The position numbers and the translations under genes are program-made. From assembly GCF_024662215.1 (NCBI RefSeq), contig NZ_CP096115.1, positions 186,001 to 250,000 on the forward strand: 64,000 nt of DNA, given 5' to 3'. The notes under the pieces are model-generated. The model made no database searches. It worked only from the letters and a program-made list of their open reading frames with translations, and was not told the origin of the DNA. The stretch comes from Methanoplanus endosymbiosus. GTDB lineage: Archaea; Halobacteriota; Methanomicrobia; Methanomicrobiales; Methanomicrobiaceae. Below are positions 1 to 64,000 of this stretch, piece after piece. The stretch's first letter is position 1, and the number at the start of each line of letters is the position of its first letter.

Positions 1-1209
1 ATGGTCAGGCACTGGCCGGTCAGAAAGGCAAGGCCAATCGGGAAGAAGCTTGACCCGGTTGAGCCGCTCATTACAGGCCAGAGGGTTATAGATACACTCT
101 TTCCGATTGCAAAAGGCGGCACATCAGCTGTTCCCGGCCCATTTGGAGCCGGTAAAACTGTAGTGCAGCACCAGCTTGCCAAATGGTCGGATGCTGATGT
201 CATCGTCTATGTCGGCTGCGGGGAGCGTGGCAATGAAATGGCCGATGTGCTGCGTGAATTTCCGAGGCTTGAAGATCCAAAGACTCATGAACCGCTTATG
301 AGGAGAACTGTCCTGATTGCAAACACCAGCAATATGCCTGTCGCTGCAAGGGAGGCGAGTGTCTATACCGGAATCACTATTGCGGAATATTACCGTGACA
401 TGGGTTATAATGTCGCATTAATGGCAGATTCAACCTCACGCTGGGCAGAGGCAATGAGAGAGATCTCAGGAAGACTTGAGGAGATGCCTGGAGAACAGGG
501 CTATCCGGCATATCTTGCTTCACGTCTTGCGGATTTCTATGAACGTGCCGGAAGGGCAAGGGTTCTTGGAAGCAGTGAGAGTACAGGCTCAATTTCGGTC
601 ATAGGGGCGGTCTCGCCTCCGGGGGGAGATTTTTCAGAGCCTGTAACCCAGAATACTCTTAGGATTGTCAGGGTTTTCTGGGCTTTGGATGCAGAGCTTG
701 CCCATGAACGGCATTTTCCGGCTGTAAACTGGCTTCTCTCGTACTCTCTTTATACTGATCTGGTATCTTCCTGGTGGGAGGAGAAGGCAGGAGGGGGCTG
801 GGCTGAAATGAGGCAGGAGATGATGAGCCTGCTGCAAAAGGAGAGCGAACTTGAGGAGATTGTTCAGCTTGTAGGACCTGATGTGCTCCCGGAGGGTGAT
901 CGACTTATACTGCTGACGGCAGGGATAATCAGGGACTCTTTCCTTGTGCAGTATGCAACAGATAAAGATGATCGCTACTGCGCACCATTTAAGCAGAATG
1001 CCATGATGAAGACTATTACAGGCTTTTACAGACTTGCCGGAGATGCTGTAAAGAGAGGTGTTCTGACATCTGAGATCGCAGCACTTCCGGCTTTGCAGAG
1101 TTTCACCCGTCTTGGAAGCAGGCCTGATGATGAGATACTTTCTGTCTGCAATGAAATTATACATTCTCTGAAGACAGGGATTGAAGATCTCAACGGGGAT
1201 GGTGTATAA
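1..1209 (+). CDS. atpA: A-type ATP synthase catalytic subunit A (5' truncated by window)
   Basis: This is the C-terminal 402 residues of the catalytic A subunit, which hydrolyses or makes ATP in the A1 head of the archaeal membrane ATP synthase. The Walker A loop GPFGAGKT lies at residues 46-53 of the fragment, followed by the family segment [13 protein letters not shown] and the Walker B region [20 protein letters not shown]. The full protein is usually near 580 residues. The reading frame is open to base 1, so the first Met here is internal and the true start lies upstream of the window. The stop overlaps the atpB start by one base (TAATG), the usual A-B-D order. Identity is very secure; only the missing N-terminus is unseen. 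Confidence 0.97.
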
Positions 1210-2597
1210 TGGTGAAGCATGGAAGGGAGTTCTCTTCGGTAGTAAGGGTTGAAGGGCCACTGATTGCAGTGGAGGGTATTGATGATGCAGATTATGGTGA
1301 GCTTGTTGAGGTCAGGTTTCCGGATGGCACAATACAGAAAGGGGAGGTCCTTGAGACAAGGAGGGGCCTTGCAATTGTGCAGGTCTTTGGAGGCACAAGT
1401 GATCTTGATACAGATATAACTTCAGTCAGGTTTACAGGTTCGCCTATGAAGATCGGTGTCTCGCGTGAGATGCTCGGACGGGTGCTGAGCGGCCAGGGTG
1501 AGCCGATAGACGGGGGTGGAGATGTAATTCCCGATATGGTCATGGATATCTCCGGCTATTCTATTAATCCCTTTGCCCGGGAGTACCCCGAAGATTTTAT
1601 CGAAACCGGAATATCTGCAATGGATGGTATGGATACACTTGTGAGGGGGCAGAAGCTTCCGATTTTTTCAGGTTCAGGAATGCCTCATTCGCAGCTTGCT
1701 GCACAGATCGCAAGGCAGGCCCGTGTGCTTGGTGAAGAGGAGGATTTCGCACTGGTCTTTGGTGCCATGGGCATTACCTATGAGGAGGCACATTACTTTG
1801 AGCAGGAGTTCAGACGGACAGGTGCTCTTGAACATTCCGTTCTTTTCGTCAACCATGCAGATGATCCGGCAATTGAGAGAATAATTACGCCAAGGCTTGC
1901 ACTGACTGCGGCTGAGTATCTTGCCTTCCATGAGGGGATGCATGTTCTGGTGATTCTTCAGGATATCACAAGCTATTGTGAGGCACTTCGTGAGGTCTCG
2001 GCTGCAAGGGAGGAGGTTCCGGCCCGCCGGGGTTATCCGGGTTATATGTACACTGATCTCGCCTCCATATATGAGCGTGCCGGAAGAATCAAGGGGAAAA
2101 ATGGCTCAATTACCCAGCTACCAATCCTTACCATGCCGGATGACGATATAACCCATCCTGTACCTGATCTTACCGGCTATATCACTGAAGGGCAGATTGT
2201 ACTCTCCCGTGAGCTGCACAGGAAAGGGATTTATCCCCCGATAGATGTCCTGCCCTGTCTGTCACGCCTGATGAAAGGTGGTATCGGAGAGGGCAAGACA
2301 CGCGGGGATCATTCTGCGTTAAACAATCAGTTGTACGCGTCATATGCCAGGGGTCGGAGGCTTCAGAACCTTGTTGCAGTTATAGGGGATGAGAGCCTGA
2401 CACCTGTGGACAGGCTTTATCTCTCATTTGCAGATCGTTTTGAAGATGAATTTGTCAGGCAGAGGCATAATGAGGGGAGAAGCATAGAAGAGACGCTTGA
2501 TCTCTCATGGAGCCTGCTGTCAGTATTTCCAAAAGAGGAACTCAAGCGTATAGATGAAAAATACATAGAGAAATATTACCGGAAGAACGGAGCATGA
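1209..2597 (+). CDS. atpB: A-type ATP synthase regulatory subunit B
   Basis: The 462-residue non-catalytic B subunit alternates with A in the A1 hexamer. It has the expected fold but no Walker A lysine: the position reads [19 protein letters not shown], as in other archaeal B subunits. The segments [22 protein letters not shown] and [24 protein letters not shown] are typical of the family (each named here only by its ends: ARRGYPGYM to YERAGR, and SITQLPIL to VPDLTG). Length is normal. It overlaps the atpA stop by one base and atpD follows after four bases, so the three are translated from one transcript. Confidence 0.97.
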
Positions 2598-2601
2598 AGG
2601 A

Positions 2602-3261
2602 ATGAAGGCACGGGTCATAAGGGGTGTCAGGCCGACAAGGATTGAGCTTCAGAAGATAAGGAAGAGGATTGTCCTTTCAGAGCGGGGCAGGGAGCTTTTG
2701 CAGGATAAACTTGATGCCATGACCGGCGAGATGATGCGTATGAAAAAAGAGCATGCTGCACTTGCCAGGTCAGTTGATGACCATGTGCATACTGCATATC
2801 CGGCCTTAACCCGTGCAGGCATGAGTATAGGGTGGCGCAATCTGTCAGCAGTTGCAAAAACAACTGACGGGATGGCAGATATAGAGATGCAGACCCGGAA
2901 TATTATGGGCAGAAGGGTGCCGGATATTGTGATTCCGGATAAGCTGAGGGAGTCCCTGATTCCGGGCTATACACTCTCAGGAACCACTGCATATGTGGAT
3001 TGTGCCGGAACTGAGTTTGAGAAGCTGACCATTGCCCTTATACGACTTGCGGAGGCGGAAGGTGTCATGCACTCCCTTGAAAGCGAGATCAAAAAGACAC
3101 GGCGCAGGGTTAATGCTCTTGAGAATGTGCTTATACCCTCACTGAATGCAACCTCCGAATATATTGAAAGCTATCTTGAGGAGCTTGAGAGGGAGGACTT
3201 ATTCAGAAGGAAAAGGGCAAAGTCTGTGCTTGCCGGAGGCGGAAAGTGGGGACGGGGGTGA
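2602..3261 (+). CDS. atpD: A-type ATP synthase central-stalk subunit D
   Basis: A 219-residue subunit D, the rotating coiled-coil shaft that couples the A1 head to the membrane rotor. The N-terminus has the family pattern (VRPTRIELQKIRKRI, then LLQDKLDAM). Long helices at both ends flank a variable middle, and a basic, glycine-rich tail (GGGKWGRG) ends the protein. The start follows atpB by four bases. In other methanogens D closes the operon, sometimes followed by a tiny hydrophobic protein, which may be the case here too. Confidence 0.95.
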   Translation: MKARVIRGVRPTRIELQKIRKRIVLSERGRELLQDKLDAMTGEMMRMKKEHAALARSVDDHVHTAYPALTRAGMSIGWRNLSAVAKTTDGMADIEMQTRNIMGRRVPDIVIPDKLRESLIPGYTLSGTTAYVDCAGTEFEKLTIALIRLAEAEGVMHSLESEIKKTRRRVNALENVLIPSLNATSEYIESYLEELEREDLFRRKRAKSVLAGGGKWGRG

Positions 3262-3263
3262 AG

Positions 3264-3362
3264 ATGAAGATAAATCCTGAAAAATTATATGTGCTGATGC
3301 AGGCTGCCGGTTTTCTGACGTTTTTTTCCGGATTTTTGGTCTTAATTCTTATTTACATTTGA
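3264..3362 (+). CDS. Possible 32-residue membrane peptide at the end of the ATP synthase operon
   Basis: A short ORF starts two bases after the atpD stop, with a purine-rich GGGGGTGA stretch just upstream as a possible ribosome site. It encodes 32 residues: a short polar N-terminus (MKINPEKLYVLMQ) followed by one hydrophobic segment ending FLVLILIYI. Methanosarcina ATP synthase operons end with a small hydrophobic gene, ahaG, in the same place. Position and character suggest an analogue, but the sequence is too short to establish homology by eye. It could be chance, although the tight coupling argues for translation. Confidence 0.4.
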   Translation: MKINPEKLYVLMQAAGFLTFFSGFLVLILIYI

Positions 3363-3475
3363 TATGATGTTTTCTTCAGATGGGGCGGCAACCGGAGAGA
3401 TCTTTTCTGTTTTTTTTATCATTCCGGACAGTAATTACAACCTGAATAATCTCCTGCTAAACCACTGTCATTGAG

Positions 3476-3498
3476 AAATATTTAATTGTTATAAAATA
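3476..3498 (+). promoter_or_regulatory. Probable archaeal TATA promoter for the tubulin-like operon
   Basis: Two AT-rich TATA-like boxes, AAATATTTAAT at 3476-3486 and TTATAAAATA at 3489-3498, lie 12-35 bases before the ATG at 3511. The first is at the distance expected for a leaderless or nearly leaderless transcript. No Shine-Dalgarno sequence precedes the ATG, which fits. The stretch 3363-3475 shows nothing else I can interpret. Confidence 0.4.
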
Positions 3499-3510
3499 AA
3501 TCTTCTCATC

Positions 3511-4296
3511 ATGCATATAAGGTACAGATCGTCAATATTTATTTCACTTGCACTAATTGTTTCATTACTGCTCTTATGTCTCCCGGCATCAGCTGTAATT
3601 GTGGAGTTAGGGGATGGAAACCTCGCTGAATCACAGAATGAAGGAGGACTTATACAATATACAATTGAAGTGAGCGGCATTCCAAAGCAGGCAGAGATCA
3701 TTGAGATGGATACTGACCTGATCCCTGTCCCTGAAAAAGACCTCTGGCAGTTTGCAGAGGGCGAATTTAACATCTCAGGCGGAGAAGAATCCTTAAATGA
3801 TCACAATGTAGAGCTTACAGCCGAAAGCGGATTTCCGGATAAGATTACTGTAACTGTATATGGCAGAGTTCCGGTTCTGACATCTGTAGAGATTGTGGAC
3901 GGCGTTGTTGTAACAAGAAGAATTACGCAGACGACAGGTTATATCTACTACCACATACAGGCGCTTGATGAAAACCGCGATATTATAGGAACAGGCACAA
4001 CAAAGACATTTTCCATTACAATACCTGATGACGAGCAGTTCATGGCACAGCTCAATGCAGTAACAGATCCGGAGATGCGTGAAATCATAGATGATCTCTA
4101 CTCAAGAGGTCTGAGAGATGAGGCAAAAGGTCTCTTAAAATATGCAAAATCTCCAAAAGAGGCAACCCTGCCGTTTACAACCGCAGTTTTGATTGGGGTT
4201 TTAATGCTCATAATCGGTCTGGGAGCCGGAATAATATTCGGACAGATCAGAGCGAAGAATATGCAGGACTTTCAGAAAGAATACAAGGAGAACTGA
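3511..4296 (+). CDS. Exported single-span membrane protein, first gene of the tubulin/GTPase operon
   Basis: This 261-residue protein is not recognised as a named family. It has an N-terminal signal peptide (hydrophobic core SLALIVSLLLLCLPASA), then about 150 residues of alternating beta-type sequence that should lie outside the cell. A helical stretch at about 190-215 (REIIDDLYSRGLRDEAKGLL) precedes one transmembrane helix at about 221-245 and a short charged cytoplasmic tail. Predicted topology is outside-in, anchored at the C-terminus. It ends three bases before the tubulin-like gene, whose ribosome site AAGGAGA lies inside this gene's last codons, so the two are translationally linked. 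A role as envelope partner of the cytoplasmic tubulin-like protein is inference. Confidence 0.75.
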   Translation: MHIRYRSSIFISLALIVSLLLLCLPASAVIVELGDGNLAESQNEGGLIQYTIEVSGIPKQAEIIEMDTDLIPVPEKDLWQFAEGEFNISGGEESLNDHNVELTAESGFPDKITVTVYGRVPVLTSVEIVDGVVVTRRITQTTGYIYYHIQALDENRDIIGTGTTKTFSITIPDDEQFMAQLNAVTDPEMREIIDDLYSRGLRDEAKGLLKYAKSPKEATLPFTTAVLIGVLMLIIGLGAGIIFGQIRAKNMQDFQKEYKEN

Positions 4297-4299
4297 TTA

Positions 4300-7200
4300 A
4301 TGGCTCATGATGAAATAATTGAGGGAAAACCTTTCCAGATGCCGGACGAACTGACTGTTGTTGCAATCGGTGGGTGCGGGAAAAAGCTTATATCAAACCT
4401 TTATGACCACGAATGGTTTTTAAAGCACTATCTGACTGACGGTAAGCGCCTCTCATTATATACAATAGATACAGACTCAAACCAGAGAAAGGATGATATA
4501 AAGCGATCTGAAGCTGTCATGTCAAGGCTTGGGGATATCCAGAGGACAAACAATCAGATGGGCGGGAGCGTAAAGAGTTTCCATTATCACCTGCCTGACC
4601 TTGCCAATGTCGAGAGAGTTTCATCCCTGACATCAAGGGATATTGCAGAGCAGATGAAGAGACGGCGTGAAAAGCCTCTTGTTGATGTCTGGTGGATGAA
4701 TGATCCTGAATACGGGTTTGACTACCAGATGCTCAAAAAAATTGACAAAAATATTGTTGATGACTTCGGCGGTGGGGTGCACAGAAGGCGTGCCATATCA
4801 AAAGCGGTATTTTACAAGGCCATAACACAGGGCGGAGAGCAGTTCCCCTCATTTCAGGGACACGGGCCTGTTGCAATAATTGTCGGCCTTGGGGGGGGAA
4901 CAGGCTCAGGCATGTTTATAGATCTCGCCCGCTACATCAAAGAGAAACGCGGGCAGGAGTCCAAGATCTGGCTCTTTGTCATCCTTCCGGCAGCAAGCGA
5001 AGGCGAAAAAGAGCAGTTAAACGCCGCAATTGCACTGTCTGAGATTGAATATCTCAATATGAAAGAGGACAAACTCTTTAACTACATAATCGTCTCATCA
5101 CTAAGCCCCACAGGATATGTTGACGGAGGAGACAGAAAGCAGGAGGTTGTCGAATTTGACTCTGCATTCCCATACCTCTTCATAAACTCCTTTTATCTCC
5201 CGACAGCAGATATATCCGCAATCGTGGACGCAAAAAAAGATTATTCGGGTTTCATATTTGCAGATTCACATGTGATTGAATATCCGGTTGAAAACCTCCG
5301 GTCACTAAAGAAAGGCTTTGAGGACGTAATAGAAAACCTTGGCGGCATTTCACAGAACAGGTCAAAAATATTAAAAGAGGTCTCGGATTTCATCACCACT
5401 GGTGAAAACCTCTACCCGGGTGAATTTTCAAAGACTGACACAGAAATTACCCACGATGATGTAAACCTCTATAAAAAAGAGATTGAGAGGATAAAGAAGA
5501 GCTGGGAGAATGATATAACTGACCTGTTAAACTTTAAGACCCAGTCCATAATCGAATCTGCGGTTACCAATAATATGCCTGAAGAGTTAAAAGATGTCTC
5601 TTCATTAAAGGACTTTGACAAACTGACCGAATATGTATCAAGGCTTAAAAAATCTCTTGAAAATGAGAGCAAACCGCATGAAAATGCCAAAGATCAGGAG
5701 CTTTATGAAGTCATAAAGAAGAATCTGCTGTTTTTAGAGGAGATGTCACACCTTGAGAAGAAGATACTCTCTGTAAATGAAAAATCGGCAAGAATGGCCC
5801 TGTTAAATATTGTCAGGGGTGAGGAGAACTTTGGAAAAATTTCAGGTGATCTCTCATCGCGACAGTCCGGACTTAAGGCTGAGATCAGCGAGGCCGATGC
5901 AAAGGTAAGAAAGAGACGTATTGAGCTTGAGGAGATTAAAAAAGAGGAGAGCAGTGTACTTGACCAGATAAAGTCTGAGGTCAGTGCACTTGCAAAACCA
6001 GTTGAGGACTATATTGCACTTGGACATGGTGCAGCAGGATCGGACTCGGTCGAAGATCTTGAGAGGGCGTTTCTGGATAAGTTCTCTGCACTGCTCTTTG
6101 TCTTGAAGGAGAAGCTTAACCAGTCCGGAAAAAAGAAGGCAAAGCCGATAAAACGTGACGTATGGCTCTCATCACTGCCGCTTGGGGATCTCCAGGGTGA
6201 TATCGAGAATCTTGAGGGAGCAACCTCAGCAGATTTCTCGTACCTGAAAGACCTCGCGGAGTCAGTATCCCTTTACTTCTACAACGACTACATGCTCAGG
6301 GTTGCTAAGAAGCAGGGTTTCGCAGACGGAATTTTGGGCAGAAAGCTCAACCCGGAGATATTCCGGAGCGAGAAACAGACAAAAGAGGAGAGAATCAGAA
6401 AAATATCACAGATGCATCCCGGAAAGATATCCATACGTGATCCGTTTGAGGTATTTGTTCAGGATAAATTCCTGACACGGGAGTTTGATTCCAGGCTTGG
6501 TTCGTTAAGAGAGGCAACAATAGGCCCGCTCGTCTCACAGTTCAATCTTGAATCGGATGAGAAGGCCATGCTTATCAACTCTTTTTCCGGAAGGGACACT
6601 GCATCAATAATAACTGGTGTCAGGGAGAGTCTGACTGACATTATAAACATGCGTGAAGGCTACTCCTCAAAGAGGGGAAATCTTAATACTGAGATTGATG
6701 TGTTGATCCAGTCGCAGAAAGTTATGCAGCAGGAGGTTGAATTCCTTCAAAAGACTGACGATCTTGTCAGTTCAACCTTTGAGGCGAGAAAAAAGTACAA
6801 TGCTGAGACTGAGTCATATGAGTCCGGACTCCGGGCAATAGATGAGAAGAGAAGGAGTGGGAATAAAACGATTGAAGGAATGTACAGGACGTGGTTTGGT
6901 GAGATAAACCCGAATATTCTCTCGCTCTTAAATGATGACTCAGATCTCTCTGTTCTGGACTATGATGAAGAGGGTAAATCTGAGATAGAGAAACTGTACA
7001 ACATTGTTCAGTGGAAGTACAAAGAGCTTGTTGACGCACATAAACTTGGTATCAATAATATATCTATTGGATACGGAAGTGCCGGCACTGAGAGATGGAG
7101 CTTTGACAAGTCTGCTCTTGTGGTGTCATCTCCGTCACGATGGCTGTCACAGCTTACCGAAAATAAAGGGAGTGATTTCAGGCGTTACCTTGTTAAATCA

Positions 7201-7551
7201 CTTGATCTTAAAGGTTTTGACAGTGCAAAGGTAAATTCCCACAATTATACAAAGCCTTGGGAGATCTCACTCACATTCTTCGCAGCCGCAGGTTTTCTTG
7301 AAAATATCTCGCCGCTTACAACCGGTGGAGGGTACTGGGAGAAGTACGATAAGAACAGGAATAACATCCTTCACCATGCCCTTTATCTCCATCAGGGTAA
7401 GTATATCTCCCGTGAAAAGACCCTGCTGTTAACAGATGCAGCAGAGATCGCAGATCTTGAGTCCGGCGGCAAGACAGAGATTGATGAGGCAAAAAAGAGG
7501 ATAATGGATTTATATTCCGTCAAGGACATCAAAGAGGCAGCCGGTGAATGA
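4300..7551 (+). CDS. Large tubulin/FtsZ-superfamily GTPase-like protein with coiled coils
   Basis: A 1083-residue soluble protein whose first 350 residues look like a tubulin/FtsZ nucleotide-binding domain. VVAIGGCGKKL near residue 20 matches the N-terminal loop of FtsZ, LYTIDTDSNQ resembles the FtsZ NTDAQ region, and the tubulin signature GGGTGSG lies at residues 198-204. The remaining 700 residues are mostly helical, with long charged coiled-coil stretches at about 410-570 and 780-870. It is far longer than FtsZ or CetZ and resembles the large bacterial proteins grouped as tubulin-like (Pfam Tubulin_2). There is no signal or membrane helix. Its stop overlaps the next start (ATGA). GTP binding is likely; polymerisation is unproven, and I could not place the catalytic T7 loop with confidence. 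Confidence 0.85.
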   Translation: MAHDEIIEGKPFQMPDELTVVAIGGCGKKLISNLYDHEWFLKHYLTDGKRLSLYTIDTDSNQRKDDIKRSEAVMSRLGDIQRTNNQMGGSVKSFHYHLPDLANVERVSSLTSRDIAEQMKRRREKPLVDVWWMNDPEYGFDYQMLKKIDKNIVDDFGGGVHRRRAISKAVFYKAITQGGEQFPSFQGHGPVAIIVGLGGGTGSGMFIDLARYIKEKRGQESKIWLFVILPAASEGEKEQLNAAIALSEIEYLNMKEDKLFNYIIVSSLSPTGYVDGGDRKQEVVEFDSAFPYLFINSFYLPTADISAIVDAKKDYSGFIFADSHVIEYPVENLRSLKKGFEDVIENLGGISQNRSKILKEVSDFITTGENLYPGEFSKTDTEITHDDVNLYKKEIERIKKSWENDITDLLNFKTQSIIESAVTNNMPEELKDVSSLKDFDKLTEYVSRLKKSLENESKPHENAKDQELYEVIKKNLLFLEEMSHLEKKILSVNEKSARMALLNIVRGEENFGKISGDLSSRQSGLKAEISEADAKVRKRRIELEEIKKEESSVLDQIKSEVSALAKPVEDYIALGHGAAGSDSVEDLERAFLDKFSALLFVLKEKLNQSGKKKAKPIKRDVWLSSLPLGDLQGDIENLEGATSADFSYLKDLAESVSLYFYNDYMLRVAKKQGFADGILGRKLNPEIFRSEKQTKEERIRKISQMHPGKISIRDPFEVFVQDKFLTREFDSRLGSLREATIGPLVSQFNLESDEKAMLINSFSGRDTASIITGVRESLTDIINMREGYSSKRGNLNTEIDVLIQSQKVMQQEVEFLQKTDDLVSSTFEARKKYNAETESYESGLRAIDEKRRSGNKTIEGMYRTWFGEINPNILSLLNDDSDLSVLDYDEEGKSEIEKLYNIVQWKYKELVDAHKLGINNISIGYGSAGTERWSFDKSALVVSSPSRWLSQLTENKGSDFRRYLVKSLDLKGFDSAKVNSHNYTKPWEISLTFFAAAGFLENISPLTTGGGYWEKYDKNRNNILHHALYLHQGKYISREKTLLLTDAAEIADLESGGKTEIDEAKKRIMDLYSVKDIKEAAGE

Positions 7552-9113
7552 TAATAAACAGTAAGAGAAGAAAAATCTATCTTCTTTTAGGTCTGCCAAT
7601 CAGCATTATTGTTGCATATATCTTTATGACCATTGCTCCGGTATTCAAGCTGCATCCAACCCCTTCTGAGCTGACAGTCTTTGTTGAGTTTTTATGCGGG
7701 CTTTTTTTCGCAGTCGCCGTTGGAATGCTCTTCAATGAGGATTCCAGAATAAACGGGGTCATCTATGCCGGAATTTTTGCAGGCATTCCGGCATTTTATG
7801 TTCAACTGACCCCGTGGGCTGATGTATACCTTCTGATGCTTGCTTTTTCAGCCGGAATTATCTGCGGTGCTGTATTTGTCATCAGGGCGGTTATGACAAA
7901 TCATTATGACAATCTTGCAAAATTTGCACGGGTTTTATTTACAGTATTCTTTGCAATTATTGTCGGTTTTTTAGCATATGAGATGTATGCCACTGCAATG
8001 CCTTCTGACACGGCTGTGGACTCTGCATATGCTGCGCAGAACATCTTCTTTTATGGTATTGGAATTGTTCTCTCCCTGATTTTATACTGGCTTGCGATTA
8101 AGATAACAATCGGTGTCAGGGCATCTGAGATATTTATATTCGGGCCAAGGTCATCGGGCAAGACATATTTTGTCCTTGGACTGTGGGATTATATATCCGA
8201 AAATTTCGACAGGGGGCATTCCAATGAAGGTGTTGTCCTTACTGGTGATCCAAACGATGAGGGGGATGAACTGATGATCTCCAGCCTGTATGCAAATGTT
8301 CTTGACGGAAAGATACTCTCAAGGACATACCGTTACCAGATGGTGATGTACCAGCTTACAGGTAAAAAATATGGCATAATTCCTATTAAGTGGACTGTTG
8401 TTGATTATGCCGGTGAGTATTATGATGAACTCAATGAGATAAATTTCAAAAAGGCGGTTGCACTCCTGAGTGACAGGCTCAGGATTGCAAGGGCTGACAT
8501 CCGGAAGAATGCCGGGACTATTGATTTTGTCAGGAATATTAAACTGCATCATTCTGAGGAGCTTTTAGACCCGGAGTTTACAAAGAGTGTCATTATTGCC
8601 ACAATGTATGGCAATTTTTTAAAGGCGGGAAAGGTTATCTTTCTGATAGACGGCGAAAAAATTACTGATGACAGAAAGGGCCATGCTCAGCTTGCAAGGG
8701 AGTTTGGTGGATATATGAAGACTTTAATTGATCTTGAGGGCAGAAATTACTTCGGGTTTCTCAGGCCGGACAAGAAGTATGCACTTGCGGTTACTAAGAC
8801 TGATCTTGTATTCTGGAAGAATAAGGAGATTAAGAACCTCATCCATTCTATGAGTGCCGGAAAACTGTCAGATATTCCTGACAGATCAAGGGAGGCACAG
8901 GCCATTGAAGAGAATATCTTTGAAATTCTCAGTGCAAATAAGGTCTTTAAAAATCTTGTGAATATGATGAATGACATCTCTATGTATTTTATCGCCGTTT
9001 CTGTGGATGCAACGGCAGAGCCGTTTCCTACTGAAGATGGGGAAGAGGAGGAGATAGCACCAATGGCAATTACACCGTGGAGATTTTCTGAGATATTCAA
9101 ATTTGGCTCTTAG
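7548..9113 (+). CDS. Multi-span membrane protein with a cytoplasmic GTPase-like P-loop domain
   Basis: A 521-residue protein with about six transmembrane helices in the first 190 residues, followed by a P-loop domain. The Walker A/G1 motif GPRSSGKT is at 199-206, a G3-like DYAG at 286-289 (context VVDYAGEYYD), and a G4-like TKTD at 416-419. Together these indicate a TRAFAC-type GTPase fold with guanine specificity. About 130 residues separate G3 and G4, more than in Ras-like proteins, so an insertion is present. It overlaps the tubulin-like gene by four bases (ATGA), strong evidence of coupled translation. It resembles membrane GTPases of bacterial multi-gene regulatory systems, but the subfamily should be checked by profile search. 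It could recruit or regulate the tubulin-like protein at the membrane; that is inference. Confidence 0.8.
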   Translation: MIINSKRRKIYLLLGLPISIIVAYIFMTIAPVFKLHPTPSELTVFVEFLCGLFFAVAVGMLFNEDSRINGVIYAGIFAGIPAFYVQLTPWADVYLLMLAFSAGIICGAVFVIRAVMTNHYDNLAKFARVLFTVFFAIIVGFLAYEMYATAMPSDTAVDSAYAAQNIFFYGIGIVLSLILYWLAIKITIGVRASEIFIFGPRSSGKTYFVLGLWDYISENFDRGHSNEGVVLTGDPNDEGDELMISSLYANVLDGKILSRTYRYQMVMYQLTGKKYGIIPIKWTVVDYAGEYYDELNEINFKKAVALLSDRLRIARADIRKNAGTIDFVRNIKLHHSEELLDPEFTKSVIIATMYGNFLKAGKVIFLIDGEKITDDRKGHAQLAREFGGYMKTLIDLEGRNYFGFLRPDKKYALAVTKTDLVFWKNKEIKNLIHSMSAGKLSDIPDRSREAQAIEENIFEILSANKVFKNLVNMMNDISMYFIAVSVDATAEPFPTEDGEEEEIAPMAITPWRFSEIFKFGS

Positions 9114-9140
9114 CCTCTGGTTTCATGGTGATCTGTAAAT

Positions 9141-10571
9141 ATGTATGATTCATATGGGATATTCACAACAGACGGCATTACTGTTGCAGGAACCCTGCAT
9201 GACGAATATGCGGTACATCTTGCCGAGAGGCTTGACGAGAGCACGGCATCTCTGTATATCAGCACAAAAAACGGGGAACTGCTGCTTGGAACGGCTGTAA
9301 ATGTACAGAAGAAGGGCAGAAGGCCGGATACTTTCATATATCTCGAAAAGACCGGACTTAGAGGCGGCCTTCTGCCCGGAATTAACCTCTCCTATATTCA
9401 CGGATTTTATACCCGTGTGCAGGATAAGCTGTCGCAGATTGATTATGTGGTCCGGGATCTTGCATCTGACAATGATTTCTTTGATAATCGGCACAGTACA
9501 GTGATAACCGGACTTTTGGGTCCGGATGCTGCTGATTATACAGTTGGGCGGCTTGTTCTTGGGAAGGACACTGTATGTGTCTCAGATAACCTCTCAAAGT
9601 CTGTTGACTTTGTTGTTGCCGTTGCAGAGAAGCTTCATTCATATCTGCCGGCAGGTTTTACTATGGTGGTATCGAAGATGACCTTTAGAGGGGCTGATCT
9701 GAATGTAGCAGAGAAGTATTCCGGAAGGGTTGATATTGACCTTAAAAAAGAAAGGACTGAGAGTTCTGAGACTGGCAGGCTGTACAGGAGTATGGGCACT
9801 TTTGTCCAGAGTCCGGTTGTCAGGAGAAAACTGTCAGGGATAACTTCACGTAGTGAACTGGTGGGGAGGATTATTTCGGAATTTAAGGGCAGCAGCAAAT
9901 TTCCGAAGGATAAATCCGGAATTTTTGATAGATTTCTGGCAGATGAAAATATTGGTGTTAACGGCTCTCCGGCGGACTTTTCATCCTCTGCTTATGAACC
10001 GCAGGCAAAAGGGGAGTTTAAAGCACCTGCGGAATCGGAGTATGGTAAGTGGAAGATCAATGATCTCGACAGGGAGAGTCTTAATCTTGAGTACGAAAAG
10101 CATATGGAGAAGAAGAAAGGCCGGATTCGCCTGCTGGCAGTTATCGGAATACTTGTAATACTTCTGGGAGGTCTGCTCTTTTTTTTTGTGATTAATCCAG
10201 GTTTTTCCGGTGCAAAACCACCGGTAATTGTGACAATTACCCCTTCTGCAACTATTACTCCGGAGGAGAGGACGGCAATAATTACCCGTCTGAGCACACC
10301 ACCGGGCAATGTGCCGGAGGGTCTTTTGGGATTTGGCAGTGCTTATGATATTATGGTCTCCGGGCCACAGAATGTAGTTGTCAATAATACTGCGGAGTAT
10401 AATCCTGACAAGTCATACCGCCTGATGAGATATAATGAGTCCGGGCTTACCTGGGATTATAAGGGCACTCCGGTTTTAATGTCAGATAATTCTGCTGAGG
10501 TGTTTATTGCTGATTCCGGAATATACCGGCTTTTTTCTGACGAAGTCTTTGGGACGGACAAAAAGGTTTAG
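9141..10571 (+). CDS. Single-span membrane protein with large cytoplasmic domain, GTPase-system partner
   Basis: This 476-residue protein is not recognised as a named family. It has no signal peptide. Residues 1-220 are mixed alpha/beta (starting MYDSYGIFTTDGITVAGTL) and probably form one or two adaptor domains. A charged linker with many Ser, Glu and Lys follows to about residue 325, then one transmembrane helix at about 329-352. A roughly 120-residue outside region begins with a Thr/Pro-rich stretch (ITPSATITPEERTA). The topology is inside-to-outside, the reverse of the PEGA protein that follows. It starts 27 bases after the membrane GTPase gene with GGTGATC as a possible ribosome site. Position suggests it links the GTPase and tubulin components to the envelope. 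Confidence 0.7.
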   Translation: MYDSYGIFTTDGITVAGTLHDEYAVHLAERLDESTASLYISTKNGELLLGTAVNVQKKGRRPDTFIYLEKTGLRGGLLPGINLSYIHGFYTRVQDKLSQIDYVVRDLASDNDFFDNRHSTVITGLLGPDAADYTVGRLVLGKDTVCVSDNLSKSVDFVVAVAEKLHSYLPAGFTMVVSKMTFRGADLNVAEKYSGRVDIDLKKERTESSETGRLYRSMGTFVQSPVVRRKLSGITSRSELVGRIISEFKGSSKFPKDKSGIFDRFLADENIGVNGSPADFSSSAYEPQAKGEFKAPAESEYGKWKINDLDRESLNLEYEKHMEKKKGRIRLLAVIGILVILLGGLLFFFVINPGFSGAKPPVIVTITPSATITPEERTAIITRLSTPPGNVPEGLLGFGSAYDIMVSGPQNVVVNNTAEYNPDKSYRLMRYNESGLTWDYKGTPVLMSDNSAEVFIADSGIYRLFSDEVFGTDKKV

Positions 10572-10606
10572 CATTTTTGTCTGTGCGGACAGACGGGTTA
10601 TATCTT

Positions 10607-12235
10607 ATGAAAATTAATCCTGCACTGGGGATAATTCTGTTACTGCTGCTGTTATTTTCAGTGCTGGCTCTTCCTGCCTCTGCCCAGGCTACAAAAGGGA
10701 CAATCTCTGTCACCTCCTATCCGCAGGGTGCAGATATTTATCTGAATGATGAGGATATCGGCCGGCAGACCAATGCAGTGATTGAGGATGTCTTTCCGGG
10801 CATTCACTATGTCCGGCTTGAGATGACCGGGTACCGGACATGGGAGGATATATTTGAGGTGAGGGAGGGTGAGATCTCCTATATCAGTCATAATATGGAG
10901 CCGGTTGTCGGTGATGCCTTCTCGGTTCTGACAAAACCTGAGGGTGCAGCGGTTTTTATTGATGGTGAGTATTCCGGCAGGTCAAATGTGGTTATAAATA
11001 ATGTCCCTGCCGGTGCACATACTGTTCTCCTGACGCTTGACAATTACTCAGATTATTCTGAGACTGTCTGGATTAATGAGGATATGTCACAGTCCCTTAT
11101 TCATAATTTTGAGCCGATCCCGACTACCGGAAGGATTACTTTTGAGTCTGAACCGACTAATGCAGGGATATATCTTGACGGTGAATTTAAGGGAAATACA
11201 AGGCTTGAGCTTGATGACGCTGAACCCGGAACTTATGATGTTATAGTCCGGAAGACGGGTTATGACGACTGGACCGGCAGGGTTGATGTCTCAGCCGGAA
11301 AGATTTCTGAGGTGAAAGCAGAGCTTACGCTCTCTAAGGTCAGTATTTCGGTTGTCACATCACCTGAGGGCGCAGATATTTTTATTGACGGGGTTTTGTC
11401 AGGCATTACTCCGGCTGACATTTCTGTAAATCAGGGGGTGCATACAATTCTTATTGAGAAGTTTGGGTATGAGAGTGTTGAGGAGGAGGTGGATGTCGGA
11501 GCTCTTGGGGCATCTTTTTCATATTCTCTTGTTTCTATGGTGCCTCAGGCGATAGAGGAGGCTGAGATAGCTGTCTCTTTAAACCTTGCCTACAGGCCGG
11601 ATAATGCAGAAAAACTTCTTGAAAAAGCGAGGTATAGTTATAACTCCGGAGACTCCGGTAGTGCTATTGGTTATGCAGAGGCTGCAATTTTAAGTGCTTA
11701 TGATGTCGATGGTGATGGAGTTAAAAATCCGCTTGACATCAGTCCGAATCTTAACAATAATGTGCTGTATGGTCTGCCGGTTCTTATCATTCTGCTTGTC
11801 GGGTGGTTTGTATCTAAGGATTTTATAAGGAGAAGGGTTAAGCCGGAGATAACCCTGCATCTTCCGGGATCATTTAAAGAGGATGATATGTCTGCCCGTG
11901 CGGAGATAATTACAGATGTGAAAGGCGGCCCTTACCGTGGTTTTGTCTGCACTGTATATGTTGATGACACTCCTGTGGATCATTTTACTGACCCCGGCAG
12001 GTATGCTGTAAGCATTGCCGGAAAACGCCCCGGCGTTCATACAGTTTCAGTGCTGCTGCAGGTTGCAAAGGAGAGGTCCGGAACTGCTGAGAGGAAGGCT
12101 GAGGGGAGTTTTACTGTTGAAGCTGTACAGGATTTTAGTGTGAGCAGGAGTGCCGGAATCTTTGGGGATACTAAAGAAGCCAATAATCATGAACCGGATG
12201 AGGCTGTTGCTATTATTGATACTGATGAAAAATGA
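10607..12235 (+). CDS. PEGA-repeat membrane protein, last gene of the tubulin/GTPase operon
   Basis: A 542-residue protein. I use the ATG at 10607 because a signal peptide begins there (MKINPALGIILLLLLLF, then ALPASAQA); an in-frame TTG at 10577 would add ten residues. Four PEGA-type beta repeats of about 70 residues follow (for example GTISVTSYPQGADIYLND and SISVVTSPEGADIFIDG). After a helical segment with an EF-hand-like DVDGDGVKNPLD there is a transmembrane helix at about residue 390-405, then about 130 cytoplasmic residues of beta-rich sequence. PEGA domains are common in archaeal and bacterial surface proteins. The cytoplasmic C-domain is unusual for a PEGA surface protein and offers a contact for the GTPase or tubulin-like partners. 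Confidence 0.8.
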   Translation: MKINPALGIILLLLLLFSVLALPASAQATKGTISVTSYPQGADIYLNDEDIGRQTNAVIEDVFPGIHYVRLEMTGYRTWEDIFEVREGEISYISHNMEPVVGDAFSVLTKPEGAAVFIDGEYSGRSNVVINNVPAGAHTVLLTLDNYSDYSETVWINEDMSQSLIHNFEPIPTTGRITFESEPTNAGIYLDGEFKGNTRLELDDAEPGTYDVIVRKTGYDDWTGRVDVSAGKISEVKAELTLSKVSISVVTSPEGADIFIDGVLSGITPADISVNQGVHTILIEKFGYESVEEEVDVGALGASFSYSLVSMVPQAIEEAEIAVSLNLAYRPDNAEKLLEKARYSYNSGDSGSAIGYAEAAILSAYDVDGDGVKNPLDISPNLNNNVLYGLPVLIILLVGWFVSKDFIRRRVKPEITLHLPGSFKEDDMSARAEIITDVKGGPYRGFVCTVYVDDTPVDHFTDPGRYAVSIAGKRPGVHTVSVLLQVAKERSGTAERKAEGSFTVEAVQDFSVSRSAGIFGDTKEANNHEPDEAVAIIDTDEK

Positions 12236-12336
12236 GAGACTATATGAGGATAATATACACAATAAATATTAATACAGGCGGAAAGTGAGCATTTCAGGGA
12301 AATTGTTCAGCTATGGAATTTTAAGAATAATGTTAT

Positions 12337-12468
12337 ATGCCGGAATATGATCTCAGACAGATACCCGGAGGTGTAGGTGAACTGTTATTGTGGATGATTC
12401 TGATAATAGTAATTACCTTCACACTTGGTCTGTTACTGACATTCATTCTGGAATTTTTTTTCTGTTGA
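12337..12468 (+). CDS. Possible 43-residue small membrane protein
   Basis: The 410-base gap between the PEGA gene and the antiporter gene contains a 43-codon ORF. Its product has a short polar N-terminus (MPEYDLRQIPGGVG) and one strong hydrophobic helix (residues 15-42), ending FFFC. No good ribosome site is visible. It may be a single-span micro-protein, perhaps co-transcribed with the upstream operon, or a chance ORF. The rest of the gap (12236-12336 and 12469-12645) shows only AT-rich DNA. Confidence 0.3.
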   Translation: MPEYDLRQIPGGVGELLLWMILIIVITFTLGLLLTFILEFFFC

Positions 12469-12645
12469 TTGTCTTTAACTGATATTTATTAATCTTAGGA
12501 AATTATTGTCTGATTTTCAGATATAACTATTATTGCTGGTGAACTGGTTGTTACATCCGGAATTTAAGATAAATTAATTATGCTCTGTTTCATCTCATAT
12601 GAGACAATTAAAAATCCCGGAAAAATCCGGCTAAACCACCAAAGT

Positions 12646-14733
12646 TCAGACAATCTTAAAGATATGATCTTCAAGATTTTTTCTCTCCTTATCAACCCTC
12701 TTTAAGAGATCTTCATATACATTCGGGAAGATAAGGCCCTTGTTCTTCATCTCCTCATAATAATCCTCATCCTGAATGAGTAGGCTGAGGCGCAGGTAAT
12801 AATCCTCGATATCCTCTGAAAGTTCAGGATACCTCATTGCCATATCCTCAATTATCTTCTCAGCCCTCCCGGAAATTTTTCTGAATTCATCTTTTGCCTC
12901 CAGGATAATCTCATCCGGAAATCCGAATTCAGCAGTGATCATATCAACTGAAAACTCCATCTGCCTTGCTGATGAGATCATTGCAATCTGCTTTTGGTAC
13001 TCAGTTGTCAGTGCAAACTTTCTGAGATTTTTTGCAAATTTAAACCTGTTAAACAGGGCAGAAATCCACCACGCCGGAGTTATAAAAATACTGTACTCTA
13101 TAGAATCTGACTGAATAAGCTCATGCGGGGGCACAGTTCCGGCAGAGACCTCATCCAGTTTCATATTTATATAATATCTAAGCTCATCCAGAACAACTTC
13201 GGAAATATAACCATAACCATAAATTTCCTCATAAATACTCCTTTCAACCATAATCAGCCGGATCCATAGGAGTTTTTTTAATTTATTCTCTTCAGACCTT
13301 ACTTCAGAGAAGAGATCTTTAAGTTCTGCCATCGCCTCTTTTATCTCATCTTCATAATCGGCTCTTATTTTATCTGCAATGCCACGGTCGATCCTTCTGT
13401 TTTTCAAAAGGCTGTCAAGTGCCGTAAGGCCCTCTTTTTTGGCATGAATAACAGTTGAGAAATATTCATATACAGCAAGATTACTTGGCCTGTCAAGCCC
13501 AAGCTTTTTTGCAAGTGGTTTTGTGGTAATCCCGTCAACAATTATCGTAAAGAGAACAACACCCACAGCCATAATAACAATCTCATCCTTAAACGGCATA
13601 TCCTCACTTATCGAAAGTGCAAGTGCAATTGCAACCGCACCACGAAGGCCGCCCCAGAATAGTGCATGCTGATATTTCAGTGGTATATAATCCTCACCTT
13701 TAAAGAGATTCATAATTCCGGAAAAGATATAGATGACCGCTGCCCTTGAGATAAAAACAGCAATAATCCCTGCCGGAATAAGTATTAATAGCTCACGGTC
13801 AATCTGGGAATTAACAAGAAGGTTTGCAGTTGTAATACCCATCAAAAGAAAGATTAAACTGTTTACAAGATAGGCAGAAAAATACTGAAATTCAGAAATC
13901 TCTTTTGAGTCTTCTGACTTGAGCCATACTGATGTAAACCTGCCGACTATAAGTCCGGCTGTCACAACCGCAATTATGCCTGAAGCATGAAATACAGACT
14001 CTGCAATTAAGTAAGAGGCATAGGCGGTAACCACTGAAATTACTGAAGATACAACAGCACTTTTTTCCGAGAGGGCAATAAGACCGCCAATAAGAAAACC
14101 GGATATAATTCCGGTTATAATTCCACCGGAAAAACTCCATATAATGCCTTCTGCTCCATAGATTATTGTTGATATATTGAATGTCCCGGCAGCTATAATG
14201 CCCAGAACAATATTAAATGTGACAATTGCCGAAGCGTCATTAAACAGGCTCTCTCCCTCAAGGATTGTTGTAAGTCCTGCCGGTGCACCCATATTCCTAA
14301 ATAGCCCAATTACTGATACCGGATCAGTTGCAGAGATAAGTGCACCAAAGAGCATGGCATATACAATAGGAACTGGTGTCATAAAACCAATGATATATCC
14401 GACAATTAATGTTGAAAATATCAGTCCAGGAATTGCAAGAACCAGTATTGGCACAATCTTTCGTGCCATAAGCCGTTTGTTGATATGGTAAGCTGCCTCA
14501 AAGACCAGAGGCGGCAGGAAAAGAAAGAGTATAACTTCCGGAGAGAGAACAAAATCAAAGATCTGCTCAATTTCAGAAATACCGGACGATATAGTCGAAA
14601 TTCCAAGTCCAATGAGAAACAGTCCGATAGTATAAGGGATTTTAATTCTCCTGAATAGAATTCCTGATACAACTGCAATAATTAGCAGGAAAAGTATCAG
14701 GGCTATGATGCCTTCTATTTCAGTCCCGATCAT
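12646..14733 (-). CDS. CPA1-family Na+/H+ antiporter with long cytoplasmic tail
   Basis: A 695-residue protein, taking the ATG at 14733, which has GGAG six bases upstream, rather than the in-frame TTG at 14745. The first 410 residues form about 12 transmembrane helices of the NhaP/NHE (CPA1) type. The paired-Asp-like region FNDASAIVTFNIVLG and the segment FGALISATDPVSVIGLFRNM (a conserved DP pair) mark ion-binding helices. The C-terminal 280 residues are charged, helical and cytoplasmic, probably regulatory. It exchanges Na+ (or K+) for H+ across the membrane. It stands alone and is divergent from the exported deiminase gene. Confidence 0.9.
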   Translation of the reverse strand: MIGTEIEGIIALILFLLIIAVVSGILFRRIKIPYTIGLFLIGLGISTISSGISEIEQIFDFVLSPEVILFLFLPPLVFEAAYHINKRLMARKIVPILVLAIPGLIFSTLIVGYIIGFMTPVPIVYAMLFGALISATDPVSVIGLFRNMGAPAGLTTILEGESLFNDASAIVTFNIVLGIIAAGTFNISTIIYGAEGIIWSFSGGIITGIISGFLIGGLIALSEKSAVVSSVISVVTAYASYLIAESVFHASGIIAVVTAGLIVGRFTSVWLKSEDSKEISEFQYFSAYLVNSLIFLLMGITTANLLVNSQIDRELLILIPAGIIAVFISRAAVIYIFSGIMNLFKGEDYIPLKYQHALFWGGLRGAVAIALALSISEDMPFKDEIVIMAVGVVLFTIIVDGITTKPLAKKLGLDRPSNLAVYEYFSTVIHAKKEGLTALDSLLKNRRIDRGIADKIRADYEDEIKEAMAELKDLFSEVRSEENKLKKLLWIRLIMVERSIYEEIYGYGYISEVVLDELRYYINMKLDEVSAGTVPPHELIQSDSIEYSIFITPAWWISALFNRFKFAKNLRKFALTTEYQKQIAMISSARQMEFSVDMITAEFGFPDEIILEAKDEFRKISGRAEKIIEDMAMRYPELSEDIEDYYLRLSLLIQDEDYYEEMKNKGLIFPNVYEDLLKRVDKERKNLEDHIFKIV

Positions 14734-14915
14734 ATATGTCTCCAAAAATTATTCTTAGCCTAATTATTCTGTTTCCGGGAGATAATAATATCTGAATCTC
14801 TCTGTATATGAATAACTCCCGGAAATATTTACTGCACATTCAAAAAAACAAATAATGGAATTATCCAATGAATATTTATTAATAATGTGAATTATAAAAG
14901 AACATTTCGGTAGCT

Positions 14916-16256
14916 ATGATCAGCATAATAAAAAGATATGGCCCGACTGCAGTTCCAGTGATTTTAATCATACTTATGACAATGATACCGGCATCTGCAA
15001 ACGGTACAGAGGAGAATATACAGATGGAAAATATAGATAACTGGCGTTTTCCAGGTGAATTTGAAGACCAGGACGCTGTATGGATTGGATGGCTCACGAA
15101 AGAATATATAAGCGGCTATTACACCGATGATGTATTTCTTGAAATTGTAAATGAACTTCAGGAGAATGTCCATACAATTATATGTGTCCCGAATGACGAC
15201 CAAAAGAAGCATGTAGAAGAGGTCCTAAACGGGAACAATGTCCCGATGAACAATATCTCATTTTATGAACAGAAATTTACTATGCTCTACTGGCGGGATT
15301 TTGGGCCGATCTTCGTTGTAAATGATAAGGGTGAGAAGAGAATAAATGATTTTAACTTCAACTGCTGGGGTTATTTCCCGGTTTCCGACACACAGTCCCT
15401 CATGATGGAGAGAATTGACAGAGATGCCGCAAAATACCTGGGTGTTGAAAGTGTTATGACAAGGATTACAAGCGAGGGTGGAGACCGTGAGTTCAATGGA
15501 AAAGGCACAATGCTTGTAACTGAGGCCTGCGAATTCCAGAGAAATCCTAATGTTGCAAGGGAAGAGATTGAAAGTGAATTTAAAAGGCTTTTTGGTGTAT
15601 CAAATATTATCTGGCTGAAGAAAGGCTCAGTCGAGGATGACCCCTACGACAGCGGTTCCCTTCCGGGACCTGGTGGAGTTGGAATAGCATACAGGAGTGC
15701 ATCTGCAAATAATCATATGGATGAATACTGCCGGTTTGTATCGCCGGATACCATTCTTCTTGCAGAAGTAAGTGTGGAGGAGGCGGCAAAAGATCCGATT
15801 GCAGCTGAGAACCGGAGAAGAATGGAGGACAATTATGAGATTCTTAAGAATTCTGTCGATCAGGACGGCAACCCGTTTAAAATTGTAAGAATGCCGATTC
15901 CTGACATGATCTACTTCACTGCAAATCCAACAGATGAAGCATATTTCGGCCTTTCAACCTTCTATAGGTCATATGACGGAACAACATTCCCTGTCGGAGA
16001 TCCGGTTAATATAGTCCCGGCACAGAGTTACTGTAATTTCCTTATTACCAACAACCTTGTGCTCGGACAGAAGTATTACATGGAAAATATAGGTATGCCT
16101 GATTCTTTAAAAGAGAAGGACAGGATAGCTGAAGAGACCTTAAAGAGTCTGTTTCCGGACAGAAAAGTTGTAATGGTGAATACTATTCCAATCAACTTCG
16201 GCGGCGGGGGCATCCACTGTTCAACCCAACAGGAGCCAAAGGCTAAAACTGAATAA
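14916..16256 (+). CDS. Exported agmatine deiminase / peptidylarginine deiminase family protein
   Basis: A 446-residue enzyme of the guanidino-group deiminase family (Pfam PAD_porph), which converts agmatine to N-carbamoylputrescine or, in Porphyromonas PPAD, protein arginine to citrulline. Visible family motifs are YWRDFGPIFVVND, an EGGDREFNGKGTML segment, HMDEYCRFVSPDT with the catalytic His, and GGGGIHCSTQQ near the C-terminus with the nucleophilic Cys. The first 30 residues form a clear signal peptide (VPVILIILMTMIPASANG), so the enzyme should act outside the membrane or be anchored in it. Cytoplasmic agmatine deiminases lack this. Substrate cannot be decided from sequence alone. It is monocistronic with its own AT-rich promoter region. 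Confidence 0.85.
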   Translation: MISIIKRYGPTAVPVILIILMTMIPASANGTEENIQMENIDNWRFPGEFEDQDAVWIGWLTKEYISGYYTDDVFLEIVNELQENVHTIICVPNDDQKKHVEEVLNGNNVPMNNISFYEQKFTMLYWRDFGPIFVVNDKGEKRINDFNFNCWGYFPVSDTQSLMMERIDRDAAKYLGVESVMTRITSEGGDREFNGKGTMLVTEACEFQRNPNVAREEIESEFKRLFGVSNIIWLKKGSVEDDPYDSGSLPGPGGVGIAYRSASANNHMDEYCRFVSPDTILLAEVSVEEAAKDPIAAENRRRMEDNYEILKNSVDQDGNPFKIVRMPIPDMIYFTANPTDEAYFGLSTFYRSYDGTTFPVGDPVNIVPAQSYCNFLITNNLVLGQKYYMENIGMPDSLKEKDRIAEETLKSLFPDRKVVMVNTIPINFGGGGIHCSTQQEPKAKTE

Positions 16257-16428
16257 ATTTTCTTTTTTTACATATTTGTTATCCATTTTTCTAATATCTG
16301 GGTATGATCTTCATCCGAGTAATGGAGATCTGTTGTACTATTTCGAAAGGTTAAAGTAATTTCGAGAACATTTTACTATTGTAAGCATTAATCTGTTTAC
16401 GTTGTTGCTAAATGTAGGTGGTGTTGCT

Positions 16429-16815
16429 ATGATGAAGATAATGATGGTAGATAATGAACCCGGAATTTTACAGGTTGGACAGATATTTCTTAGGAAGATG
16501 GGACAGTATGATGTCAAAACCGCTAAATCGGCTATCGAAGCACTTGAAATTCTTAAAGAGAATAAGTTCGATGCTGTAATCTCCGGATACCAGATGCCTG
16601 ATATGAACGGTTCTGAATTTTTAAAAGAGTTCAGAAAAAGGGATTCCGATACTCCGTTTATCATATTTTCAACATGGGATGCCAATGAAATGAACCCCCG
16701 GCCCTTTACAGGGAAGGCGGATTATTATGTCCGGAAATCAGACCGGGCAGGAAAACAGTTTGAGGAGATTAACCTTAAGATTATCAGCCGGAATTCCGGC
16801 ATGGTCTGTCACTGA
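16429..16815 (+). CDS. Stand-alone receiver-domain protein lacking the phospho-accepting Asp
   Basis: A 128-residue single receiver domain. I start at the ATG 16429 because AGGTGGTG lies just upstream; an in-frame TTG at 16402 is less likely. The acidic pocket is partly present (MMVDNEPG), as are the Ser of IIFST and the Lys of YYVRKSD. The segment that in methanogen receivers normally reads ISDYQMP reads ISGYQMP here, so the phospho-accepting Asp (residue 53) is Gly, encoded GGA. The domain therefore should not be phosphorylated in the usual way. It could be a pseudo-receiver that binds partners constitutively, or a decaying gene. The sensor kinase gene 193 bases downstream is a candidate partner. 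Confidence 0.85.
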   Translation: MMKIMMVDNEPGILQVGQIFLRKMGQYDVKTAKSAIEALEILKENKFDAVISGYQMPDMNGSEFLKEFRKRDSDTPFIIFSTWDANEMNPRPFTGKADYYVRKSDRAGKQFEEINLKIISRNSGMVCH

Positions 16816-17008
16816 ACCAGAGAAATTCTACTGAATTTAAGAAAGGAGTAAATCTAACCAGTCTGTCTGATACCTGTTCATCATACAGTCCGAACAAACT
16901 TAAGTAGTTCCATAAAAATCAAATATTTTTTAACTCTTCCGAAAATTTGTTTATCTTAATTATGTATTTAATCTGATTAATTTTATTTTGGAAAATTCCG
17001 GGTGACGA

Positions 17009-18991
17009 ATGAAAATTTATTCGAATGAATCTGATATAGACAAATACAGAGAAGTTATGGCTGATCTATTCTCTGAGAGCCGGGACGGTGTATGGGAATG
17101 GAATCGTGTAAATGGCAAAATTTTTCTGAACGATGTCTCCGCTGAAATGCTTGGCTTTAAATCCGGAAGAGATACATTTAATATGAAGGATATAATCCAG
17201 ATTGTTAATCCGGTTGATCTTGAAGGGCTTAAGGCATTTTTTAATATGCATTTTAATGGAGAGAAAACCTATATCAAGCACCTTTTCAGGGTTAGAGGTA
17301 ATGATTCTTCATGGAAATGGATACTAATCCGTGGAAAGGTAATTCTCAGATCTAAAATCGGAAATCCCGCCTATCTTGCAGGAATAATCACCTGCATGAA
17401 GGCCCCGGAATATCTGAGGCCGTCTAAATACTCTAAAATCTCAAAGTTGAAGGAAATTAACCGGATGTTTACCGGTTTTACACCTGATTATTATAGGAAT
17501 ATCTCTGTTATTGTAAGAAATGTTGCACTTGTGACCGGTTCATTTATGTCAGGTTACATTAAATGTAAGGGCGGTATTTCGGAGATAATTTCTGAATATA
17601 ATCCTGAGGGGAAGGATTTATTAGATGAAATATTGGTGGCATTTCCGGAAAGCTATTTTTTGTCTGAGAAATGTCCCCAGAAAACTGTTCTTAAAATATC
17701 ACTGAAATCAGGTTTTTTCTTAATAATCTCACCGGTTTTTATGGGTCGAAATCTCATAGGTTCATTATTTGCAATAAATTCAGTAGATTTTAGTCTTACG
17801 GATGATGAGAAGGAACTTATTAAGATATTATGTACTGCGGTTTTTGTGGAGGAAAACAGGTTTAAGTCTGAGATAGCCTTAAAGGAAAGGCAGGATCACA
17901 TTAATCTGGCAATAAAAGGGGGGAATATTTCTTTTTGGAATTATGATATTCCTGAGAGAAAAATTTTGTTTTATGGAGAGTGGAATGATATTACCGGATG
18001 GGAGTCCGTTTCGGAAGATAACTTTAATATTTTTTTCTCTTCAGTGTTCCATAAGGATGATGCTGAAGAGGTCAGATCTCTATATTCAGAATTTAATGAT
18101 TTGATGGTCAGTGGAATTGATCACCGGTGCCGGATTTTCTCAAAATCGGGGGAAGTGCTTGGTGTAAGAATTCTTGGCGATATTACTGATTATGATAAAA
18201 ATAATGGTGCAATCAAGATTTCCGGGGTTATTATTGATGAAACTAGACTTAGAAATTATCACCGTTCGCTTGAGGCTGCAAACCGCAAACTGCATCTTTT
18301 ATCTGGTATTACCGGGCATGATGTAACTAATCAACTATGTATTCTTAAGGGATATCTTGAACTAATGGGTGATGAGAAATGTGATAATGATCTCATCTCC
18401 TTTGGCCTGAAGGAGTGTTTAAAGGTTGCCGGGATGATCAATGGACAGGTTGAGTTTTCAGGGGATTACCGTAATATCGGAATGGAAAAGCCTGCATGGC
18501 AGGATGTTGGGAATATAGTATTGCACCTGTCTGAAATGCCTGTATTTTCAGATGTCAGTATAAAAACTGAAATCAGAGGTGTTGAAATCTATGCCGATGC
18601 AATGCTTGAGAAAGTTCTCTATAATCTCATTGACAACAGCATCCGTTATGGGGGTGGAAAAACTGAAATCAATCTTGAATTTTCTGAAAGTTCTTCCTGT
18701 GGAAGGCTTGTTTACAGTGATAACGGGCCGGGGATTGCAGACGACATTAAGGAAACGATCTTTTTAAGGGGATATGGGAGTAATACAGGCTATGGTCTTT
18801 TCCTTATAAGAGAGATCCTTGATATTACAGACATCCGGATATCTGAGTGTGGCTATGAAGGGGCAGGTGCCCTTTTTGTAATGGAAATTCCGTTTGGGAA
18901 TTACAGATATTCGGGAGCAGTGGATGAGAGAGTATGCGGAAATATGGTCTCTGATTTTACTCTGGATTCAGAAAGAGAGTATTTTGAGTGA
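17009..18991 (+). CDS. PAS-GAF-PAS sensor histidine kinase (soluble)
   Basis: A 660-residue cytoplasmic kinase without membrane helices. The order is PAS (about 10-135), a GAF-like domain (about 165-285), PAS (about 295-420), a degenerate HisKA with the phospho-accepting His at residue 437 in the methanogen-type box ITGHDVTNQLCILKGYLEL, then the HATPase domain. The last contains the N box LYNLIDNSIRYGG and G box SDNGPGIADDI with a GYGLFL segment. GGGTGA upstream of the ATG serves as ribosome site. It probably autophosphorylates in response to a ligand or redox signal and passes the phosphate to an unlinked receiver, since the neighbouring receiver lacks the acceptor Asp. Confidence 0.88.
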   Translation: MKIYSNESDIDKYREVMADLFSESRDGVWEWNRVNGKIFLNDVSAEMLGFKSGRDTFNMKDIIQIVNPVDLEGLKAFFNMHFNGEKTYIKHLFRVRGNDSSWKWILIRGKVILRSKIGNPAYLAGIITCMKAPEYLRPSKYSKISKLKEINRMFTGFTPDYYRNISVIVRNVALVTGSFMSGYIKCKGGISEIISEYNPEGKDLLDEILVAFPESYFLSEKCPQKTVLKISLKSGFFLIISPVFMGRNLIGSLFAINSVDFSLTDDEKELIKILCTAVFVEENRFKSEIALKERQDHINLAIKGGNISFWNYDIPERKILFYGEWNDITGWESVSEDNFNIFFSSVFHKDDAEEVRSLYSEFNDLMVSGIDHRCRIFSKSGEVLGVRILGDITDYDKNNGAIKISGVIIDETRLRNYHRSLEAANRKLHLLSGITGHDVTNQLCILKGYLELMGDEKCDNDLISFGLKECLKVAGMINGQVEFSGDYRNIGMEKPAWQDVGNIVLHLSEMPVFSDVSIKTEIRGVEIYADAMLEKVLYNLIDNSIRYGGGKTEINLEFSESSSCGRLVYSDNGPGIADDIKETIFLRGYGSNTGYGLFLIREILDITDIRISECGYEGAGALFVMEIPFGNYRYSGAVDERVCGNMVSDFTLDSEREYFE

Positions 18992-19142
18992 GGAAGAGTC
19001 TGCTAATGATGTTCAAATGATTTCTTCATATAATTACTCACCCGGATTTCAATAACCAAACAATGGTTTTGGTTGTGGATTTATATTCTGATATTCTGAA
19101 AAAAATTTTGTTGGTTAATTTGTATTTGGTGCTATAGTCTGT

Positions 19143-20174
19143 TCAGTAGAGATCAGAGAGATAAACGCCTGATCCGACCCACCATTTGTCATTGACAGGT
19201 TTTACATATCCGAGTTTCAGTTCCGGTTTATTGTTGTTTTCCGGATTTTCCCATCCAAAGACTACATATCCTCCGCCGTTTTTTGCAGTTTCAGCTAATA
19301 CTCTGATTACTTTTACACCATACGGCCCTGTGAACTCCTTAAGGTTTGTGCCTATTTTTTCCGGCATGTACGGATGAGCGAGCATTGTGCAGTTGTAGTC
19401 ATAGGCGTAGTCGTAGAGGTTTCCCTGTGTGAACTGACCATTGATTAGGTCAATCTCCTTTAATGCCTCTTCATCACCGTTTTCTTCTGCAAATTCCACT
19501 GTTCCCTCAACAAGGTCTGTCATTTTGATGATTTCTTCCGGCATAGCACCGGTTTTACTGTCGGTGTAATCCCTGAGATATATTCCTGAACCGATCCAGA
19601 GATTATCATTCACCTTTTTTACATAACCGATCTTCGGGATGTATGTGGATGATTCAGACTCGTTGATGCTTCCTGACTCCGGTGCAGGATACATATACAT
19701 GATATATCCTTCGCCATTTTTGGCTGTGTCCATCGCAGCTCTAACAAATTCAAGTCCGTTTGCAGTGGTCCAGTCCAGTCTGTCAGTGCCGATCTTCTCC
19801 GGCTGGTAGGGGTGCGCAAGAAGAATTCCTTCAAAGTTATATGCATAGATATAAAGATCACCTTTTGAGAATATTCCATCTTTTTTGTTGTATTCCGAAA
19901 ATGCAACCTCTTCTCCGTTTTCATTGGCGAATTGGGCAGCCCTGTCAACGAAATCCACAAATTCTTCTTCGCCTATTATTGTTGTTTCCGGAGTTTTTTC
20001 TTCTTCTGGTGAAACTGATTCTGCCGGAGTTATGTCCTCTGTTATAGTGGGAATTACCTGGTTTTCCGGTTCCGGCGGTGCTTCTCCAGTGCATCCTGCC
20101 GAAAAAATCAGCGCTGTTACTATCAGCGCTGTAATGATAATACCTTTGAAGTTTATAGCTGATTTACCAGTCAT
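19143..20174 (-). CDS. Lipoprotein with two Cache sensor domains
   Basis: A 343-residue exported lipoprotein. The signal region ends in a lipobox (ALIFSAGC), so the Cys would be lipid-anchored. A Pro/Glu/Thr-rich linker follows, then two homologous domains of about 125 residues (about 75-200 and 225-343). Each carries the pattern of small Cache domains: a helix with FANENGEEVAF or FAEENGDEEAL, then LYIYAYNFEGILLAHPYQP or LYDYAYDYNCTMLAHPYMP, and GYVKKVNDNLWIGSGIY or GYVKPVNDKWWVGSGVY. Such domains bind small organic ligands outside the cell. There is no signalling output domain, so it may act as a binding protein or a co-receptor. The partner is unknown. Confidence 0.85.
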   Translation of the reverse strand: MTGKSAINFKGIIITALIVTALIFSAGCTGEAPPEPENQVIPTITEDITPAESVSPEEEKTPETTIIGEEEFVDFVDRAAQFANENGEEVAFSEYNKKDGIFSKGDLYIYAYNFEGILLAHPYQPEKIGTDRLDWTTANGLEFVRAAMDTAKNGEGYIMYMYPAPESGSINESESSTYIPKIGYVKKVNDNLWIGSGIYLRDYTDSKTGAMPEEIIKMTDLVEGTVEFAEENGDEEALKEIDLINGQFTQGNLYDYAYDYNCTMLAHPYMPEKIGTNLKEFTGPYGVKVIRVLAETAKNGGGYVVFGWENPENNNKPELKLGYVKPVNDKWWVGSGVYLSDLY

Positions 20175-20429
20175 ATATTTCAGATTAATATTTCATACGT
20201 AATAATCTGTTTGATCTCAATCTGGAGGAAATAAATGTTATTCTCATAATTTGCGTTTTTAATCATATTTAAGACGATATTATACACATTCACGACTTAT
20301 GATGTCGTTTTTTAAGTTTTTATCTGCTATACGGCAGTTATCTTTTCTGAGGATTATTCTGCTTCTTACTTTTAGTTTTTAACTGTCATTGCAGAGACAA
20401 ATCAAATGATTTAATTAGAACAAGTGCAT

Positions 20430-20440
20430 ACTTTATAGAG
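20430..20440 (+). promoter_or_regulatory. Probable TATA box of the tRNA-Val gene
   Basis: ACTTTATAGAG is centred about 23 bases before the mature tRNA 5' end, at the spacing expected for an archaeal TATA box with initiation close to the tRNA. The remaining region upstream, 20175-20429, shows no gene I can support. Confidence 0.4.
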
Positions 20441-20457
20441 CAAGTCTTATGACTACG

Positions 20458-20531
20458 GGGCTCGTGGTCTAGCTGGTTATGACGTCGCCTTTACACGGCG
20501 AAGATCTTGAGTTCGAATCTCAACGGGCCCA
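20458..20531 (+). tRNA. tRNA-Val (anticodon TAC)
   Basis: The 74-nt sequence folds as a tRNA. The acceptor stem GGGCTCG pairs with CGGGCCC (one G-U), and the anticodon stem TCGCC/GGCGA encloses the loop TTTACAC with anticodon TAC at positions 34-36. The T stem TTGAG/CTCAA encloses TTCGAAT. The discriminator base is A and CCA is not encoded. No intron is present. TAC reads GTA and probably other Val codons. The 3' end is the conventional type of target for integrases. Confidence 0.96.
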
Positions 20532-20750
20532 TAAATATTCTTTGTTTTCTAAAATAAAGACCAATTCATTTTTAGTATTATTTTTAAGCTCATTTGAGGC
20601 ATTATCACTAAATCGTGATGTGTTAAGTCCGTTTTCTTTAATGAACTTATAATTCTCCGGCGATATAGTTATATTTAGGCTCTTCTTAACCCTGCCCGAT
20701 TTCGTATTTTCGCGGCGCTTTTCTATACATGGCCTTCTTTTAATCCGCCC
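20520..20750 (-). pseudogene. Start-less small ORF running into the tRNA-Val gene on the opposite strand
   Basis: The minus strand is open for 76 codons between stops at 20751-20753 and 20520-20522. The last 57 codons read like a real small protein: VKKSLNITISPENYKFIKEN, GLNTSRFSDNAS, then NELVFILENKEYLWAR before the stop. The style is that of ribbon-helix-helix-like small proteins. No ATG, GTG or TTG occurs in frame before the conserved part. An ATG in another frame (MYRKAPRKYEIG) leads up to the same point, which suggests a one-base frameshift around base 20690. The final codons and stop lie within the last 12 bases of the tRNA gene, read antisense. This layout is typical of genes from elements integrated at tRNA ends, so I take it as a remnant. 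Confidence 0.5.
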
Positions 20751-20861
20751 TTATGTGTCCGTACATAACGGCATATTTCATAGTAGTTTTAAGACATCCT
20801 AAATCTGATGTTCCAATGTTTAAAAGTACTTAACTATATAGATAGATCCAAATATAGTCGA

Positions 20862-20931
20862 ATAGGGACACAGAATTACTTCTGCGTCCCCTTCTAAGAA
20901 CGAAGCGTGCGATTTTCACCGCACTTCGCTC
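20862..20931 (-). ncRNA. Group II intron domains V and VI
   Basis: Domain V runs from 20931 to 20898 on the minus strand. The lower stem GAGCGAAG pairs with CTTCGTTC, the upper stem TGCGGT pairs with ATCGCA around a GAAA tetraloop, and there is a two-base CG bulge, as expected. Domain VI follows: GGGACGCAGAA pairs with TTCTGTGTCCC. In this hand fold the 3' strand of domain VI has no bulged adenosine, the usual branch-point. The intron end is then CCCTAT. Confidence 0.85.
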
Positions 20932-21918
20932 AAGCCCTTTACAACCCAAATTCAGGGCGGCTTCATGTGAAATATGATAGTTTTGTTTGAATCCAAGGTG
21001 TTTGTTTTCGTATCTTTTCAGTTCTGTTGTGGAAATATTCCTGATCCAGATAGGGACTTGCTTCAAGTTTTACCATTGAGTGTCTCCTAATTTTGGTTTC
21101 CGCAAATGAATTAAGATTGACGGATTCTGACTTGAAGACCCAGTTTCTAGCTCCTTCCTTATGCCAGTATCGTTGTGCAATCCATCTTTTGCCCTTATTA
21201 TGATGTCTGCGTTTTGCCCATCTCCACAACATGTTCCAAAGGATAAAATCCAATTTTTGATATGTCCTTTTCGCAACAATGTGACGGTGATAATTAGCCC
21301 ATCCTGTAATGAGAGGATTTAACTTTATAATCAGATCTTCTTGCGTCCAGGCAGCGCCCCTATGGATAATTTCTTTCATCTTTTCAATAATTTTCTTAAT
21401 TGAATTTCGAGAGGGTTTTATGAGAAGTTTTCCGTTATATTTCCGAAAATTCCAGCCCAAAAAATCAAACCCTTCATCAATATGAGTGATTAGTGTTTTT
21501 GATTTGGAAAGTTTTAATCCTCTTTTAGCGATGAATATCTGAATTTGCCCACAGATTTCTTCCGCAATGTCCCTTGTAGGGGCAGTAACAAGGAAATCAT
21601 CTGCATAACGTATGAAGTGAACCTTCATATTTGGAAAATTATCATCAAGCATTTTTTCTATGCCATCTAAGGCTATATTAGCCAATATCGGCGAAATTAT
21701 CCCTCCCTGCGGTGTACCTTTATCTGTTGAGTAAAGCTTTCGCTCAAATACAAATCCAGCCCTAAGAAACTGATTTAAGACCGATTTCTCCATAGGTACG
21801 TTTATTTTCAGCCATTCATGTGAGATATTATCAAAACACCCCTGAATATCTCCTTCCAGAATCCACATGGCGGATTTTGGATGGTGAAGACAGAAGAATG
21901 CATATTGTGCTGCATCTT

Positions 21919-21927
21919 GGGTGCAAC
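21919..21927. repeat. Left copy of 9-bp IS target-site duplication
   Basis: GGGTGCAAC here and again at 23694-23702 flank the IS1634-like element. In the maturase frame it encodes the Cys-Thr junction, and one copy restores the intact gene. Confidence 0.85.
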
Positions 21928-22022
21928 CTGCATTCCCGGAAACACATAACCCACTCTGAAATCTAACTCCACATTTTTCTTAATATTCCAAAATACTCCC
22001 CAAGATCAAACCGATAGTTTTA

Positions 22023-22058
22023 TAATCGTTATGTGTTAAATAATACACATAACGATTA
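22023..22058. promoter_or_regulatory. Perfect 14-bp palindrome upstream of the transposase
   Basis: TAATCGTTATGTGT and ACACATAACGATTA form a perfect inverted repeat around an 8-base AT-only spacer. It ends nine bases before the transposase ATG. A TATA-like TTTATAAT overlaps its left edge, so the arm lies where transcription would begin. ATCGTTATG recurs near the right end of the IS (23669-23677). It could be a transposase-binding operator or an RNA hairpin limiting transposase translation. Confidence 0.6.
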
Positions 22059-22067
22059 GGGGTTTAC

Positions 22068-23678
22068 ATGGTCGCAATAGTTCACCAAACAGACAAAAGA
22101 TCCGGGATAACCTATGCTTACCGCTCTGTATCATACTGGGACAAGGAAAAGAAACAGTCACGTGCCAAACGTACCCTTATTGGGCGTGTAGACAAAGAGA
22201 CAGGTAAAATAGTCCCCACTGATGGACGCAACAGGAAGAAAAAAGAAGGTAATCCGCCTGTGAAACGTAATACAAAGAGGGTTGAGGAAGCACATCGTTC
22301 ATTCTACGGAGCCACATATCTACTGGATGCTATTGGTGAGAAATTAGGTCTCATTCAGGATCTGAAACAGTGTTTCCCCGACACATATGAGCAAATCTTA
22401 TCCGTTGTGTACTATTTAATCCTTGAAGACAGCACTCCGCTATACCGTTTTGAGAAGTGGGGACTCCTACATAAGCATCCTTATGGCAAAGACATCACCT
22501 CACAACGCAGTAGTGAACTGTTTTCCAGCATTACCGAGGCAAATAAACTACAGTTCTTCAGACTTCAGGGAAAGAGAAGGATGGATAATGAATTCTGGGC
22601 TTATGATACAACATCTCTGTCCAGCTATTCAGAAACCCTCAGGCAGGTACAGTATGGTCGCAACAAGGAGCACGACAAACTGGCACAGCTGAATCTTGCT
22701 CTGGTCTTTGGACAGGAGTCCAATCTCCCTTTCTATTACAGAAAACTCGCAGGTAATATCCCGGATTCAAAGACCATTACACGCCTGCTTGAAGAGCTGG
22801 ATATTCTTGATCACTCAAGAGTTAAACTGGTTCTTGACCGGGGCTTTTACAGTGAGGTCAATATCAACAACCTGTTTAAGAATCACGTGAAGTTCCTTGC
22901 AGGTGTCAGAATGTCTCTGAAATTTGTCTATGGAGAACTTGATGCAGTCTATGACACTTTTAGGAGCTTTGAACGTTACAGTGAGAATTACGAACTGTAT
23001 TACCAGACTGTCCGGACCACCTGGAATTATACACAAGAGCGTCCTTACAAAGGAGATACTCTTCAGGAATCACGCCGTCTTTACATCCACTATTTCTACA
23101 ATATTGACCAGGCAGCCGAAGATGAGAAAAACTTCGACCGAAAGCTAATCGCACTAAAAAAGGAACTGGAGTCAGGAGAGCGTGTTCCAGGACACGCTAA
23201 ACTTTACAAGCAGTACTTCATTACCAAAACAACACCTAAGAGAGGAACAAAGGCACAGATTATTGATGAAAATGTCATCAAAGCCAAGCGATATTTTGGG
23301 TTTTTTGCTCTGATTACCAATGAAAAGATGGATGCAGTAACTGCTCTTGAACTCTACCGCAACAAAGATGTGGTTGAAAAGGCCTTTGGAAATCTCAAAG
23401 AACGCCTGAATATGCGCCGTACACTCGTTTCTTCAGAACAGAGCCTTGATGGGAAACTGTTTGTGCAGTTTGTGGCACTGATCTACTTATCTTATCTCAA
23501 AAAGCAGATGCAGGATCATAACCTTTTCAGGAATTACACATTGCCTGGTATGTTGGACAAACTGGATGTCATCGAGTGTTTTGAACAACCAGGAAAATCT
23601 CTCAGAGTGGGTGAGATACTCGATAAACAGGAGCAGCTGTACCGGGACCTGGGGGTGACACCACCCACATCGTTATGA
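22068..23678 (+). CDS. IS1634-family DDE transposase
   Basis: A full-length 536-residue transposase of the IS4/IS5-like DDE superfamily (DDE_Tnp_1 fold). The N-terminus is basic (KRSGITYAYRSVSYWDKEKK). The first catalytic region is FWAYDTTSLSSYSETL, the second is VKLVLDRGFYSEVNINNL, and the third lies in the LYRNKDVVEKAFGNLKERL segment, which contains the Glu. The gene looks intact, so the element may still move. Context: it interrupts the group II intron maturase on the opposite strand. Confidence 0.92.
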   Translation: MVAIVHQTDKRSGITYAYRSVSYWDKEKKQSRAKRTLIGRVDKETGKIVPTDGRNRKKKEGNPPVKRNTKRVEEAHRSFYGATYLLDAIGEKLGLIQDLKQCFPDTYEQILSVVYYLILEDSTPLYRFEKWGLLHKHPYGKDITSQRSSELFSSITEANKLQFFRLQGKRRMDNEFWAYDTTSLSSYSETLRQVQYGRNKEHDKLAQLNLALVFGQESNLPFYYRKLAGNIPDSKTITRLLEELDILDHSRVKLVLDRGFYSEVNINNLFKNHVKFLAGVRMSLKFVYGELDAVYDTFRSFERYSENYELYYQTVRTTWNYTQERPYKGDTLQESRRLYIHYFYNIDQAAEDEKNFDRKLIALKKELESGERVPGHAKLYKQYFITKTTPKRGTKAQIIDENVIKAKRYFGFFALITNEKMDAVTALELYRNKDVVEKAFGNLKERLNMRRTLVSSEQSLDGKLFVQFVALIYLSYLKKQMQDHNLFRNYTLPGMLDKLDVIECFEQPGKSLRVGEILDKQEQLYRDLGVTPPTSL

Positions 23679-23693
23679 ATGGGCGGGAATCTA

Positions 23694-23702
23694 GGGTGCA
23701 AC
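23694..23702. repeat. Right copy of 9-bp IS target-site duplication
   Basis: Exact repeat GGGTGCAAC of 21919-21927, directly after the right end of the IS. It begins the N-terminal maturase fragment on the minus strand. Confidence 0.85.
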
Positions 23703-24420
23703 GAAATAATCTAAATCCAAATGAACGTTTATCAGCACGAGTTTCAGCAACTGGCTGGAGTGCAAGTGTATAAAGAGCCTGCATGGCTCTATCGTACATA
23801 GTTGGAATGGAAAGAGGGCGTTTTGTTTCTTTACCAGGTTTTGGGATGTAGATACGTTTTAGTGGTTTAGCGTGGTATTTTTTACTGGTTAGACTTAATG
23901 CTGCCTTCATTTTATCAGAATGACGCATCCAGCGTTCACCGTCAATACCCGCTGTACGAGCACCCCTGTTCTGCGTGACCATTTTTATTGCAAGTAGTTT
24001 TGCATAGTGAGAATGAGTCAGCAAATACTGGAGTCGTTTGACGAGATTCCATTTATTTTCACGTGTTGCCTTTGCAATTCGGGTCTGTAGCCTATTAACC
24101 TGATGTTTAATTTCTTTCCAGTCAATGGATCTCCATTGATTAGAGTAATCCTGGTCTGTACGTTTCTCACTAATTAGTGTCGTTGAATATCGTACATTCA
24201 TGGGTATACCTCCTCTTATTGCCGTAAAGCACCAGTAACAAGTTAGCACCTTTTCAGGTTAGAACATATGTCCCTATCCTATCCATTATGGACAGACTTT
24301 TGCGTTTTGTTACCTCCTCTGCCCCCTGAGCCATTGAATATTCTCACGAATATCCTACCTCCAAAGGAGGAACTCATGGGGTTTACCATGTTCCATATTA
24401 AAGATAATTATGGATGCCTT

Positions 24421-24428
24421 AGGAGCCA
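24421..24428 (-). other. EBS1 of the group II intron (pairs with IBS1 at 24744-24751)
   Basis: The intron sequence TGGCTCCT (minus strand, about 315 nt from the intron 5' end) is exactly complementary to the last eight exon bases AGGAGCCA. A second shorter match, CGCTG at 24537-24541 with exon CAGCG at 24752-24756 next to IBS1, is a likely EBS2-IBS2 pair in the correct order. These matches define the insertion site. Confidence 0.75.
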
Positions 24429-24923
24429 TCTATAGACCGGGAATTCTCTGTCCTTTCGTTTCCATGTGAGCCAAGCCATGAAAACCTAATTCCGTGCCAT
24501 ATTGGCTCAAGCGTATCAGCCTTCTTTTCACTTGTTCAGCGTAACGATCTTTATGATGATTCAGTTTTCACTTCTCCATAGCATCCTTATTCTAGCAATT
24601 TATCCAGGTAAGGCTCCCGAAGTTTATCACATTGTTCCATGAGCTTCACACAATCCCGTTGCCAAGAATGCATGTCATGGTAGAATTATCCCGAAAGGAT
24701 GGCATAGCGTTTAGCAATCTCTAATATAGCTTACATGTCGCACTGGCTCCTCGCTGTTTTATGTGGGTAACATTTGATGGATTGAATCAGAAATTAAGTT
24801 AAATATCTCGTAAATCTGGAATTTGACTGAAAAATACGTCACAAATCTGCTGAAAATATAAGTGATTTTATGGAATTTATTATAACTACCCACAGGATTT
24901 AGTGAGATGCCTATAAAATCAGA

Positions 24924-25826
24924 TTAGTATATGCCCAGAGAATAGAGCAGATCAAAATGCCTGACTATTGGCAGGACTATTACCAATATTGGAATAAATA
25001 CTGCAGATATTGCATTTATGGTTGATATTTCGTGGTATTCCCTAAGTCCTATAGTAAATAATATAAGTATCCAGAATGCAAGGATTATCAGTAACAGAAC
25101 TGCGATGCTGTGGTTAAATATCGGAATTGTCCATCCTGCAAGAAGAAAAGGAGTACATGAATAGAAGAATACCTTAAATGATTCTTTAAGGTTTTTTTTG
25201 CCTCCGAATATCTTCACCCATATATGCAGCCAGGAAGCAATTATACATCCGCCTATGAAAAATCCTAAAAATCTTTTTGAGTAGTAGGAGAGGAAATAAC
25301 TAAAATCCATATCAATGAAGAAGAAATTGATTACTATCAGGGCCGCAGAGTATAAAATGACCATCATAAGATAATAACCAAATCCACTGTCATGGTTATA
25401 TTTTTGGTTTTTGAAAGATTCTAAGGGGTTGGTGATAAATCCAATTGCGGTATCAATTGTTCCTTTTTCATTAATATATGGCTGATGGTTTTCTGATTTA
25501 TGATATGATGATTTATGTGTCCGGGTGGAGTCATATCCTGATCTCTGCTGGTTATTGTGTGACTGGTTATATTCTGCTCTCTTATCCCTGTTACTGGCAT
25601 TATCTGAATTATTTTTATCGTTTTTCAGTTTATTGTCATAATCTCTTCTTTTATCCGGGCATGAGAGTGTTTCATAGGCCTCCTGAATTTCAATATATTT
25701 TTCATGAGAACCGGGAGCTTTTGATACATCCGGGTGATAAATTTTAACGAGTTTTCTGAAAGCTGTTTTGATCTCTTCATCCGTTGCATTGACAGAGACT
25801 CCAAGTGTTGTATAATAATCTGACAT
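24924..25826 (-). CDS. J-domain protein fused to a YIP1-type membrane domain
   Basis: A 300-residue protein with an N-terminal J domain (residues 1-65, with the HPD tripeptide in KIYHPDVSK and the closing segment [12 protein letters not shown]). A polar Asn/Ser/Lys-rich linker follows to about 115, then about five membrane helices of YIP1 type (starting at [12 protein letters not shown]). J domains activate Hsp70 (DnaK); fusion to a membrane domain would place that activity at the membrane. I prefer the ATG at 25826; an in-frame ATG six bases upstream (25832) is also possible. It follows the lipoprotein gene closely and is probably co-transcribed. The 180 bases between its stop and the intron show no gene. 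Confidence 0.85.
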
Positions 25827-25847
25827 CTGCATAACACCACAGCAATT

Positions 25848-26285
25848 TTAGTTTATTATCACTCTCAAGTTAACTTTTCTCCCTGCATTCGCTCCTTCCT
25901 CTGTAAAATAAGCATTTTCAATGACCAAATAATATGTTCCTGTATCAGGAAGTTTGTATGAAATTTTTTTATTGTTTATGATTTTGTGCGATATACCTTT
26001 CCATTTGTAATTCAGGCCATCCTCAAATGATTTGTCATAATTTATATAATTTTCATCGTCAAAAATCCACAGATCAACAGGTGCGCCATCTGTTACGATC
26101 TGTATATCAAAGACAGCCCCCTTGATTCCTGTGAGGGAATAGGATTGAATATACTCCTCATCAAGTGTTATGACTTCATCTATTGGTTCTTCCATATCAT
26201 TGGAGAAGTTTAATTTGTCAGAAAGACAGCCGCATATTAACGTCGATACTACTAAAATAAAGATCAATCCCCAATCAAATTTCAT
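25848..26285 (-). CDS. Small lipoprotein of unknown function
   Basis: A 145-residue exported protein with a signal peptide ending in a lipobox (STLICGC), giving a lipid-anchored Cys at about residue 19. The mature part is beta-rich, with the pattern SLTGIKGAVFDIQIV, DGAPVDLWIFD and a closing YKLPDTGTYYLVIENA. This resembles small jelly-roll or pre-peptidase C-terminal-like beta domains in archaeal surface proteins. I do not recognise a named family. It lies 15-21 bases upstream of the J-domain/YIP1 gene in the same direction, so the two probably form an operon. Confidence 0.65.
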   Translation of the reverse strand: MKFDWGLIFILVVSTLICGCLSDKLNFSNDMEEPIDEVITLDEEYIQSYSLTGIKGAVFDIQIVTDGAPVDLWIFDDENYINYDKSFEDGLNYKWKGISHKIINNKKISYKLPDTGTYYLVIENAYFTEEGANAGRKVNLRVIIN

Positions 26286-26469
26286 AATCCAATTATAATA
26301 TTGTAATATTTTAACATTTCTTTTGGTGTCTTAAGTTAATAATATTGTATATTACATACATCCAAAAATAATAAAATCCGATATTATTTTATTGAATATT
26401 ATGTACTTGTCTGTTTATCTGTAAGTTGACCCTACAATACTATATGCAGCTACGATAGGCGTTATATTT

Positions 26470-26895
26470 ATGAGGTATTATGATTATTTATTTTTGGGGA
26501 TATGGATGGGAAACAATTTACATCGTATAATGGGACGTGAATATATAGTTGTAACTGGATTTATCAGTGGAATCTGGCTTGCTGCTATGTTTCATGTAAA
26601 TTCACCGTTGTTTAATATGATTTATTCATTTTTTATCAATTTTGATATTGTGCCGGGAGATGGTTATTATATGGTAATTTCATTTTTAATTATCTGCCTC
26701 TGGACTATTCTGCTGTTGACTATGGTATGGATCGGTGGAATTAAAGGACTGGCCACCATGGCAATGACATTTTCTGCATCATGGTACTTTCCGGAAAATA
26801 TATGGATCTCTTTAATTGTGCTTGGAATTGCTGCTGTAATTGCTGTTTTTTCAATTAAAACCAGAATTTGCAGAGAAAACTTTGGTCATTACTGA
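26470..26895 (+). CDS. Small integral membrane protein of unknown function
   Basis: A 141-residue protein, almost entirely hydrophobic, with about four transmembrane helices (for example FISGIWLAAMFHV, YMVISFLIICLWTILLLTMVW and IWISLIVLGIAAVIAVF). Not recognised. It is divergent from the lipoprotein/J-domain pair, with an AT-rich 184-base region between them. The plus-strand ORF has no obvious ribosome site. No functional call is justified. Confidence 0.55.
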   Translation: MRYYDYLFLGIWMGNNLHRIMGREYIVVTGFISGIWLAAMFHVNSPLFNMIYSFFINFDIVPGDGYYMVISFLIICLWTILLLTMVWIGGIKGLATMAMTFSASWYFPENIWISLIVLGIAAVIAVFSIKTRICRENFGHY

Positions 26896-27137
26896 ATTAA
26901 TTATTGTCCTGATGAGAGGTATTAAATAATATTAATTATTACTATTAATTACGGTCTATCGGAATTATTCAATCTGAAATACCTCAATCAGAGAATTTTT
27001 TAACAAATAGGCCTGGATTTATGAAATAATATTTCATAATTTCATCATAAACCTCCACCTCAATTTTTCTTTTTCAGCAGTGTTAAATAGTTTTGAAAGA
27101 TAATTTAGTGTTAAATATCTATTCTGGTCTGGTATCT

Positions 27138-28943
27138 ATGATTAAAATAATATCGTGTTTTATGATAATCCTGGTTTTTCCAGGATTGCTCTTATGTCCG
27201 GCAGCCGCGGCAGACAATGCGACTTCCGAACAGACAGGTTCGGTCACTGTCACAACCGTACCGTCAGGTGCAACTGTTTCAATTGATGGCATTAATAAAG
27301 GAAGTTCTCCTGTAACTGAATCAGCACTCTCATCCGGAGTTTCGCACACGATTTCAGCCTCAATGGATGGCTATAACAGTGCATCCAAAACAGTCACGCT
27401 TGGAAATGGTGAAGATAAGGCAGTTTCCCTGACTCTTGAGGTAATTCCAACACCTACGCCAACTCCTACCGCAACAGCAACCCCGACACCCACGCCAACT
27501 CCTACCGCTACTGTAACAGCTACAGCAACCCCAACACCTACGCCAACCCCTACCGCTACTGTAACAGCTACAGCAACCCCAACACCTACGCCAACCCCTA
27601 CTGCTACAGTAACGGCTACAGCAACCCCAACACCTACGCCAACCCCTACCGCTACTGTAACAGCTACAGCAACCCCAACACCAGCACCAACAGCAACACC
27701 TGCGCCCGGAGTTGGATGGTATAAGGTGAGCTGCAATGTTGAATCTGCGGAAGTCATCTTCGACAATAAATATGTCGGGAAAATACAGGGAGGCTCCTTA
27801 AGTGTTCCTGTGACAGTCGGAACTGACAGCTATAAGCAGTTCACAATCTCAAAATCTGGTTATAATACATATAAAAACAGCCTTCCGGCACCTCCAAAAG
27901 CAGGAGAGACTGTAAACGTCTATGCAACCCTTCAGTCTTCAGGGCCGACAGAAGGACAGATTACTGTGAGCACATCACCTTCAGGTGCGTCGGTTTACAT
28001 TGATAAAACCTACAAGGGAACAACTCCCCTTACATTTTCACTCAGCCCGGGCACACATGGGCTGAAGATTACGAAATCAGGATATGAAGATCACTCTGAA
28101 AATGTAATTATCACTGCCGGACAGACAATCACAAGGTCTGTAACACTGCAAAAGCCTGACAATTACGGTACTCTTGTGGTAACTTCCGAACCGGACAATG
28201 CCTATGTCTATCTTGACGGCAGCGGGGTTGGAAGAACGGCAGTGACACTTAGGAATATTGCTGTAGGTAACCACCAGATAAGGTTTACAGCAAATGGTTA
28301 TACTGACCAGACAATAACAAAATATGTTTATGCAAATGGTGTTACAACCGTTCATGCAGTTCTTCAGCGCATTGAAAACCCAAACATCGTTCATATAAAA
28401 GTGATCTCTCACCCTGGTGAAGCTGAGGTGTACCTGGACGGTTCATTTGTTGGTTATACCAATGATGCCGGAGTGCCCGGAGCGCTGACGCTTGCAACAA
28501 CACCTGGGAACCATAAAATTTCAATAGAAAAAACCGGATACAGGGATTATGAGATAGCCCAGTATTTCAACGGCGGAACAACTTCAACTGTGGAAAAGGT
28601 GCTGACACAGATTACTGCGCCGGTAACAGGTTCAGTTGAAGTGACATCCACACCATCAGGTGCAAATGTCTATCTTGACGACAATTACAAGGGCATAACA
28701 CCCTTAACTCTGAACAATGTCCCAACCGGAAACCATAAAATTACCCTTATGCTTGACGGTTACAGTAAGTCTGAGGGTACAACCGAAGTTGAACAGGACA
28801 AAACATCATCAGTTTCAGTTTCCTTAAGTCCTGTGCAGGGCGGACAGTCCGGAGGTGGACAGCAGGCATCACCCGGATTTGGGATAATTACCATTCTTAC
28901 CGGAATCGGCCTTGTCGGATGGTATCTCCGGAAGAATGAGTGA
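27138..28943 (+). CDS. PEGA-repeat surface protein with Thr/Pro-rich stalk and PGF-CTERM tail
   Basis: A 601-residue surface protein. I use the ATG at 27138, where the signal peptide begins ([19 protein letters not shown]); an in-frame TTG at 27093 would add 15 residues. After one PEGA repeat comes a roughly 80-residue low-complexity stalk of Thr, Pro, Ala and Val made by tandem DNA repeats, then five more PEGA-type repeats (for example [34 protein letters not shown]). The C-terminus has the PGF motif followed by a hydrophobic helix and a basic end ([19 protein letters not shown]). This is the PGF-CTERM sorting signal processed by archaeosortase A, so the protein should be released from its helix and lipid-linked to the S-layer face. 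Confidence 0.85.
27501..27692 (+). repeat. Four 48-bp in-frame tandem repeats encoding the Thr/Pro stalk
   Basis: CCTACCGCTACTG or a close variant recurs at 27501, 27549, 27597 and 27645, exactly 48 bases apart. Each unit encodes 16 residues (pattern [16 protein letters not shown]). Units differ by only a few bases, so copy number probably varies between strains by slippage or recombination. A related shorter run precedes it from about 27450. Confidence 0.9.
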
Positions 28944-28957
28944 GATAAAAAAATAAT

Positions 28958-31900
28958 TTAAATTTTAAATTCATCCACCCTTTCTTTAAGTTTTTGAATC
29001 ATATTGCGCATTTCTTCGGAATTTCCGGCAATCTGTTCACCTGAAGCGCTGCTGTCCCCGGCAATTTTAATAAGATTGTCCATATTGCTGTCAGCATCCA
29101 TGATCATTGTGCTGATAATATCAATACTCTTTGTCACGTTGTCTGTTGCAGAGGCCTGTGCAGCAGTTGCACCGGAGATCTCATCCATACTTGAGGTTAC
29201 GGAGTTAACGTCATCCACCATATGATTAAGGGCATCAATCGTCTGATTCACACTTATTATTCCTGAGATAATCTCATCATATACCTTTTTCATAGACTCC
29301 GAAGTCCTCTTACTTCCGGATGTGATCCCCTCAATCATCTTGACAATATCTCCCGCTGCCTCCTTTGATTCACCTGCAAGATTTTTTACCTCTGCTGCCA
29401 CAACAGCAAAGCCCCTTCCGGCTTCTCCGGCCCTTGCAGCTTCAATTGCAGCATTAAGTGCCAGCAGGTTAGTCTGGTTTGCAATGTCAGTAATTATCCT
29501 TACAACATTTGAGATCTCCTGTATCTCTTTATTCAGATTGCCGATCTCATTCATGGCAAGTTCGGAGTTCTCTTCCACAGCCTTCATCTTGCCTGTGGCT
29601 TCATTGCCAAGATTAAGAGCTGAAGCCCCTGCATCAGAGACCCCGGCGGTGAGATCCGATACATCGTTTGAACGATCCGCAATATCATTTGTTGAGGTTG
29701 ATAAGTTATCTATATCGTGCAGAACACTCTCAAGCTGCAAAATCTGTTTTTTTACTCCATCACCGGTATTTTCTGCACTCTCTGTGACATTCTGTGAAAG
29801 CATTGCGATGTTGTCTGCTCCGTTGCCAACATCCTGAATCATTCTTTCAAGTCCGCCCGTGGACTCAATAACCTCCTTTAACATTGAACTGAGGGTTTCA
29901 ACCGCCTGATTGTAATCAGCCTTAATTTTATCCAGAGGATCACCTTCGTATCTCTGGGCCGGCTTTGAGAGATCTCCTGCTGCAAGAGCCTCAAGACTGT
30001 TCTCGATCTCACCTGCACTCCGGATAAATGCCTTATTGGCATTGTATTTTTCGGTCTCATCGACATAGACTCCCATCATATGGGTAATCTCATGCCTCTC
30101 ATCAAAGAAAGGAATGGTGTACAGTCTGACATGTTTTGTTCCTGCCGGCAGATTCCATTCAACAAATGCTTCGCCCCTTTTCTTTGTGTGAATGACGTGC
30201 TTTGCCCCTTCACCTTCAAATTTTGTAATATCAAGGTCAAGCATATGTTTGCCGATAACTTCTTCTGTTGTATATCCGGAAAGGGCATAAAAAGCAGGGT
30301 TTGCACTTGTGAAACGTAGTTCCGGGCTGATTATTGTAACAGAGAGTGGATTCTGGTCAATCATTGTCTCTATCTGGTTCATCTTCTCTGCCATATCGGT
30401 TACATCAAAATATACTGCAAGTATATCAGTAACCTCACTCTTCTCATTTTTAAGCGGGATATAATAATAATCAAGCCTTTTAATTCCGGCAGGGCATTTT
30501 AGTGACAGTGAACCATCAACCTGTATTTTTCCTGAAAATGCTTCAGATGCACTTTTACCCGATCTTCCGGAGATGTCATAGTCAGAAAGCCTCATTCTGA
30601 GAATCTGATCTCTTGTAAATCCTGTAATGTTAAGCCATGATTTGTTTGTTGATGTTATCCGGAAATTTTTATTCAGAAGAAGAATTGCGGCAGGATTCTC
30701 TTCGATCATTGCATTTGTTTTATTCTGGAGTTCGGTAATTTCCTGCTCTTTATGGTATTTTTCAGTTTCATCAATATAGACACCCATCATGTGGGTTATC
30801 TCATGCTGCTCGTCAAAGAAAGGAATAGTGTACAGTCTGACATATTTTGTTCCTGCCGGCAGATTCCATTCAACAAATGCTTCGCCCCTTTTCTTTGTGT
30901 GAATGACATGCTTTGCCCCCTCACCTTCAAATTTTGTAATATCGAGGTCAAGCATATGTTTGCCGATAACTTCTTCTGTTGTATATCCGGAAAGGGCATA
31001 AAAAGCAGGATTGGCACTTGTGAAACGCAGTTCCGGGCTGATTATTGTAACAGAAAGCGGGTTCTGGTCAATCATCGTCTCTATCTGGTTCATCTTCTCT
31101 GCTACATCGGTTACATCAAAATATACTGCAAGTATATCAGTAACATCACCGTTTTCGTCTTTGAGAGGGATATAATAATATTCAAGCCTTTTATTTCCGG
31201 CAGGACATTTCAGCGATAGTGAGCCATCAACCTGCATCTTCCTTTCAAGTGCCTCATATGCTCCGCTGCCTGTTCTGTCATATATGTCATATTCAGAAAG
31301 CTTCATCCCAAGAACTCTATCTCTTGAATATCCTGTAATTTCAAGCCATGATCTGTTGGTGGATGCTGTCCGGAAATTTTTGTCCATTAAGAGAATTGCA
31401 GCGGGATTCTCCTCAATTATGGTGTTTGTCTTGTTCTGGAGTTCAGTGATTTCAAGCTCTTTGCGGTATTTATCTGTTTCATCAATATAGACACCCATCA
31501 TATGGGTTATATCGTGATTTTCATCAAAGAAGGGAATCGTGTAGATGGTAATATATTTTGTCCCTGATGGCAGGTTCCACTCAACAAATCCTTCTCCTCT
31601 CTTTTTCGTGTGAATTACATGCTTTGCTCCCTCACCCTCAAACTTTGTGATGTCAAGATCAAGACAGTGCATACTGGTGAGTTTTTCTTCAGTAAATCCT
31701 GAAAGGTCATAGAAAGCAGGATTGGCACTTAAAAACTTAAGTTCCGGACTGATGATTGTCACAGAGAGTGGATTCTCCTCGATCATCGCATTGGTCTGGT
31801 TCTGGAGTTTTAAAATCTCTTTTTCCCTTCTGTATGTTTCGGTTATGTCAACAAATACCAGGAGGACGTTTGTAATTCTTCCTCCACTGTCTGTGAGTGG

Positions 31901-32788
31901 TAGTGCATATGAATCAAAAACACCGGAATACTTTGGCAGATTCAGTTCAACATTTCCACGCCTCTTTTTTTTATCTTCTAAAAGGTCTTTAAGGGAGAAA
32001 TTATCAATTACTTTATGTGGAATATCCAGAAGGTTCATATTTTTCAGTTCTTCCGGTGAGTATCCGCTCATCTCAAGAAAGGCCCGGTTATGATCGGTTA
32101 TTGCATATGAGCTGTCTGTAAGCAGCATTGCCACAGGGTTTTCCTCGATCATAACCGCTGATTTTCTGTTTATTGCATCCAGTTCATGCACTCTTGAATT
32201 AAGCTCTCCCTCAGCTTCAAGACGTTTTTTGTTCTCTTCATCTGCAAGCAGACTGGCATATGCAAGTTCTGAGAGTTTTTCGGAAAAAATAGCCAGAAAT
32301 TCAATTATTTTCTTAAAAGTTTTCTCATCATTAAGGGGTATTTTTTTGTATTCGTCCCATAACAGATCAGGGTCCGCACCTATCTTCTCTGCATATTTTT
32401 TAATATCCTCTTCGGGCAGTTCTTCTATCTTTGTCTGCCCTACAGCCCAAGTTGCAATATAACGGCCATTGACAACTATCGGAACTGCTCCGTCAATAAA
32501 TCCACATCTATGACACTTCTCCACTGTTGGCCTGAGAGATTTAAGCGTATTTTCACTAAGGCAATGGTTAGCTTCTGCACAGTTACGACTCCCTATTTCA
32601 GTATCTCTGATGATCTGACAGACCCTGCAAAAATTTACGGGTTCTGTAATCATTCTTCCTTCGGGGTCCATAATCACTGATGCAACATTGTTAAGTTCTG
32701 AAAATTTATTCTGTATCTTCTGGAGTTCTTCTGCCGGAATAAGATCAGTTATATTGATATTGTTGGTTTGGTTTGACATGCGCAACAT
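28958..32788 (-). CDS. Soluble methyl-accepting chemotaxis-type protein: PocR + six PAS + signalling domain
   Basis: A 1276-residue protein without membrane helices. Residues 10-190 are a PocR-type ligand-binding domain with Cys clusters ([29 protein letters not shown]). Six PAS domains follow from about 205 to 930; PAS 2/4/6 and 3/5 are near copies of one another. Then come a HAMP-like segment (about 945-1000) and the MCP signalling hairpin with tip [20 protein letters not shown]. It should form cytoplasmic receptor arrays with CheW and CheA and report a cytosolic or redox signal. PocR domains in enteric regulators sense diol metabolites; in methanogens the ligand is unknown. The start is uncertain: an ATG nine bases inside (32779) is equally possible. 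Confidence 0.9.
30050..31500 (-). repeat. 711-bp internal direct repeats inside the PAS chemoreceptor gene
   Basis: A block encoding a PAS pair repeats with a 711-bp (237-codon) period. ACAGTCTGAC occurs at 30121 and again at 30832 in matching contexts, and the flanking several hundred bases are nearly identical. A more diverged third copy lies around 31540. The repeats are in frame and expand the PAS array from two to six domains. Confidence 0.85.
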
Positions 32789-32972
32789 ATAATCATTAAT
32801 ATTTAGTAAATTCTTATAATTAAATCAGTACTATATGATTTGATCTAAGCCTAAATTCAATGATGCCGAAGATAACTTAGTTAATTAAAATCAATTTACA
32901 GATGACGCATATAGAATATATATATTACAAAATTCACAAAGGTTTTTAGAGGTTATCCGGAAATATATTACC

Positions 32973-33161
32973 ATGTTTAAAACTGACCGGATTGAAATTG
33001 CCAAACTCTTTGCCGCGGTATGTTTTGGTTATCTCGCCGGTACGTGGGCTTATCAGTATTCAGGAAATTCTGTTCTTTCGATAATATCATCAGCTCTTGG
33101 GATTGTCACTGCATATTATGCAGTCAGTTTTATATTTGGAAGACTTAATACCGGGAATTAA
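32973..33161 (+). CDS. Small membrane protein, 62 residues
   Basis: A short ORF divergent from the PAS chemoreceptor gene. Its product has two likely transmembrane helices (IAKLFAAVCFGYLAGTWAY and VLSIISSALGIVTAYYAVSF) with small charged ends. A TATA-like run ATATATATATTACAAAA lies about 30-50 bases upstream. Not recognised, but the hydrophobic pattern and promoter support a real gene. Confidence 0.5.
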   Translation: MFKTDRIEIAKLFAAVCFGYLAGTWAYQYSGNSVLSIISSALGIVTAYYAVSFIFGRLNTGN

Positions 33162-33322
33162 CCTAAATCTCAGCCTGTAAACCGTATTATTCTCAGTTTG
33201 TACAGTATTCCGGAGATTTTTCAGTATATCTCCCTTCAGTTCAGAGGAAAAACCTTTTTTTTACCAGAGATCTTCGTCATGATCAATTACTTATTTTAAA
33301 ACCGCAATAGTAACATCTCAGT

Positions 33323-34753
33323 ATGGGAGAGATATACAAAATGATAATCGGCGGGGAGTTGAAGGAGAGCGGGGAGATCATTGATATAATATATCCATAT
33401 ACTGGTGAATCATTCTCAAAAGTTTATCTTGCCGGCTGTGCAGAGGCAGAAGAAGCAATAATCCTGGCAGCTGAGTCCTTTAAGGAGACAGCACATCTTC
33501 CGGCACACAGAAGAAAGGAGATTCTTGAGAGGCTTGCCGGACTTGTCGGGGATAATGGCGAAAAGTTTGCAGAAATACTGGTGAAAGAGAGCGGCAAGAC
33601 GATAACACTTGCGAGGGCCGAGGTGGCACGCTCTGTTGATACGTTAATAATCTCAGCCGAAGAGGCGGTGAGGATAAACGGGGAACTGATTCCACTTGAC
33701 AGAACGCCTGCCGGAGAGGGGTGTGAGGGGATAATAAAGCGTTTTTCCATCGGAACAGTACTTGCAATAACACCTTTCAATTATCCGCTTAATCTTGCCT
33801 GCCATAAGATCGGCCCGGCAATCGCTGCCGGAAATCCGTTTATTCTGAAACCTGCTTCAAAGACACCACTCTCAGCCCTTCTCTTAGGAGAACTGATCAT
33901 AAAGGCCGGGTACCCAAAAAGAGCAGTAAATGTCCTGCCCTGCTGTAATTCCGTTGCTGAATCTATGGCAAAGGATGAGAGAATTGCATATCTCAGTTTT
34001 ACCGGCAGTCCTGATGTCGGCTGGCATTTAAAATCAGTCTGCGGGAAGAAGCGTATCGGCCTTGAACTTGGTGGAAACGCTCCTGTAATTGTTCACAGTG
34101 ATGCAGATTCTGATTATGCGGCAGAGAGAATTGCCTTTGGCGCATGCCTCAATGCCGGACAGGTCTGCATCTCTGTTCAGAGGGTGCTTGTCCATAATTC
34201 CATATATGAAGAATTTCTGGAGAAACTGAGGGATAACTTTGAGAGGGTCAAAACCGGAGATCCGATGAATGAAGAGACCTTTACAGGGCCGGTGATCTCT
34301 GATGAAGCATGTGAAAGAGCAGTGGACATAATGCTTCAGTCAATTGAGGATGGTGCTGTTCAGTATTATGGCGGGGGATATGAAGGCCGGATAATCACTC
34401 CGACCATACTTGCAGATACATGCCACTCAATGGAGATAGAATGTGAAGAGATCTTTGCTCCGGTTGTGACAGTAAATTCATATGATTCCTTTAAAGAGGC
34501 TGTTCAACGGGCAAATGATACGAAGTACGGTCTTCAGGCAGGTATATTCACTGACAGTATAAAAAATGCCTCCTATGCTGCCGGCCATCTGAAATACGGC
34601 GGAGTAATCATCAATGACATTCCCACTTTCAGAACAGATGCAATGCCTTACGGAGGGATAAAAAGTTCAGGGCTTGGAAAAGAGGGGCCTTACTATGCAA
34701 TACGTGAGATGACAGAAGAAAAACTGATAGTTTTTGCCCGAAAACAGAGATGA
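33323..34753 (+). CDS. NAD(P)-dependent aldehyde dehydrogenase (GapN/lactaldehyde dehydrogenase group)
   Basis: A full-length 476-residue aldehyde dehydrogenase. The catalytic Cys is residue 282 (GACLNAGQVCISVQR) and the general-base Glu is residue 248 (GLELGGNAPVIV). The cofactor and oxyanion segments ITPFNYPLNLACHKIGPA and FTGSPDVGW are present. The NAGQVCISVQR context matches the group containing archaeal GapN-like enzymes and lactaldehyde dehydrogenase CofA of coenzyme F420 synthesis. Which aldehyde it oxidises cannot be settled without comparison. It stands alone and faces the FeoA gene tail to tail with three bases between. Confidence 0.9.
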   Translation: MGEIYKMIIGGELKESGEIIDIIYPYTGESFSKVYLAGCAEAEEAIILAAESFKETAHLPAHRRKEILERLAGLVGDNGEKFAEILVKESGKTITLARAEVARSVDTLIISAEEAVRINGELIPLDRTPAGEGCEGIIKRFSIGTVLAITPFNYPLNLACHKIGPAIAAGNPFILKPASKTPLSALLLGELIIKAGYPKRAVNVLPCCNSVAESMAKDERIAYLSFTGSPDVGWHLKSVCGKKRIGLELGGNAPVIVHSDADSDYAAERIAFGACLNAGQVCISVQRVLVHNSIYEEFLEKLRDNFERVKTGDPMNEETFTGPVISDEACERAVDIMLQSIEDGAVQYYGGGYEGRIITPTILADTCHSMEIECEEIFAPVVTVNSYDSFKEAVQRANDTKYGLQAGIFTDSIKNASYAAGHLKYGGVIINDIPTFRTDAMPYGGIKSSGLGKEGPYYAIREMTEEKLIVFARKQR

Positions 34754-34756
34754 TTA

Positions 34757-35005
34757 TTAATCCTTCACTGCAAGGACATTCTCTGCAATCTCTTTTTTTA
34801 TCAGGATTTTGCTCTGCCCTTTACCCACAAGGAGTTTGACTGGTCCGGATTTTGGTTCTTCTGTCAGCACCTTAAAATGTGAGCCGGGGAAAATTCCCAT
34901 GCTGCCAAGCTCCTCTCTGTATTTATTTACTTTAGTTACTCTGCCCTTCTCTCCTCTTTTCATTTCATGGATCAAATAATTGTTCAGGTTTATCACCTGC
35001 CTCAT
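34757..35005 (-). CDS. feoA: FeoA-domain protein
   Basis: An 82-residue single FeoA domain (SH3-like fold). Typical features are MKRGEKGRVTKVN, YREELGSMGIFPGSHFKVL and the closing VGKGQSKILIKKEIAENVLA. FeoA proteins assist the ferrous iron transporter FeoB or act as small regulators. No feoB is adjacent. Its ATG lies two bases after the stop of the upstream lipoprotein gene, so the two are co-transcribed. Confidence 0.88.
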   Translation of the reverse strand: MRQVINLNNYLIHEMKRGEKGRVTKVNKYREELGSMGIFPGSHFKVLTEEPKSGPVKLLVGKGQSKILIKKEIAENVLAVKD

Positions 35006-35007
35006 TG

Positions 35008-35553
35008 TTAGTTTCTCGTATCCCCTTTTGTTATAATCACACCGTAGTTGTACGGTTTTGCAAGGTTAAGGCTGCCCTGTGTTGATTCTGCCGGCAGTTC
35101 TGTTCCGGTCTTCTTTATATTGTTTGGATACAGTGTCTCACCTACGGTTCTGAATGGAATGCCTGCTGCTTCGACTTCTGCCTTCGTTTTAGGGTTAAAT
35201 CCGGCAGGCACATCTTCATAATTGTATGCGAAGAATGTGGCAAGGATATTCATGCCTTCACCGGTTGCGCCGAATGGATTTGAGTAGTCATAGTTTACTG
35301 CTAATGCCAGGTTGTTGTCAGGTTTTTCTCCGGCATCAAGTGTTACTTTGACTGAGTTAAGCTCATCATCTTTAACAACAATTGGTTCGGTCACCGCGGG
35401 TACTTCCTCTGTTGGTACTGGTGTCTGAACTTCTGTCGGCGGGGCTGTTATTACCGGTTGTGTGTCAGCTATTGGTTCACTGTTGGATGTGCACCCTGAG
35501 ACTGCAACTGCGCATGCAACTATTAAAAGTAGTATTGCTGTAAGTTTTCTCAT
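35008..35553 (-). CDS. Lipoprotein of unknown function, coupled to FeoA
   Basis: A 181-residue exported lipoprotein. The signal peptide ends in a lipobox (CAVAVSGC), followed by a Pro/Thr/Val-rich linker of about 40 residues. A globular domain of about 120 residues follows, including NNLALAVNYDYSNPFGATGEGMN as two adjacent segments (NNLALAVNYDYS, NPFGATGEGMN). Not recognised. Being immediately upstream of feoA suggests a link to metal handling, but no metal-binding motif stands out. Confidence 0.7.
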   Translation of the reverse strand: MRKLTAILLLIVACAVAVSGCTSNSEPIADTQPVITAPPTEVQTPVPTEEVPAVTEPIVVKDDELNSVKVTLDAGEKPDNNLALAVNYDYSNPFGATGEGMNILATFFAYNYEDVPAGFNPKTKAEVEAAGIPFRTVGETLYPNNIKKTGTELPAESTQGSLNLAKPYNYGVIITKGDTRN

Positions 35554-35720
35554 AACTCTCTAGATTGGCATACATGGATATAACAATTGGCATTATTTTT
35601 TGAAAAGGAGAATTCTGTTTTTTGGACAATATCAAGCTAACCCAAAATATTTCCGGAAATTCCATGATATTTTCAGTATATTTTTTTAATAAGCAGGACA
35701 ATTCTTTAATTGGTAATTAA

Positions 35721-36617
35721 ATGTCTGACGATGGTTATCTCACTGCGATGGTGGACGGGGAAGAAGTCCCTTATGATCCTGAGCAGCTGAGGAAAATAAA
35801 GGAACACCCCTGTTACAGCAAGGAAGCCTGCCATAAATTCGGCAGGATGCACCTGGCTGTTGCACCTGACTGCAATATTCAGTGCAATTACTGTGTTCGC
35901 AAATACGACTGTGTGAATGAGAGCCGTCCAGGCGTGTGCAGTAAAGTCTTAAATCCAAAGGAGGCACTTGACCTTGTAAGGGTTGTTATGGACAAATTCC
36001 CGTACATAAAAGTAATTGGCATTGCAGGGCCGGGAGAACCCCTTGCAAATAAAGAGACATTTGAGACCCTTAAGCTCTTAAAAGAGGAGTTTCCAACGCC
36101 TATTAAATGCCTAAGCTCAAACGGGCTTATGCTTCCGGAGTCCATTGACAAGCTTATAGAGTATGATGTTGGCAATGTTACTGTCACGTTAAATGCGGTT
36201 GATCCTGAGATCGGCGAGAAGATCTACTCCTTTGTTGAGTGGGATGGTAAAAAACTTCACGGCAGAGAGGCTGCTGAAAAACTTCTCTCACAGCAACTCA
36301 AGGGAATTGAGATGGCCGTTGCAAACAAAATGCTTGTCAAGATCAATACGGTCTATATTCCAGGTATAAACGATCATCATATCGTTGATATTGCAAAGAC
36401 TGTAGGTGAGATGGGTGTATATACATTCAATCTGATACCCGTAATTCCGCAGTACAAGTTTAAGGATATCATTCCTCCGACCGGGAAAGACAAAAAAGAG
36501 ATGCAGGACGCATGCCTTCCATATGTCCGCCAGATGAGGCACTGCAAAAGATGCAGGTCTGATGCAATCGGACTTTTGGGAGAAGATGTTCAGGATTGTC
36601 TTTTTGAGCGGAAATAA
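35721..36617 (+). CDS. nifB: NifB-type radical SAM protein (FeMo-cofactor precursor synthesis)
   Basis: A 298-residue radical SAM enzyme. The [4Fe-4S]-SAM motif CNIQCNYC (CX3CX2C) follows the NifB-typical MHLAVAPD, and further Cys residues (YDC, GVC) follow closely. GIAGPGEPLAN is the SAM-binding glycine region. The C-terminal CKRCRSDAIGLLGED is characteristic of NifB. The protein is the short form without the NifX-like tail, as in methanogens. NifB builds the 8Fe-9S-C core of nitrogenase cofactor. No other nif gene lies in the window. Confidence 0.9.
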   Translation: MSDDGYLTAMVDGEEVPYDPEQLRKIKEHPCYSKEACHKFGRMHLAVAPDCNIQCNYCVRKYDCVNESRPGVCSKVLNPKEALDLVRVVMDKFPYIKVIGIAGPGEPLANKETFETLKLLKEEFPTPIKCLSSNGLMLPESIDKLIEYDVGNVTVTLNAVDPEIGEKIYSFVEWDGKKLHGREAAEKLLSQQLKGIEMAVANKMLVKINTVYIPGINDHHIVDIAKTVGEMGVYTFNLIPVIPQYKFKDIIPPTGKDKKEMQDACLPYVRQMRHCKRCRSDAIGLLGEDVQDCLFERK

Positions 36618-36725
36618 CTTATGAATTTTAAATCCGGAAATGTTTCTGAAATATTTCCGGGTAATAATTTATAACTCATTCTTTTCAACCGGAATTTAGA
36701 TTAACTTTTTTATTCATTATATTCT

Positions 36726-37427
36726 ATGGACCGTGTCATAGATTCATTACGCTTTGAACTCCTGAGTAATACCGATCCATCGGTTGCAGAAGGGCATCAG
36801 AAATTTTTTAAAGAAGGGGCAAAGTTTTACGGTGTTAAAACCTCCGTTGTGCATAAGATCTCAAAGAAATATTTTAAGACCGTTAAGGGACTTGATAAAC
36901 CGGAAATTTATGAGATCTGTGAGGAGCTTTTTAAATCCGGATATACAGAAGATTTCTTTGTAGCCTGTGACTGGCTGCCCCTGACATCAGGAAATTTTGA
37001 GAGAGGAGATATAAAGATCTTTGAAAGGTGATAGAGAGTTATGTTGACAACTGGGCGAAATGCGATACATTCTGCAATCATACAGCTGGGGATTTTCTGG
37101 TGCTCTTTCCGGATGAAGTTTCTCATCTTAAAAACTGGGCACAGTCTGAAAACCACTGGATGAGAAGGGCTGCGGCTGTATCGCTTATTATTCCGGCAAA
37201 GCGTGGTGAATTTCCGGATGATATCTTTGAAATTGCTGATATTTTACTTGAGGATGAGTATGAAAGGATACGGCTGGCTTTTGAAGGATCTGGCAATTAC
37301 AGGGCAGAAGGATGTCTTTGATTATATCATGAAAAATAAGAGGATTCTGCCGAGGGTATCGCTTCGGTATGCCATAGAAAGGATGCCAAAGGAAATGAGG
37401 GCCGAAGCGATGGAGAAAGACTGGTGA
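36726..37427 (+). pseudogene. AlkD-like DNA alkylation repair protein, two frameshifts
   Basis: Three reading frames in turn encode one HEAT-repeat protein of about 233 residues. Frame one (36726-37028) ends KIFER; frame two continues IESYVDNWAKCDTFCNHTA and RRAAAVSLIIPAKRG; frame three continues KGYGWLLKDL to the end at 37427 (RYAIERMPKEMRAEAME). The first shift, near 37028, is explained by loss of one G: AGGTGATAGAG where AGGTGGATAGAG would keep the frame and give the conserved Trp. The second lies near 37260, where a two-base loss (or equivalent) is needed. The family (Pfam DNA_alkylation) removes alkylated bases. The gene is probably dead, unless these are sequencing errors. Confidence 0.8.
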
Positions 37428-37440
37428 AATAAACTATCAT

Positions 37441-39747
37441 TTATATTTTTCTTGCAACCGCAAAAATTCCTGTGATAGTTCTGTCATCATTCCGGTACAC
37501 CGATACATTGTAGGATACTTTTATGAGACTGCCGTTTTTGTGTTTAATCTCAAGTCTGTAATCAATAAGTGATCCGTTTTTATAAGCTGTTTTATATCCG
37601 TGACTGGCTCTCTCCGGATCGCTGAAATAATCTGAGAAGTCATTCCCTATCAGTTCTTCGCGGTTATATCCGGTAATCTCTTCACAGGCTGAATTGACAT
37701 CATTGATCTTACCTGCCGGGCTGATCAGTACAAGGGCATCCGGGCAGATCTCAATCAGTCCTCTGTGATATTTGTTTGACTTTTTCAGGTGGTTTTGTGC
37801 TTCAATTTTCTTTATGGTATTGATCAGATTTGTAATGACTGACTCTATCGCAGTTTTAGAATAGTCCGGTATATCTGTTATTTTGTATGAATATATCAGG
37901 TAGCAGCCATAATTTGACCTTTTATTCTTTATCGGAATCATTATTGCGGATTTGATCTCCTCCAGTATTTCATGCCGGAAAGTTATACCTTCGGGATCTT
38001 TGTGTCCGGATATTATGGTTGTACCTGAATCTGCCAGTGCACCAAAACTGGAATCCTTATTATACTGTGAGCAGAATGGATTTGTTATTTCATCAGTGTT
38101 TCTGGATTCAACAAGCTTTAAATCTCCTGATTTTGGATTCATTTCATAATATAAGCCGAATTCCATATCAAGAATTGACAATAGTGAATCCAGGCAATAT
38201 GACGTGGCTTCAGATTTTCCGGAGGACTCTGATAATCTGAGGGCGATATCCTTCTGCATTTCAATATTTTTCTCGATCTTTTTTCTTCTGTCAATGTCCT
38301 GCAATATTCCTGTAGCACTTACAAGTGTTGCCATATTGTCCCTTATTGTTGTGGTATTGGTATATGAGATCCATCTCCAGTTTCCGTTACTGCACAGTAT
38401 CCGGAATTCACATATGATATGAGCAATATCCCCTTCAATGAAGCACTTTCTCTTCTTCATTAAATAACTGTAATCCTCAGGGTGGATCATATGGTCCCAG
38501 TTTTTTAGGCTTTTGGAGAAATCTTTTGATGAATAGCCAATAATTTCAAGGGCGTTTTTATTCAGAAAGATGGTTTCTTTCTTATAATTGATATCGCACG
38601 TTCCCAGATCAGCAGCATTCATAATGAAATTTAATTTTGTTTCATTTTCACTCAGTTCATATTTTACTGTTCTGATCTCTTTAATTAATTCATTGAGATG
38701 CTCTTCAGTATCTCTCTGTTTCAGTATCTCTCTGAAAAGTTTTTTATTAACTGTCTGAAGTTCTTTTGTTCTTTTTTTAATGAGTTCTTCAAGGTTATTT
38801 TTATATACTTCAAGCTTCTCTTCAGCATTCTTTAGTTCACTAATGTCCCTGCCTGTTGCCTGATATTCCATTAATATGTTATTGATGTCAAAAATTCCTT
38901 TTATGTTCCACTCTATGTGCCTGACTGTGCCTTCGTAGTTTAAGGATTTTAGTGTTATTTTTTTTACTGGTTTTTCCAGTGATATTTCATCAAATATCTC
39001 TTCCAGAACTGTATCTCCATCCACAATTACCGGGTTGAATTTCAGTCCTGCTACTTCATCCTCTTTTTTATGAATGTACCTACAAAATGCTTTGTTTGTG
39101 AATGTTATTGTCATATCCGGAAGTAAACGGCAGACATACTCCATCTGATTTTCAAGTATATTTCTATATTGGCAGTCTCCGGTTTCGGGTGATGATATAT
39201 TATCTTTGAATTTGGTATTATCAATAAGTACAATGGTAAATCCCTTTGCCCGTTCCTCAAAAATAGTCGGAATTAATCTTATGAACAGATAATATTCTCT
39301 GCCATTTATTGTGGCGCCAATATGTTTTGTTGACATTTCCCCGTTGATTGTTTTTTTATATTGAATTTTTAAATGTGGATCATTAAACAGAGGCATCTGT
39401 ATTGAATCCAGGTCATAATCTATGATCTGTTTTTGATTAAATCCGGAAATTTTATAGAATGCCTCGTTTGCGTACCGGATTTTTAAATTTGAGTTTACAA
39501 TTATATATGGATTGCAGAAAAAATTTTTAACCGTTGTTTCAGAAATTCTTTTTGACGGATAATATTTTTTTGAACTTCCTGATTTTTTAATATCAACATT
39601 TCCTTTGAGATGGAGTATGCTGAGATATTTTGATACTGTATTTCTGTGCAGGTTGATCCGGTTTGATATCTCATTTATGCAGATGCCGTCTTCACAATTA
39701 TCAATTATCTCTTTTATCTGTTGTAAATCCTTGAATTCTATCCCCAT
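37441..39747 (-). CDS. Winged-helix regulator with multiple PAS and GAF domains
   Basis: A 768-residue soluble protein. The N-terminal 65 residues form a helix-turn-helix (ICINEISNRINLHRNTVSKYLSILHLKGNV). Two PAS domains (about 75-180 and 195-300), a coiled coil (about 305-375, KNNLEELIKKRTKELQTV), a third PAS (about 375-490), a GAF-like domain (about 500-645) and a fourth PAS (about 650-765) follow. No histidine-kinase or other output module is present, so the output is presumably DNA binding. It is transcribed divergently from the chemoreceptor-CheW genes across a 221-base region, and could control them; that is inference. The start with the HTH at the very N-terminus is sensible. Confidence 0.85.
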   Translation of the reverse strand: MGIEFKDLQQIKEIIDNCEDGICINEISNRINLHRNTVSKYLSILHLKGNVDIKKSGSSKKYYPSKRISETTVKNFFCNPYIIVNSNLKIRYANEAFYKISGFNQKQIIDYDLDSIQMPLFNDPHLKIQYKKTINGEMSTKHIGATINGREYYLFIRLIPTIFEERAKGFTIVLIDNTKFKDNISSPETGDCQYRNILENQMEYVCRLLPDMTITFTNKAFCRYIHKKEDEVAGLKFNPVIVDGDTVLEEIFDEISLEKPVKKITLKSLNYEGTVRHIEWNIKGIFDINNILMEYQATGRDISELKNAEEKLEVYKNNLEELIKKRTKELQTVNKKLFREILKQRDTEEHLNELIKEIRTVKYELSENETKLNFIMNAADLGTCDINYKKETIFLNKNALEIIGYSSKDFSKSLKNWDHMIHPEDYSYLMKKRKCFIEGDIAHIICEFRILCSNGNWRWISYTNTTTIRDNMATLVSATGILQDIDRRKKIEKNIEMQKDIALRLSESSGKSEATSYCLDSLLSILDMEFGLYYEMNPKSGDLKLVESRNTDEITNPFCSQYNKDSSFGALADSGTTIISGHKDPEGITFRHEILEEIKSAIMIPIKNKRSNYGCYLIYSYKITDIPDYSKTAIESVITNLINTIKKIEAQNHLKKSNKYHRGLIEICPDALVLISPAGKINDVNSACEEITGYNREELIGNDFSDYFSDPERASHGYKTAYKNGSLIDYRLEIKHKNGSLIKVSYNVSVYRNDDRTITGIFAVARKI

Positions 39748-39968
39748 TTTTAGATTCTCCTTTAAACCCGAATTTGCAGAATTATCTTATCTGTTGTGCC
39801 CGGCATATAGTTTGTGCATCAGTAGTATATATTTGATATGCTTTCCAATATTGCATTACCAAGTATTGGATTATATCTGGCAGGTATTGGTGTATCCACA
39901 TGATTGATCCAATTTAGGTGTTTGTCTGAATTTCATCTTAAAAAGAGAAGGATTTGGGAGGTTTGTTA

Positions 39969-42900
39969 ATGGAAGAAAATCTTAAATTAAAACTGGAAAA
40001 GACAGAAAGAGAGAATAACGAACTGAAGAATAATTTGTCATTGTATAAATCAATTCTGGATGCTGTGCCGTTTCCAATCTCTGTAACAGATATGGATATG
40101 AACTGGATTTATATGAATCCGGCAACTGCAAGGATGGCAAATGTTGATCCTGAAAGAGCAAAGGGAACACATTGCAGCAGCTGGGGTACTGCCATCTGCA
40201 ATACTGAAAACTGTGCTTTTAAACAGCTCCGTCGGGGCAAAAATGATGCCTTCTTTGACCAGACCGGGCAGAATTTCAAATGCAATATGGCATATGTCCG
40301 CAATGAAAGCGGGCAGGATATCGGCATGATGGAAATTGTTCAGGATGTTTCTGATATGGTTCGTGTCACTAATTACCTGAACAATGAAGTATCTAAGGCT
40401 GCGGAAAATCTTGAACTCCTTGCAGACGGAAATCTTGACTTTAAACTGGATGTTGCAGAAGCAGATGAGCACACTCGTGAAGTGAGGGATCAGTTTGTAC
40501 TTATAAATCAGTCAATCGGCAAGGCACGTGATGCAGTACAGCTTCTTGTTGAAGATTCTGTCATGCTTGGAAAAGCCGGAGTTGAAGGCAGGCTTGATAC
40601 AAGGGCTGATGAATCAAAGCATAACGGTGAGTTCAGAAAGATTGTTCTGGGCGTTAACAATACGCTTGATGCAGTTGTTGACCCACTGAACCTTGCAGCC
40701 GAAAATCTGGACCGTATCAGTAAGGGTGATATTCCTGAAAAGATTACTGTACAGCTGAATGGTGATTTCAATAAGATTAAGGATAATCTCAACCAGTGTA
40801 TTGATGCTGTAAACCTGCTTGTTAAGGATGCCGGCATGCTCGCAGAAGGTGCGATTGAGGGCCGGGTTGACATACGTGCGGATGCCACACGCCACAGAGG
40901 CGACTTCAGAAAGATTGTTGTCGGTGTGAATGACACCCTTGCAGCCATTGAGACTCCTGTTAAGGAGATAACTGAAATTACAAAGAATTTTGCTGTCAAT
41001 GACTACACCAGAAAGGTTGAAGGGCACTATAAAGGCACTTTTGCCGAGGTTGCAGGGGCTGTCAATGAAGTTTATGATACCATTAATCTTGCCCAGAGGG
41101 TTGCCGGAAATATTGCAGCCGGTGATCTCAGAGATCTCAGTCAGTTAAAATCGCTTGGTAATGGTGCAGGTAAACTGTCACAGAATGATAAGCTTGTCCC
41201 TGCCTTTATTGGTATGATTGAGGTCATGAAGGCATTTGATATAGAATTTGGCAGACTTGTAAACTTTGCCGCTGAAGGTAAAACTGCAATGCGTGCAAAT
41301 GCCTCGGAATTCAATGGAATATACAGTAATATTATTACCGGTGCAAACCAGGTTCTGGACAATATCTTAACTCCACTCAATGAAGGTTTTGATGCTCTGG
41401 ATCGTATATCGCACGGTAACATTGAGCTGATGACAAAGGTGTATAATGGTGATTATGAGGACATCAAGAATAATATCAATGCTATAGCATCTGTTCTTCA
41501 GGAGTTTAAGGCTGAATTCAATAAAGTAGTTCAGTACGCCAATGATGGTGACATTAACAAACGCCTCGATTCATCGAGATTTGAGGGTGCATATGCTGAA
41601 GTCATTGACGGAGCAAATCAGGTTCTGGATAACATCTTAACCCCACTCAATGAAGGCTTTGATGCACTTGAAAGGATTTCACACGGCAATATTGATCTGA
41701 TGACAAAGACCTATAAAGGTGAATATGAGAATATCAAGAAAAATATCAATGGCATAGCTCTGGTTCTTCAGGAGTTTAAGGCTGAGTTCAATAAAGTAGT
41801 TCAGTACGCCAATGATGGTGAAATTGACAAGCGCCTCGATTCATCAAGATTTGAGGGTGCATATGCTGAAGTCATTGACGGAGCAAATCAGGTTCTGGAT
41901 AATATCTTAACCCCGCTCAATGAAGGCTTTGATGCACTTGAAAGGATTTCACACGGCAATATTGATCTGATGACAAAGACCTATAAGGGTGAATACGAGA
42001 ATATCAAGAAAAATATCAATGGAATTGCACTTGTTCTTCAGTCCTTTGAAAAAGAGCTTAATGTTCTGATTAAGGCAGCAGCTGACGGAAATTTGGATAA
42101 ACGTGCCGATGCCTCACAGTTTGAAGGAGCTTATGCCAATGTGATCAATGGAGCCAATGCTATCATGGAAGCAATTGATGTGCCCGTGCAGGAGACACTG
42201 CGTATGGCCGGTGCATATGAGGCATGTGTATTCGATACCCGCGTTAATGAGAATATTGTTGTCAAAGGTGATTTCCTTAAACTCAAGAATGCCCTTAACA
42301 ATGTTGGTATTGCCGTTGGTTCAATTGTCCTTGAGATTCAGCGTATTGCTGATGAGTTTGAAGCCGGGCACTTTGATACCCGTGTTGATGAGAAACTCAG
42401 GGTCGTTGGAGATATTATTGCCATCAAAGAGGGTCTGAACAATGTCGGTGAGGTTGTTGCCGGAACAATTTCAGATGTAAAAGTTGTTGTTGATAAGGTT
42501 GATCAAAGTTCCAATGAGGTCAGTAAGGGTACTGATGAAGTATCAAAAGCCGCTGAAGGAGTTGCTACCACAAGTCAGAATGCAGCAGCTATGACCAAGG
42601 AACTGCTTGGAAGAATTGAAGGTATAAACCAGCAGATTGGTGAACTTTCAGCATCCAACGAGGAGATTGCAGGCACTTCACAGGAAGTTCTGAAACGTGC
42701 AAATGAAGTTGTCGAAATCGGTAAAGAGGCACAGCGTGCTGGTGATGATGCAAATGCAAAGATGGGCAATGTTGAAGTGATTGCAAAACAGAGTGTGGAT
42801 GAGATAAACAGCCTTACCGAACAGGTCAAGGAGGTTAATAACGTCGTCAAACTCATAAACGATATAGCAAGTCAGATTAATCTGCTGGCTCTGAATGCAG

Positions 42901-43391
42901 CAATTGAAGCCGCCCGTGCGGGCGAACATGGGCGTGGATTTGCTGTTGTTGCCGGAGAAGTCAAGAATCTTGCGGCTGAAGCACGTGAAGCAACCGGAAA
43001 TATCGAGAAGGTTGTTTCGGCGGTTCAGGCAAGCAGTGAGAAGACTGCCAGTGCAATCAACAATGCAAATGAAGAAATTGTTGACGGAGTTACCAGTGTG
43101 AATACTGCAATTGGAGCACTTAACAGGATTATTGAGAATGCAAGTCAGGTGACACTTGACATTAATGATGTCAACAGGGCTATTGGAGATCAGGCAAGTA
43201 TTGCCAATGATGTTGTTATTGCAACTGAAAACGGAATGAAGATGACAAAGGATGTTCAGGGTCAGGCAGAGGAGCTTGCAGCTCTGGCAGAGGAAGCCAG
43301 TGCTTCCATTGAGGAGATCGGCAGTGCCATTCACGAAGTGGGTGATCTCTCCGGCGGCCTTAAGCAGAATATGAATAAATTCAGAGTCTGA
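39969..43391 (+). CDS. Soluble chemoreceptor: Cys-rich PAS + HAMP-like array + MCP signalling domain (copy 1)
   Basis: A 1140-residue protein, starting at the ATG 39969 with GGGAGGT upstream; an in-frame TTG at 39954 is less likely. There are no membrane helices. A PAS domain (about 28-140) contains a Cys cluster ([15 protein letters not shown] and FKCNMAYV). Residues 145 to about 860 are an array of HAMP-like two-helix modules of about 45 residues, with exact 90-residue repeats ([19 protein letters not shown] three times). The C-terminal signalling hairpin has the tip [20 protein letters not shown]. It should signal through the CheW encoded 20 bases downstream. The Cys-rich PAS suggests a redox, gas or metal-cofactor sensor. 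Confidence 0.9.
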   Translation: MEENLKLKLEKTERENNELKNNLSLYKSILDAVPFPISVTDMDMNWIYMNPATARMANVDPERAKGTHCSSWGTAICNTENCAFKQLRRGKNDAFFDQTGQNFKCNMAYVRNESGQDIGMMEIVQDVSDMVRVTNYLNNEVSKAAENLELLADGNLDFKLDVAEADEHTREVRDQFVLINQSIGKARDAVQLLVEDSVMLGKAGVEGRLDTRADESKHNGEFRKIVLGVNNTLDAVVDPLNLAAENLDRISKGDIPEKITVQLNGDFNKIKDNLNQCIDAVNLLVKDAGMLAEGAIEGRVDIRADATRHRGDFRKIVVGVNDTLAAIETPVKEITEITKNFAVNDYTRKVEGHYKGTFAEVAGAVNEVYDTINLAQRVAGNIAAGDLRDLSQLKSLGNGAGKLSQNDKLVPAFIGMIEVMKAFDIEFGRLVNFAAEGKTAMRANASEFNGIYSNIITGANQVLDNILTPLNEGFDALDRISHGNIELMTKVYNGDYEDIKNNINAIASVLQEFKAEFNKVVQYANDGDINKRLDSSRFEGAYAEVIDGANQVLDNILTPLNEGFDALERISHGNIDLMTKTYKGEYENIKKNINGIALVLQEFKAEFNKVVQYANDGEIDKRLDSSRFEGAYAEVIDGANQVLDNILTPLNEGFDALERISHGNIDLMTKTYKGEYENIKKNINGIALVLQSFEKELNVLIKAAADGNLDKRADASQFEGAYANVINGANAIMEAIDVPVQETLRMAGAYEACVFDTRVNENIVVKGDFLKLKNALNNVGIAVGSIVLEIQRIADEFEAGHFDTRVDEKLRVVGDIIAIKEGLNNVGEVVAGTISDVKVVVDKVDQSSNEVSKGTDEVSKAAEGVATTSQNAAAMTKELLGRIEGINQQIGELSASNEEIAGTSQEVLKRANEVVEIGKEAQRAGDDANAKMGNVEVIAKQSVDEINSLTEQVKEVNNVVKLINDIASQINLLALNAAIEAARAGEHGRGFAVVAGEVKNLAAEAREATGNIEKVVSAVQASSEKTASAINNANEEIVDGVTSVNTAIGALNRIIENASQVTLDINDVNRAIGDQASIANDVVIATENGMKMTKDVQGQAEELAALAEEASASIEEIGSAIHEVGDLSGGLKQNMNKFRV

Positions 43392-43411
43392 GTAATTCTG
43401 AGGTAATAATT

Positions 43412-43921
43412 ATGGCAATAATTGATGTGGTCGAATATGAGATCGGCGGGACACGCTATGCACTCGACATCCATCTGGCACGTGAAATTGTTGAGATGAT
43501 GCCAATAACACCTGTTCCAAGAGCGCCTGATTATATTGCAGGCATAATAAATCTGAGGGGTGAAATAACCAACATCCTCAATTTAAACTGCCTGATGGGT
43601 CTTCCGATGCAGGAAAATCCGGAGAACCAGAAGATAATTGTGCTCGTTGCGGAGGCTACCGGAGGTTCAAATGTGGGAATTATTGTTGATAATGTCCACA
43701 GTGTCCTTCAGGTTCCGGAAGAGAATATAGAGCAGATGGATAATTCAATCTCCACTGAAGCCTATGTAAAGGGAATCATAAAAATTGGTGAGGATAAGAC
43801 AGGTGAAGAGAAGTCTCTGGTAATCTGGACGGATATATCAAAGATTCTCTCTGAGATTGTCGGAGTTAGTGATGTGGTGAATAACCCTGAGGAGGAGACG
43901 GGAAATATTACAGCTGCTTAG
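43412..43921 (+). CDS. cheW: CheW adaptor (copy 1)
   Basis: A 169-residue CheW, the SH3-like adaptor joining chemoreceptors to the CheA kinase. Typical segments are VEYEIGGTRYALDIHLAREI, YIAGIINLRGEITNILNL and GIIVDNVHSVLQVPEENIE. It follows receptor copy 1 by 20 bases, so it is probably dedicated to that receptor. It differs from copy 2 at only four residues (for example PRAPDY versus PRSPNY). It is somewhat longer than minimal CheW because of an acidic tail. Confidence 0.95.
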   Translation: MAIIDVVEYEIGGTRYALDIHLAREIVEMMPITPVPRAPDYIAGIINLRGEITNILNLNCLMGLPMQENPENQKIIVLVAEATGGSNVGIIVDNVHSVLQVPEENIEQMDNSISTEAYVKGIIKIGEDKTGEEKSLVIWTDISKILSEIVGVSDVVNNPEEETGNITAA

Positions 43922-43992
43922 ATCATAAGTCTGATTAATACAACGAAACCTCTGACAGGCTGACAGGTCTGTCTTAATATGATATCTGTTTT

Positions 43993-44036
43993 CCATGGGT
44001 GAAACGCCCTATGCCCGTGGGATATAATATATTTTT
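43993..44036 (+). terminator. Hairpin terminator after cheW copy 1
   Basis: CCATGGG (43993-43999) pairs with CCCGTGG (44014-44020, one T-G pair), followed by an AT-rich, T-ending run. The equivalent hairpin after copy 2 has a different stem sequence that still pairs (CCACAGG/CCTGTGG), so the structure has been kept by compensating changes. Confidence 0.7.
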
Positions 44037-44495
44037 CTCTTCTGTCTGTGGATATTTTTTTACTACCTAACTTCCCTACTTAATTAGGCACATTATTTCA
44101 ATGAATTGCAAATATATGTGCATGATTTTAGAATTAGGTGTGTTATTGTCCACTAAATTCAAATATGGTGGCCCATATGGTGTGCCTAAATTATAGATCC
44201 ATAGTTTTTGAAATAATGATCAATTTAAGCAGTAAATTCAATATTGGGGCTACTTTTGATCTATGTGCCTAAAATTCCGGGAGTTCAGGTTACTATAGTC
44301 TAAATACTTCTACAGGAATCAATGCCGGGCACATCTTGGTGTGCATCAAATTCATATATATGTTATGCCCTTCAATAATGCTTATCCGACTATCGTTTTA
44401 TATTGGTGCATATCATTAAGGGGCGATCGGGATAGTTTCGTCCCATAATAACTATCACATTTAAATGGGTAAACGGTCTGTCCGGAGGGTAAAAT
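44037..44495 (+). promoter_or_regulatory. Long intergenic region with three TGTGCCTAA motifs upstream of receptor copy 2
   Basis: The 459 bases hold no gene. The 9-mer TGTGCCTAA occurs at 44181-44189 and 44264-44272 on the plus strand and inverted (TTAGGCACA) at 44084-44092, spaced about 83-97 bases apart. A related ATTAGGTGTG lies near 44133. Repetition of a 9-mer three times in under 200 bases suggests a regulator's binding site. The ribosome site GGAGGGT precedes the ATG at 44496. No equivalent motif set is seen upstream of copy 1. Confidence 0.5.
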
Positions 44496-47400
44496 ATGGA
44501 AGAAAATTTACAGTTAAAACTAAAAGAGTATGAGAATAAAATTGATGAGCTGACCAGCAGTGCCTCATTATATAAATCAATTCTGGATGCTGTGCCGTTT
44601 CCAATCTCTGTAACAGATATGGATATGAACTGGATTTATATGAATCCGGCAACTGCAAGGATGGCAAATGTTGATCCTGAAAGAGCAAAGGGAACACATT
44701 GCAGCAGCTGGGGTACTGCCATCTGCAATACTGAAAACTGTGCTTTTAAACAGCTCCGTCGGGGCAAAAATGATGCCTTCTTTGACCAGACCGGGCAGAA
44801 TTTCAAATGCAATATGGCATATGTCCGCAATGAAAGCGGGCAGGATATCGGCATGATGGAAATTGTTCAGGATGTTTCTGATATGGTTCGTGTCACTAAT
44901 TACCTGAACAATGAAGTATCTAAGGCTGCGGAAAATCTTGAACTCCTTGCAGACGGAAATCTTGACTTTAAACTGGATGTTGCAGAAGCAGATGAGCACA
45001 CTCGTGAAGTGAGGGATCAGTTTGTACTTATAAATCAGTCAATCGGCAAGGCACGTGATGCAGTACAGCTTCTTGTTGAAGATTCTGTCATGCTTGGAAA
45101 AGCCGGAGTTGAAGGCAGGCTTGATACAAGGGCTGATGAATCAAGGCATAACGGAGAGTTCAGAAAGATTGTTCAGGGCGTTAACAATACGCTTGATGCA
45201 GTTGTTGACCCACTGAACCTTGCAGCCGAAAATCTGGACCGTATTAGCAGAGGAGATATTCCTGATAAGATTACTGTACAGCTGAATGGTGATTTCAATA
45301 AGATTAAGGATAATCTCAACCAGTGTATTGATGCTGTAAACCTGCTTGTTAAGGATGCAGGTACGCTTGCACAGGCCGGAATAGATGGCAGGCTTGATAC
45401 AAGGGCAGATGCTTCAAAGCATAACGGGGACTTTGCAGTAATTGTTAACGGGGTGAATAATACACTTGACGCAGTTGTTGGACCGCTCGGCCTGTCAGCA
45501 GATGTTCTTGATCGTATAAGTAAAGGCGATATCCCTGAGAAGATTAATGCGGATTTTAAAGGTGATTTCAATAAGATTAAGGATAATCTCAACCAGTGTA
45601 TTGATGCTGTAAACCTGCTTGTTAAGGATGCCGGCATGCTCGCAGAAGGTGCAATTGAGGGCAGGGTTGACATCCGTGCGGATGCCACACGCCACAGGGG
45701 CGACTTCAGAAAGATTGTTGTCGGTGTAAATGACACCCTTGCTGCAATTGAGACTCCTGTTAAGGAAATCACTGAAATTACAAAGAACTTTGCTGTCAAT
45801 GACTACACCAGAAAGGTTGAAGGGCACTATAAAGGCACTTTTGAAGAAGTTGCAGGAGCTGTCAATGAAGTTTATGAGACCGTTAATCTTGCCCAGAGGG
45901 TTGCAGGAAATATTGCAGCCGGTGATCTCAGAGATCTCAGTCAGTTAAAATCGCTTGGTAATGGTCAGGGTAAACTGTCACATAATGATAAGCTTGTCCC
46001 TGCCTTTATTGGTATGATTGAGGTCATGAAGGCATTTGATATAGAATTTGGCAGACTTGTAAACTTTGCCGCTGAAGGTAAAACTGCAATGCGTGCAAAT
46101 GCCTCGGAATTCAATGGAATATACAGTAATATCATTACCGGTGCAAACCAGGTTCTGGACAATATCTTAACTCCACTCAATGAAGGTTTTGATGCTCTGG
46201 ATCGTATATCACACGGTAACATTGAACTGATGACAAAGGTGTATAATGGTGATTATGAGGACATCAAGAATAATATCAACGCTATAGCATCTGTTCTTCA
46301 GGAATTCCAGAAAGAATTTGATAAGCTTATTGTGTACAGTCAGGAAGGTCAGCTTGACAAACGTGGTGACCCGTCTAAGTTTGAAGGTGCATATGCCGAT
46401 GTAATTAAAGGTGTAAATGACACCCTTGATGCAATCTTAATTCCAATCGGAGAAGGCAACAGGATCCTTGATCAGGTGGCACATGGTAAGATTAACGAGC
46501 TGATAACTCAGAAGTACAAAGGTGACCATGAAGCAATGAAGAACAATATTAATGGTATTGCCCTTGTTCTTCAGGCTTTTGAGAAGGAGCTTGATATGCT
46601 CATACGTGCGGCAGTTGACGGCAATCTTGATAAGCGTGGTGATTCATCCAAATTTGAAGGTGCATATGGCAAAGTTATCGATGGAGCCAATGCTATCATG
46701 GAAGCAATTGATGTGCCTGTGCAGGAGACACTGCGTATGGCCAATGCATATGAAGCATGCCGGTTTGACACCCGTGTTGATGAGAGCATTGCTGTCAAAG
46801 GTGATTTCCTTAAACTCAAGAATGCCCTTAATAATGTTGGTGTTGCCGTTGGTGCTATTGTTGACGAAATTCAGCGTATTGCTAATGAGTTTGAAGCCGG
46901 ACATTTCGATACCCGCGTGAATGAGAGGCTCAATGTTGTCGGCGATATTGTTGCTATCAAGCAGGGATTAAACAATGTTGGTGAAGTTGTTTCCGGAACA
47001 ATTTCTGAGGTGAAAGTAGCTGTGGACAGGGTGAACAGAAGTTCTGATGAGGTGAGCAAGGGCACTGATGAGGTCTCAAGGGCCGCTGAAGGTGTTGCCA
47101 CCACAAGTCAGAATGCGGCAAACATGACCAAACAGCTGCTTGGTAGAATTGAAGGTATAAACCAGCAGATTGCTGATCTCTCCTCCTCCAACGAAGAGAT
47201 TGCAGGCACATCGCAGGAAGTTCTTAACCGTGCAAATGAAGTTGTTGCAATCGGTAAAGAGGCTCAGGTTGCCGGCGATGATGCAAATGTGAAGATGGGC
47301 AAGGTTGAGATAATAGCAAAGCAGAGTGTTGATGAGATCAACAGCCTTACCGAACAGATCAAGGAAGTTAATAATGTCGTTAAGCTCATAAACGATATTG

Positions 47401-47924
47401 CGAGCCAGATCAATCTGTTAGCTCTCAATGCTGCAATTGAAGCTGCCCGTGCCGGAGAACATGGGCGTGGATTTGCTGTTGTTGCCGGAGAGGTCAAGAA
47501 TCTGGCGGCTGAAGCACGTGAGGCTACCGGAAATATTGAGACGGTTGTTTCAGCGGTTCAGGCAAACAGTATAAAGACAGCAGATGCAATCAATCTGGCA
47601 AACAATGAAATTGTTGACAGTGTTGGCAGTGTAAACACAGCAATTAAGGCACTTAACCGGATTATTGATAATGCAGGTCAGGTCACACTGGATATAACTG
47701 AAATTACAAGAGCGATTGAAGATCAGGCCAGTATTGCCAATAATGTTGTTGTTGCCACTGAAAACGGCATGAGGATGACAAAGGATGTACAGGGTCAGGC
47801 AGAAGAACTTGCAGCCCTTGCAGAGGAAGCCAGTGCCTCTATTGAGGAGATTGGCAGTGCAATTCATGAAGTGAGCGGCCTTTCCAGCGGCTTAAAAGAG
47901 AACATGGATAAGTTCAGGGTATAA
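44496..47924 (+). CDS. Soluble chemoreceptor: Cys-rich PAS + HAMP-like array + MCP signalling domain (copy 2)
   Basis: A 1142-residue paralogue of the receptor at 39969-43391. Only the first roughly 25 residues differ in the N-terminal part; the PAS domain with its Cys cluster and the first HAMP-like modules are identical. Compared with copy 1 it has one extra 92-residue module early in the array (around [20 protein letters not shown]) and one 90-residue module fewer later, so total length is almost unchanged. The signalling tip ([20 protein letters not shown]) is the same, though flanking helices have diverged. It would sense the same signal as copy 1 but be expressed from its own long upstream region. 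Confidence 0.9.
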
Positions 47925-47942
47925 AGTATTCTGAGGTAAATT

Positions 47943-48452
47943 ATGGCGATAATTGATGTAGTTGAATATGAGATCGGCGGGACACGCTATGCACTCGACA
48001 TCCATCTTGCACGTGAAATTGTAGAGATGATGCCGATCACACCTGTTCCCCGTTCCCCTAATTATATTGCAGGCATAATAAATCTGAGGGGTGAAATAAC
48101 CAACATCCTAAATTTAAACTGCCTGATGGGTCTTCCGATGCAGGAAAATCCGGAGAACCAGAAGATAATTGTGCTCGTTGCAGAGGCTACCGGAGGTTCA
48201 AATGTGGGAATTATTGTTGATAATGTCCACAGTGTCCTTCAGGTTCCGGAAGAGAATATTGAACAGATGGATAACTCCATCTCCACTGAAGCCTATGTAA
48301 AGGGAATCATTAAAATTGGTGAGGATAAGGCAGGTGAAGAGAAATCTCTGGTAATCTGGACAGATATATCAAAGATTCTCTCTGAGATTGTCGGAGTTAG
48401 TGATGTGGTGAATAACCCTGAGGAGGATACGGGAAATATTACAGCTGCTTAG
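47943..48452 (+). CDS. cheW: CheW adaptor (copy 2)
   Basis: A 169-residue CheW, 18 bases after receptor copy 2 and nearly identical to the copy at 43412-43921. Differences are confined to the PRSPNY segment, DKAGEE and the acidic C-terminus (EEDTGN). Retention of two almost equal adaptors suggests each receptor-CheW pair moves or is regulated as one unit. Confidence 0.95.
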   Translation: MAIIDVVEYEIGGTRYALDIHLAREIVEMMPITPVPRSPNYIAGIINLRGEITNILNLNCLMGLPMQENPENQKIIVLVAEATGGSNVGIIVDNVHSVLQVPEENIEQMDNSISTEAYVKGIIKIGEDKAGEEKSLVIWTDISKILSEIVGVSDVVNNPEEDTGNITAA

Positions 48453-48523
48453 ATTATAGTCTGATTAATACAGCAAAACCTCTGACAGGCTGACAGGTCT
48501 GTCTTAATATGATATGTGTTTTT

Positions 48524-48569
48524 CCACAGGCAACAACGCCCGTTACCTGTGGTATATTATATTTTTTTG
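48524..48569 (+). terminator. Hairpin terminator after cheW copy 2
   Basis: CCACAGG (48524-48530) pairs perfectly with CCTGTGG (48546-48552) and is followed by TATATTATATTTTTTT. It is the counterpart of the hairpin at 43993-44020, with stem changes on both sides that keep pairing. Confidence 0.8.
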
Positions 48570-48648
48570 CCGGAATTTTTGTTATCGCGTGTAACCACAG
48601 TTACATCTGCAAATGAATTTCTGAAAAGAGATCTCCTTAATTTCCGGT

Positions 48649-50385
48649 TCAGATTATCCCGGAAATCCCAAGTCCGAGATAAATAGCAAGGATAATCATT
48701 ACAATGCCGGATATAATTCTTATAGCCCTTCTCTTCTCTGTCCTGAATGCGTCAATTTTCTCAGTCTTTCCTGCCGGAAGTCCGGATGCCATCAGGAGAA
48801 TGATAAACACAAGCGGCAGTATGAACATTAAATTATAGAGCAGCAGGTAAATGATTCCGGTTGTGAAATTCCCTGACATTAACCCTGAAAAACCTGATGC
48901 TCCCAAACTCCCGGAGAATGAGTTTGATATCATCGAGAGGACAGCAACATAAATTCCGCCTGTACAGGGAAGTTCAAACATAGAGGCAAGTGTGCCGAGA
49001 ATAAAGGCGGTTGCTACGATACAGCCTGTATTTTTACCTGAAGGATTATGCCCATAACTAATATTTTGCTCTCTCTTCTCAGCCTCTGATATAATATCAT
49101 CAGATGTGATTTTATCTGATAGATTTCCGGCTGACGGTAGTGTTTTATCTTCCGGAAGAACTTCATTTACAACTTTAATCTCTTTATTATCTCTGAATTT
49201 ATGATCATTTCCAGATACATATTTATCTTCAGATTTTTTTCTGTCCTTAGCTTCATCATCATCTCCGGATTCTTCATCAGAAAATTCTTTATTTTCCTGA
49301 AGTTTTCCATAATATTTCTTAAGGATTCCTTTGGCAGACTCCGGAATCCTGATGAAATCCTGATGTCTGCCTGTAACTCCTTCATATATACTTAAAATTC
49401 CGGCAAGAAGGGCAACAGCAAAGGCAAATAGTGAGAAGTAAAAGGAAATTCCGGCAAACCCGGTTATCGCGAGAATTCCTACACCGGCAAGTGTGTAGAA
49501 AATAAATACAGCAAAAGTATATGAAATTCCGGCTGACAGAATAGTTCTTCTGCTTCCTGCTGCAGAGAGTGATGCAAGAAGAATCAGCAGGACTGATATT
49601 GCACATGGATTAATCCCGTCAAGAAGTCCTCCGATTAACACAAGTGGAAGTCCAACCTCCCCAAAATTGCCGCCATCACCTGAATTTCTGATATAACTAT
49701 CCCCCCCGGAATTATCAGGACTGATATTTCCCTCCTGTTTATCCTGCCACTTTGCTTCATATTCATAATCAGGAATGAGGCCACTGTCATATGCAATGAA
49801 GAGGTCCTCGATATTATTGTTAATTTCAGTAAAGCCTTCAAGATATATTGAATTTCCGGCAAAGAGATTCGGGTATGCAGGATAATCAACGCCATAATAT
49901 GCTGCAAATGTGTACATGACCGAGCGGTTTTTTGGGGAGTTGTATGTATCATAGTAGTAAACCGGAATGTTTGGGTACTTTGCTGACAGTTCTTTTACCA
50001 CCGGAAGTGCCTTGTGGCAGGCACCACAGCGCTCACTGTAAAAGAAATTTATGGAGGTATTTGAACTTTTAAGTGCAGAATTTTCTGGATTTAGTTCCTT
50101 TCCGGATAAAATATTTATGCTCTCTTCTTCATCTGTATAATTATTCTGATTTTTGGCTGTACTTTCTTTTGAAATCAGATCTTTGTCTGATGTGGATGAT
50201 AAATTCTCTTCTGAGAAGGATATTATGTTGGGTAAAGGCGCTTCTGCATCAGCATTTGTGGAAAATAATTCTGTATTGTTATTATAAATATCGGGACTGC
50301 TGCCCATAGCACCGGCAATTCCAATAAAAATGAGAAAAACTGCGGCAGATAATGTGATATATTTTATAAGTCCGGCTTTATCCAT
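48649..50385 (-). CDS. Thioredoxin-like domain fused to a CcdA/DsbD-type membrane domain
   Basis: A 578-residue protein. After a signal-anchor (LSAAVFLIFIGIAGAMG) and a polar linker comes a thioredoxin-like domain (about 105-200) with active site ERCGACHKALP (CxxC). A membrane domain of about six helices follows, with the conserved CcdA Cys residues in INPCAISVLLIL and ELPCTGGIYVAV. Between its two halves lies an unusually long, highly charged loop of about 110 residues (DEESGDDDEAKDRKKSEDK). The membrane part should carry reducing power from the cytosol to the outside thioredoxin domain, as in DsbD. Targets outside the cell are unknown. No cytochrome maturation genes are adjacent. Confidence 0.87.
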   Translation of the reverse strand: MDKAGLIKYITLSAAVFLIFIGIAGAMGSSPDIYNNNTELFSTNADAEAPLPNIISFSEENLSSTSDKDLISKESTAKNQNNYTDEEESINILSGKELNPENSALKSSNTSINFFYSERCGACHKALPVVKELSAKYPNIPVYYYDTYNSPKNRSVMYTFAAYYGVDYPAYPNLFAGNSIYLEGFTEINNNIEDLFIAYDSGLIPDYEYEAKWQDKQEGNISPDNSGGDSYIRNSGDGGNFGEVGLPLVLIGGLLDGINPCAISVLLILLASLSAAGSRRTILSAGISYTFAVFIFYTLAGVGILAITGFAGISFYFSLFAFAVALLAGILSIYEGVTGRHQDFIRIPESAKGILKKYYGKLQENKEFSDEESGDDDEAKDRKKSEDKYVSGNDHKFRDNKEIKVVNEVLPEDKTLPSAGNLSDKITSDDIISEAEKREQNISYGHNPSGKNTGCIVATAFILGTLASMFELPCTGGIYVAVLSMISNSFSGSLGASGFSGLMSGNFTTGIIYLLLYNLMFILPLVFIILLMASGLPAGKTEKIDAFRTEKRRAIRIISGIVMIILAIYLGLGISGII

Positions 50386-50628
50386 CTAAAACTCCGTTAA
50401 AAAAACTTCTATAATTAGTATCTGCCCGTGATTATTTAGTTATTGAGATGGGTGTTTCTGCATCCCGTACCCTTGCCGGACATCTGAAGGCTGAACGGAG
50501 ACAGCTCCTGTATCTTAACCGGAAATCTATATTATCTGAGGTTTGACATATGCACAATAGATAAGTCAAAATCCGGTAAAATTTCAGTTGAATGATGTAA
50601 AAAAAGTTGAATCTGAGTTTTCCGGATT

Positions 50629-50922
50629 TTATTCAAGCTCTATCTCAATACCTCCGAACCATCCTGCTGCAATATTGTAGATGAATGCAATTATTGCACC
50701 ATAGATAAATCCGACAACTGCTGCGCCTATTGTCATTACAATGATTGCAATTACCCCTCCGGCAACACCCATTGCCGCCTGAGGTGCATAAGAACCCATA
50801 AACAGGGTTGCGACTCCCCCAAGTAAAAGCGCAATAATTCCGATAATCAGCCCGACAACAAGGGATACAGCTGCAAAAATTTTTGCAAGCGATAATACGG
50901 CTATGTGTTTAATTTCTGTCAT
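50629..50922 (-). CDS. Small membrane protein, 97 residues (DUF3566-like)
   Basis: Three hydrophobic stretches (VSLVVGLIIGIIALLLGGV, AGGVIAIIVMTIGAAVVGF, GAIIAFIYNIAAGWFGG) with a short polar start (MTEIKHIAVLSLAKIF). The pattern LSLAKI near the N-terminus and IYNIAAGWFGGIEIELE at the end recall small DUF3566-type membrane proteins common in methanogens. The role is unknown. It is a single gene with flanking AT-rich DNA. The gap 50386-50628 holds no gene I can support. Confidence 0.65.
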   Translation of the reverse strand: MTEIKHIAVLSLAKIFAAVSLVVGLIIGIIALLLGGVATLFMGSYAPQAAMGVAGGVIAIIVMTIGAAVVGFIYGAIIAFIYNIAAGWFGGIEIELE

Positions 50923-51074
50923 GATAATTCCCAGTTACTAAGGAGTAATATATATCAAAACATAATAAATTTTTTGTTAATTTAATGTGAATAAATCTGA
51001 ATTAAATAAATACCTGCTGAAAATTTCCGGAGAAAATAGTTATATTATGGGAATTAAATCCCTGAAATTTTGAT

Positions 51075-51758
51075 TTATTCACCGGCTTCGTAGATATTTA
51101 CCATATAGCGTGCGGTAAATACTGCCCACAGCGGTGCAATGACAAACATAAGGAACCATCCTACAAGGGGGATAATTGCAAGAATCATCATAATGACAAC
51201 AAAAATTACTGCAATCAGCCAGAGGAGGATGTAATATCCAATATATCCGAGCCATCCAACACCATTTGAGACAGTCTCATTTATTGCATGGAAGTTGAAT
51301 GCCTCACCAATTTTATCAGTTTTTCCAAGCCTTACAACACCCATGTATGCAAAGAGGAATAATACGAGGATTACAACCATTGTTATGCCGAGTCCGACAA
51401 AAACACCGGCAAGAGCCACCATATTCGGAGCCTGTCCGGTTGTAACAGGAGCGAAAAACTCAGGTACAAATGCAAGAACTCCAAAGATTAAAGCAATAAT
51501 GATTGCCGGAATTGCGTACAGAATCATAACAATGTTAATCTTCCATCCGTCAACAAAGAGTTTGCCCCACTGATTGATCTCAGGTGCAGGTTTTGCTCCG
51601 GAATATATTCTGTACATGTATCCGGTAGCAAGGGGAACAATATTAAATGTAATTCCCTGGATAAGTGTGCATATAATAAGCAGTAACCACTTCATCCATT
51701 CTCCGACAAAGCCATCTTTCGTGTATGAAAGTGCTTCGCCAACTATATCTTTACTCAT
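51075..51758 (-). CDS. DUF4013-type integral membrane protein
   Basis: A 227-residue protein with about five or six transmembrane helices and the N-terminal pattern EALSYTKDGFVGEWMKWL, then YMYRIYSGAKPAPEINQWGK (in the DUF4013 group: a helix, then a P-E-x-x-x-W segment). A central NGVGWLGYIGYYILLWLI and a C-terminal ARYMVNIYEAG end the protein. The function of the family is unknown. Gene-sized flanks (51759-51991) show nothing else. Confidence 0.7.
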   Translation of the reverse strand: MSKDIVGEALSYTKDGFVGEWMKWLLLIICTLIQGITFNIVPLATGYMYRIYSGAKPAPEINQWGKLFVDGWKINIVMILYAIPAIIIALIFGVLAFVPEFFAPVTTGQAPNMVALAGVFVGLGITMVVILVLFLFAYMGVVRLGKTDKIGEAFNFHAINETVSNGVGWLGYIGYYILLWLIAVIFVVIMMILAIIPLVGWFLMFVIAPLWAVFTARYMVNIYEAGE

Positions 51759-51991
51759 ATCAAATCACCATAAATCTGGTAAGGATGAATGCACTCTATT
51801 AGAATTTAAGTTATTCGTTTATTATTGTAATATTATGGATGACTCTGACGATTTTTCCGGGAAAATTATAATAATCAGGTATCTGGTAAATTAAGTTAAG
51901 ATGACCCGTTTTACGGATTTTGATATATGTGCGCCGGAAATAGATATTTTAACTCCTTTTGTGGATTAAAAAAAGTGGTTTATCTGAAAAA

Positions 51992-53824
51992 TCAGATGAA
52001 TCTTGGTTTGACTGAAAGCTTCTTTGAAGTGTAGAGTTTCCTGTATGGACGGTCTCCGATTTCGTCTTTGACCTTACCTACAAGTTCTTCATGGGACAAT
52101 TCAACCTTGAAAGGCTTTCCTGCCGCAGATTCACTCCTGATAGTAACTGTCAGCTTACCGGATTCAGCTTCAGAATCTCCAAGCACTGCAACGAAAGGCA
52201 CCCAGTCCATTCCGGCAGCACGGATCTTCTTTCCTACACTCTCCTCACGGTCATCAAAGTCGCACCTGACACCTGCATTGTTCAGTTTATTGCAGATCTC
52301 TTCTGCAAGTTCGTTATGCCTCTCTGCAACAGATACAATTCTGACCTGAACGGGCGAGAGCCATACAGGAAGCATTGGAACGTCCATTGTTCCGGTCTTC
52401 TCAAGCAGTGCACATATTACACGCTCAATACTGCCCGTAGGCGAGCAGTGGATAATCGGCGGGTGAACCTCACCATCATCAGTATAATATTTGATGTCAA
52501 ACCTGTCTGAACTCTCGACATCGATCTGAACAGTCGGGTTCTCAATCGGTCTTCCCTGTCCGTCAATTGCAGCAAGATCAACCTTTGCAATCCAGTAATG
52601 CACTCTGTCAGAGAGTGTCTCAATGAGCATTGGAACTTCAGATTTCTTAACGAGGCCCTTAATCCAGTCCTCGTGATCCTTATAAAAGTCCTTTGTGCAC
52701 CGGAAAATTGCTGCGAAATCTGTCTCAAGATCCTTTCCTGTCTGCCAGCCCATCATCATCTGCTCTTCAAAGCACTCAAGAGTCTGGTCCATGTCAAGGC
52801 AGAGCGAGTGCATATCCGGCATTGTAAAGGCGCGAAGCCTCTTAAGTCCTATACATTCTCCCTTCTGCTCATGCCTGAAAGAATATGTGGACAGCTCATA
52901 CATCTTCATAGGGAGAGTATTTGGTGAGATGTGCATATCCTTCATAATGGAAAACATGCCGAAGCATGCAGCAAAACGAAGCATCATACTCCTGTTTCCG
53001 GATTTAAACCGATACTGCCTCTCACCAAACTTTCCGGCATGCTCATTGATTGCTTTATCGCCAAGGTCATACATAACAGGGGTCTCAACCGGCATTCCGC
53101 CATAGTCAAGGACGAGACCCAGGACATAATCCCCTAAAAGATCGCGGACAAGTTTTCCCTTTGGCATCCACCTGTGCTGGCCGACATCTGAGAGGGGTTC
53201 ATAGTCCACAAGCTCTTTTGAGCGCATGAGACTGACATGGAGCGGCTCTTTTCCGGACTCTTTACCCAGGCCGGTCTCTTTTTTAATGAGCATTCCAAGT
53301 GGAGAATTGTCAGCATACTCTTTATAATCCTTAACCTCACCTTCAGGTGTCATTACAAAGAAATCATGTGTGACCTGCTTCTTCTCAGGCTTCTCCTCAG
53401 CATCTCCGGGAGTGATGGTTCTTGATAGTTCAGAGAGCGGATGGCCCTTGCATGAGAGTTTAAAAGACTTGTACCAGCCAAAAGGTGCCCTTTTGATAGT
53501 ATAATTCTCCTCACATGAACATCCGGCTTCCATCTTCTTTAAGATCTCTACTGCTGTCTTTGGTGAAGAGAGATCTGATGAGAGATGCGCATACGGGTAG
53601 AGCATTATATTTTTTGTGCCCAGTTTTTTGCTCGTCTCAAGAATCTCGGCTACTGCTTTTGTTACTATTCCTTCGATGTCATCCTCGTCTATGGATTCAA
53701 CCGCACAGAATACCGTTAAAGCCTCGTCAAGGGAATCCTGCGGAATTATTTCTTCCTCTGCCACAGGGGTCTTTTTCTGGGCAGAATATTCTATATTATC
53801 AGAATGAATTAAGAGAAGTTGCAT
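51992..53824 (-). CDS. thrS: Threonyl-tRNA synthetase, archaeal type
   Basis: A 610-residue class II synthetase. The N-terminal 140 residues match the archaeal Thr editing domain (starting [13 protein letters not shown], with [19 protein letters not shown] as its signature), which removes Ser mischarged onto tRNA-Thr. The catalytic core shows motif 1 ([12 protein letters not shown]), motif 2 ([20 protein letters not shown]) and motif 3 ([19 protein letters not shown]). The C-terminal anticodon-binding domain begins near [13 protein letters not shown]. Length and order are normal for archaea. Confidence 0.96.
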
Positions 53825-53904
53825 TTTTTTTAGATCTCCGTTACGCCTTAAAAATTGGTTTTTTTTATATTTATATTGATGAGAATTGTCCGACAGTCAG
53901 ACAT

Positions 53905-54459
53905 TTACTCCTTCTTATTCTCAAAGTATTTTGAGAGGGTCGCATTCTTCTGGTGGAGATATTTTGCATCCCCCTTTGCACCGTAGGGCTTTTCAGCTTT
54001 TTCAGTTGTGTAGAATACAAGCTGCCCTATTGGCATTCCGGCATAAAGCCTGACCGGCCTCTGGTTGACATTGCAGATTTCAAGGGTAATTGTGCCCGAA
54101 AACCCGGCATCGATCCATCCTCCGGTCTGGTGCAGTGTTATCCCAAGCCTTGCAATGCTGCTCTTACCTTCGATTGTGGCAACAATATCATCCGGAAGTG
54201 TCACTGTTTCAAAGGTCTCCGCAAGTAAAAACATGCCGGGACCTATGTCAACATAGTCTGCATTCTTTTCATTTACGTGAGATTTTACTGTTTCACCGTC
54301 ATATGGGTCAATAATCTCATCGCTCTTATCATACCAGACAAAGTGGTTTCCAAGCCGGATGTCAATGGAATTTGGCTGTATGAATTTTGGATCAAAGGGT
54401 TCTAATTTGATAAAACCTCTTCTGACCCTGTCCTGAAGCTGCCAGTCAACAAGTATCAT
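53905..54459 (-). CDS. dcd: dCTP deaminase
   Basis: A 184-residue enzyme of the dUTPase/dCTP deaminase fold that makes dUTP from dCTP for thymidylate synthesis. The signature [20 protein letters not shown] and the substrate-loop segment [11 protein letters not shown] are present, as is the N-terminal [20 protein letters not shown]. It lies 80 bases downstream of the start of thrS on the same strand. Whether it also has dUTPase activity (bifunctional Dcd-Dut) cannot be told by eye. Confidence 0.93.
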
Positions 54460-54671
54460 TTAAACTCTATAATTTTGGTTGGGAATAATGATAACTTTGC
54501 GGGTATAGTTTGGACACTGAGAAAAGAACATTCATGATTATTGTGTAATTTTAAACATTAGTAATGACGATTTTCTCAGATTTACAACGATAATAATGTT
54601 GGATATTGGGACATTTTGTATGTCACCAGTATATCTGTCCTAAAAAAAGTTTTATTGTGGGATATAAGTGA

Positions 54672-55388
54672 TTAAAACATCACATCTTCTTCGTCACTGG
54701 AGATATGCCATTCAGCACGCCTCAAAAGCCCATGAAGGGTGGATACTTCCCGTGTTGTAAGCTTTGTCCTGCCAAATATCCTTCGAATCATAGTGGATGT
54801 ATTCTCCATCTTGTGGTCCGGATGGCCGATGACATCCAGAAAATGATCAAAATGGTCATAAAAAGAGTCCATCTCAATTCTTGTCGCAAGGGGAAACTCC
54901 TCCTTCTCAATTCCGGCAAGCTCATAGGCAATAATTCCAACAGCATGTGAGATATTCACAATCGGGTATTTGTAAGAACTTGGGATAGTACAAATAACAT
55001 CACAACGCCTTACCTCCTCGTTTGAAAGGCCCCAGTTCTCCCTGCCGAAGATTATTGAGACCCGGCCTTTTATGTCACCAATAATATCCCTGATCTCACC
55101 GGGAGAATAATAGGGCATCCTCATCGAAGTGGAAACTGTCCTGGAAAGGCCGCCGGTTGTCGCAATGAGCATATTGCTATTCTCAATTATCTCATCGAGA
55201 CTCTCTGCATACCTTGCATTATCCAGTACATCACGTGCATGTGAAGACCTTGCAATTGCTTCATCACCAATAGGCGGAGGGTTGATGAGGGTCAGGTTTA
55301 AAAACCCGAAATTTTTCATAACACGGGCAGCAAAGCCGATATTTCCCTCATATATCGGCTCTAAAAGAACAATCTCAATTTCCGGCAT
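54672..55388 (-). CDS. SPOUT-family RNA methyltransferase (TrmJ-like)
   Basis: A 238-residue methyltransferase of the SpoU/TrmH group. The N-terminus IEIVLLEPIYEGNIGFAARV contains the conserved N-x-G-x-x-A-R, and the knot region has IIFGRENWGLSNEE and YPIVNISHAVGIIAYEL. The C-terminal helical part (FYDHFDHFLDVIGH) resembles TrmJ, which 2'-O-methylates position 32 of tRNAs. It is the last gene of the eight-gene minus-strand cluster, five bases after the GGGP synthase gene. Confidence 0.9.
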   Translation of the reverse strand: MPEIEIVLLEPIYEGNIGFAARVMKNFGFLNLTLINPPPIGDEAIARSSHARDVLDNARYAESLDEIIENSNMLIATTGGLSRTVSTSMRMPYYSPGEIRDIIGDIKGRVSIIFGRENWGLSNEEVRRCDVICTIPSSYKYPIVNISHAVGIIAYELAGIEKEEFPLATRIEMDSFYDHFDHFLDVIGHPDHKMENTSTMIRRIFGRTKLTTREVSTLHGLLRRAEWHISSDEEDVMF

Positions 55389-55393
55389 AAAAA

Positions 55394-56080
55394 TTACTTG
55401 ACAGCCTTAACTGTCTCGATAAGTGCTTTTGCACCCTCGTCATATACTGCATTTCCAACAACAATAGTATCAGCAAACTGACCCATCTCCGCTGCCTTCT
55501 CACCGCAGTTGATACCGCCGCCGTAGTAGAGAACAGAATTTTCCATAACCTCTGAAACTGCCTTAACAATATCAGGATTACCGTATGTGCCGGAATACTC
55601 GATATAGACAACCGGGAACTTAAAATACCGGTCAGCAACAGTAGCATAGGCTACGACCTCTTCAACCGGGATATTGCAGAGGGCCTTTGTAACCTTAGCA
55701 ACTGAAGAGTCCGGATTTAATACAATATATGCCTCCGGAACAACTATATCCCAGTCAATATTATGCTTCTTCTTCACCCAGTACTGGTGCTTGCCGACAA
55801 CCCAGGTGATGTCAGGAGTATTCAGGACACTTGGTACAAAAAGGCCCTGAATGCCTTCATATAAAACAGCTGAAGGATCTGCCGGCTCAACAACCATCGG
55901 GACACCGTATTCCTTAACCTGCTCCCTGAGCAATGTCAGGTTCTCTTCTGTAATATTCAGTGTACCTGACAGCATCAGTGCATCTGTGCCGCTTGTTGCG
56001 ATGTCCTCAATATCGCCGGGACGCAGGATCTTGTCAGGATCAAGTTTTGTGATATGTCTCCAATTCTTCCAGTCAATCAT
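55394..56080 (-). CDS. Geranylgeranylglyceryl phosphate synthase
   Basis: A 228-residue TIM-barrel prenyltransferase making the first ether bond of archaeal lipids from glycerol-1-phosphate and geranylgeranyl diphosphate. The N-terminal MIDWKNWRHITKLDPDK and the phosphate-binding segments VYIEYSGTYGNPD and YGGGINCGEKA are characteristic. I take the ATG at 56080, where homologues begin; a GTG at 56089 overlapping the topA stop is possible. It forms part of a tightly packed operon with topA. Confidence 0.93.
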   Translation of the reverse strand: MIDWKNWRHITKLDPDKILRPGDIEDIATSGTDALMLSGTLNITEENLTLLREQVKEYGVPMVVEPADPSAVLYEGIQGLFVPSVLNTPDITWVVGKHQYWVKKKHNIDWDIVVPEAYIVLNPDSSVAKVTKALCNIPVEEVVAYATVADRYFKFPVVYIEYSGTYGNPDIVKAVSEVMENSVLYYGGGINCGEKAAEMGQFADTIVVGNAVYDEGAKALIETVKAVK

Positions 56081-56085
56081 TGTTC

Positions 56086-58893
56086 TCACTTGTTCTTCTC
56101 TGCCTCTTTTTTAAAGTCCATAATCTTCTTTCTGGAAATTTTGGTAATCTCTGAAAGTTTGTCGGCCTCAGCCTCAACAAGAGTCTTAAAGTTCAGCACT
56201 CCTGCATAGTACATCTTATCAAGCATCTCCTCTTCAAAGCCCTTCAGTGACATAAGCTCAGTTCTGCCCTTCTCAAATGTCTTACGTGACATTCCGGGCG
56301 GTGGGGTTATGCCCTTCTTCTCGCAGACGATATTTACATGTTTATGGACAGTATCAATATTAATTCCGGATTTATAGCTGAGATATGCCGGATGAATCCT
56401 GACTAAATTATCAGGATCTATAAATCCGGATTTGAAATACTTGTTTATGCTTATTGCCGGAATTCCCATCTCCTTAAAGATTGCCTTATTATGGATAAGT
56501 TTTGCCTCAAAGATTAATTTTTCAGCTTCCTCATCGTTTAACTTTAAGGTCTTTAAGGCATCCTTATTTGCACAGCTGAGCCTTCCGAGATCAGTTATAT
56601 CCAGGGAAAACAGCCCGTTTGATACTTTGGAGTGGCTTCTGCCTTTCTTTGGCGGGATGGTCTTTCTGACGAATTTCTTAACTTCAGACCTCTTCCTCAG
56701 CTCTTCCAGGACACCGTCAGCTTCTCTTTTAAATTCAAAAGCCTGTTTATCTGAAAAACTCATTTTGGCTGCAATCTCTGCTACAGGCAGTTTTGAGATC
56801 TCAAAGACTGAGTAGATGTGGTTTTCGTGCATCTTTCTGATAACTTCAGAATTGACCGAATCCATCATCTCAAGAGCATCAATATTTGATCGTATGTGGT
56901 TGCAGAGCGGGCATCCAATTTCCCACGGCCTTGCGCCGGCACGGATGAGCTTTACGTAGTTCAGATTATGCTGATCACATATATTGACATCGTCACGTAT
57001 TGCCTTGCCCCACTGCACAGACGGAAGATTGAGATTGAATGAGCAGTCCGGATAATTGGTGCAGCCGACAAACTGCGCCATTCCCTTTGTGGTTCTGATC
57101 ATAAGATTTGAACCGCAGATCGGGCATTTGCCGACAATCCTCTCCTCGGCAGTACGGTCCATGATCTCCTCACCGATAACCTCCTCATTCTTTTCAAGGT
57201 CATCAAAGATCTGGTTGAGCATGCTTCTGGACTCATTCACAGCCTCATCCTTTGATCGGCTTGCTTTCTTGATCTCCTCCATATGGCCTTCAATAGTCCT
57301 TGTCATGTCAGGCTTTGTAATGAGGGTAGCATGCTTCTCAAGAGACTCTGTAACTGCCATACCTACCTGAGTCGGCTTTAAGGGGTTGTCCTCAACATAA
57401 CGCCTTGAGACCAGTTTTCCTATGACTTCATGCCTTGTGGACTTAGTGCCGAGTCCAAGTTCTTCCATCTGCTGGATAAGCTTACTCTGTGAATATCTGG
57501 GCGGTGGCTGTGTCTCCTTCTCCTCAAGTACTGTGTCAGCCAGAGGGAGTTTTTCACCTTCGGATAGATCGGGCAGCGCCTGATCTCTGGCCTGGCTGTA
57601 CTGGTACACCATCCTGTAGCCCTCATATTCAAGTCTCTGTCCGGTTGACGTGTACTCCTCGCCTCCGGCATCAAAGAGATATTTTAGGGTCTTCCATCGT
57701 GCATCCGGAGACAGGGTTGCCAGAAACCTTCTGACAATCAGTTCATAGACCTTCCATGATTTTTCGTCAAGATCGCCGGGTTTTGCTGCTCCTGTCGGAT
57801 GAATCGGCGGGTGGTCAGTGCTTGTCTTCTTACCCTTTGTGGGAGTATCTCTCATATTGGCAATGACCCACTCTGTATCCCGCCTGAATGACTTTTTAAG
57901 CTCGTTTAAAATTCCTTTTAAATCCAGTGAGTCCGGATATACAGTATTGTCAGTTCTCGGATAGGAGATGAATCCATTCATATAGAGATCTTCTGCCACT
58001 CTCATTGCACTTGATGCACTAAGCCCAAGCCTTGAGGCTGCAACAATGTAGCCTGTAGTATCAAAAGGTGCCGGAGCTTTATCAGTTCGTGACCCTTCCT
58101 TCTTCTCTTTAACAAGTACAGGCCCTTTTGTGCCCGAAAGTGCCTTTTCAGCCTCTTCCTTAAGATCGAATTTGCCGTGTGTATGCCTCGCCTCAAACTG
58201 CTCCTCATCCTTTTTGGAGATGATACTGAGCATCCAGTAGGGCACAGGAATAAATTCGCTGATCTCCTTTTCACGGTCAACTATCATTGCGAGGGTGGGA
58301 CTCTGCACCCTTCCGACAGAGAGGATGTTCTTTCCGCCTCTCTTTGCGGCAATTGATATAAACCGCGTCAGTGAAGCACCCCATACAAGATCGATCTCCT
58401 GCCTGGCTTCACCGGCGGCGGCAAGGTCAAAGTCAATTTCTGTCGGGTTGTCAAATGCAGCTGAGATCTCCTGCATAGTAATGGCCGAAAATCTTGCCCT
58501 GTTTACAGGAACTTTTTTGTTGGCTTCCCGGACTATTTCATATGCCTCTTTACCGATTAACTCTCCCTCGCGGTCATAATCAGTAGCTATTGTTACAAGA
58601 TCAGCCTTTCTTGAGAGCTTTTTAATCAGTGCAACAATCTTCTTTTCAGTGGGTACCCTTATAATTCCGGCATCTATGAGGGTTCTTGGTGTGTGGGTCT
58701 CACTACGCCAGTTTTTATACCCATCCTCAAAGTCAACCTCGACCACATGGCCGCGAAGACCAAGAGCAACTTTATCATCGAATCTGTAAATACTGACATT
58801 ATTGTCTTTTTCGGTTTTTGGGTTTCCGCTGCTGTTTAAGAAGCCGGCAATTCTTTGTGCTGCTATGTTTTTTTCTGCGATGATAAGATGCAT
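56086..58893 (-). CDS. topA: DNA topoisomerase I (type IA)
   Basis: A 935-residue type IA topoisomerase that relaxes negative supercoils. The Toprim domain starts at the N-terminus (MHLIIAEKNIAAQRIAGFL, later TIATDYDREGELIGKEAYEI). The catalytic Tyr is in GFISYPRTDNTVYP. A C4 zinc finger (CPICGSNL ... CTNYPDC) and a second Cys cluster (GCPLC) follow the core. The last roughly 250 residues carry helical-hairpin-like repeats. I choose the ATG at 58893, with AAAGGAGTG upstream inside the gatB end, over the in-frame TTG at 58920. Confidence 0.95.
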   Translation of the reverse strand: MHLIIAEKNIAAQRIAGFLNSSGNPKTEKDNNVSIYRFDDKVALGLRGHVVEVDFEDGYKNWRSETHTPRTLIDAGIIRVPTEKKIVALIKKLSRKADLVTIATDYDREGELIGKEAYEIVREANKKVPVNRARFSAITMQEISAAFDNPTEIDFDLAAAGEARQEIDLVWGASLTRFISIAAKRGGKNILSVGRVQSPTLAMIVDREKEISEFIPVPYWMLSIISKKDEEQFEARHTHGKFDLKEEAEKALSGTKGPVLVKEKKEGSRTDKAPAPFDTTGYIVAASRLGLSASSAMRVAEDLYMNGFISYPRTDNTVYPDSLDLKGILNELKKSFRRDTEWVIANMRDTPTKGKKTSTDHPPIHPTGAAKPGDLDEKSWKVYELIVRRFLATLSPDARWKTLKYLFDAGGEEYTSTGQRLEYEGYRMVYQYSQARDQALPDLSEGEKLPLADTVLEEKETQPPPRYSQSKLIQQMEELGLGTKSTRHEVIGKLVSRRYVEDNPLKPTQVGMAVTESLEKHATLITKPDMTRTIEGHMEEIKKASRSKDEAVNESRSMLNQIFDDLEKNEEVIGEEIMDRTAEERIVGKCPICGSNLMIRTTKGMAQFVGCTNYPDCSFNLNLPSVQWGKAIRDDVNICDQHNLNYVKLIRAGARPWEIGCPLCNHIRSNIDALEMMDSVNSEVIRKMHENHIYSVFEISKLPVAEIAAKMSFSDKQAFEFKREADGVLEELRKRSEVKKFVRKTIPPKKGRSHSKVSNGLFSLDITDLGRLSCANKDALKTLKLNDEEAEKLIFEAKLIHNKAIFKEMGIPAISINKYFKSGFIDPDNLVRIHPAYLSYKSGINIDTVHKHVNIVCEKKGITPPPGMSRKTFEKGRTELMSLKGFEEEMLDKMYYAGVLNFKTLVEAEADKLSEITKISRKKIMDFKKEAEKNK

Positions 58894-58903
58894 TTTTGGA
58901 TTT

Positions 58904-60382
58904 TCACTCCTTTGGGGCAATCTTTTCTGCCATTATTTTATTGAGAATTTTTGGGTCTGCACGCCCTCTGGTCTCCTTCATCACCTGTCCGACAAGGAAA
59001 TTCAGGGCATTCTGCTTACCTTCATGATAGTCAGCTACAGCCTGTGGATTTGCCTCAACTATCTTAGCGATAATGTCATCAAATTCTCCATCTCCGGCTT
59101 TTCCAAGTGAAAGCCTCTGCACAATATCGGATGGCATCTCTGCCTCCTTTCCTTCCTTCACCTCGTCCAGCATTATACGGAGAACGTCAACGCCGACCCT
59201 GTCAGTGATCTCATTCTGCTTTAAAAGAGCTATAAGATCAACAAAATTGTCAACCGGAACTGAGTCTATCTTCATCTCTCTGTAGTACAGTTCGCCGAGA
59301 AGTGTGTCTGCAACCCATGTGGCTGCAAGTACAGAGTCACATCCGGGTTTTACAACAGTTTCATAAAAGTCTGCAACCTTTATGTCCCCTATAAGGGTCC
59401 TGGAGTGGTTTGGTGACAGATTATACTGTTCAATGAACCTCTGGCGGCGTGCATCGGGCAGTTCGGGCAGTTCTATATCTTTAACCCATGAACTGACTCT
59501 CAGTGGTCTTAGATCAGGTTCAGGGAAGTAACGGTAATCACACTCCTCCTCCTTACTTCTTGAACCCTGGGTGATACCCCTTGATTCCATGAAGTGACGG
59601 GTCTCCATCACGATCTCCTGGCCCCTCCGAACCATATTTCTCTGTCTTGTGATCTCAAAGTTGAGGGCTTTTTCCACACCTTTGTATGATGAAATGTTCT
59701 TGCATTCCACACGGCTGTGCCCTTCAAGTGAGATGTTTGCATCGACCCTGATTGAACCTTCACGCTCCCCGTCAAAGACATCAAGATATTCAAGGGTCGA
59801 TCTAAGCTTATTCAGGAAACGGCGTGCCTCCTTTGGTGATGAAAGGTCCGGCTCGGTAACAATTTCAATCAGAGGAATTGAACTCCTGTTGTAATCAACA
59901 AGGGTATAACCTGCCCTGTCTCTTCCTGTCTTGTGAACAAGCCTTCCGGGATCTTCTTCCAGATGAATTCTTGTAATTCTTATCGGTTTTTCATGCCCTT
60001 CGTCATCCTCAACTGTAACAATGCCTCTTTCCGCAACCGGTTTGTCGTACTGGCTTACCTGATAACCTTTTGGAAGGTCAGGATAGAAGTAGTTCTTCCT
60101 TGAAAACTCAGAATATTCCGGAATCTCAAGGTTGAGTGCCTTTGCGACTTTAAGTGCATATATTACGGCCTGTTTGTTGAGCTTTGGGAGTGCTCCGGGG
60201 AGTCCCAGGCATATCGGGCATACGTGGGTGTTTGGCTCGTCATCGCGGTAGTCAGTTGAGCACCCGCAGAAGAGTTTTGTCTTTGTCTTTAACTGGCAGT
60301 GAATCTCAAGACCTATAATTACTTTAAGGTCTTTTGGATCTTTTTTCAGTTCCGGAGATCTGACTGGTTCTGCTTCAGACAT
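58904..60382 (-). CDS. gatB: Asp-tRNA(Asn)/Glu-tRNA(Gln) amidotransferase subunit B
   Basis: A 492-residue GatB, which phosphorylates misacylated Asp-tRNA(Asn) or Glu-tRNA(Gln) and completes amide transfer with GatA. Signatures are VIIGLEIHCQLKTKTKLFCG, the zinc Cys set (FCGCSTDY, HVCPICLGLPG) and the C-terminal YqeY-like tail (NFLVGQVMKETRGRADP). I start at the ATG 60382: GGAGGTGG precedes it and the gatA stop lies one base upstream. A longer frame to 60436 would only overlap gatA. Confidence 0.96.
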   Translation of the reverse strand: MSEAEPVRSPELKKDPKDLKVIIGLEIHCQLKTKTKLFCGCSTDYRDDEPNTHVCPICLGLPGALPKLNKQAVIYALKVAKALNLEIPEYSEFSRKNYFYPDLPKGYQVSQYDKPVAERGIVTVEDDEGHEKPIRITRIHLEEDPGRLVHKTGRDRAGYTLVDYNRSSIPLIEIVTEPDLSSPKEARRFLNKLRSTLEYLDVFDGEREGSIRVDANISLEGHSRVECKNISSYKGVEKALNFEITRQRNMVRRGQEIVMETRHFMESRGITQGSRSKEEECDYRYFPEPDLRPLRVSSWVKDIELPELPDARRQRFIEQYNLSPNHSRTLIGDIKVADFYETVVKPGCDSVLAATWVADTLLGELYYREMKIDSVPVDNFVDLIALLKQNEITDRVGVDVLRIMLDEVKEGKEAEMPSDIVQRLSLGKAGDGEFDDIIAKIVEANPQAVADYHEGKQNALNFLVGQVMKETRGRADPKILNKIMAEKIAPKE

Positions 60383-60383
60383 A

Positions 60384-61679
60384 TTATGCCACCTCCTGTT
60401 CAAAGGCATATGCAGCATCAACCACACCCTCTTCATCGAAATGTCTGCTTATCAGCTGAAGTCCGACAGGCATTCCGCCGACCTTTCCGCATGGCACTGA
60501 TATTGCAGGCACTCCGGCAAGGTTTGCAGGCACTGTAAGTATATCACTTAAGTACATCTCAAGTGGATTTTCCAGCTCTCCAATTTTTGGTGCTACATTC
60601 GGCATTGTCGGCCCTGCGATGATATCAACATCCTTTAAGACCCTGAGGAAGTCATTTCTGATATTATCCCGTGCAGTGCATGCCTTTGCATAGTATTTGC
60701 CGTAATATCCGGCTGAGAGTGCAAATGTACCGAGCATGATTCTTCTCTGGACTTCCTCACCGAACTTTTCGCCGCGTAAATCCCTGTATTCAGCATGCCA
60801 CTCTCTCTTTTTCCCGACCTGCGGGCCAAACCTCACGCCGTCAAACCTTGACAGGTTGGATGATGCCTCACTTGTGCATGTAACATAGTAGGCTGCAAGT
60901 GCATATTCCATTGAGGGGATTGTACATTCCACAGTCTCAGCGCCGAGTGATTCAAGAACTGCTATTGCATCCATGACAGTCCCTGCAACCTTTTCGTTGA
61001 CACCCTCTCCGAAATATTCCTTTGGGATTCCTATTTTTTTGCCTTTAATATCGGCTGTCGGGGTGTGATTGTATGGATGATCATATGCAGTTGAATCCCG
61101 TCTGTCATATCCGGCAATGACTCCCATGAGCTTTGAGACATCAGTGACATTCTCTGCCATAGGGCCGATCTGCTCAAGTGAATTTGAGTATGCTATCAGG
61201 CCGTATCTTGATACGCGGCCAAATGATGGTTTAAGTCCGACAATTCCACAATATGATGCCGGGCATCTGATTGAACCTCCGGTATCCGTTCCAAGAGCCA
61301 TGGGCACCATTCCGGATGCGACTGCCGCAGCGCTACCGCCTGAAGATCCGCCGGGGACACGTTCGGGATCAATTGGATTTAATGTAGGGCCGAATGCTGA
61401 ACTTTCAGTTGTCGTGCCCATACCGAATTCGTCCATATTTGTCTTTCCGACAATTGCAGCGCCGGCATTTTTCAGCTGGGTTACTACATGGGCATCATAC
61501 GGACATATGAAGCCCTTCAGTATTGCTGACCCGGCAGTCGTCTCAATTCCCTTTGTGCAGATATTATCCTTTACTGCAATTGGGATTCCGGATAAGATGC
61601 CCTCTTTGTATTCCGCTTCATCAACTCTTGTGATAAATGCGTTATACCTGTCCTCTTCTGTAAATGATAAACTCTGCAT
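60384..61679 (-). CDS. gatA: Asp-tRNA(Asn)/Glu-tRNA(Gln) amidotransferase subunit A
   Basis: A 431-residue amidase-signature protein that releases ammonia from glutamine for GatB. The catalytic Lys is in IPIAVKDNICTKG and the Ser-cisSer-Lys set continues in PGGSSGGSAAAVASG and GTDTGGSIRCPASYCG. Length is slightly under the bacterial 480 but usual for archaeal GatA. The start overlaps the gatC stop by one base (TAATG). Confidence 0.96.
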   Translation of the reverse strand: MQSLSFTEEDRYNAFITRVDEAEYKEGILSGIPIAVKDNICTKGIETTAGSAILKGFICPYDAHVVTQLKNAGAAIVGKTNMDEFGMGTTTESSAFGPTLNPIDPERVPGGSSGGSAAAVASGMVPMALGTDTGGSIRCPASYCGIVGLKPSFGRVSRYGLIAYSNSLEQIGPMAENVTDVSKLMGVIAGYDRRDSTAYDHPYNHTPTADIKGKKIGIPKEYFGEGVNEKVAGTVMDAIAVLESLGAETVECTIPSMEYALAAYYVTCTSEASSNLSRFDGVRFGPQVGKKREWHAEYRDLRGEKFGEEVQRRIMLGTFALSAGYYGKYYAKACTARDNIRNDFLRVLKDVDIIAGPTMPNVAPKIGELENPLEMYLSDILTVPANLAGVPAISVPCGKVGGMPVGLQLISRHFDEEGVVDAAYAFEQEVA

Positions 61680-61948
61680 TACATCACCTTTGGTGCTTTA
61701 ATATAACCGTCCTCAGTCTCTCCGGCGTTTAAGAGCGCCTCTTCCTGGGTCAGCGACTCTTCAACTTCATCTTCCCTGAATATATTTTCAAGGTCAGAGC
61801 CTTCGTTCTCTTTCATCTCGACACGGTCGAGTATATCGAAATATTCCAGGATGTCATTGAAGCGTGTTGTGAACTGCTTCAGTTTTTCCTTATCAACTGT
61901 TATATCAGCAAGATTTGCTATACTTTCAACTTCTTTATCAGAAACCAT
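61679..61948 (-). CDS. gatC: Asp-tRNA(Asn)/Glu-tRNA(Gln) amidotransferase subunit C
   Basis: An 89-residue GatC, the belt that wraps GatA and GatB. It has the usual helical N-terminus (VESIANLADITVDKEKLKQF), the FNDILEYFDILDRVEM segment and a C-terminal stretch ending GYIKAPKVM. It overlaps gatA by one base and follows the asparagine-synthetase-like gene by 22 bases. Confidence 0.94.
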   Translation of the reverse strand: MVSDKEVESIANLADITVDKEKLKQFTTRFNDILEYFDILDRVEMKENEGSDLENIFREDEVEESLTQEEALLNAGETEDGYIKAPKVM

Positions 61949-61970
61949 AATTCAAAGACCCTTTGTAATG

Positions 61971-63005
61971 TTATATTATTAAATGTTCCAGGTAATGTTG
62001 TACCGAATTTTTATAACCATATTGACGTGCCTGCCTTTGTATTTCTTTCCAGATGCCACTGCCATACTGCATCGCTTTTTTGGCGTAGAATGCGGCTTCA
62101 TTTGGCATATGGGCGGATGCAGCGACTCTTAGAGGATATTTCCGGATGCCACCCGCAACAAGTGTTTCAGGCGGCAGAGACTGTGCAGCGCGCACGACTC
62201 TAATATCCTGAAATGGGCATGAGAGGTATGTTCCATTCATCCCGGCAACCGACTGATCACGCAGTCCCTGCCGGGAAAGGCTTTTAAAATCCGTATTTAG
62301 TGTTTCTTTGATGTTCTCTGTTTCAAGGTACCTGGCATAACCACCAAAAAGTTCATCCGCACCCTGTCCGGCAAGCACTCTGTCATATCCGTTTTCGCCC
62401 GCCCATCTGGTTACGAAGTACATTGTTACTGCAATGGATGCCTCAACAGGTGACTTATCCGGAATTACCTTCAGTACTTTCTCAAGTGCAGGCCTGATCT
62501 CATTTTTATCAATCTCAACAAGTTCGACATCTAAAATATCTGCCATACCAGCGACCTCTTCTGCATGTTTAAGATCATGTGACCCCTTAAGGCCGACAGT
62601 CACTGCCGGAAGTTTTGCAAGCTTTGCAATGAGGGCGGAGTCAACTCCTCCTGAAAATGCCACAACTGCCTTTTCTCCGGGGGGGAGGCATTCTGCCCTC
62701 AGCCTGACAGATTCAGTGATTGCCTCCTCAACAGGGAGGGCAGGCAGATCCGGAATTATTATGCCGACCTCTTTTTCATTGCAGAAAATTCTTCCACCAC
62801 CCCTTCTGCCCGGAATTATACCCATATAATCCCTTGCAGAATATCCATTCCATTCAAGATAAAACTCCCCTCCACAGTCCAAAAGCCACTCCGGCATAAC
62901 TTCAGGCTTATCCCTGAACAGTCTGGTAAGGTCATCCCTGAAGAACACCTCTCCTCTCTTCTCAATCCAGCCCCTTAATTTCAATTCACAATCTTCCTGG
63001 TTCAT
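61971..63005 (-). CDS. Asparagine-synthetase-domain protein without glutaminase domain
   Basis: A 344-residue protein containing only the ATP-pyrophosphatase half of asparagine synthetase. The PP-loop is VVAFSGGVDSALIAKL, followed by the aspartate/ATP segments SPVEASIAVTMYFV and LAGQGADELFGGYARY. The N-terminal 90 residues are unrelated to the class II glutaminase domain of AsnB, and no Cys2 nucleophile is present. Ammonia may be used directly or supplied by a partner. The start is the ATG at 63005 or a GTG at 63014 overlapping the polB stop. Linkage to gatCAB suggests an amide-synthesis role, though a tRNA-modification role is also possible. Confidence 0.8.
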   Translation of the reverse strand: MNQEDCELKLRGWIEKRGEVFFRDDLTRLFRDKPEVMPEWLLDCGGEFYLEWNGYSARDYMGIIPGRRGGGRIFCNEKEVGIIIPDLPALPVEEAITESVRLRAECLPPGEKAVVAFSGGVDSALIAKLAKLPAVTVGLKGSHDLKHAEEVAGMADILDVELVEIDKNEIRPALEKVLKVIPDKSPVEASIAVTMYFVTRWAGENGYDRVLAGQGADELFGGYARYLETENIKETLNTDFKSLSRQGLRDQSVAGMNGTYLSCPFQDIRVVRAAQSLPPETLVAGGIRKYPLRVAASAHMPNEAAFYAKKAMQYGSGIWKEIQRQARQYGYKNSVQHYLEHLII

Positions 63006-63010
63006 GATTG

Positions 63011-64000
63011 TCACATTCCAAAATCAAAGAGTGTTGTTCTTGAAGGGTCAACTTCAGCCCACGGTATCCCTATAGCCTCAATGATTCTTGATATCGGCTG
63101 TTTGATCGTCTTCTCCAGCATGGTCTCCCAGTCAATTATGAACTCGTGCGGCACCTGATCGGCATATTCAAAATCAATAACATCGGTCTTTGGGTATTTT
63201 GCCGTAACAGTTTTGATATACACCCTCTTTGGCTTGCTTCCACGTTTGAAATCCGTACCTAGATTATCATTTGAATAGATTGCACCCCTGACGTGGGCAT
63301 CCTTATTCTCATAACTCTGGAGATCCTTTCCAATCCCGCCCGGAATTCCGACATCGTCGAGTGCATATCCACCTTTCCTGTAGGTTTTAATTACCTCTCC
63401 AAGGTAACTTTTAAGTTCGGATTGCTCAGCCCCTTTAAGAATCAGATCCATAACCTTCAGCTGAACTTCCTTAGTAATATGCGGAGAGTCACTCCTCTTC
63501 ATCTCAAAGCCGACAATGTCAATCTGATCAACCTCCTTTCCCTCTTTCCAGACGAGATAACCGGCATATCTCTTCTTCTTTCCGGCCTGAAAGAACCTCT
63601 CATAGATCTTCTCAAATTTTATTGAGAAATAATGGCTCTCTGCATTGAGAATATTCTTTGAAAATTCAGAATAACTGTCATTTAAGCGTTTTTCAATCTC
63701 ACGGGCGGTTTTAATCGTATCCTCCCTCTCCATTACAGGAAGATTTATCATACAGGAATCTGTATCACCATAGATGACGGCATAGCCCATCCCCTCAATG
63801 ATTTTTCTGGTATGATCAATTATAGCACGGCCGACTGATGTGACGGCTGACCCGATGTCCCGGTCATACAGCCTGAACCGTGCATATCCGCTTACACCGT
63901 AGTAGGTGTTCATAATGACCTTCAGGACATTCTGCTGGATGTCATAGAGTTCATATTCAGGGCTGCCGTAGTCATAATTATTCCTCTCTGTCTTTCTCTC
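63011..64000 (-). CDS. polB: Family B DNA polymerase, C-terminal part (5' end outside window)
   Basis: The minus-strand frame is open to base 64000, so the gene starts beyond the window. The visible 329 residues contain motif B remnants (VLKVIMNTYYGVSGYARFRLY) split here as VLKVIMNTYYG and VSGYARFRLY, and motif C with the catalytic Asp pair (AVIYGDTDSCMINLP). The thumb region (GFEMKRSDSPHITKEVQLKV) and a C-terminal tail ending RTTLFDFGM follow. The tail does not show a classic PIP box, although the end TTLFDFGM is similar (clamp binding possible). This is the replicative-type polymerase of euryarchaea; it overlaps the next gene region. Confidence 0.93.
   Translation of the reverse strand, partial: ERKTERNNYDYGSPEYELYDIQQNVLKVIMNTYYGVSGYARFRLYDRDIGSAVTSVGRAIIDHTRKIIEGMGYAVIYGDTDSCMINLPVMEREDTIKTAREIEKRLNDSYSEFSKNILNAESHYFSIKFEKIYERFFQAGKKKRYAGYLVWKEGKEVDQIDIVGFEMKRSDSPHITKEVQLKVMDLILKGAEQSELKSYLGEVIKTYRKGGYALDDVGIPGGIGKDLQSYENKDAHVRGAIYSNDNLGTDFKRGSKPKRVYIKTVTAKYPKTDVIDFEYADQVPHEFIIDWETMLEKTIKQPISRIIEAIGIPWAEVDPSRTTLFDFGM

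Follow-up and report, generated by a model that had tools for sequence, protein, structure and literature searches.

The 64,000-nucleotide stretch of the Methanoplanus endosymbiosus genome (3.16 Mb, one contig) analysed here, hereafter the window, contains at positions 3511–12235 five genes with the same orientation, which we designate T1 (3511..4296, + strand, 261 aa), T2 (4300..7551, +, 1083 aa), T3 (7548..9113, +, 521 aa), T4 (9141..10571, +, 476 aa) and T5 (10607..12235, +, 542 aa from its ATG). The mechanically called reading frame of T5 begins earlier, at a TTG at position 10577; with the ATG at 10607 taken as start, the genes are spaced by 3, -4, 27 and 35 bases, in agreement with the preliminary description, and the T2/T3 junction is an ATGA-type overlap. 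Directly upstream, positions 1–3261 hold a second A-type ATP synthase set (A, B and D genes), the other AtpB copy of the genome (G000:C1:1563567-1564925) being 61% identical. AtpB (62%) and AtpD (36%) are likewise found just upstream of T1–T5 in genome G049 (locus L044), and are wanting in most other loci of the family.

T2 is a genuine tubulin-superfamily protein of the FtsZl1/Tubulin_2 kind. It matches the Pfam families Tubulin_2 (E 3.1e-13, 50.1 bits, cut-off 27) and Tubulin (E 3.9e-9, 37.5 bits, cut-off 33), and it carries the loop GLGGGTGSGMF (residues around 196–206), of which GLGGGTGSG is conserved in 12 of 12 sequences, save one S-to-G change. Pfam and an AlphaFold model (AF2; mean pLDDT 71, pTM 0.44) place an N-terminal tubulin GTPase domain at residues about 17–310, and the model adds a long helical/coiled-coil middle (residues 330–880, the long helix starting at 330) and an alpha/beta C-terminal domain (residues 890–1083). 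The best PDB match of the model in Foldseek is CetZ2 (4b45, E 9.8e-4, probability 1.00), followed by many tubulins; the tubulin fold, whose absence had been named beforehand as a reason to give up the assignment, is thus seen in the model. With about 1000 residues, a long coiled coil and an additional domain at the C-terminus, T2 has the architecture of the FtsZl1 proteins.

Compared with CetZ-type proteins of the same order (hhalign 96.7%), T2 shows 48% identity over 56 residues, covering the GTP loop and the next helix, while its C-terminus gave no match in this profile comparison and no Pfam family, FtsZ_C and Tubulin_C included, was recognised in the C-terminal domain. This agrees with the 2010 description of FtsZl1, where neither the T6-H7 region nor the C-terminus could be recognised from sequence (Makarova and Koonin, 2010; PMC2875224). 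With the C-terminal region unmatched to CetZ-type proteins, it is not certain that T2 forms canonical filaments, a doubt already voiced by the authors of that description (PMC2875224). Judging by the model, the arm may be an insertion close to H7, and residues 890–1083 could be the second tubulin domain. Matches of T2 and T3 in PADLOC and PHROGs were weak, involved coiled coil or P-loop only, and were rejected; comparison with a viral structure library returned coiled-coil matches and phage tubulins, nothing new.

T3 was anticipated to be a multi-span, GTPase-like protein and, in fact, hydrophobicity indicates 5–6 transmembrane (TM) spans within residues 12–184, followed by a cytosolic P-loop GTPase part with the motifs GPRSSGKT (residues 199–206), DYAG (286–289) and TKTD (416–419), corresponding to G1, G3 and G4, which are nearly invariant among relatives. 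In the window and in relatives this diverged, membrane-spanning P-loop GTPase adjoins T2, as in FtsZl1 operons. Its nearest Pfam family is DO-GTPase2 (PF19993), matched at loose thresholds by 11 of 14 diverse members; one T3 orthologue (in locus L092) passes the curated cut-off of 27 bits, with 28.2 bits. The T3 of the window reaches 13.7 bits against the same cut-off, its match falling within the C-terminal half of the profile, and unrelated P-loop proteins of the host genome score 10–14.5 bits through Walker A alone. DO-GTPase2 membership of T3 is therefore tentative, 13.7 bits being no better than the score of these unrelated proteins.

The remaining three proteins, T1, T4 and T5, have one span each besides any signal peptide, as had been proposed. 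T1 consists of a signal peptide, an outside domain of ~190 residues, a TM span at residues 225–243 and a short inside tail; it matched no Pfam family, and searches of Pfam, NCBIfam, PHROGs and PADLOC yielded nothing convincing for T1 or T4. T4 is composed of a cytosolic alpha/beta domain (residues 1–190), a TM span (333–351) and an outside beta-sandwich domain, which in Foldseek resembles many sandwiches. The first 190 residues, mostly well modelled, follow the order strand-strand-helix-strand-strand-strand-helix before a second alpha/beta part, an order that presumably recalls the longin/roadblock partners of GTPases. The likeness of the T4 model to TagF (9t0n, E 3.9e-3, probability 0.96, 233 columns) may be taken as a lead only. 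T5 comprises a signal peptide, four outside PEGA domains (PF08308; four stretches, E 3.5e-54, 181 bits, cut-off 20.8), an acidic motif, a TM span at about 385–403 and an inside C-terminal domain, so that the PEGA repeats ascribed to one of the proteins reside here. The acidic motif, DVDGDGVKNPLD (positions 11699–11737, residues 366–377), has the pattern DxDxDG(x2)N(x2)D, lies just outside the TM span and is invariant in 10 of 10 relatives; by its sequence it resembles a thrombospondin type 3/dockerin-like loop and may be of the calcium-binding kind. From the charge around the spans, T4 has its N-terminus and T5 its C-terminus inside; together with hydrophobicity, this bears out a layout linked to the membrane, with domains on either side of it.

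By its position downstream of the GTPase, T4 seemed a likely GAP1 protein, an identification ruled against by the absent Pfam GAP1 match: the GAP1 models matched none of about 20 T4-like proteins, and no GAP1-M over the cut-off was found in 148 genomes of the phylum. T4 is homologous to the protein that occupies its slot in Methanosarcinaceae (hhalign 98.8%), which is larger and has an added helical region before the TM span. The haloarchaeal protein in the fourth slot was also considered as a T4 homologue and rejected, the comparisons being not significant (hhalign 4.9%, E 0.008, to A3; 0.1% to A9).

The gene order was surveyed by profile and tblastn searches, the host relatives in the public collection being Methanogenium, Methanomicrobium and other Methanomicrobiaceae. 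The order T1–T5 is kept in 16 loci of three families (13 Methanomicrobiaceae loci, the window, and one locus each in genomes G028 and G049, from two other families). Six loci of family f8, taken to be Methanosarcinaceae on account of its Methanohalobium evestigatum plasmid, present T1-T2-T3-T4 without T5, and five loci (G049 and four relatives) a reduced T1-T2-T3 form without T4 and T5; not all five parts are therefore obligatory. In haloarchaea and Methanohalobium, T2-T3 is followed by a different single-span protein. Among 295 genomes surveyed in the phylum, 28 match the T2 profile, and exactly those 28 match the T3 profile (for each, 15 of 107 genera). The counts are not independent, given the relatedness of the genomes and the presence of some of them in the T3 profile. 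The two genes are nearly always adjacent, with the -4 overlap retained in most loci. The T1 profile was found in 19 of the 28 T2-T3 genomes, with one weak match elsewhere, and the T4 profile in 15 methanogen genomes of the 28, leaving out alignment members of unproven homology; its matches in haloarchaea with A6 are built in, the alignment itself containing those proteins.

Pairwise distances of T2, T3 and T4 are correlated (r 0.96–0.97), gene order is kept across mean protein distances of 0.5–0.7, and the T2 and T3 trees recover the same main groups, with the reduced form beside Methanosarcinaceae in each. The flanking genes change from locus to locus, the biggest upstream cluster being present in 7 of 13 loci, the biggest downstream cluster in 5 of 13, and none in all. 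Comparison with the sister species gives dN/dS values of 0.15 for T1, 0.039 for T2, 0.075 for T3, 0.19 for T4 and 0.20 for T5. Purifying selection thus acts on each of the five genes, most of all on T2 and T3, so that constraint is tightest in the inside core and the exposed parts are freer to vary. Since order is kept across families and dN/dS is 0.04–0.20, the T1–T5 block is more than a chance neighbourhood. The conserved co-occurrence and order expected in the preliminary description are thus borne out, and its neighbours do not change freely among relatives, which it had named as grounds for rejection. The system is nevertheless dispensable, since it is patchy (28/295) and some copies lie on plasmids.

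In the genome G049, an additional FtsZl1 protein (L044:13071-16361, 28% identical) directly follows the T1–T5 block, and this genome holds three FtsZl1 members, counting its reduced T1-T3 locus elsewhere. Plasmid-borne tubulin-like genes were observed in locus L099 (Methanohalobium plasmid) and on NZ_CP031147, NZ_CP034691 and CP134701 (haloarchaeal and Methanohalobium copies); a tblastn search for bacterial relatives on plasmids turned up only four archaeal plasmids. The Methanohalobium T2 copy branches away from the chromosomal methanogen copies and, together with the plasmid location, this suggests transfer. The haloarchaeal T2-T3 neighbours combine an inside module (protein kinase-like, DnaJ or slot-4), one or two TM spans and outside CarboxypepD_reg/PEGA-type repeats, the kinase-like domain scoring 28.6 bits, under its cut-off of 31.7. 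Going by these neighbours, the system repeatedly pairs outside beta-repeats with an inside module in one protein. One of them (L102:13514-15502) comprises DnaJ, CarboxypepD_reg and YtkA-like domains; YtkA also occurs in firmicute tubulin/DO-GTPase operons (PMC7159879).

T1–T5 are a real and conserved unit and probably act as one membrane-spanning machine. We infer a physical complex of the FtsZl1 kind that spans the envelope and acts as a GTP-regulated cytoskeletal scaffold organising the cell envelope or surface, a reading to which we assign a probability of about one half. T2 would be the cytosolic, GTP-binding tubulin-like scaffold with its ~500-residue coiled-coil arm, kept at the membrane by the 5–6-span GTPase T3, whose GTP cycle would govern T2 assembly or attachment. 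T4 would be the partner of T3, its inside domain contacting the GTPase and its outside sandwich reporting on the envelope, and T1 and T5 would use their beta-domains and PEGA repeats to fasten the complex to the S-layer or matrix outside. The likeliest role would be envelope or surface organisation (positioning, shape or adhesion) answering an outside cue. For this reading speak the conserved order, the joint occurrence of T2 and T3, the correlated divergence of T2, T3 and T4, the retained overlap, the dN/dS pattern and the haloarchaeal proteins with outside repeats, as well as the Synechocystis Tubulin_2 protein Sll0445, reported with pilus assembly proteins and with impaired phototaxis in its mutant (PMC9880817); against it speak the unmatched T2 C-terminus, the parts lost in some lineages and the dispensability of the system. 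The preliminary interpretation as a whole, in which a cytoplasmic filament or platform was tied to the outside by a GTPase switch, is partly supported, the physical assembly, the filament and the switch being putative. A stronger version, in which the TM GTPase and its dedicated bitopic partner T4 gate the giant tubulin under the control of a calcium-binding PEGA protein at the surface, as an outside-to-inside signalling cytoskeleton that is the archaeal counterpart of and shares ancestry with bacterial DO-GTPase/GAP1/tubulin systems, appears rather doubtful.

Archaeal tubulin relatives are known chiefly from division (FtsZ) and shape (CetZ); here a giant relative shares an operon with a TM GTPase and three anchors that face outwards, an arrangement that would link a cytoskeletal element to the surface. 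The family has awaited a function since 2010, and the five-part set supplies it with named partners and a gene order. The role is directly testable, since Methanosarcinaceae include genetically tractable laboratory strains and carry T1–T4.

Makarova and Koonin (2010; PMC2875224) described the FtsZl1 family with its GTPase partner, membrane-associated in archaea, and proposed a membrane-linked, membrane-remodelling machine. According to this published prediction, T2 would polymerise on the inner face and drive bending or budding, or form vesicles, with GTP. Family and GTPase partner are the same here and most T1–T5 parts are membrane proteins, but no scission or curvature motif was seen in T1–T5, the large, fast-evolving outside beta-repeats suit sensing or anchoring at least equally, and a reviewer of the 2010 paper favoured transport or signalling (PMC2875224); we regard remodelling as rather unlikely.

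A conflict system of the DO-GTPase type (anti-virus or self-nonself), with T3 as DO-GTPase, T4 as diverged GAP1, T2 as assembling effector and the outside repeats as sensor, is in our judgement unlikely. Operons of tubulin, DO-GTPase and GAP1 are known (PMC7159879), most T3 orthologues have DO-GTPase2 as their best family, one of them above the cut-off (28.2 against 27 bits), a haloarchaeal neighbour bears YtkA and DnaJ domains, and the distribution is patchy and in part plasmid-borne. However, the T3 of the window stays at 13.7 bits, GAP1 is unmatched in any T4 and archaeal GAP1-M does not exceed the cut-off, nuclease, protease, TIR or other effector domains were not found and PADLOC gave no relevant match, and the low dN/dS and stable order within the family resemble a housekeeping trait.

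Very unlikely, in our view, is that the set serves as platform for, or positions, an archaellum or pilus at the surface, a reading suggested by the Synechocystis Tubulin_2 protein Sll0445, whose disruption impairs phototaxis and which was reported with pilus assembly proteins as putative interactions (PMC9880817). In the listed loci, whose flanks are partly annotated, no appendage genes were seen adjoining the operon, and the archaellum marker FlaD/E occurs in 15 of the 28 T2 genomes against 114 of 295 overall, being absent in 13 (the model is weak in the family); an archaellum link of T2 was dropped, these counts being uninformative. That five functionally separate genes are neighbours by accident is barely credible, since, although some lineages lost T5 and T4, order persists over distances of 0.5–0.7, T2 and T3 co-occur exactly, divergence is correlated and flanking genes are common to at most 7 of 13 family loci.

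The envelope-organising scaffold that we favour is best compared with four described systems. The suggestion that the set may be undescribed does not hold for its T2-T3 core, which corresponds to FtsZl1 and its membrane GTPase, published in 2010 (PMC2875224), and bacterial tubulin/DO-GTPase operons followed in 2020 (PMC7159879). According to the 2010 paper, T2 shares with FtsZl1 (Tubulin_2, PF13809) a length of roughly 1050–1080 aa, an N-terminal tubulin GTPase domain, a coiled-coil middle and a C-terminal domain, mostly helical in FtsZl1 and also containing strands in T2, and the operons share an adjacent diverged P-loop GTPase and other membrane proteins; a related methanogen, Methanospirillum hungatei, is named in the superfamily alignment legend (PMC2875224). 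Unlike the FtsZl1 operons of that paper, T1–T5 form a fixed five-gene block with the PEGA protein T5 and have no vWA domain (Pfam) or OmpA-type neighbour; since a vWA protein is present there in the majority of predicted operons, not all (PMC2875224), it is no defining feature of the family.

The bacterial operons of tubulin, DO-GTPase, GAP1 and FNIII/vWA/YtkA, described as conflict systems (Kaur, 2020; PMC7159879), share with T1–T5 a tubulin with a helical C-terminus, a TRAFAC-type GTPase (some with TM spans), a TM protein with outside beta repeats and a partner gene directly downstream of the GTPase. T1–T5 differ in having no GAP1 signature or known effector domains and a marginal GTPase similarity in the window; the tie to these systems is partly supported on the GTPase side and not shown on the GAP1 side. 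CetZ of Haloferax volcanii has the N-terminal tubulin fold in common with T2, which is almost three times longer and differs by its coiled-coil arm, the lack of a recognisable FtsZ_C/Tubulin_C and an operon with a GTPase. Sll0445-Sll0447 share the Tubulin_2 domain and a link to membrane and surface machinery; the neighbours of Sll0445 are FtsA-like and DivIC-like (PMC9880817), unlike T1 and T3–T5, and the comparison made here covers the Tubulin_2 domain. In the open-licence literature, this Synechocystis work is the sole experiment found, with no reports of interaction, localisation or polymerisation of archaeal FtsZl1, and a 2023 phylogeny left Tubulin_2 proteins aside as too divergent (PMC9871819). 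In the main texts of the same literature, PMC2875224 included, no description was found of the five-gene methanogen block, parts of which may coincide with the archaeal neighbour families A1-A2 of that paper, nor of the five-part architecture, the T4 slot beside the GTPase and the outside beta-repeats recurring among archaeal versions. The core of T1–T5 belongs to a known family, and the five-part layout is a variant of it that would operate as a GTP-regulated scaffold.
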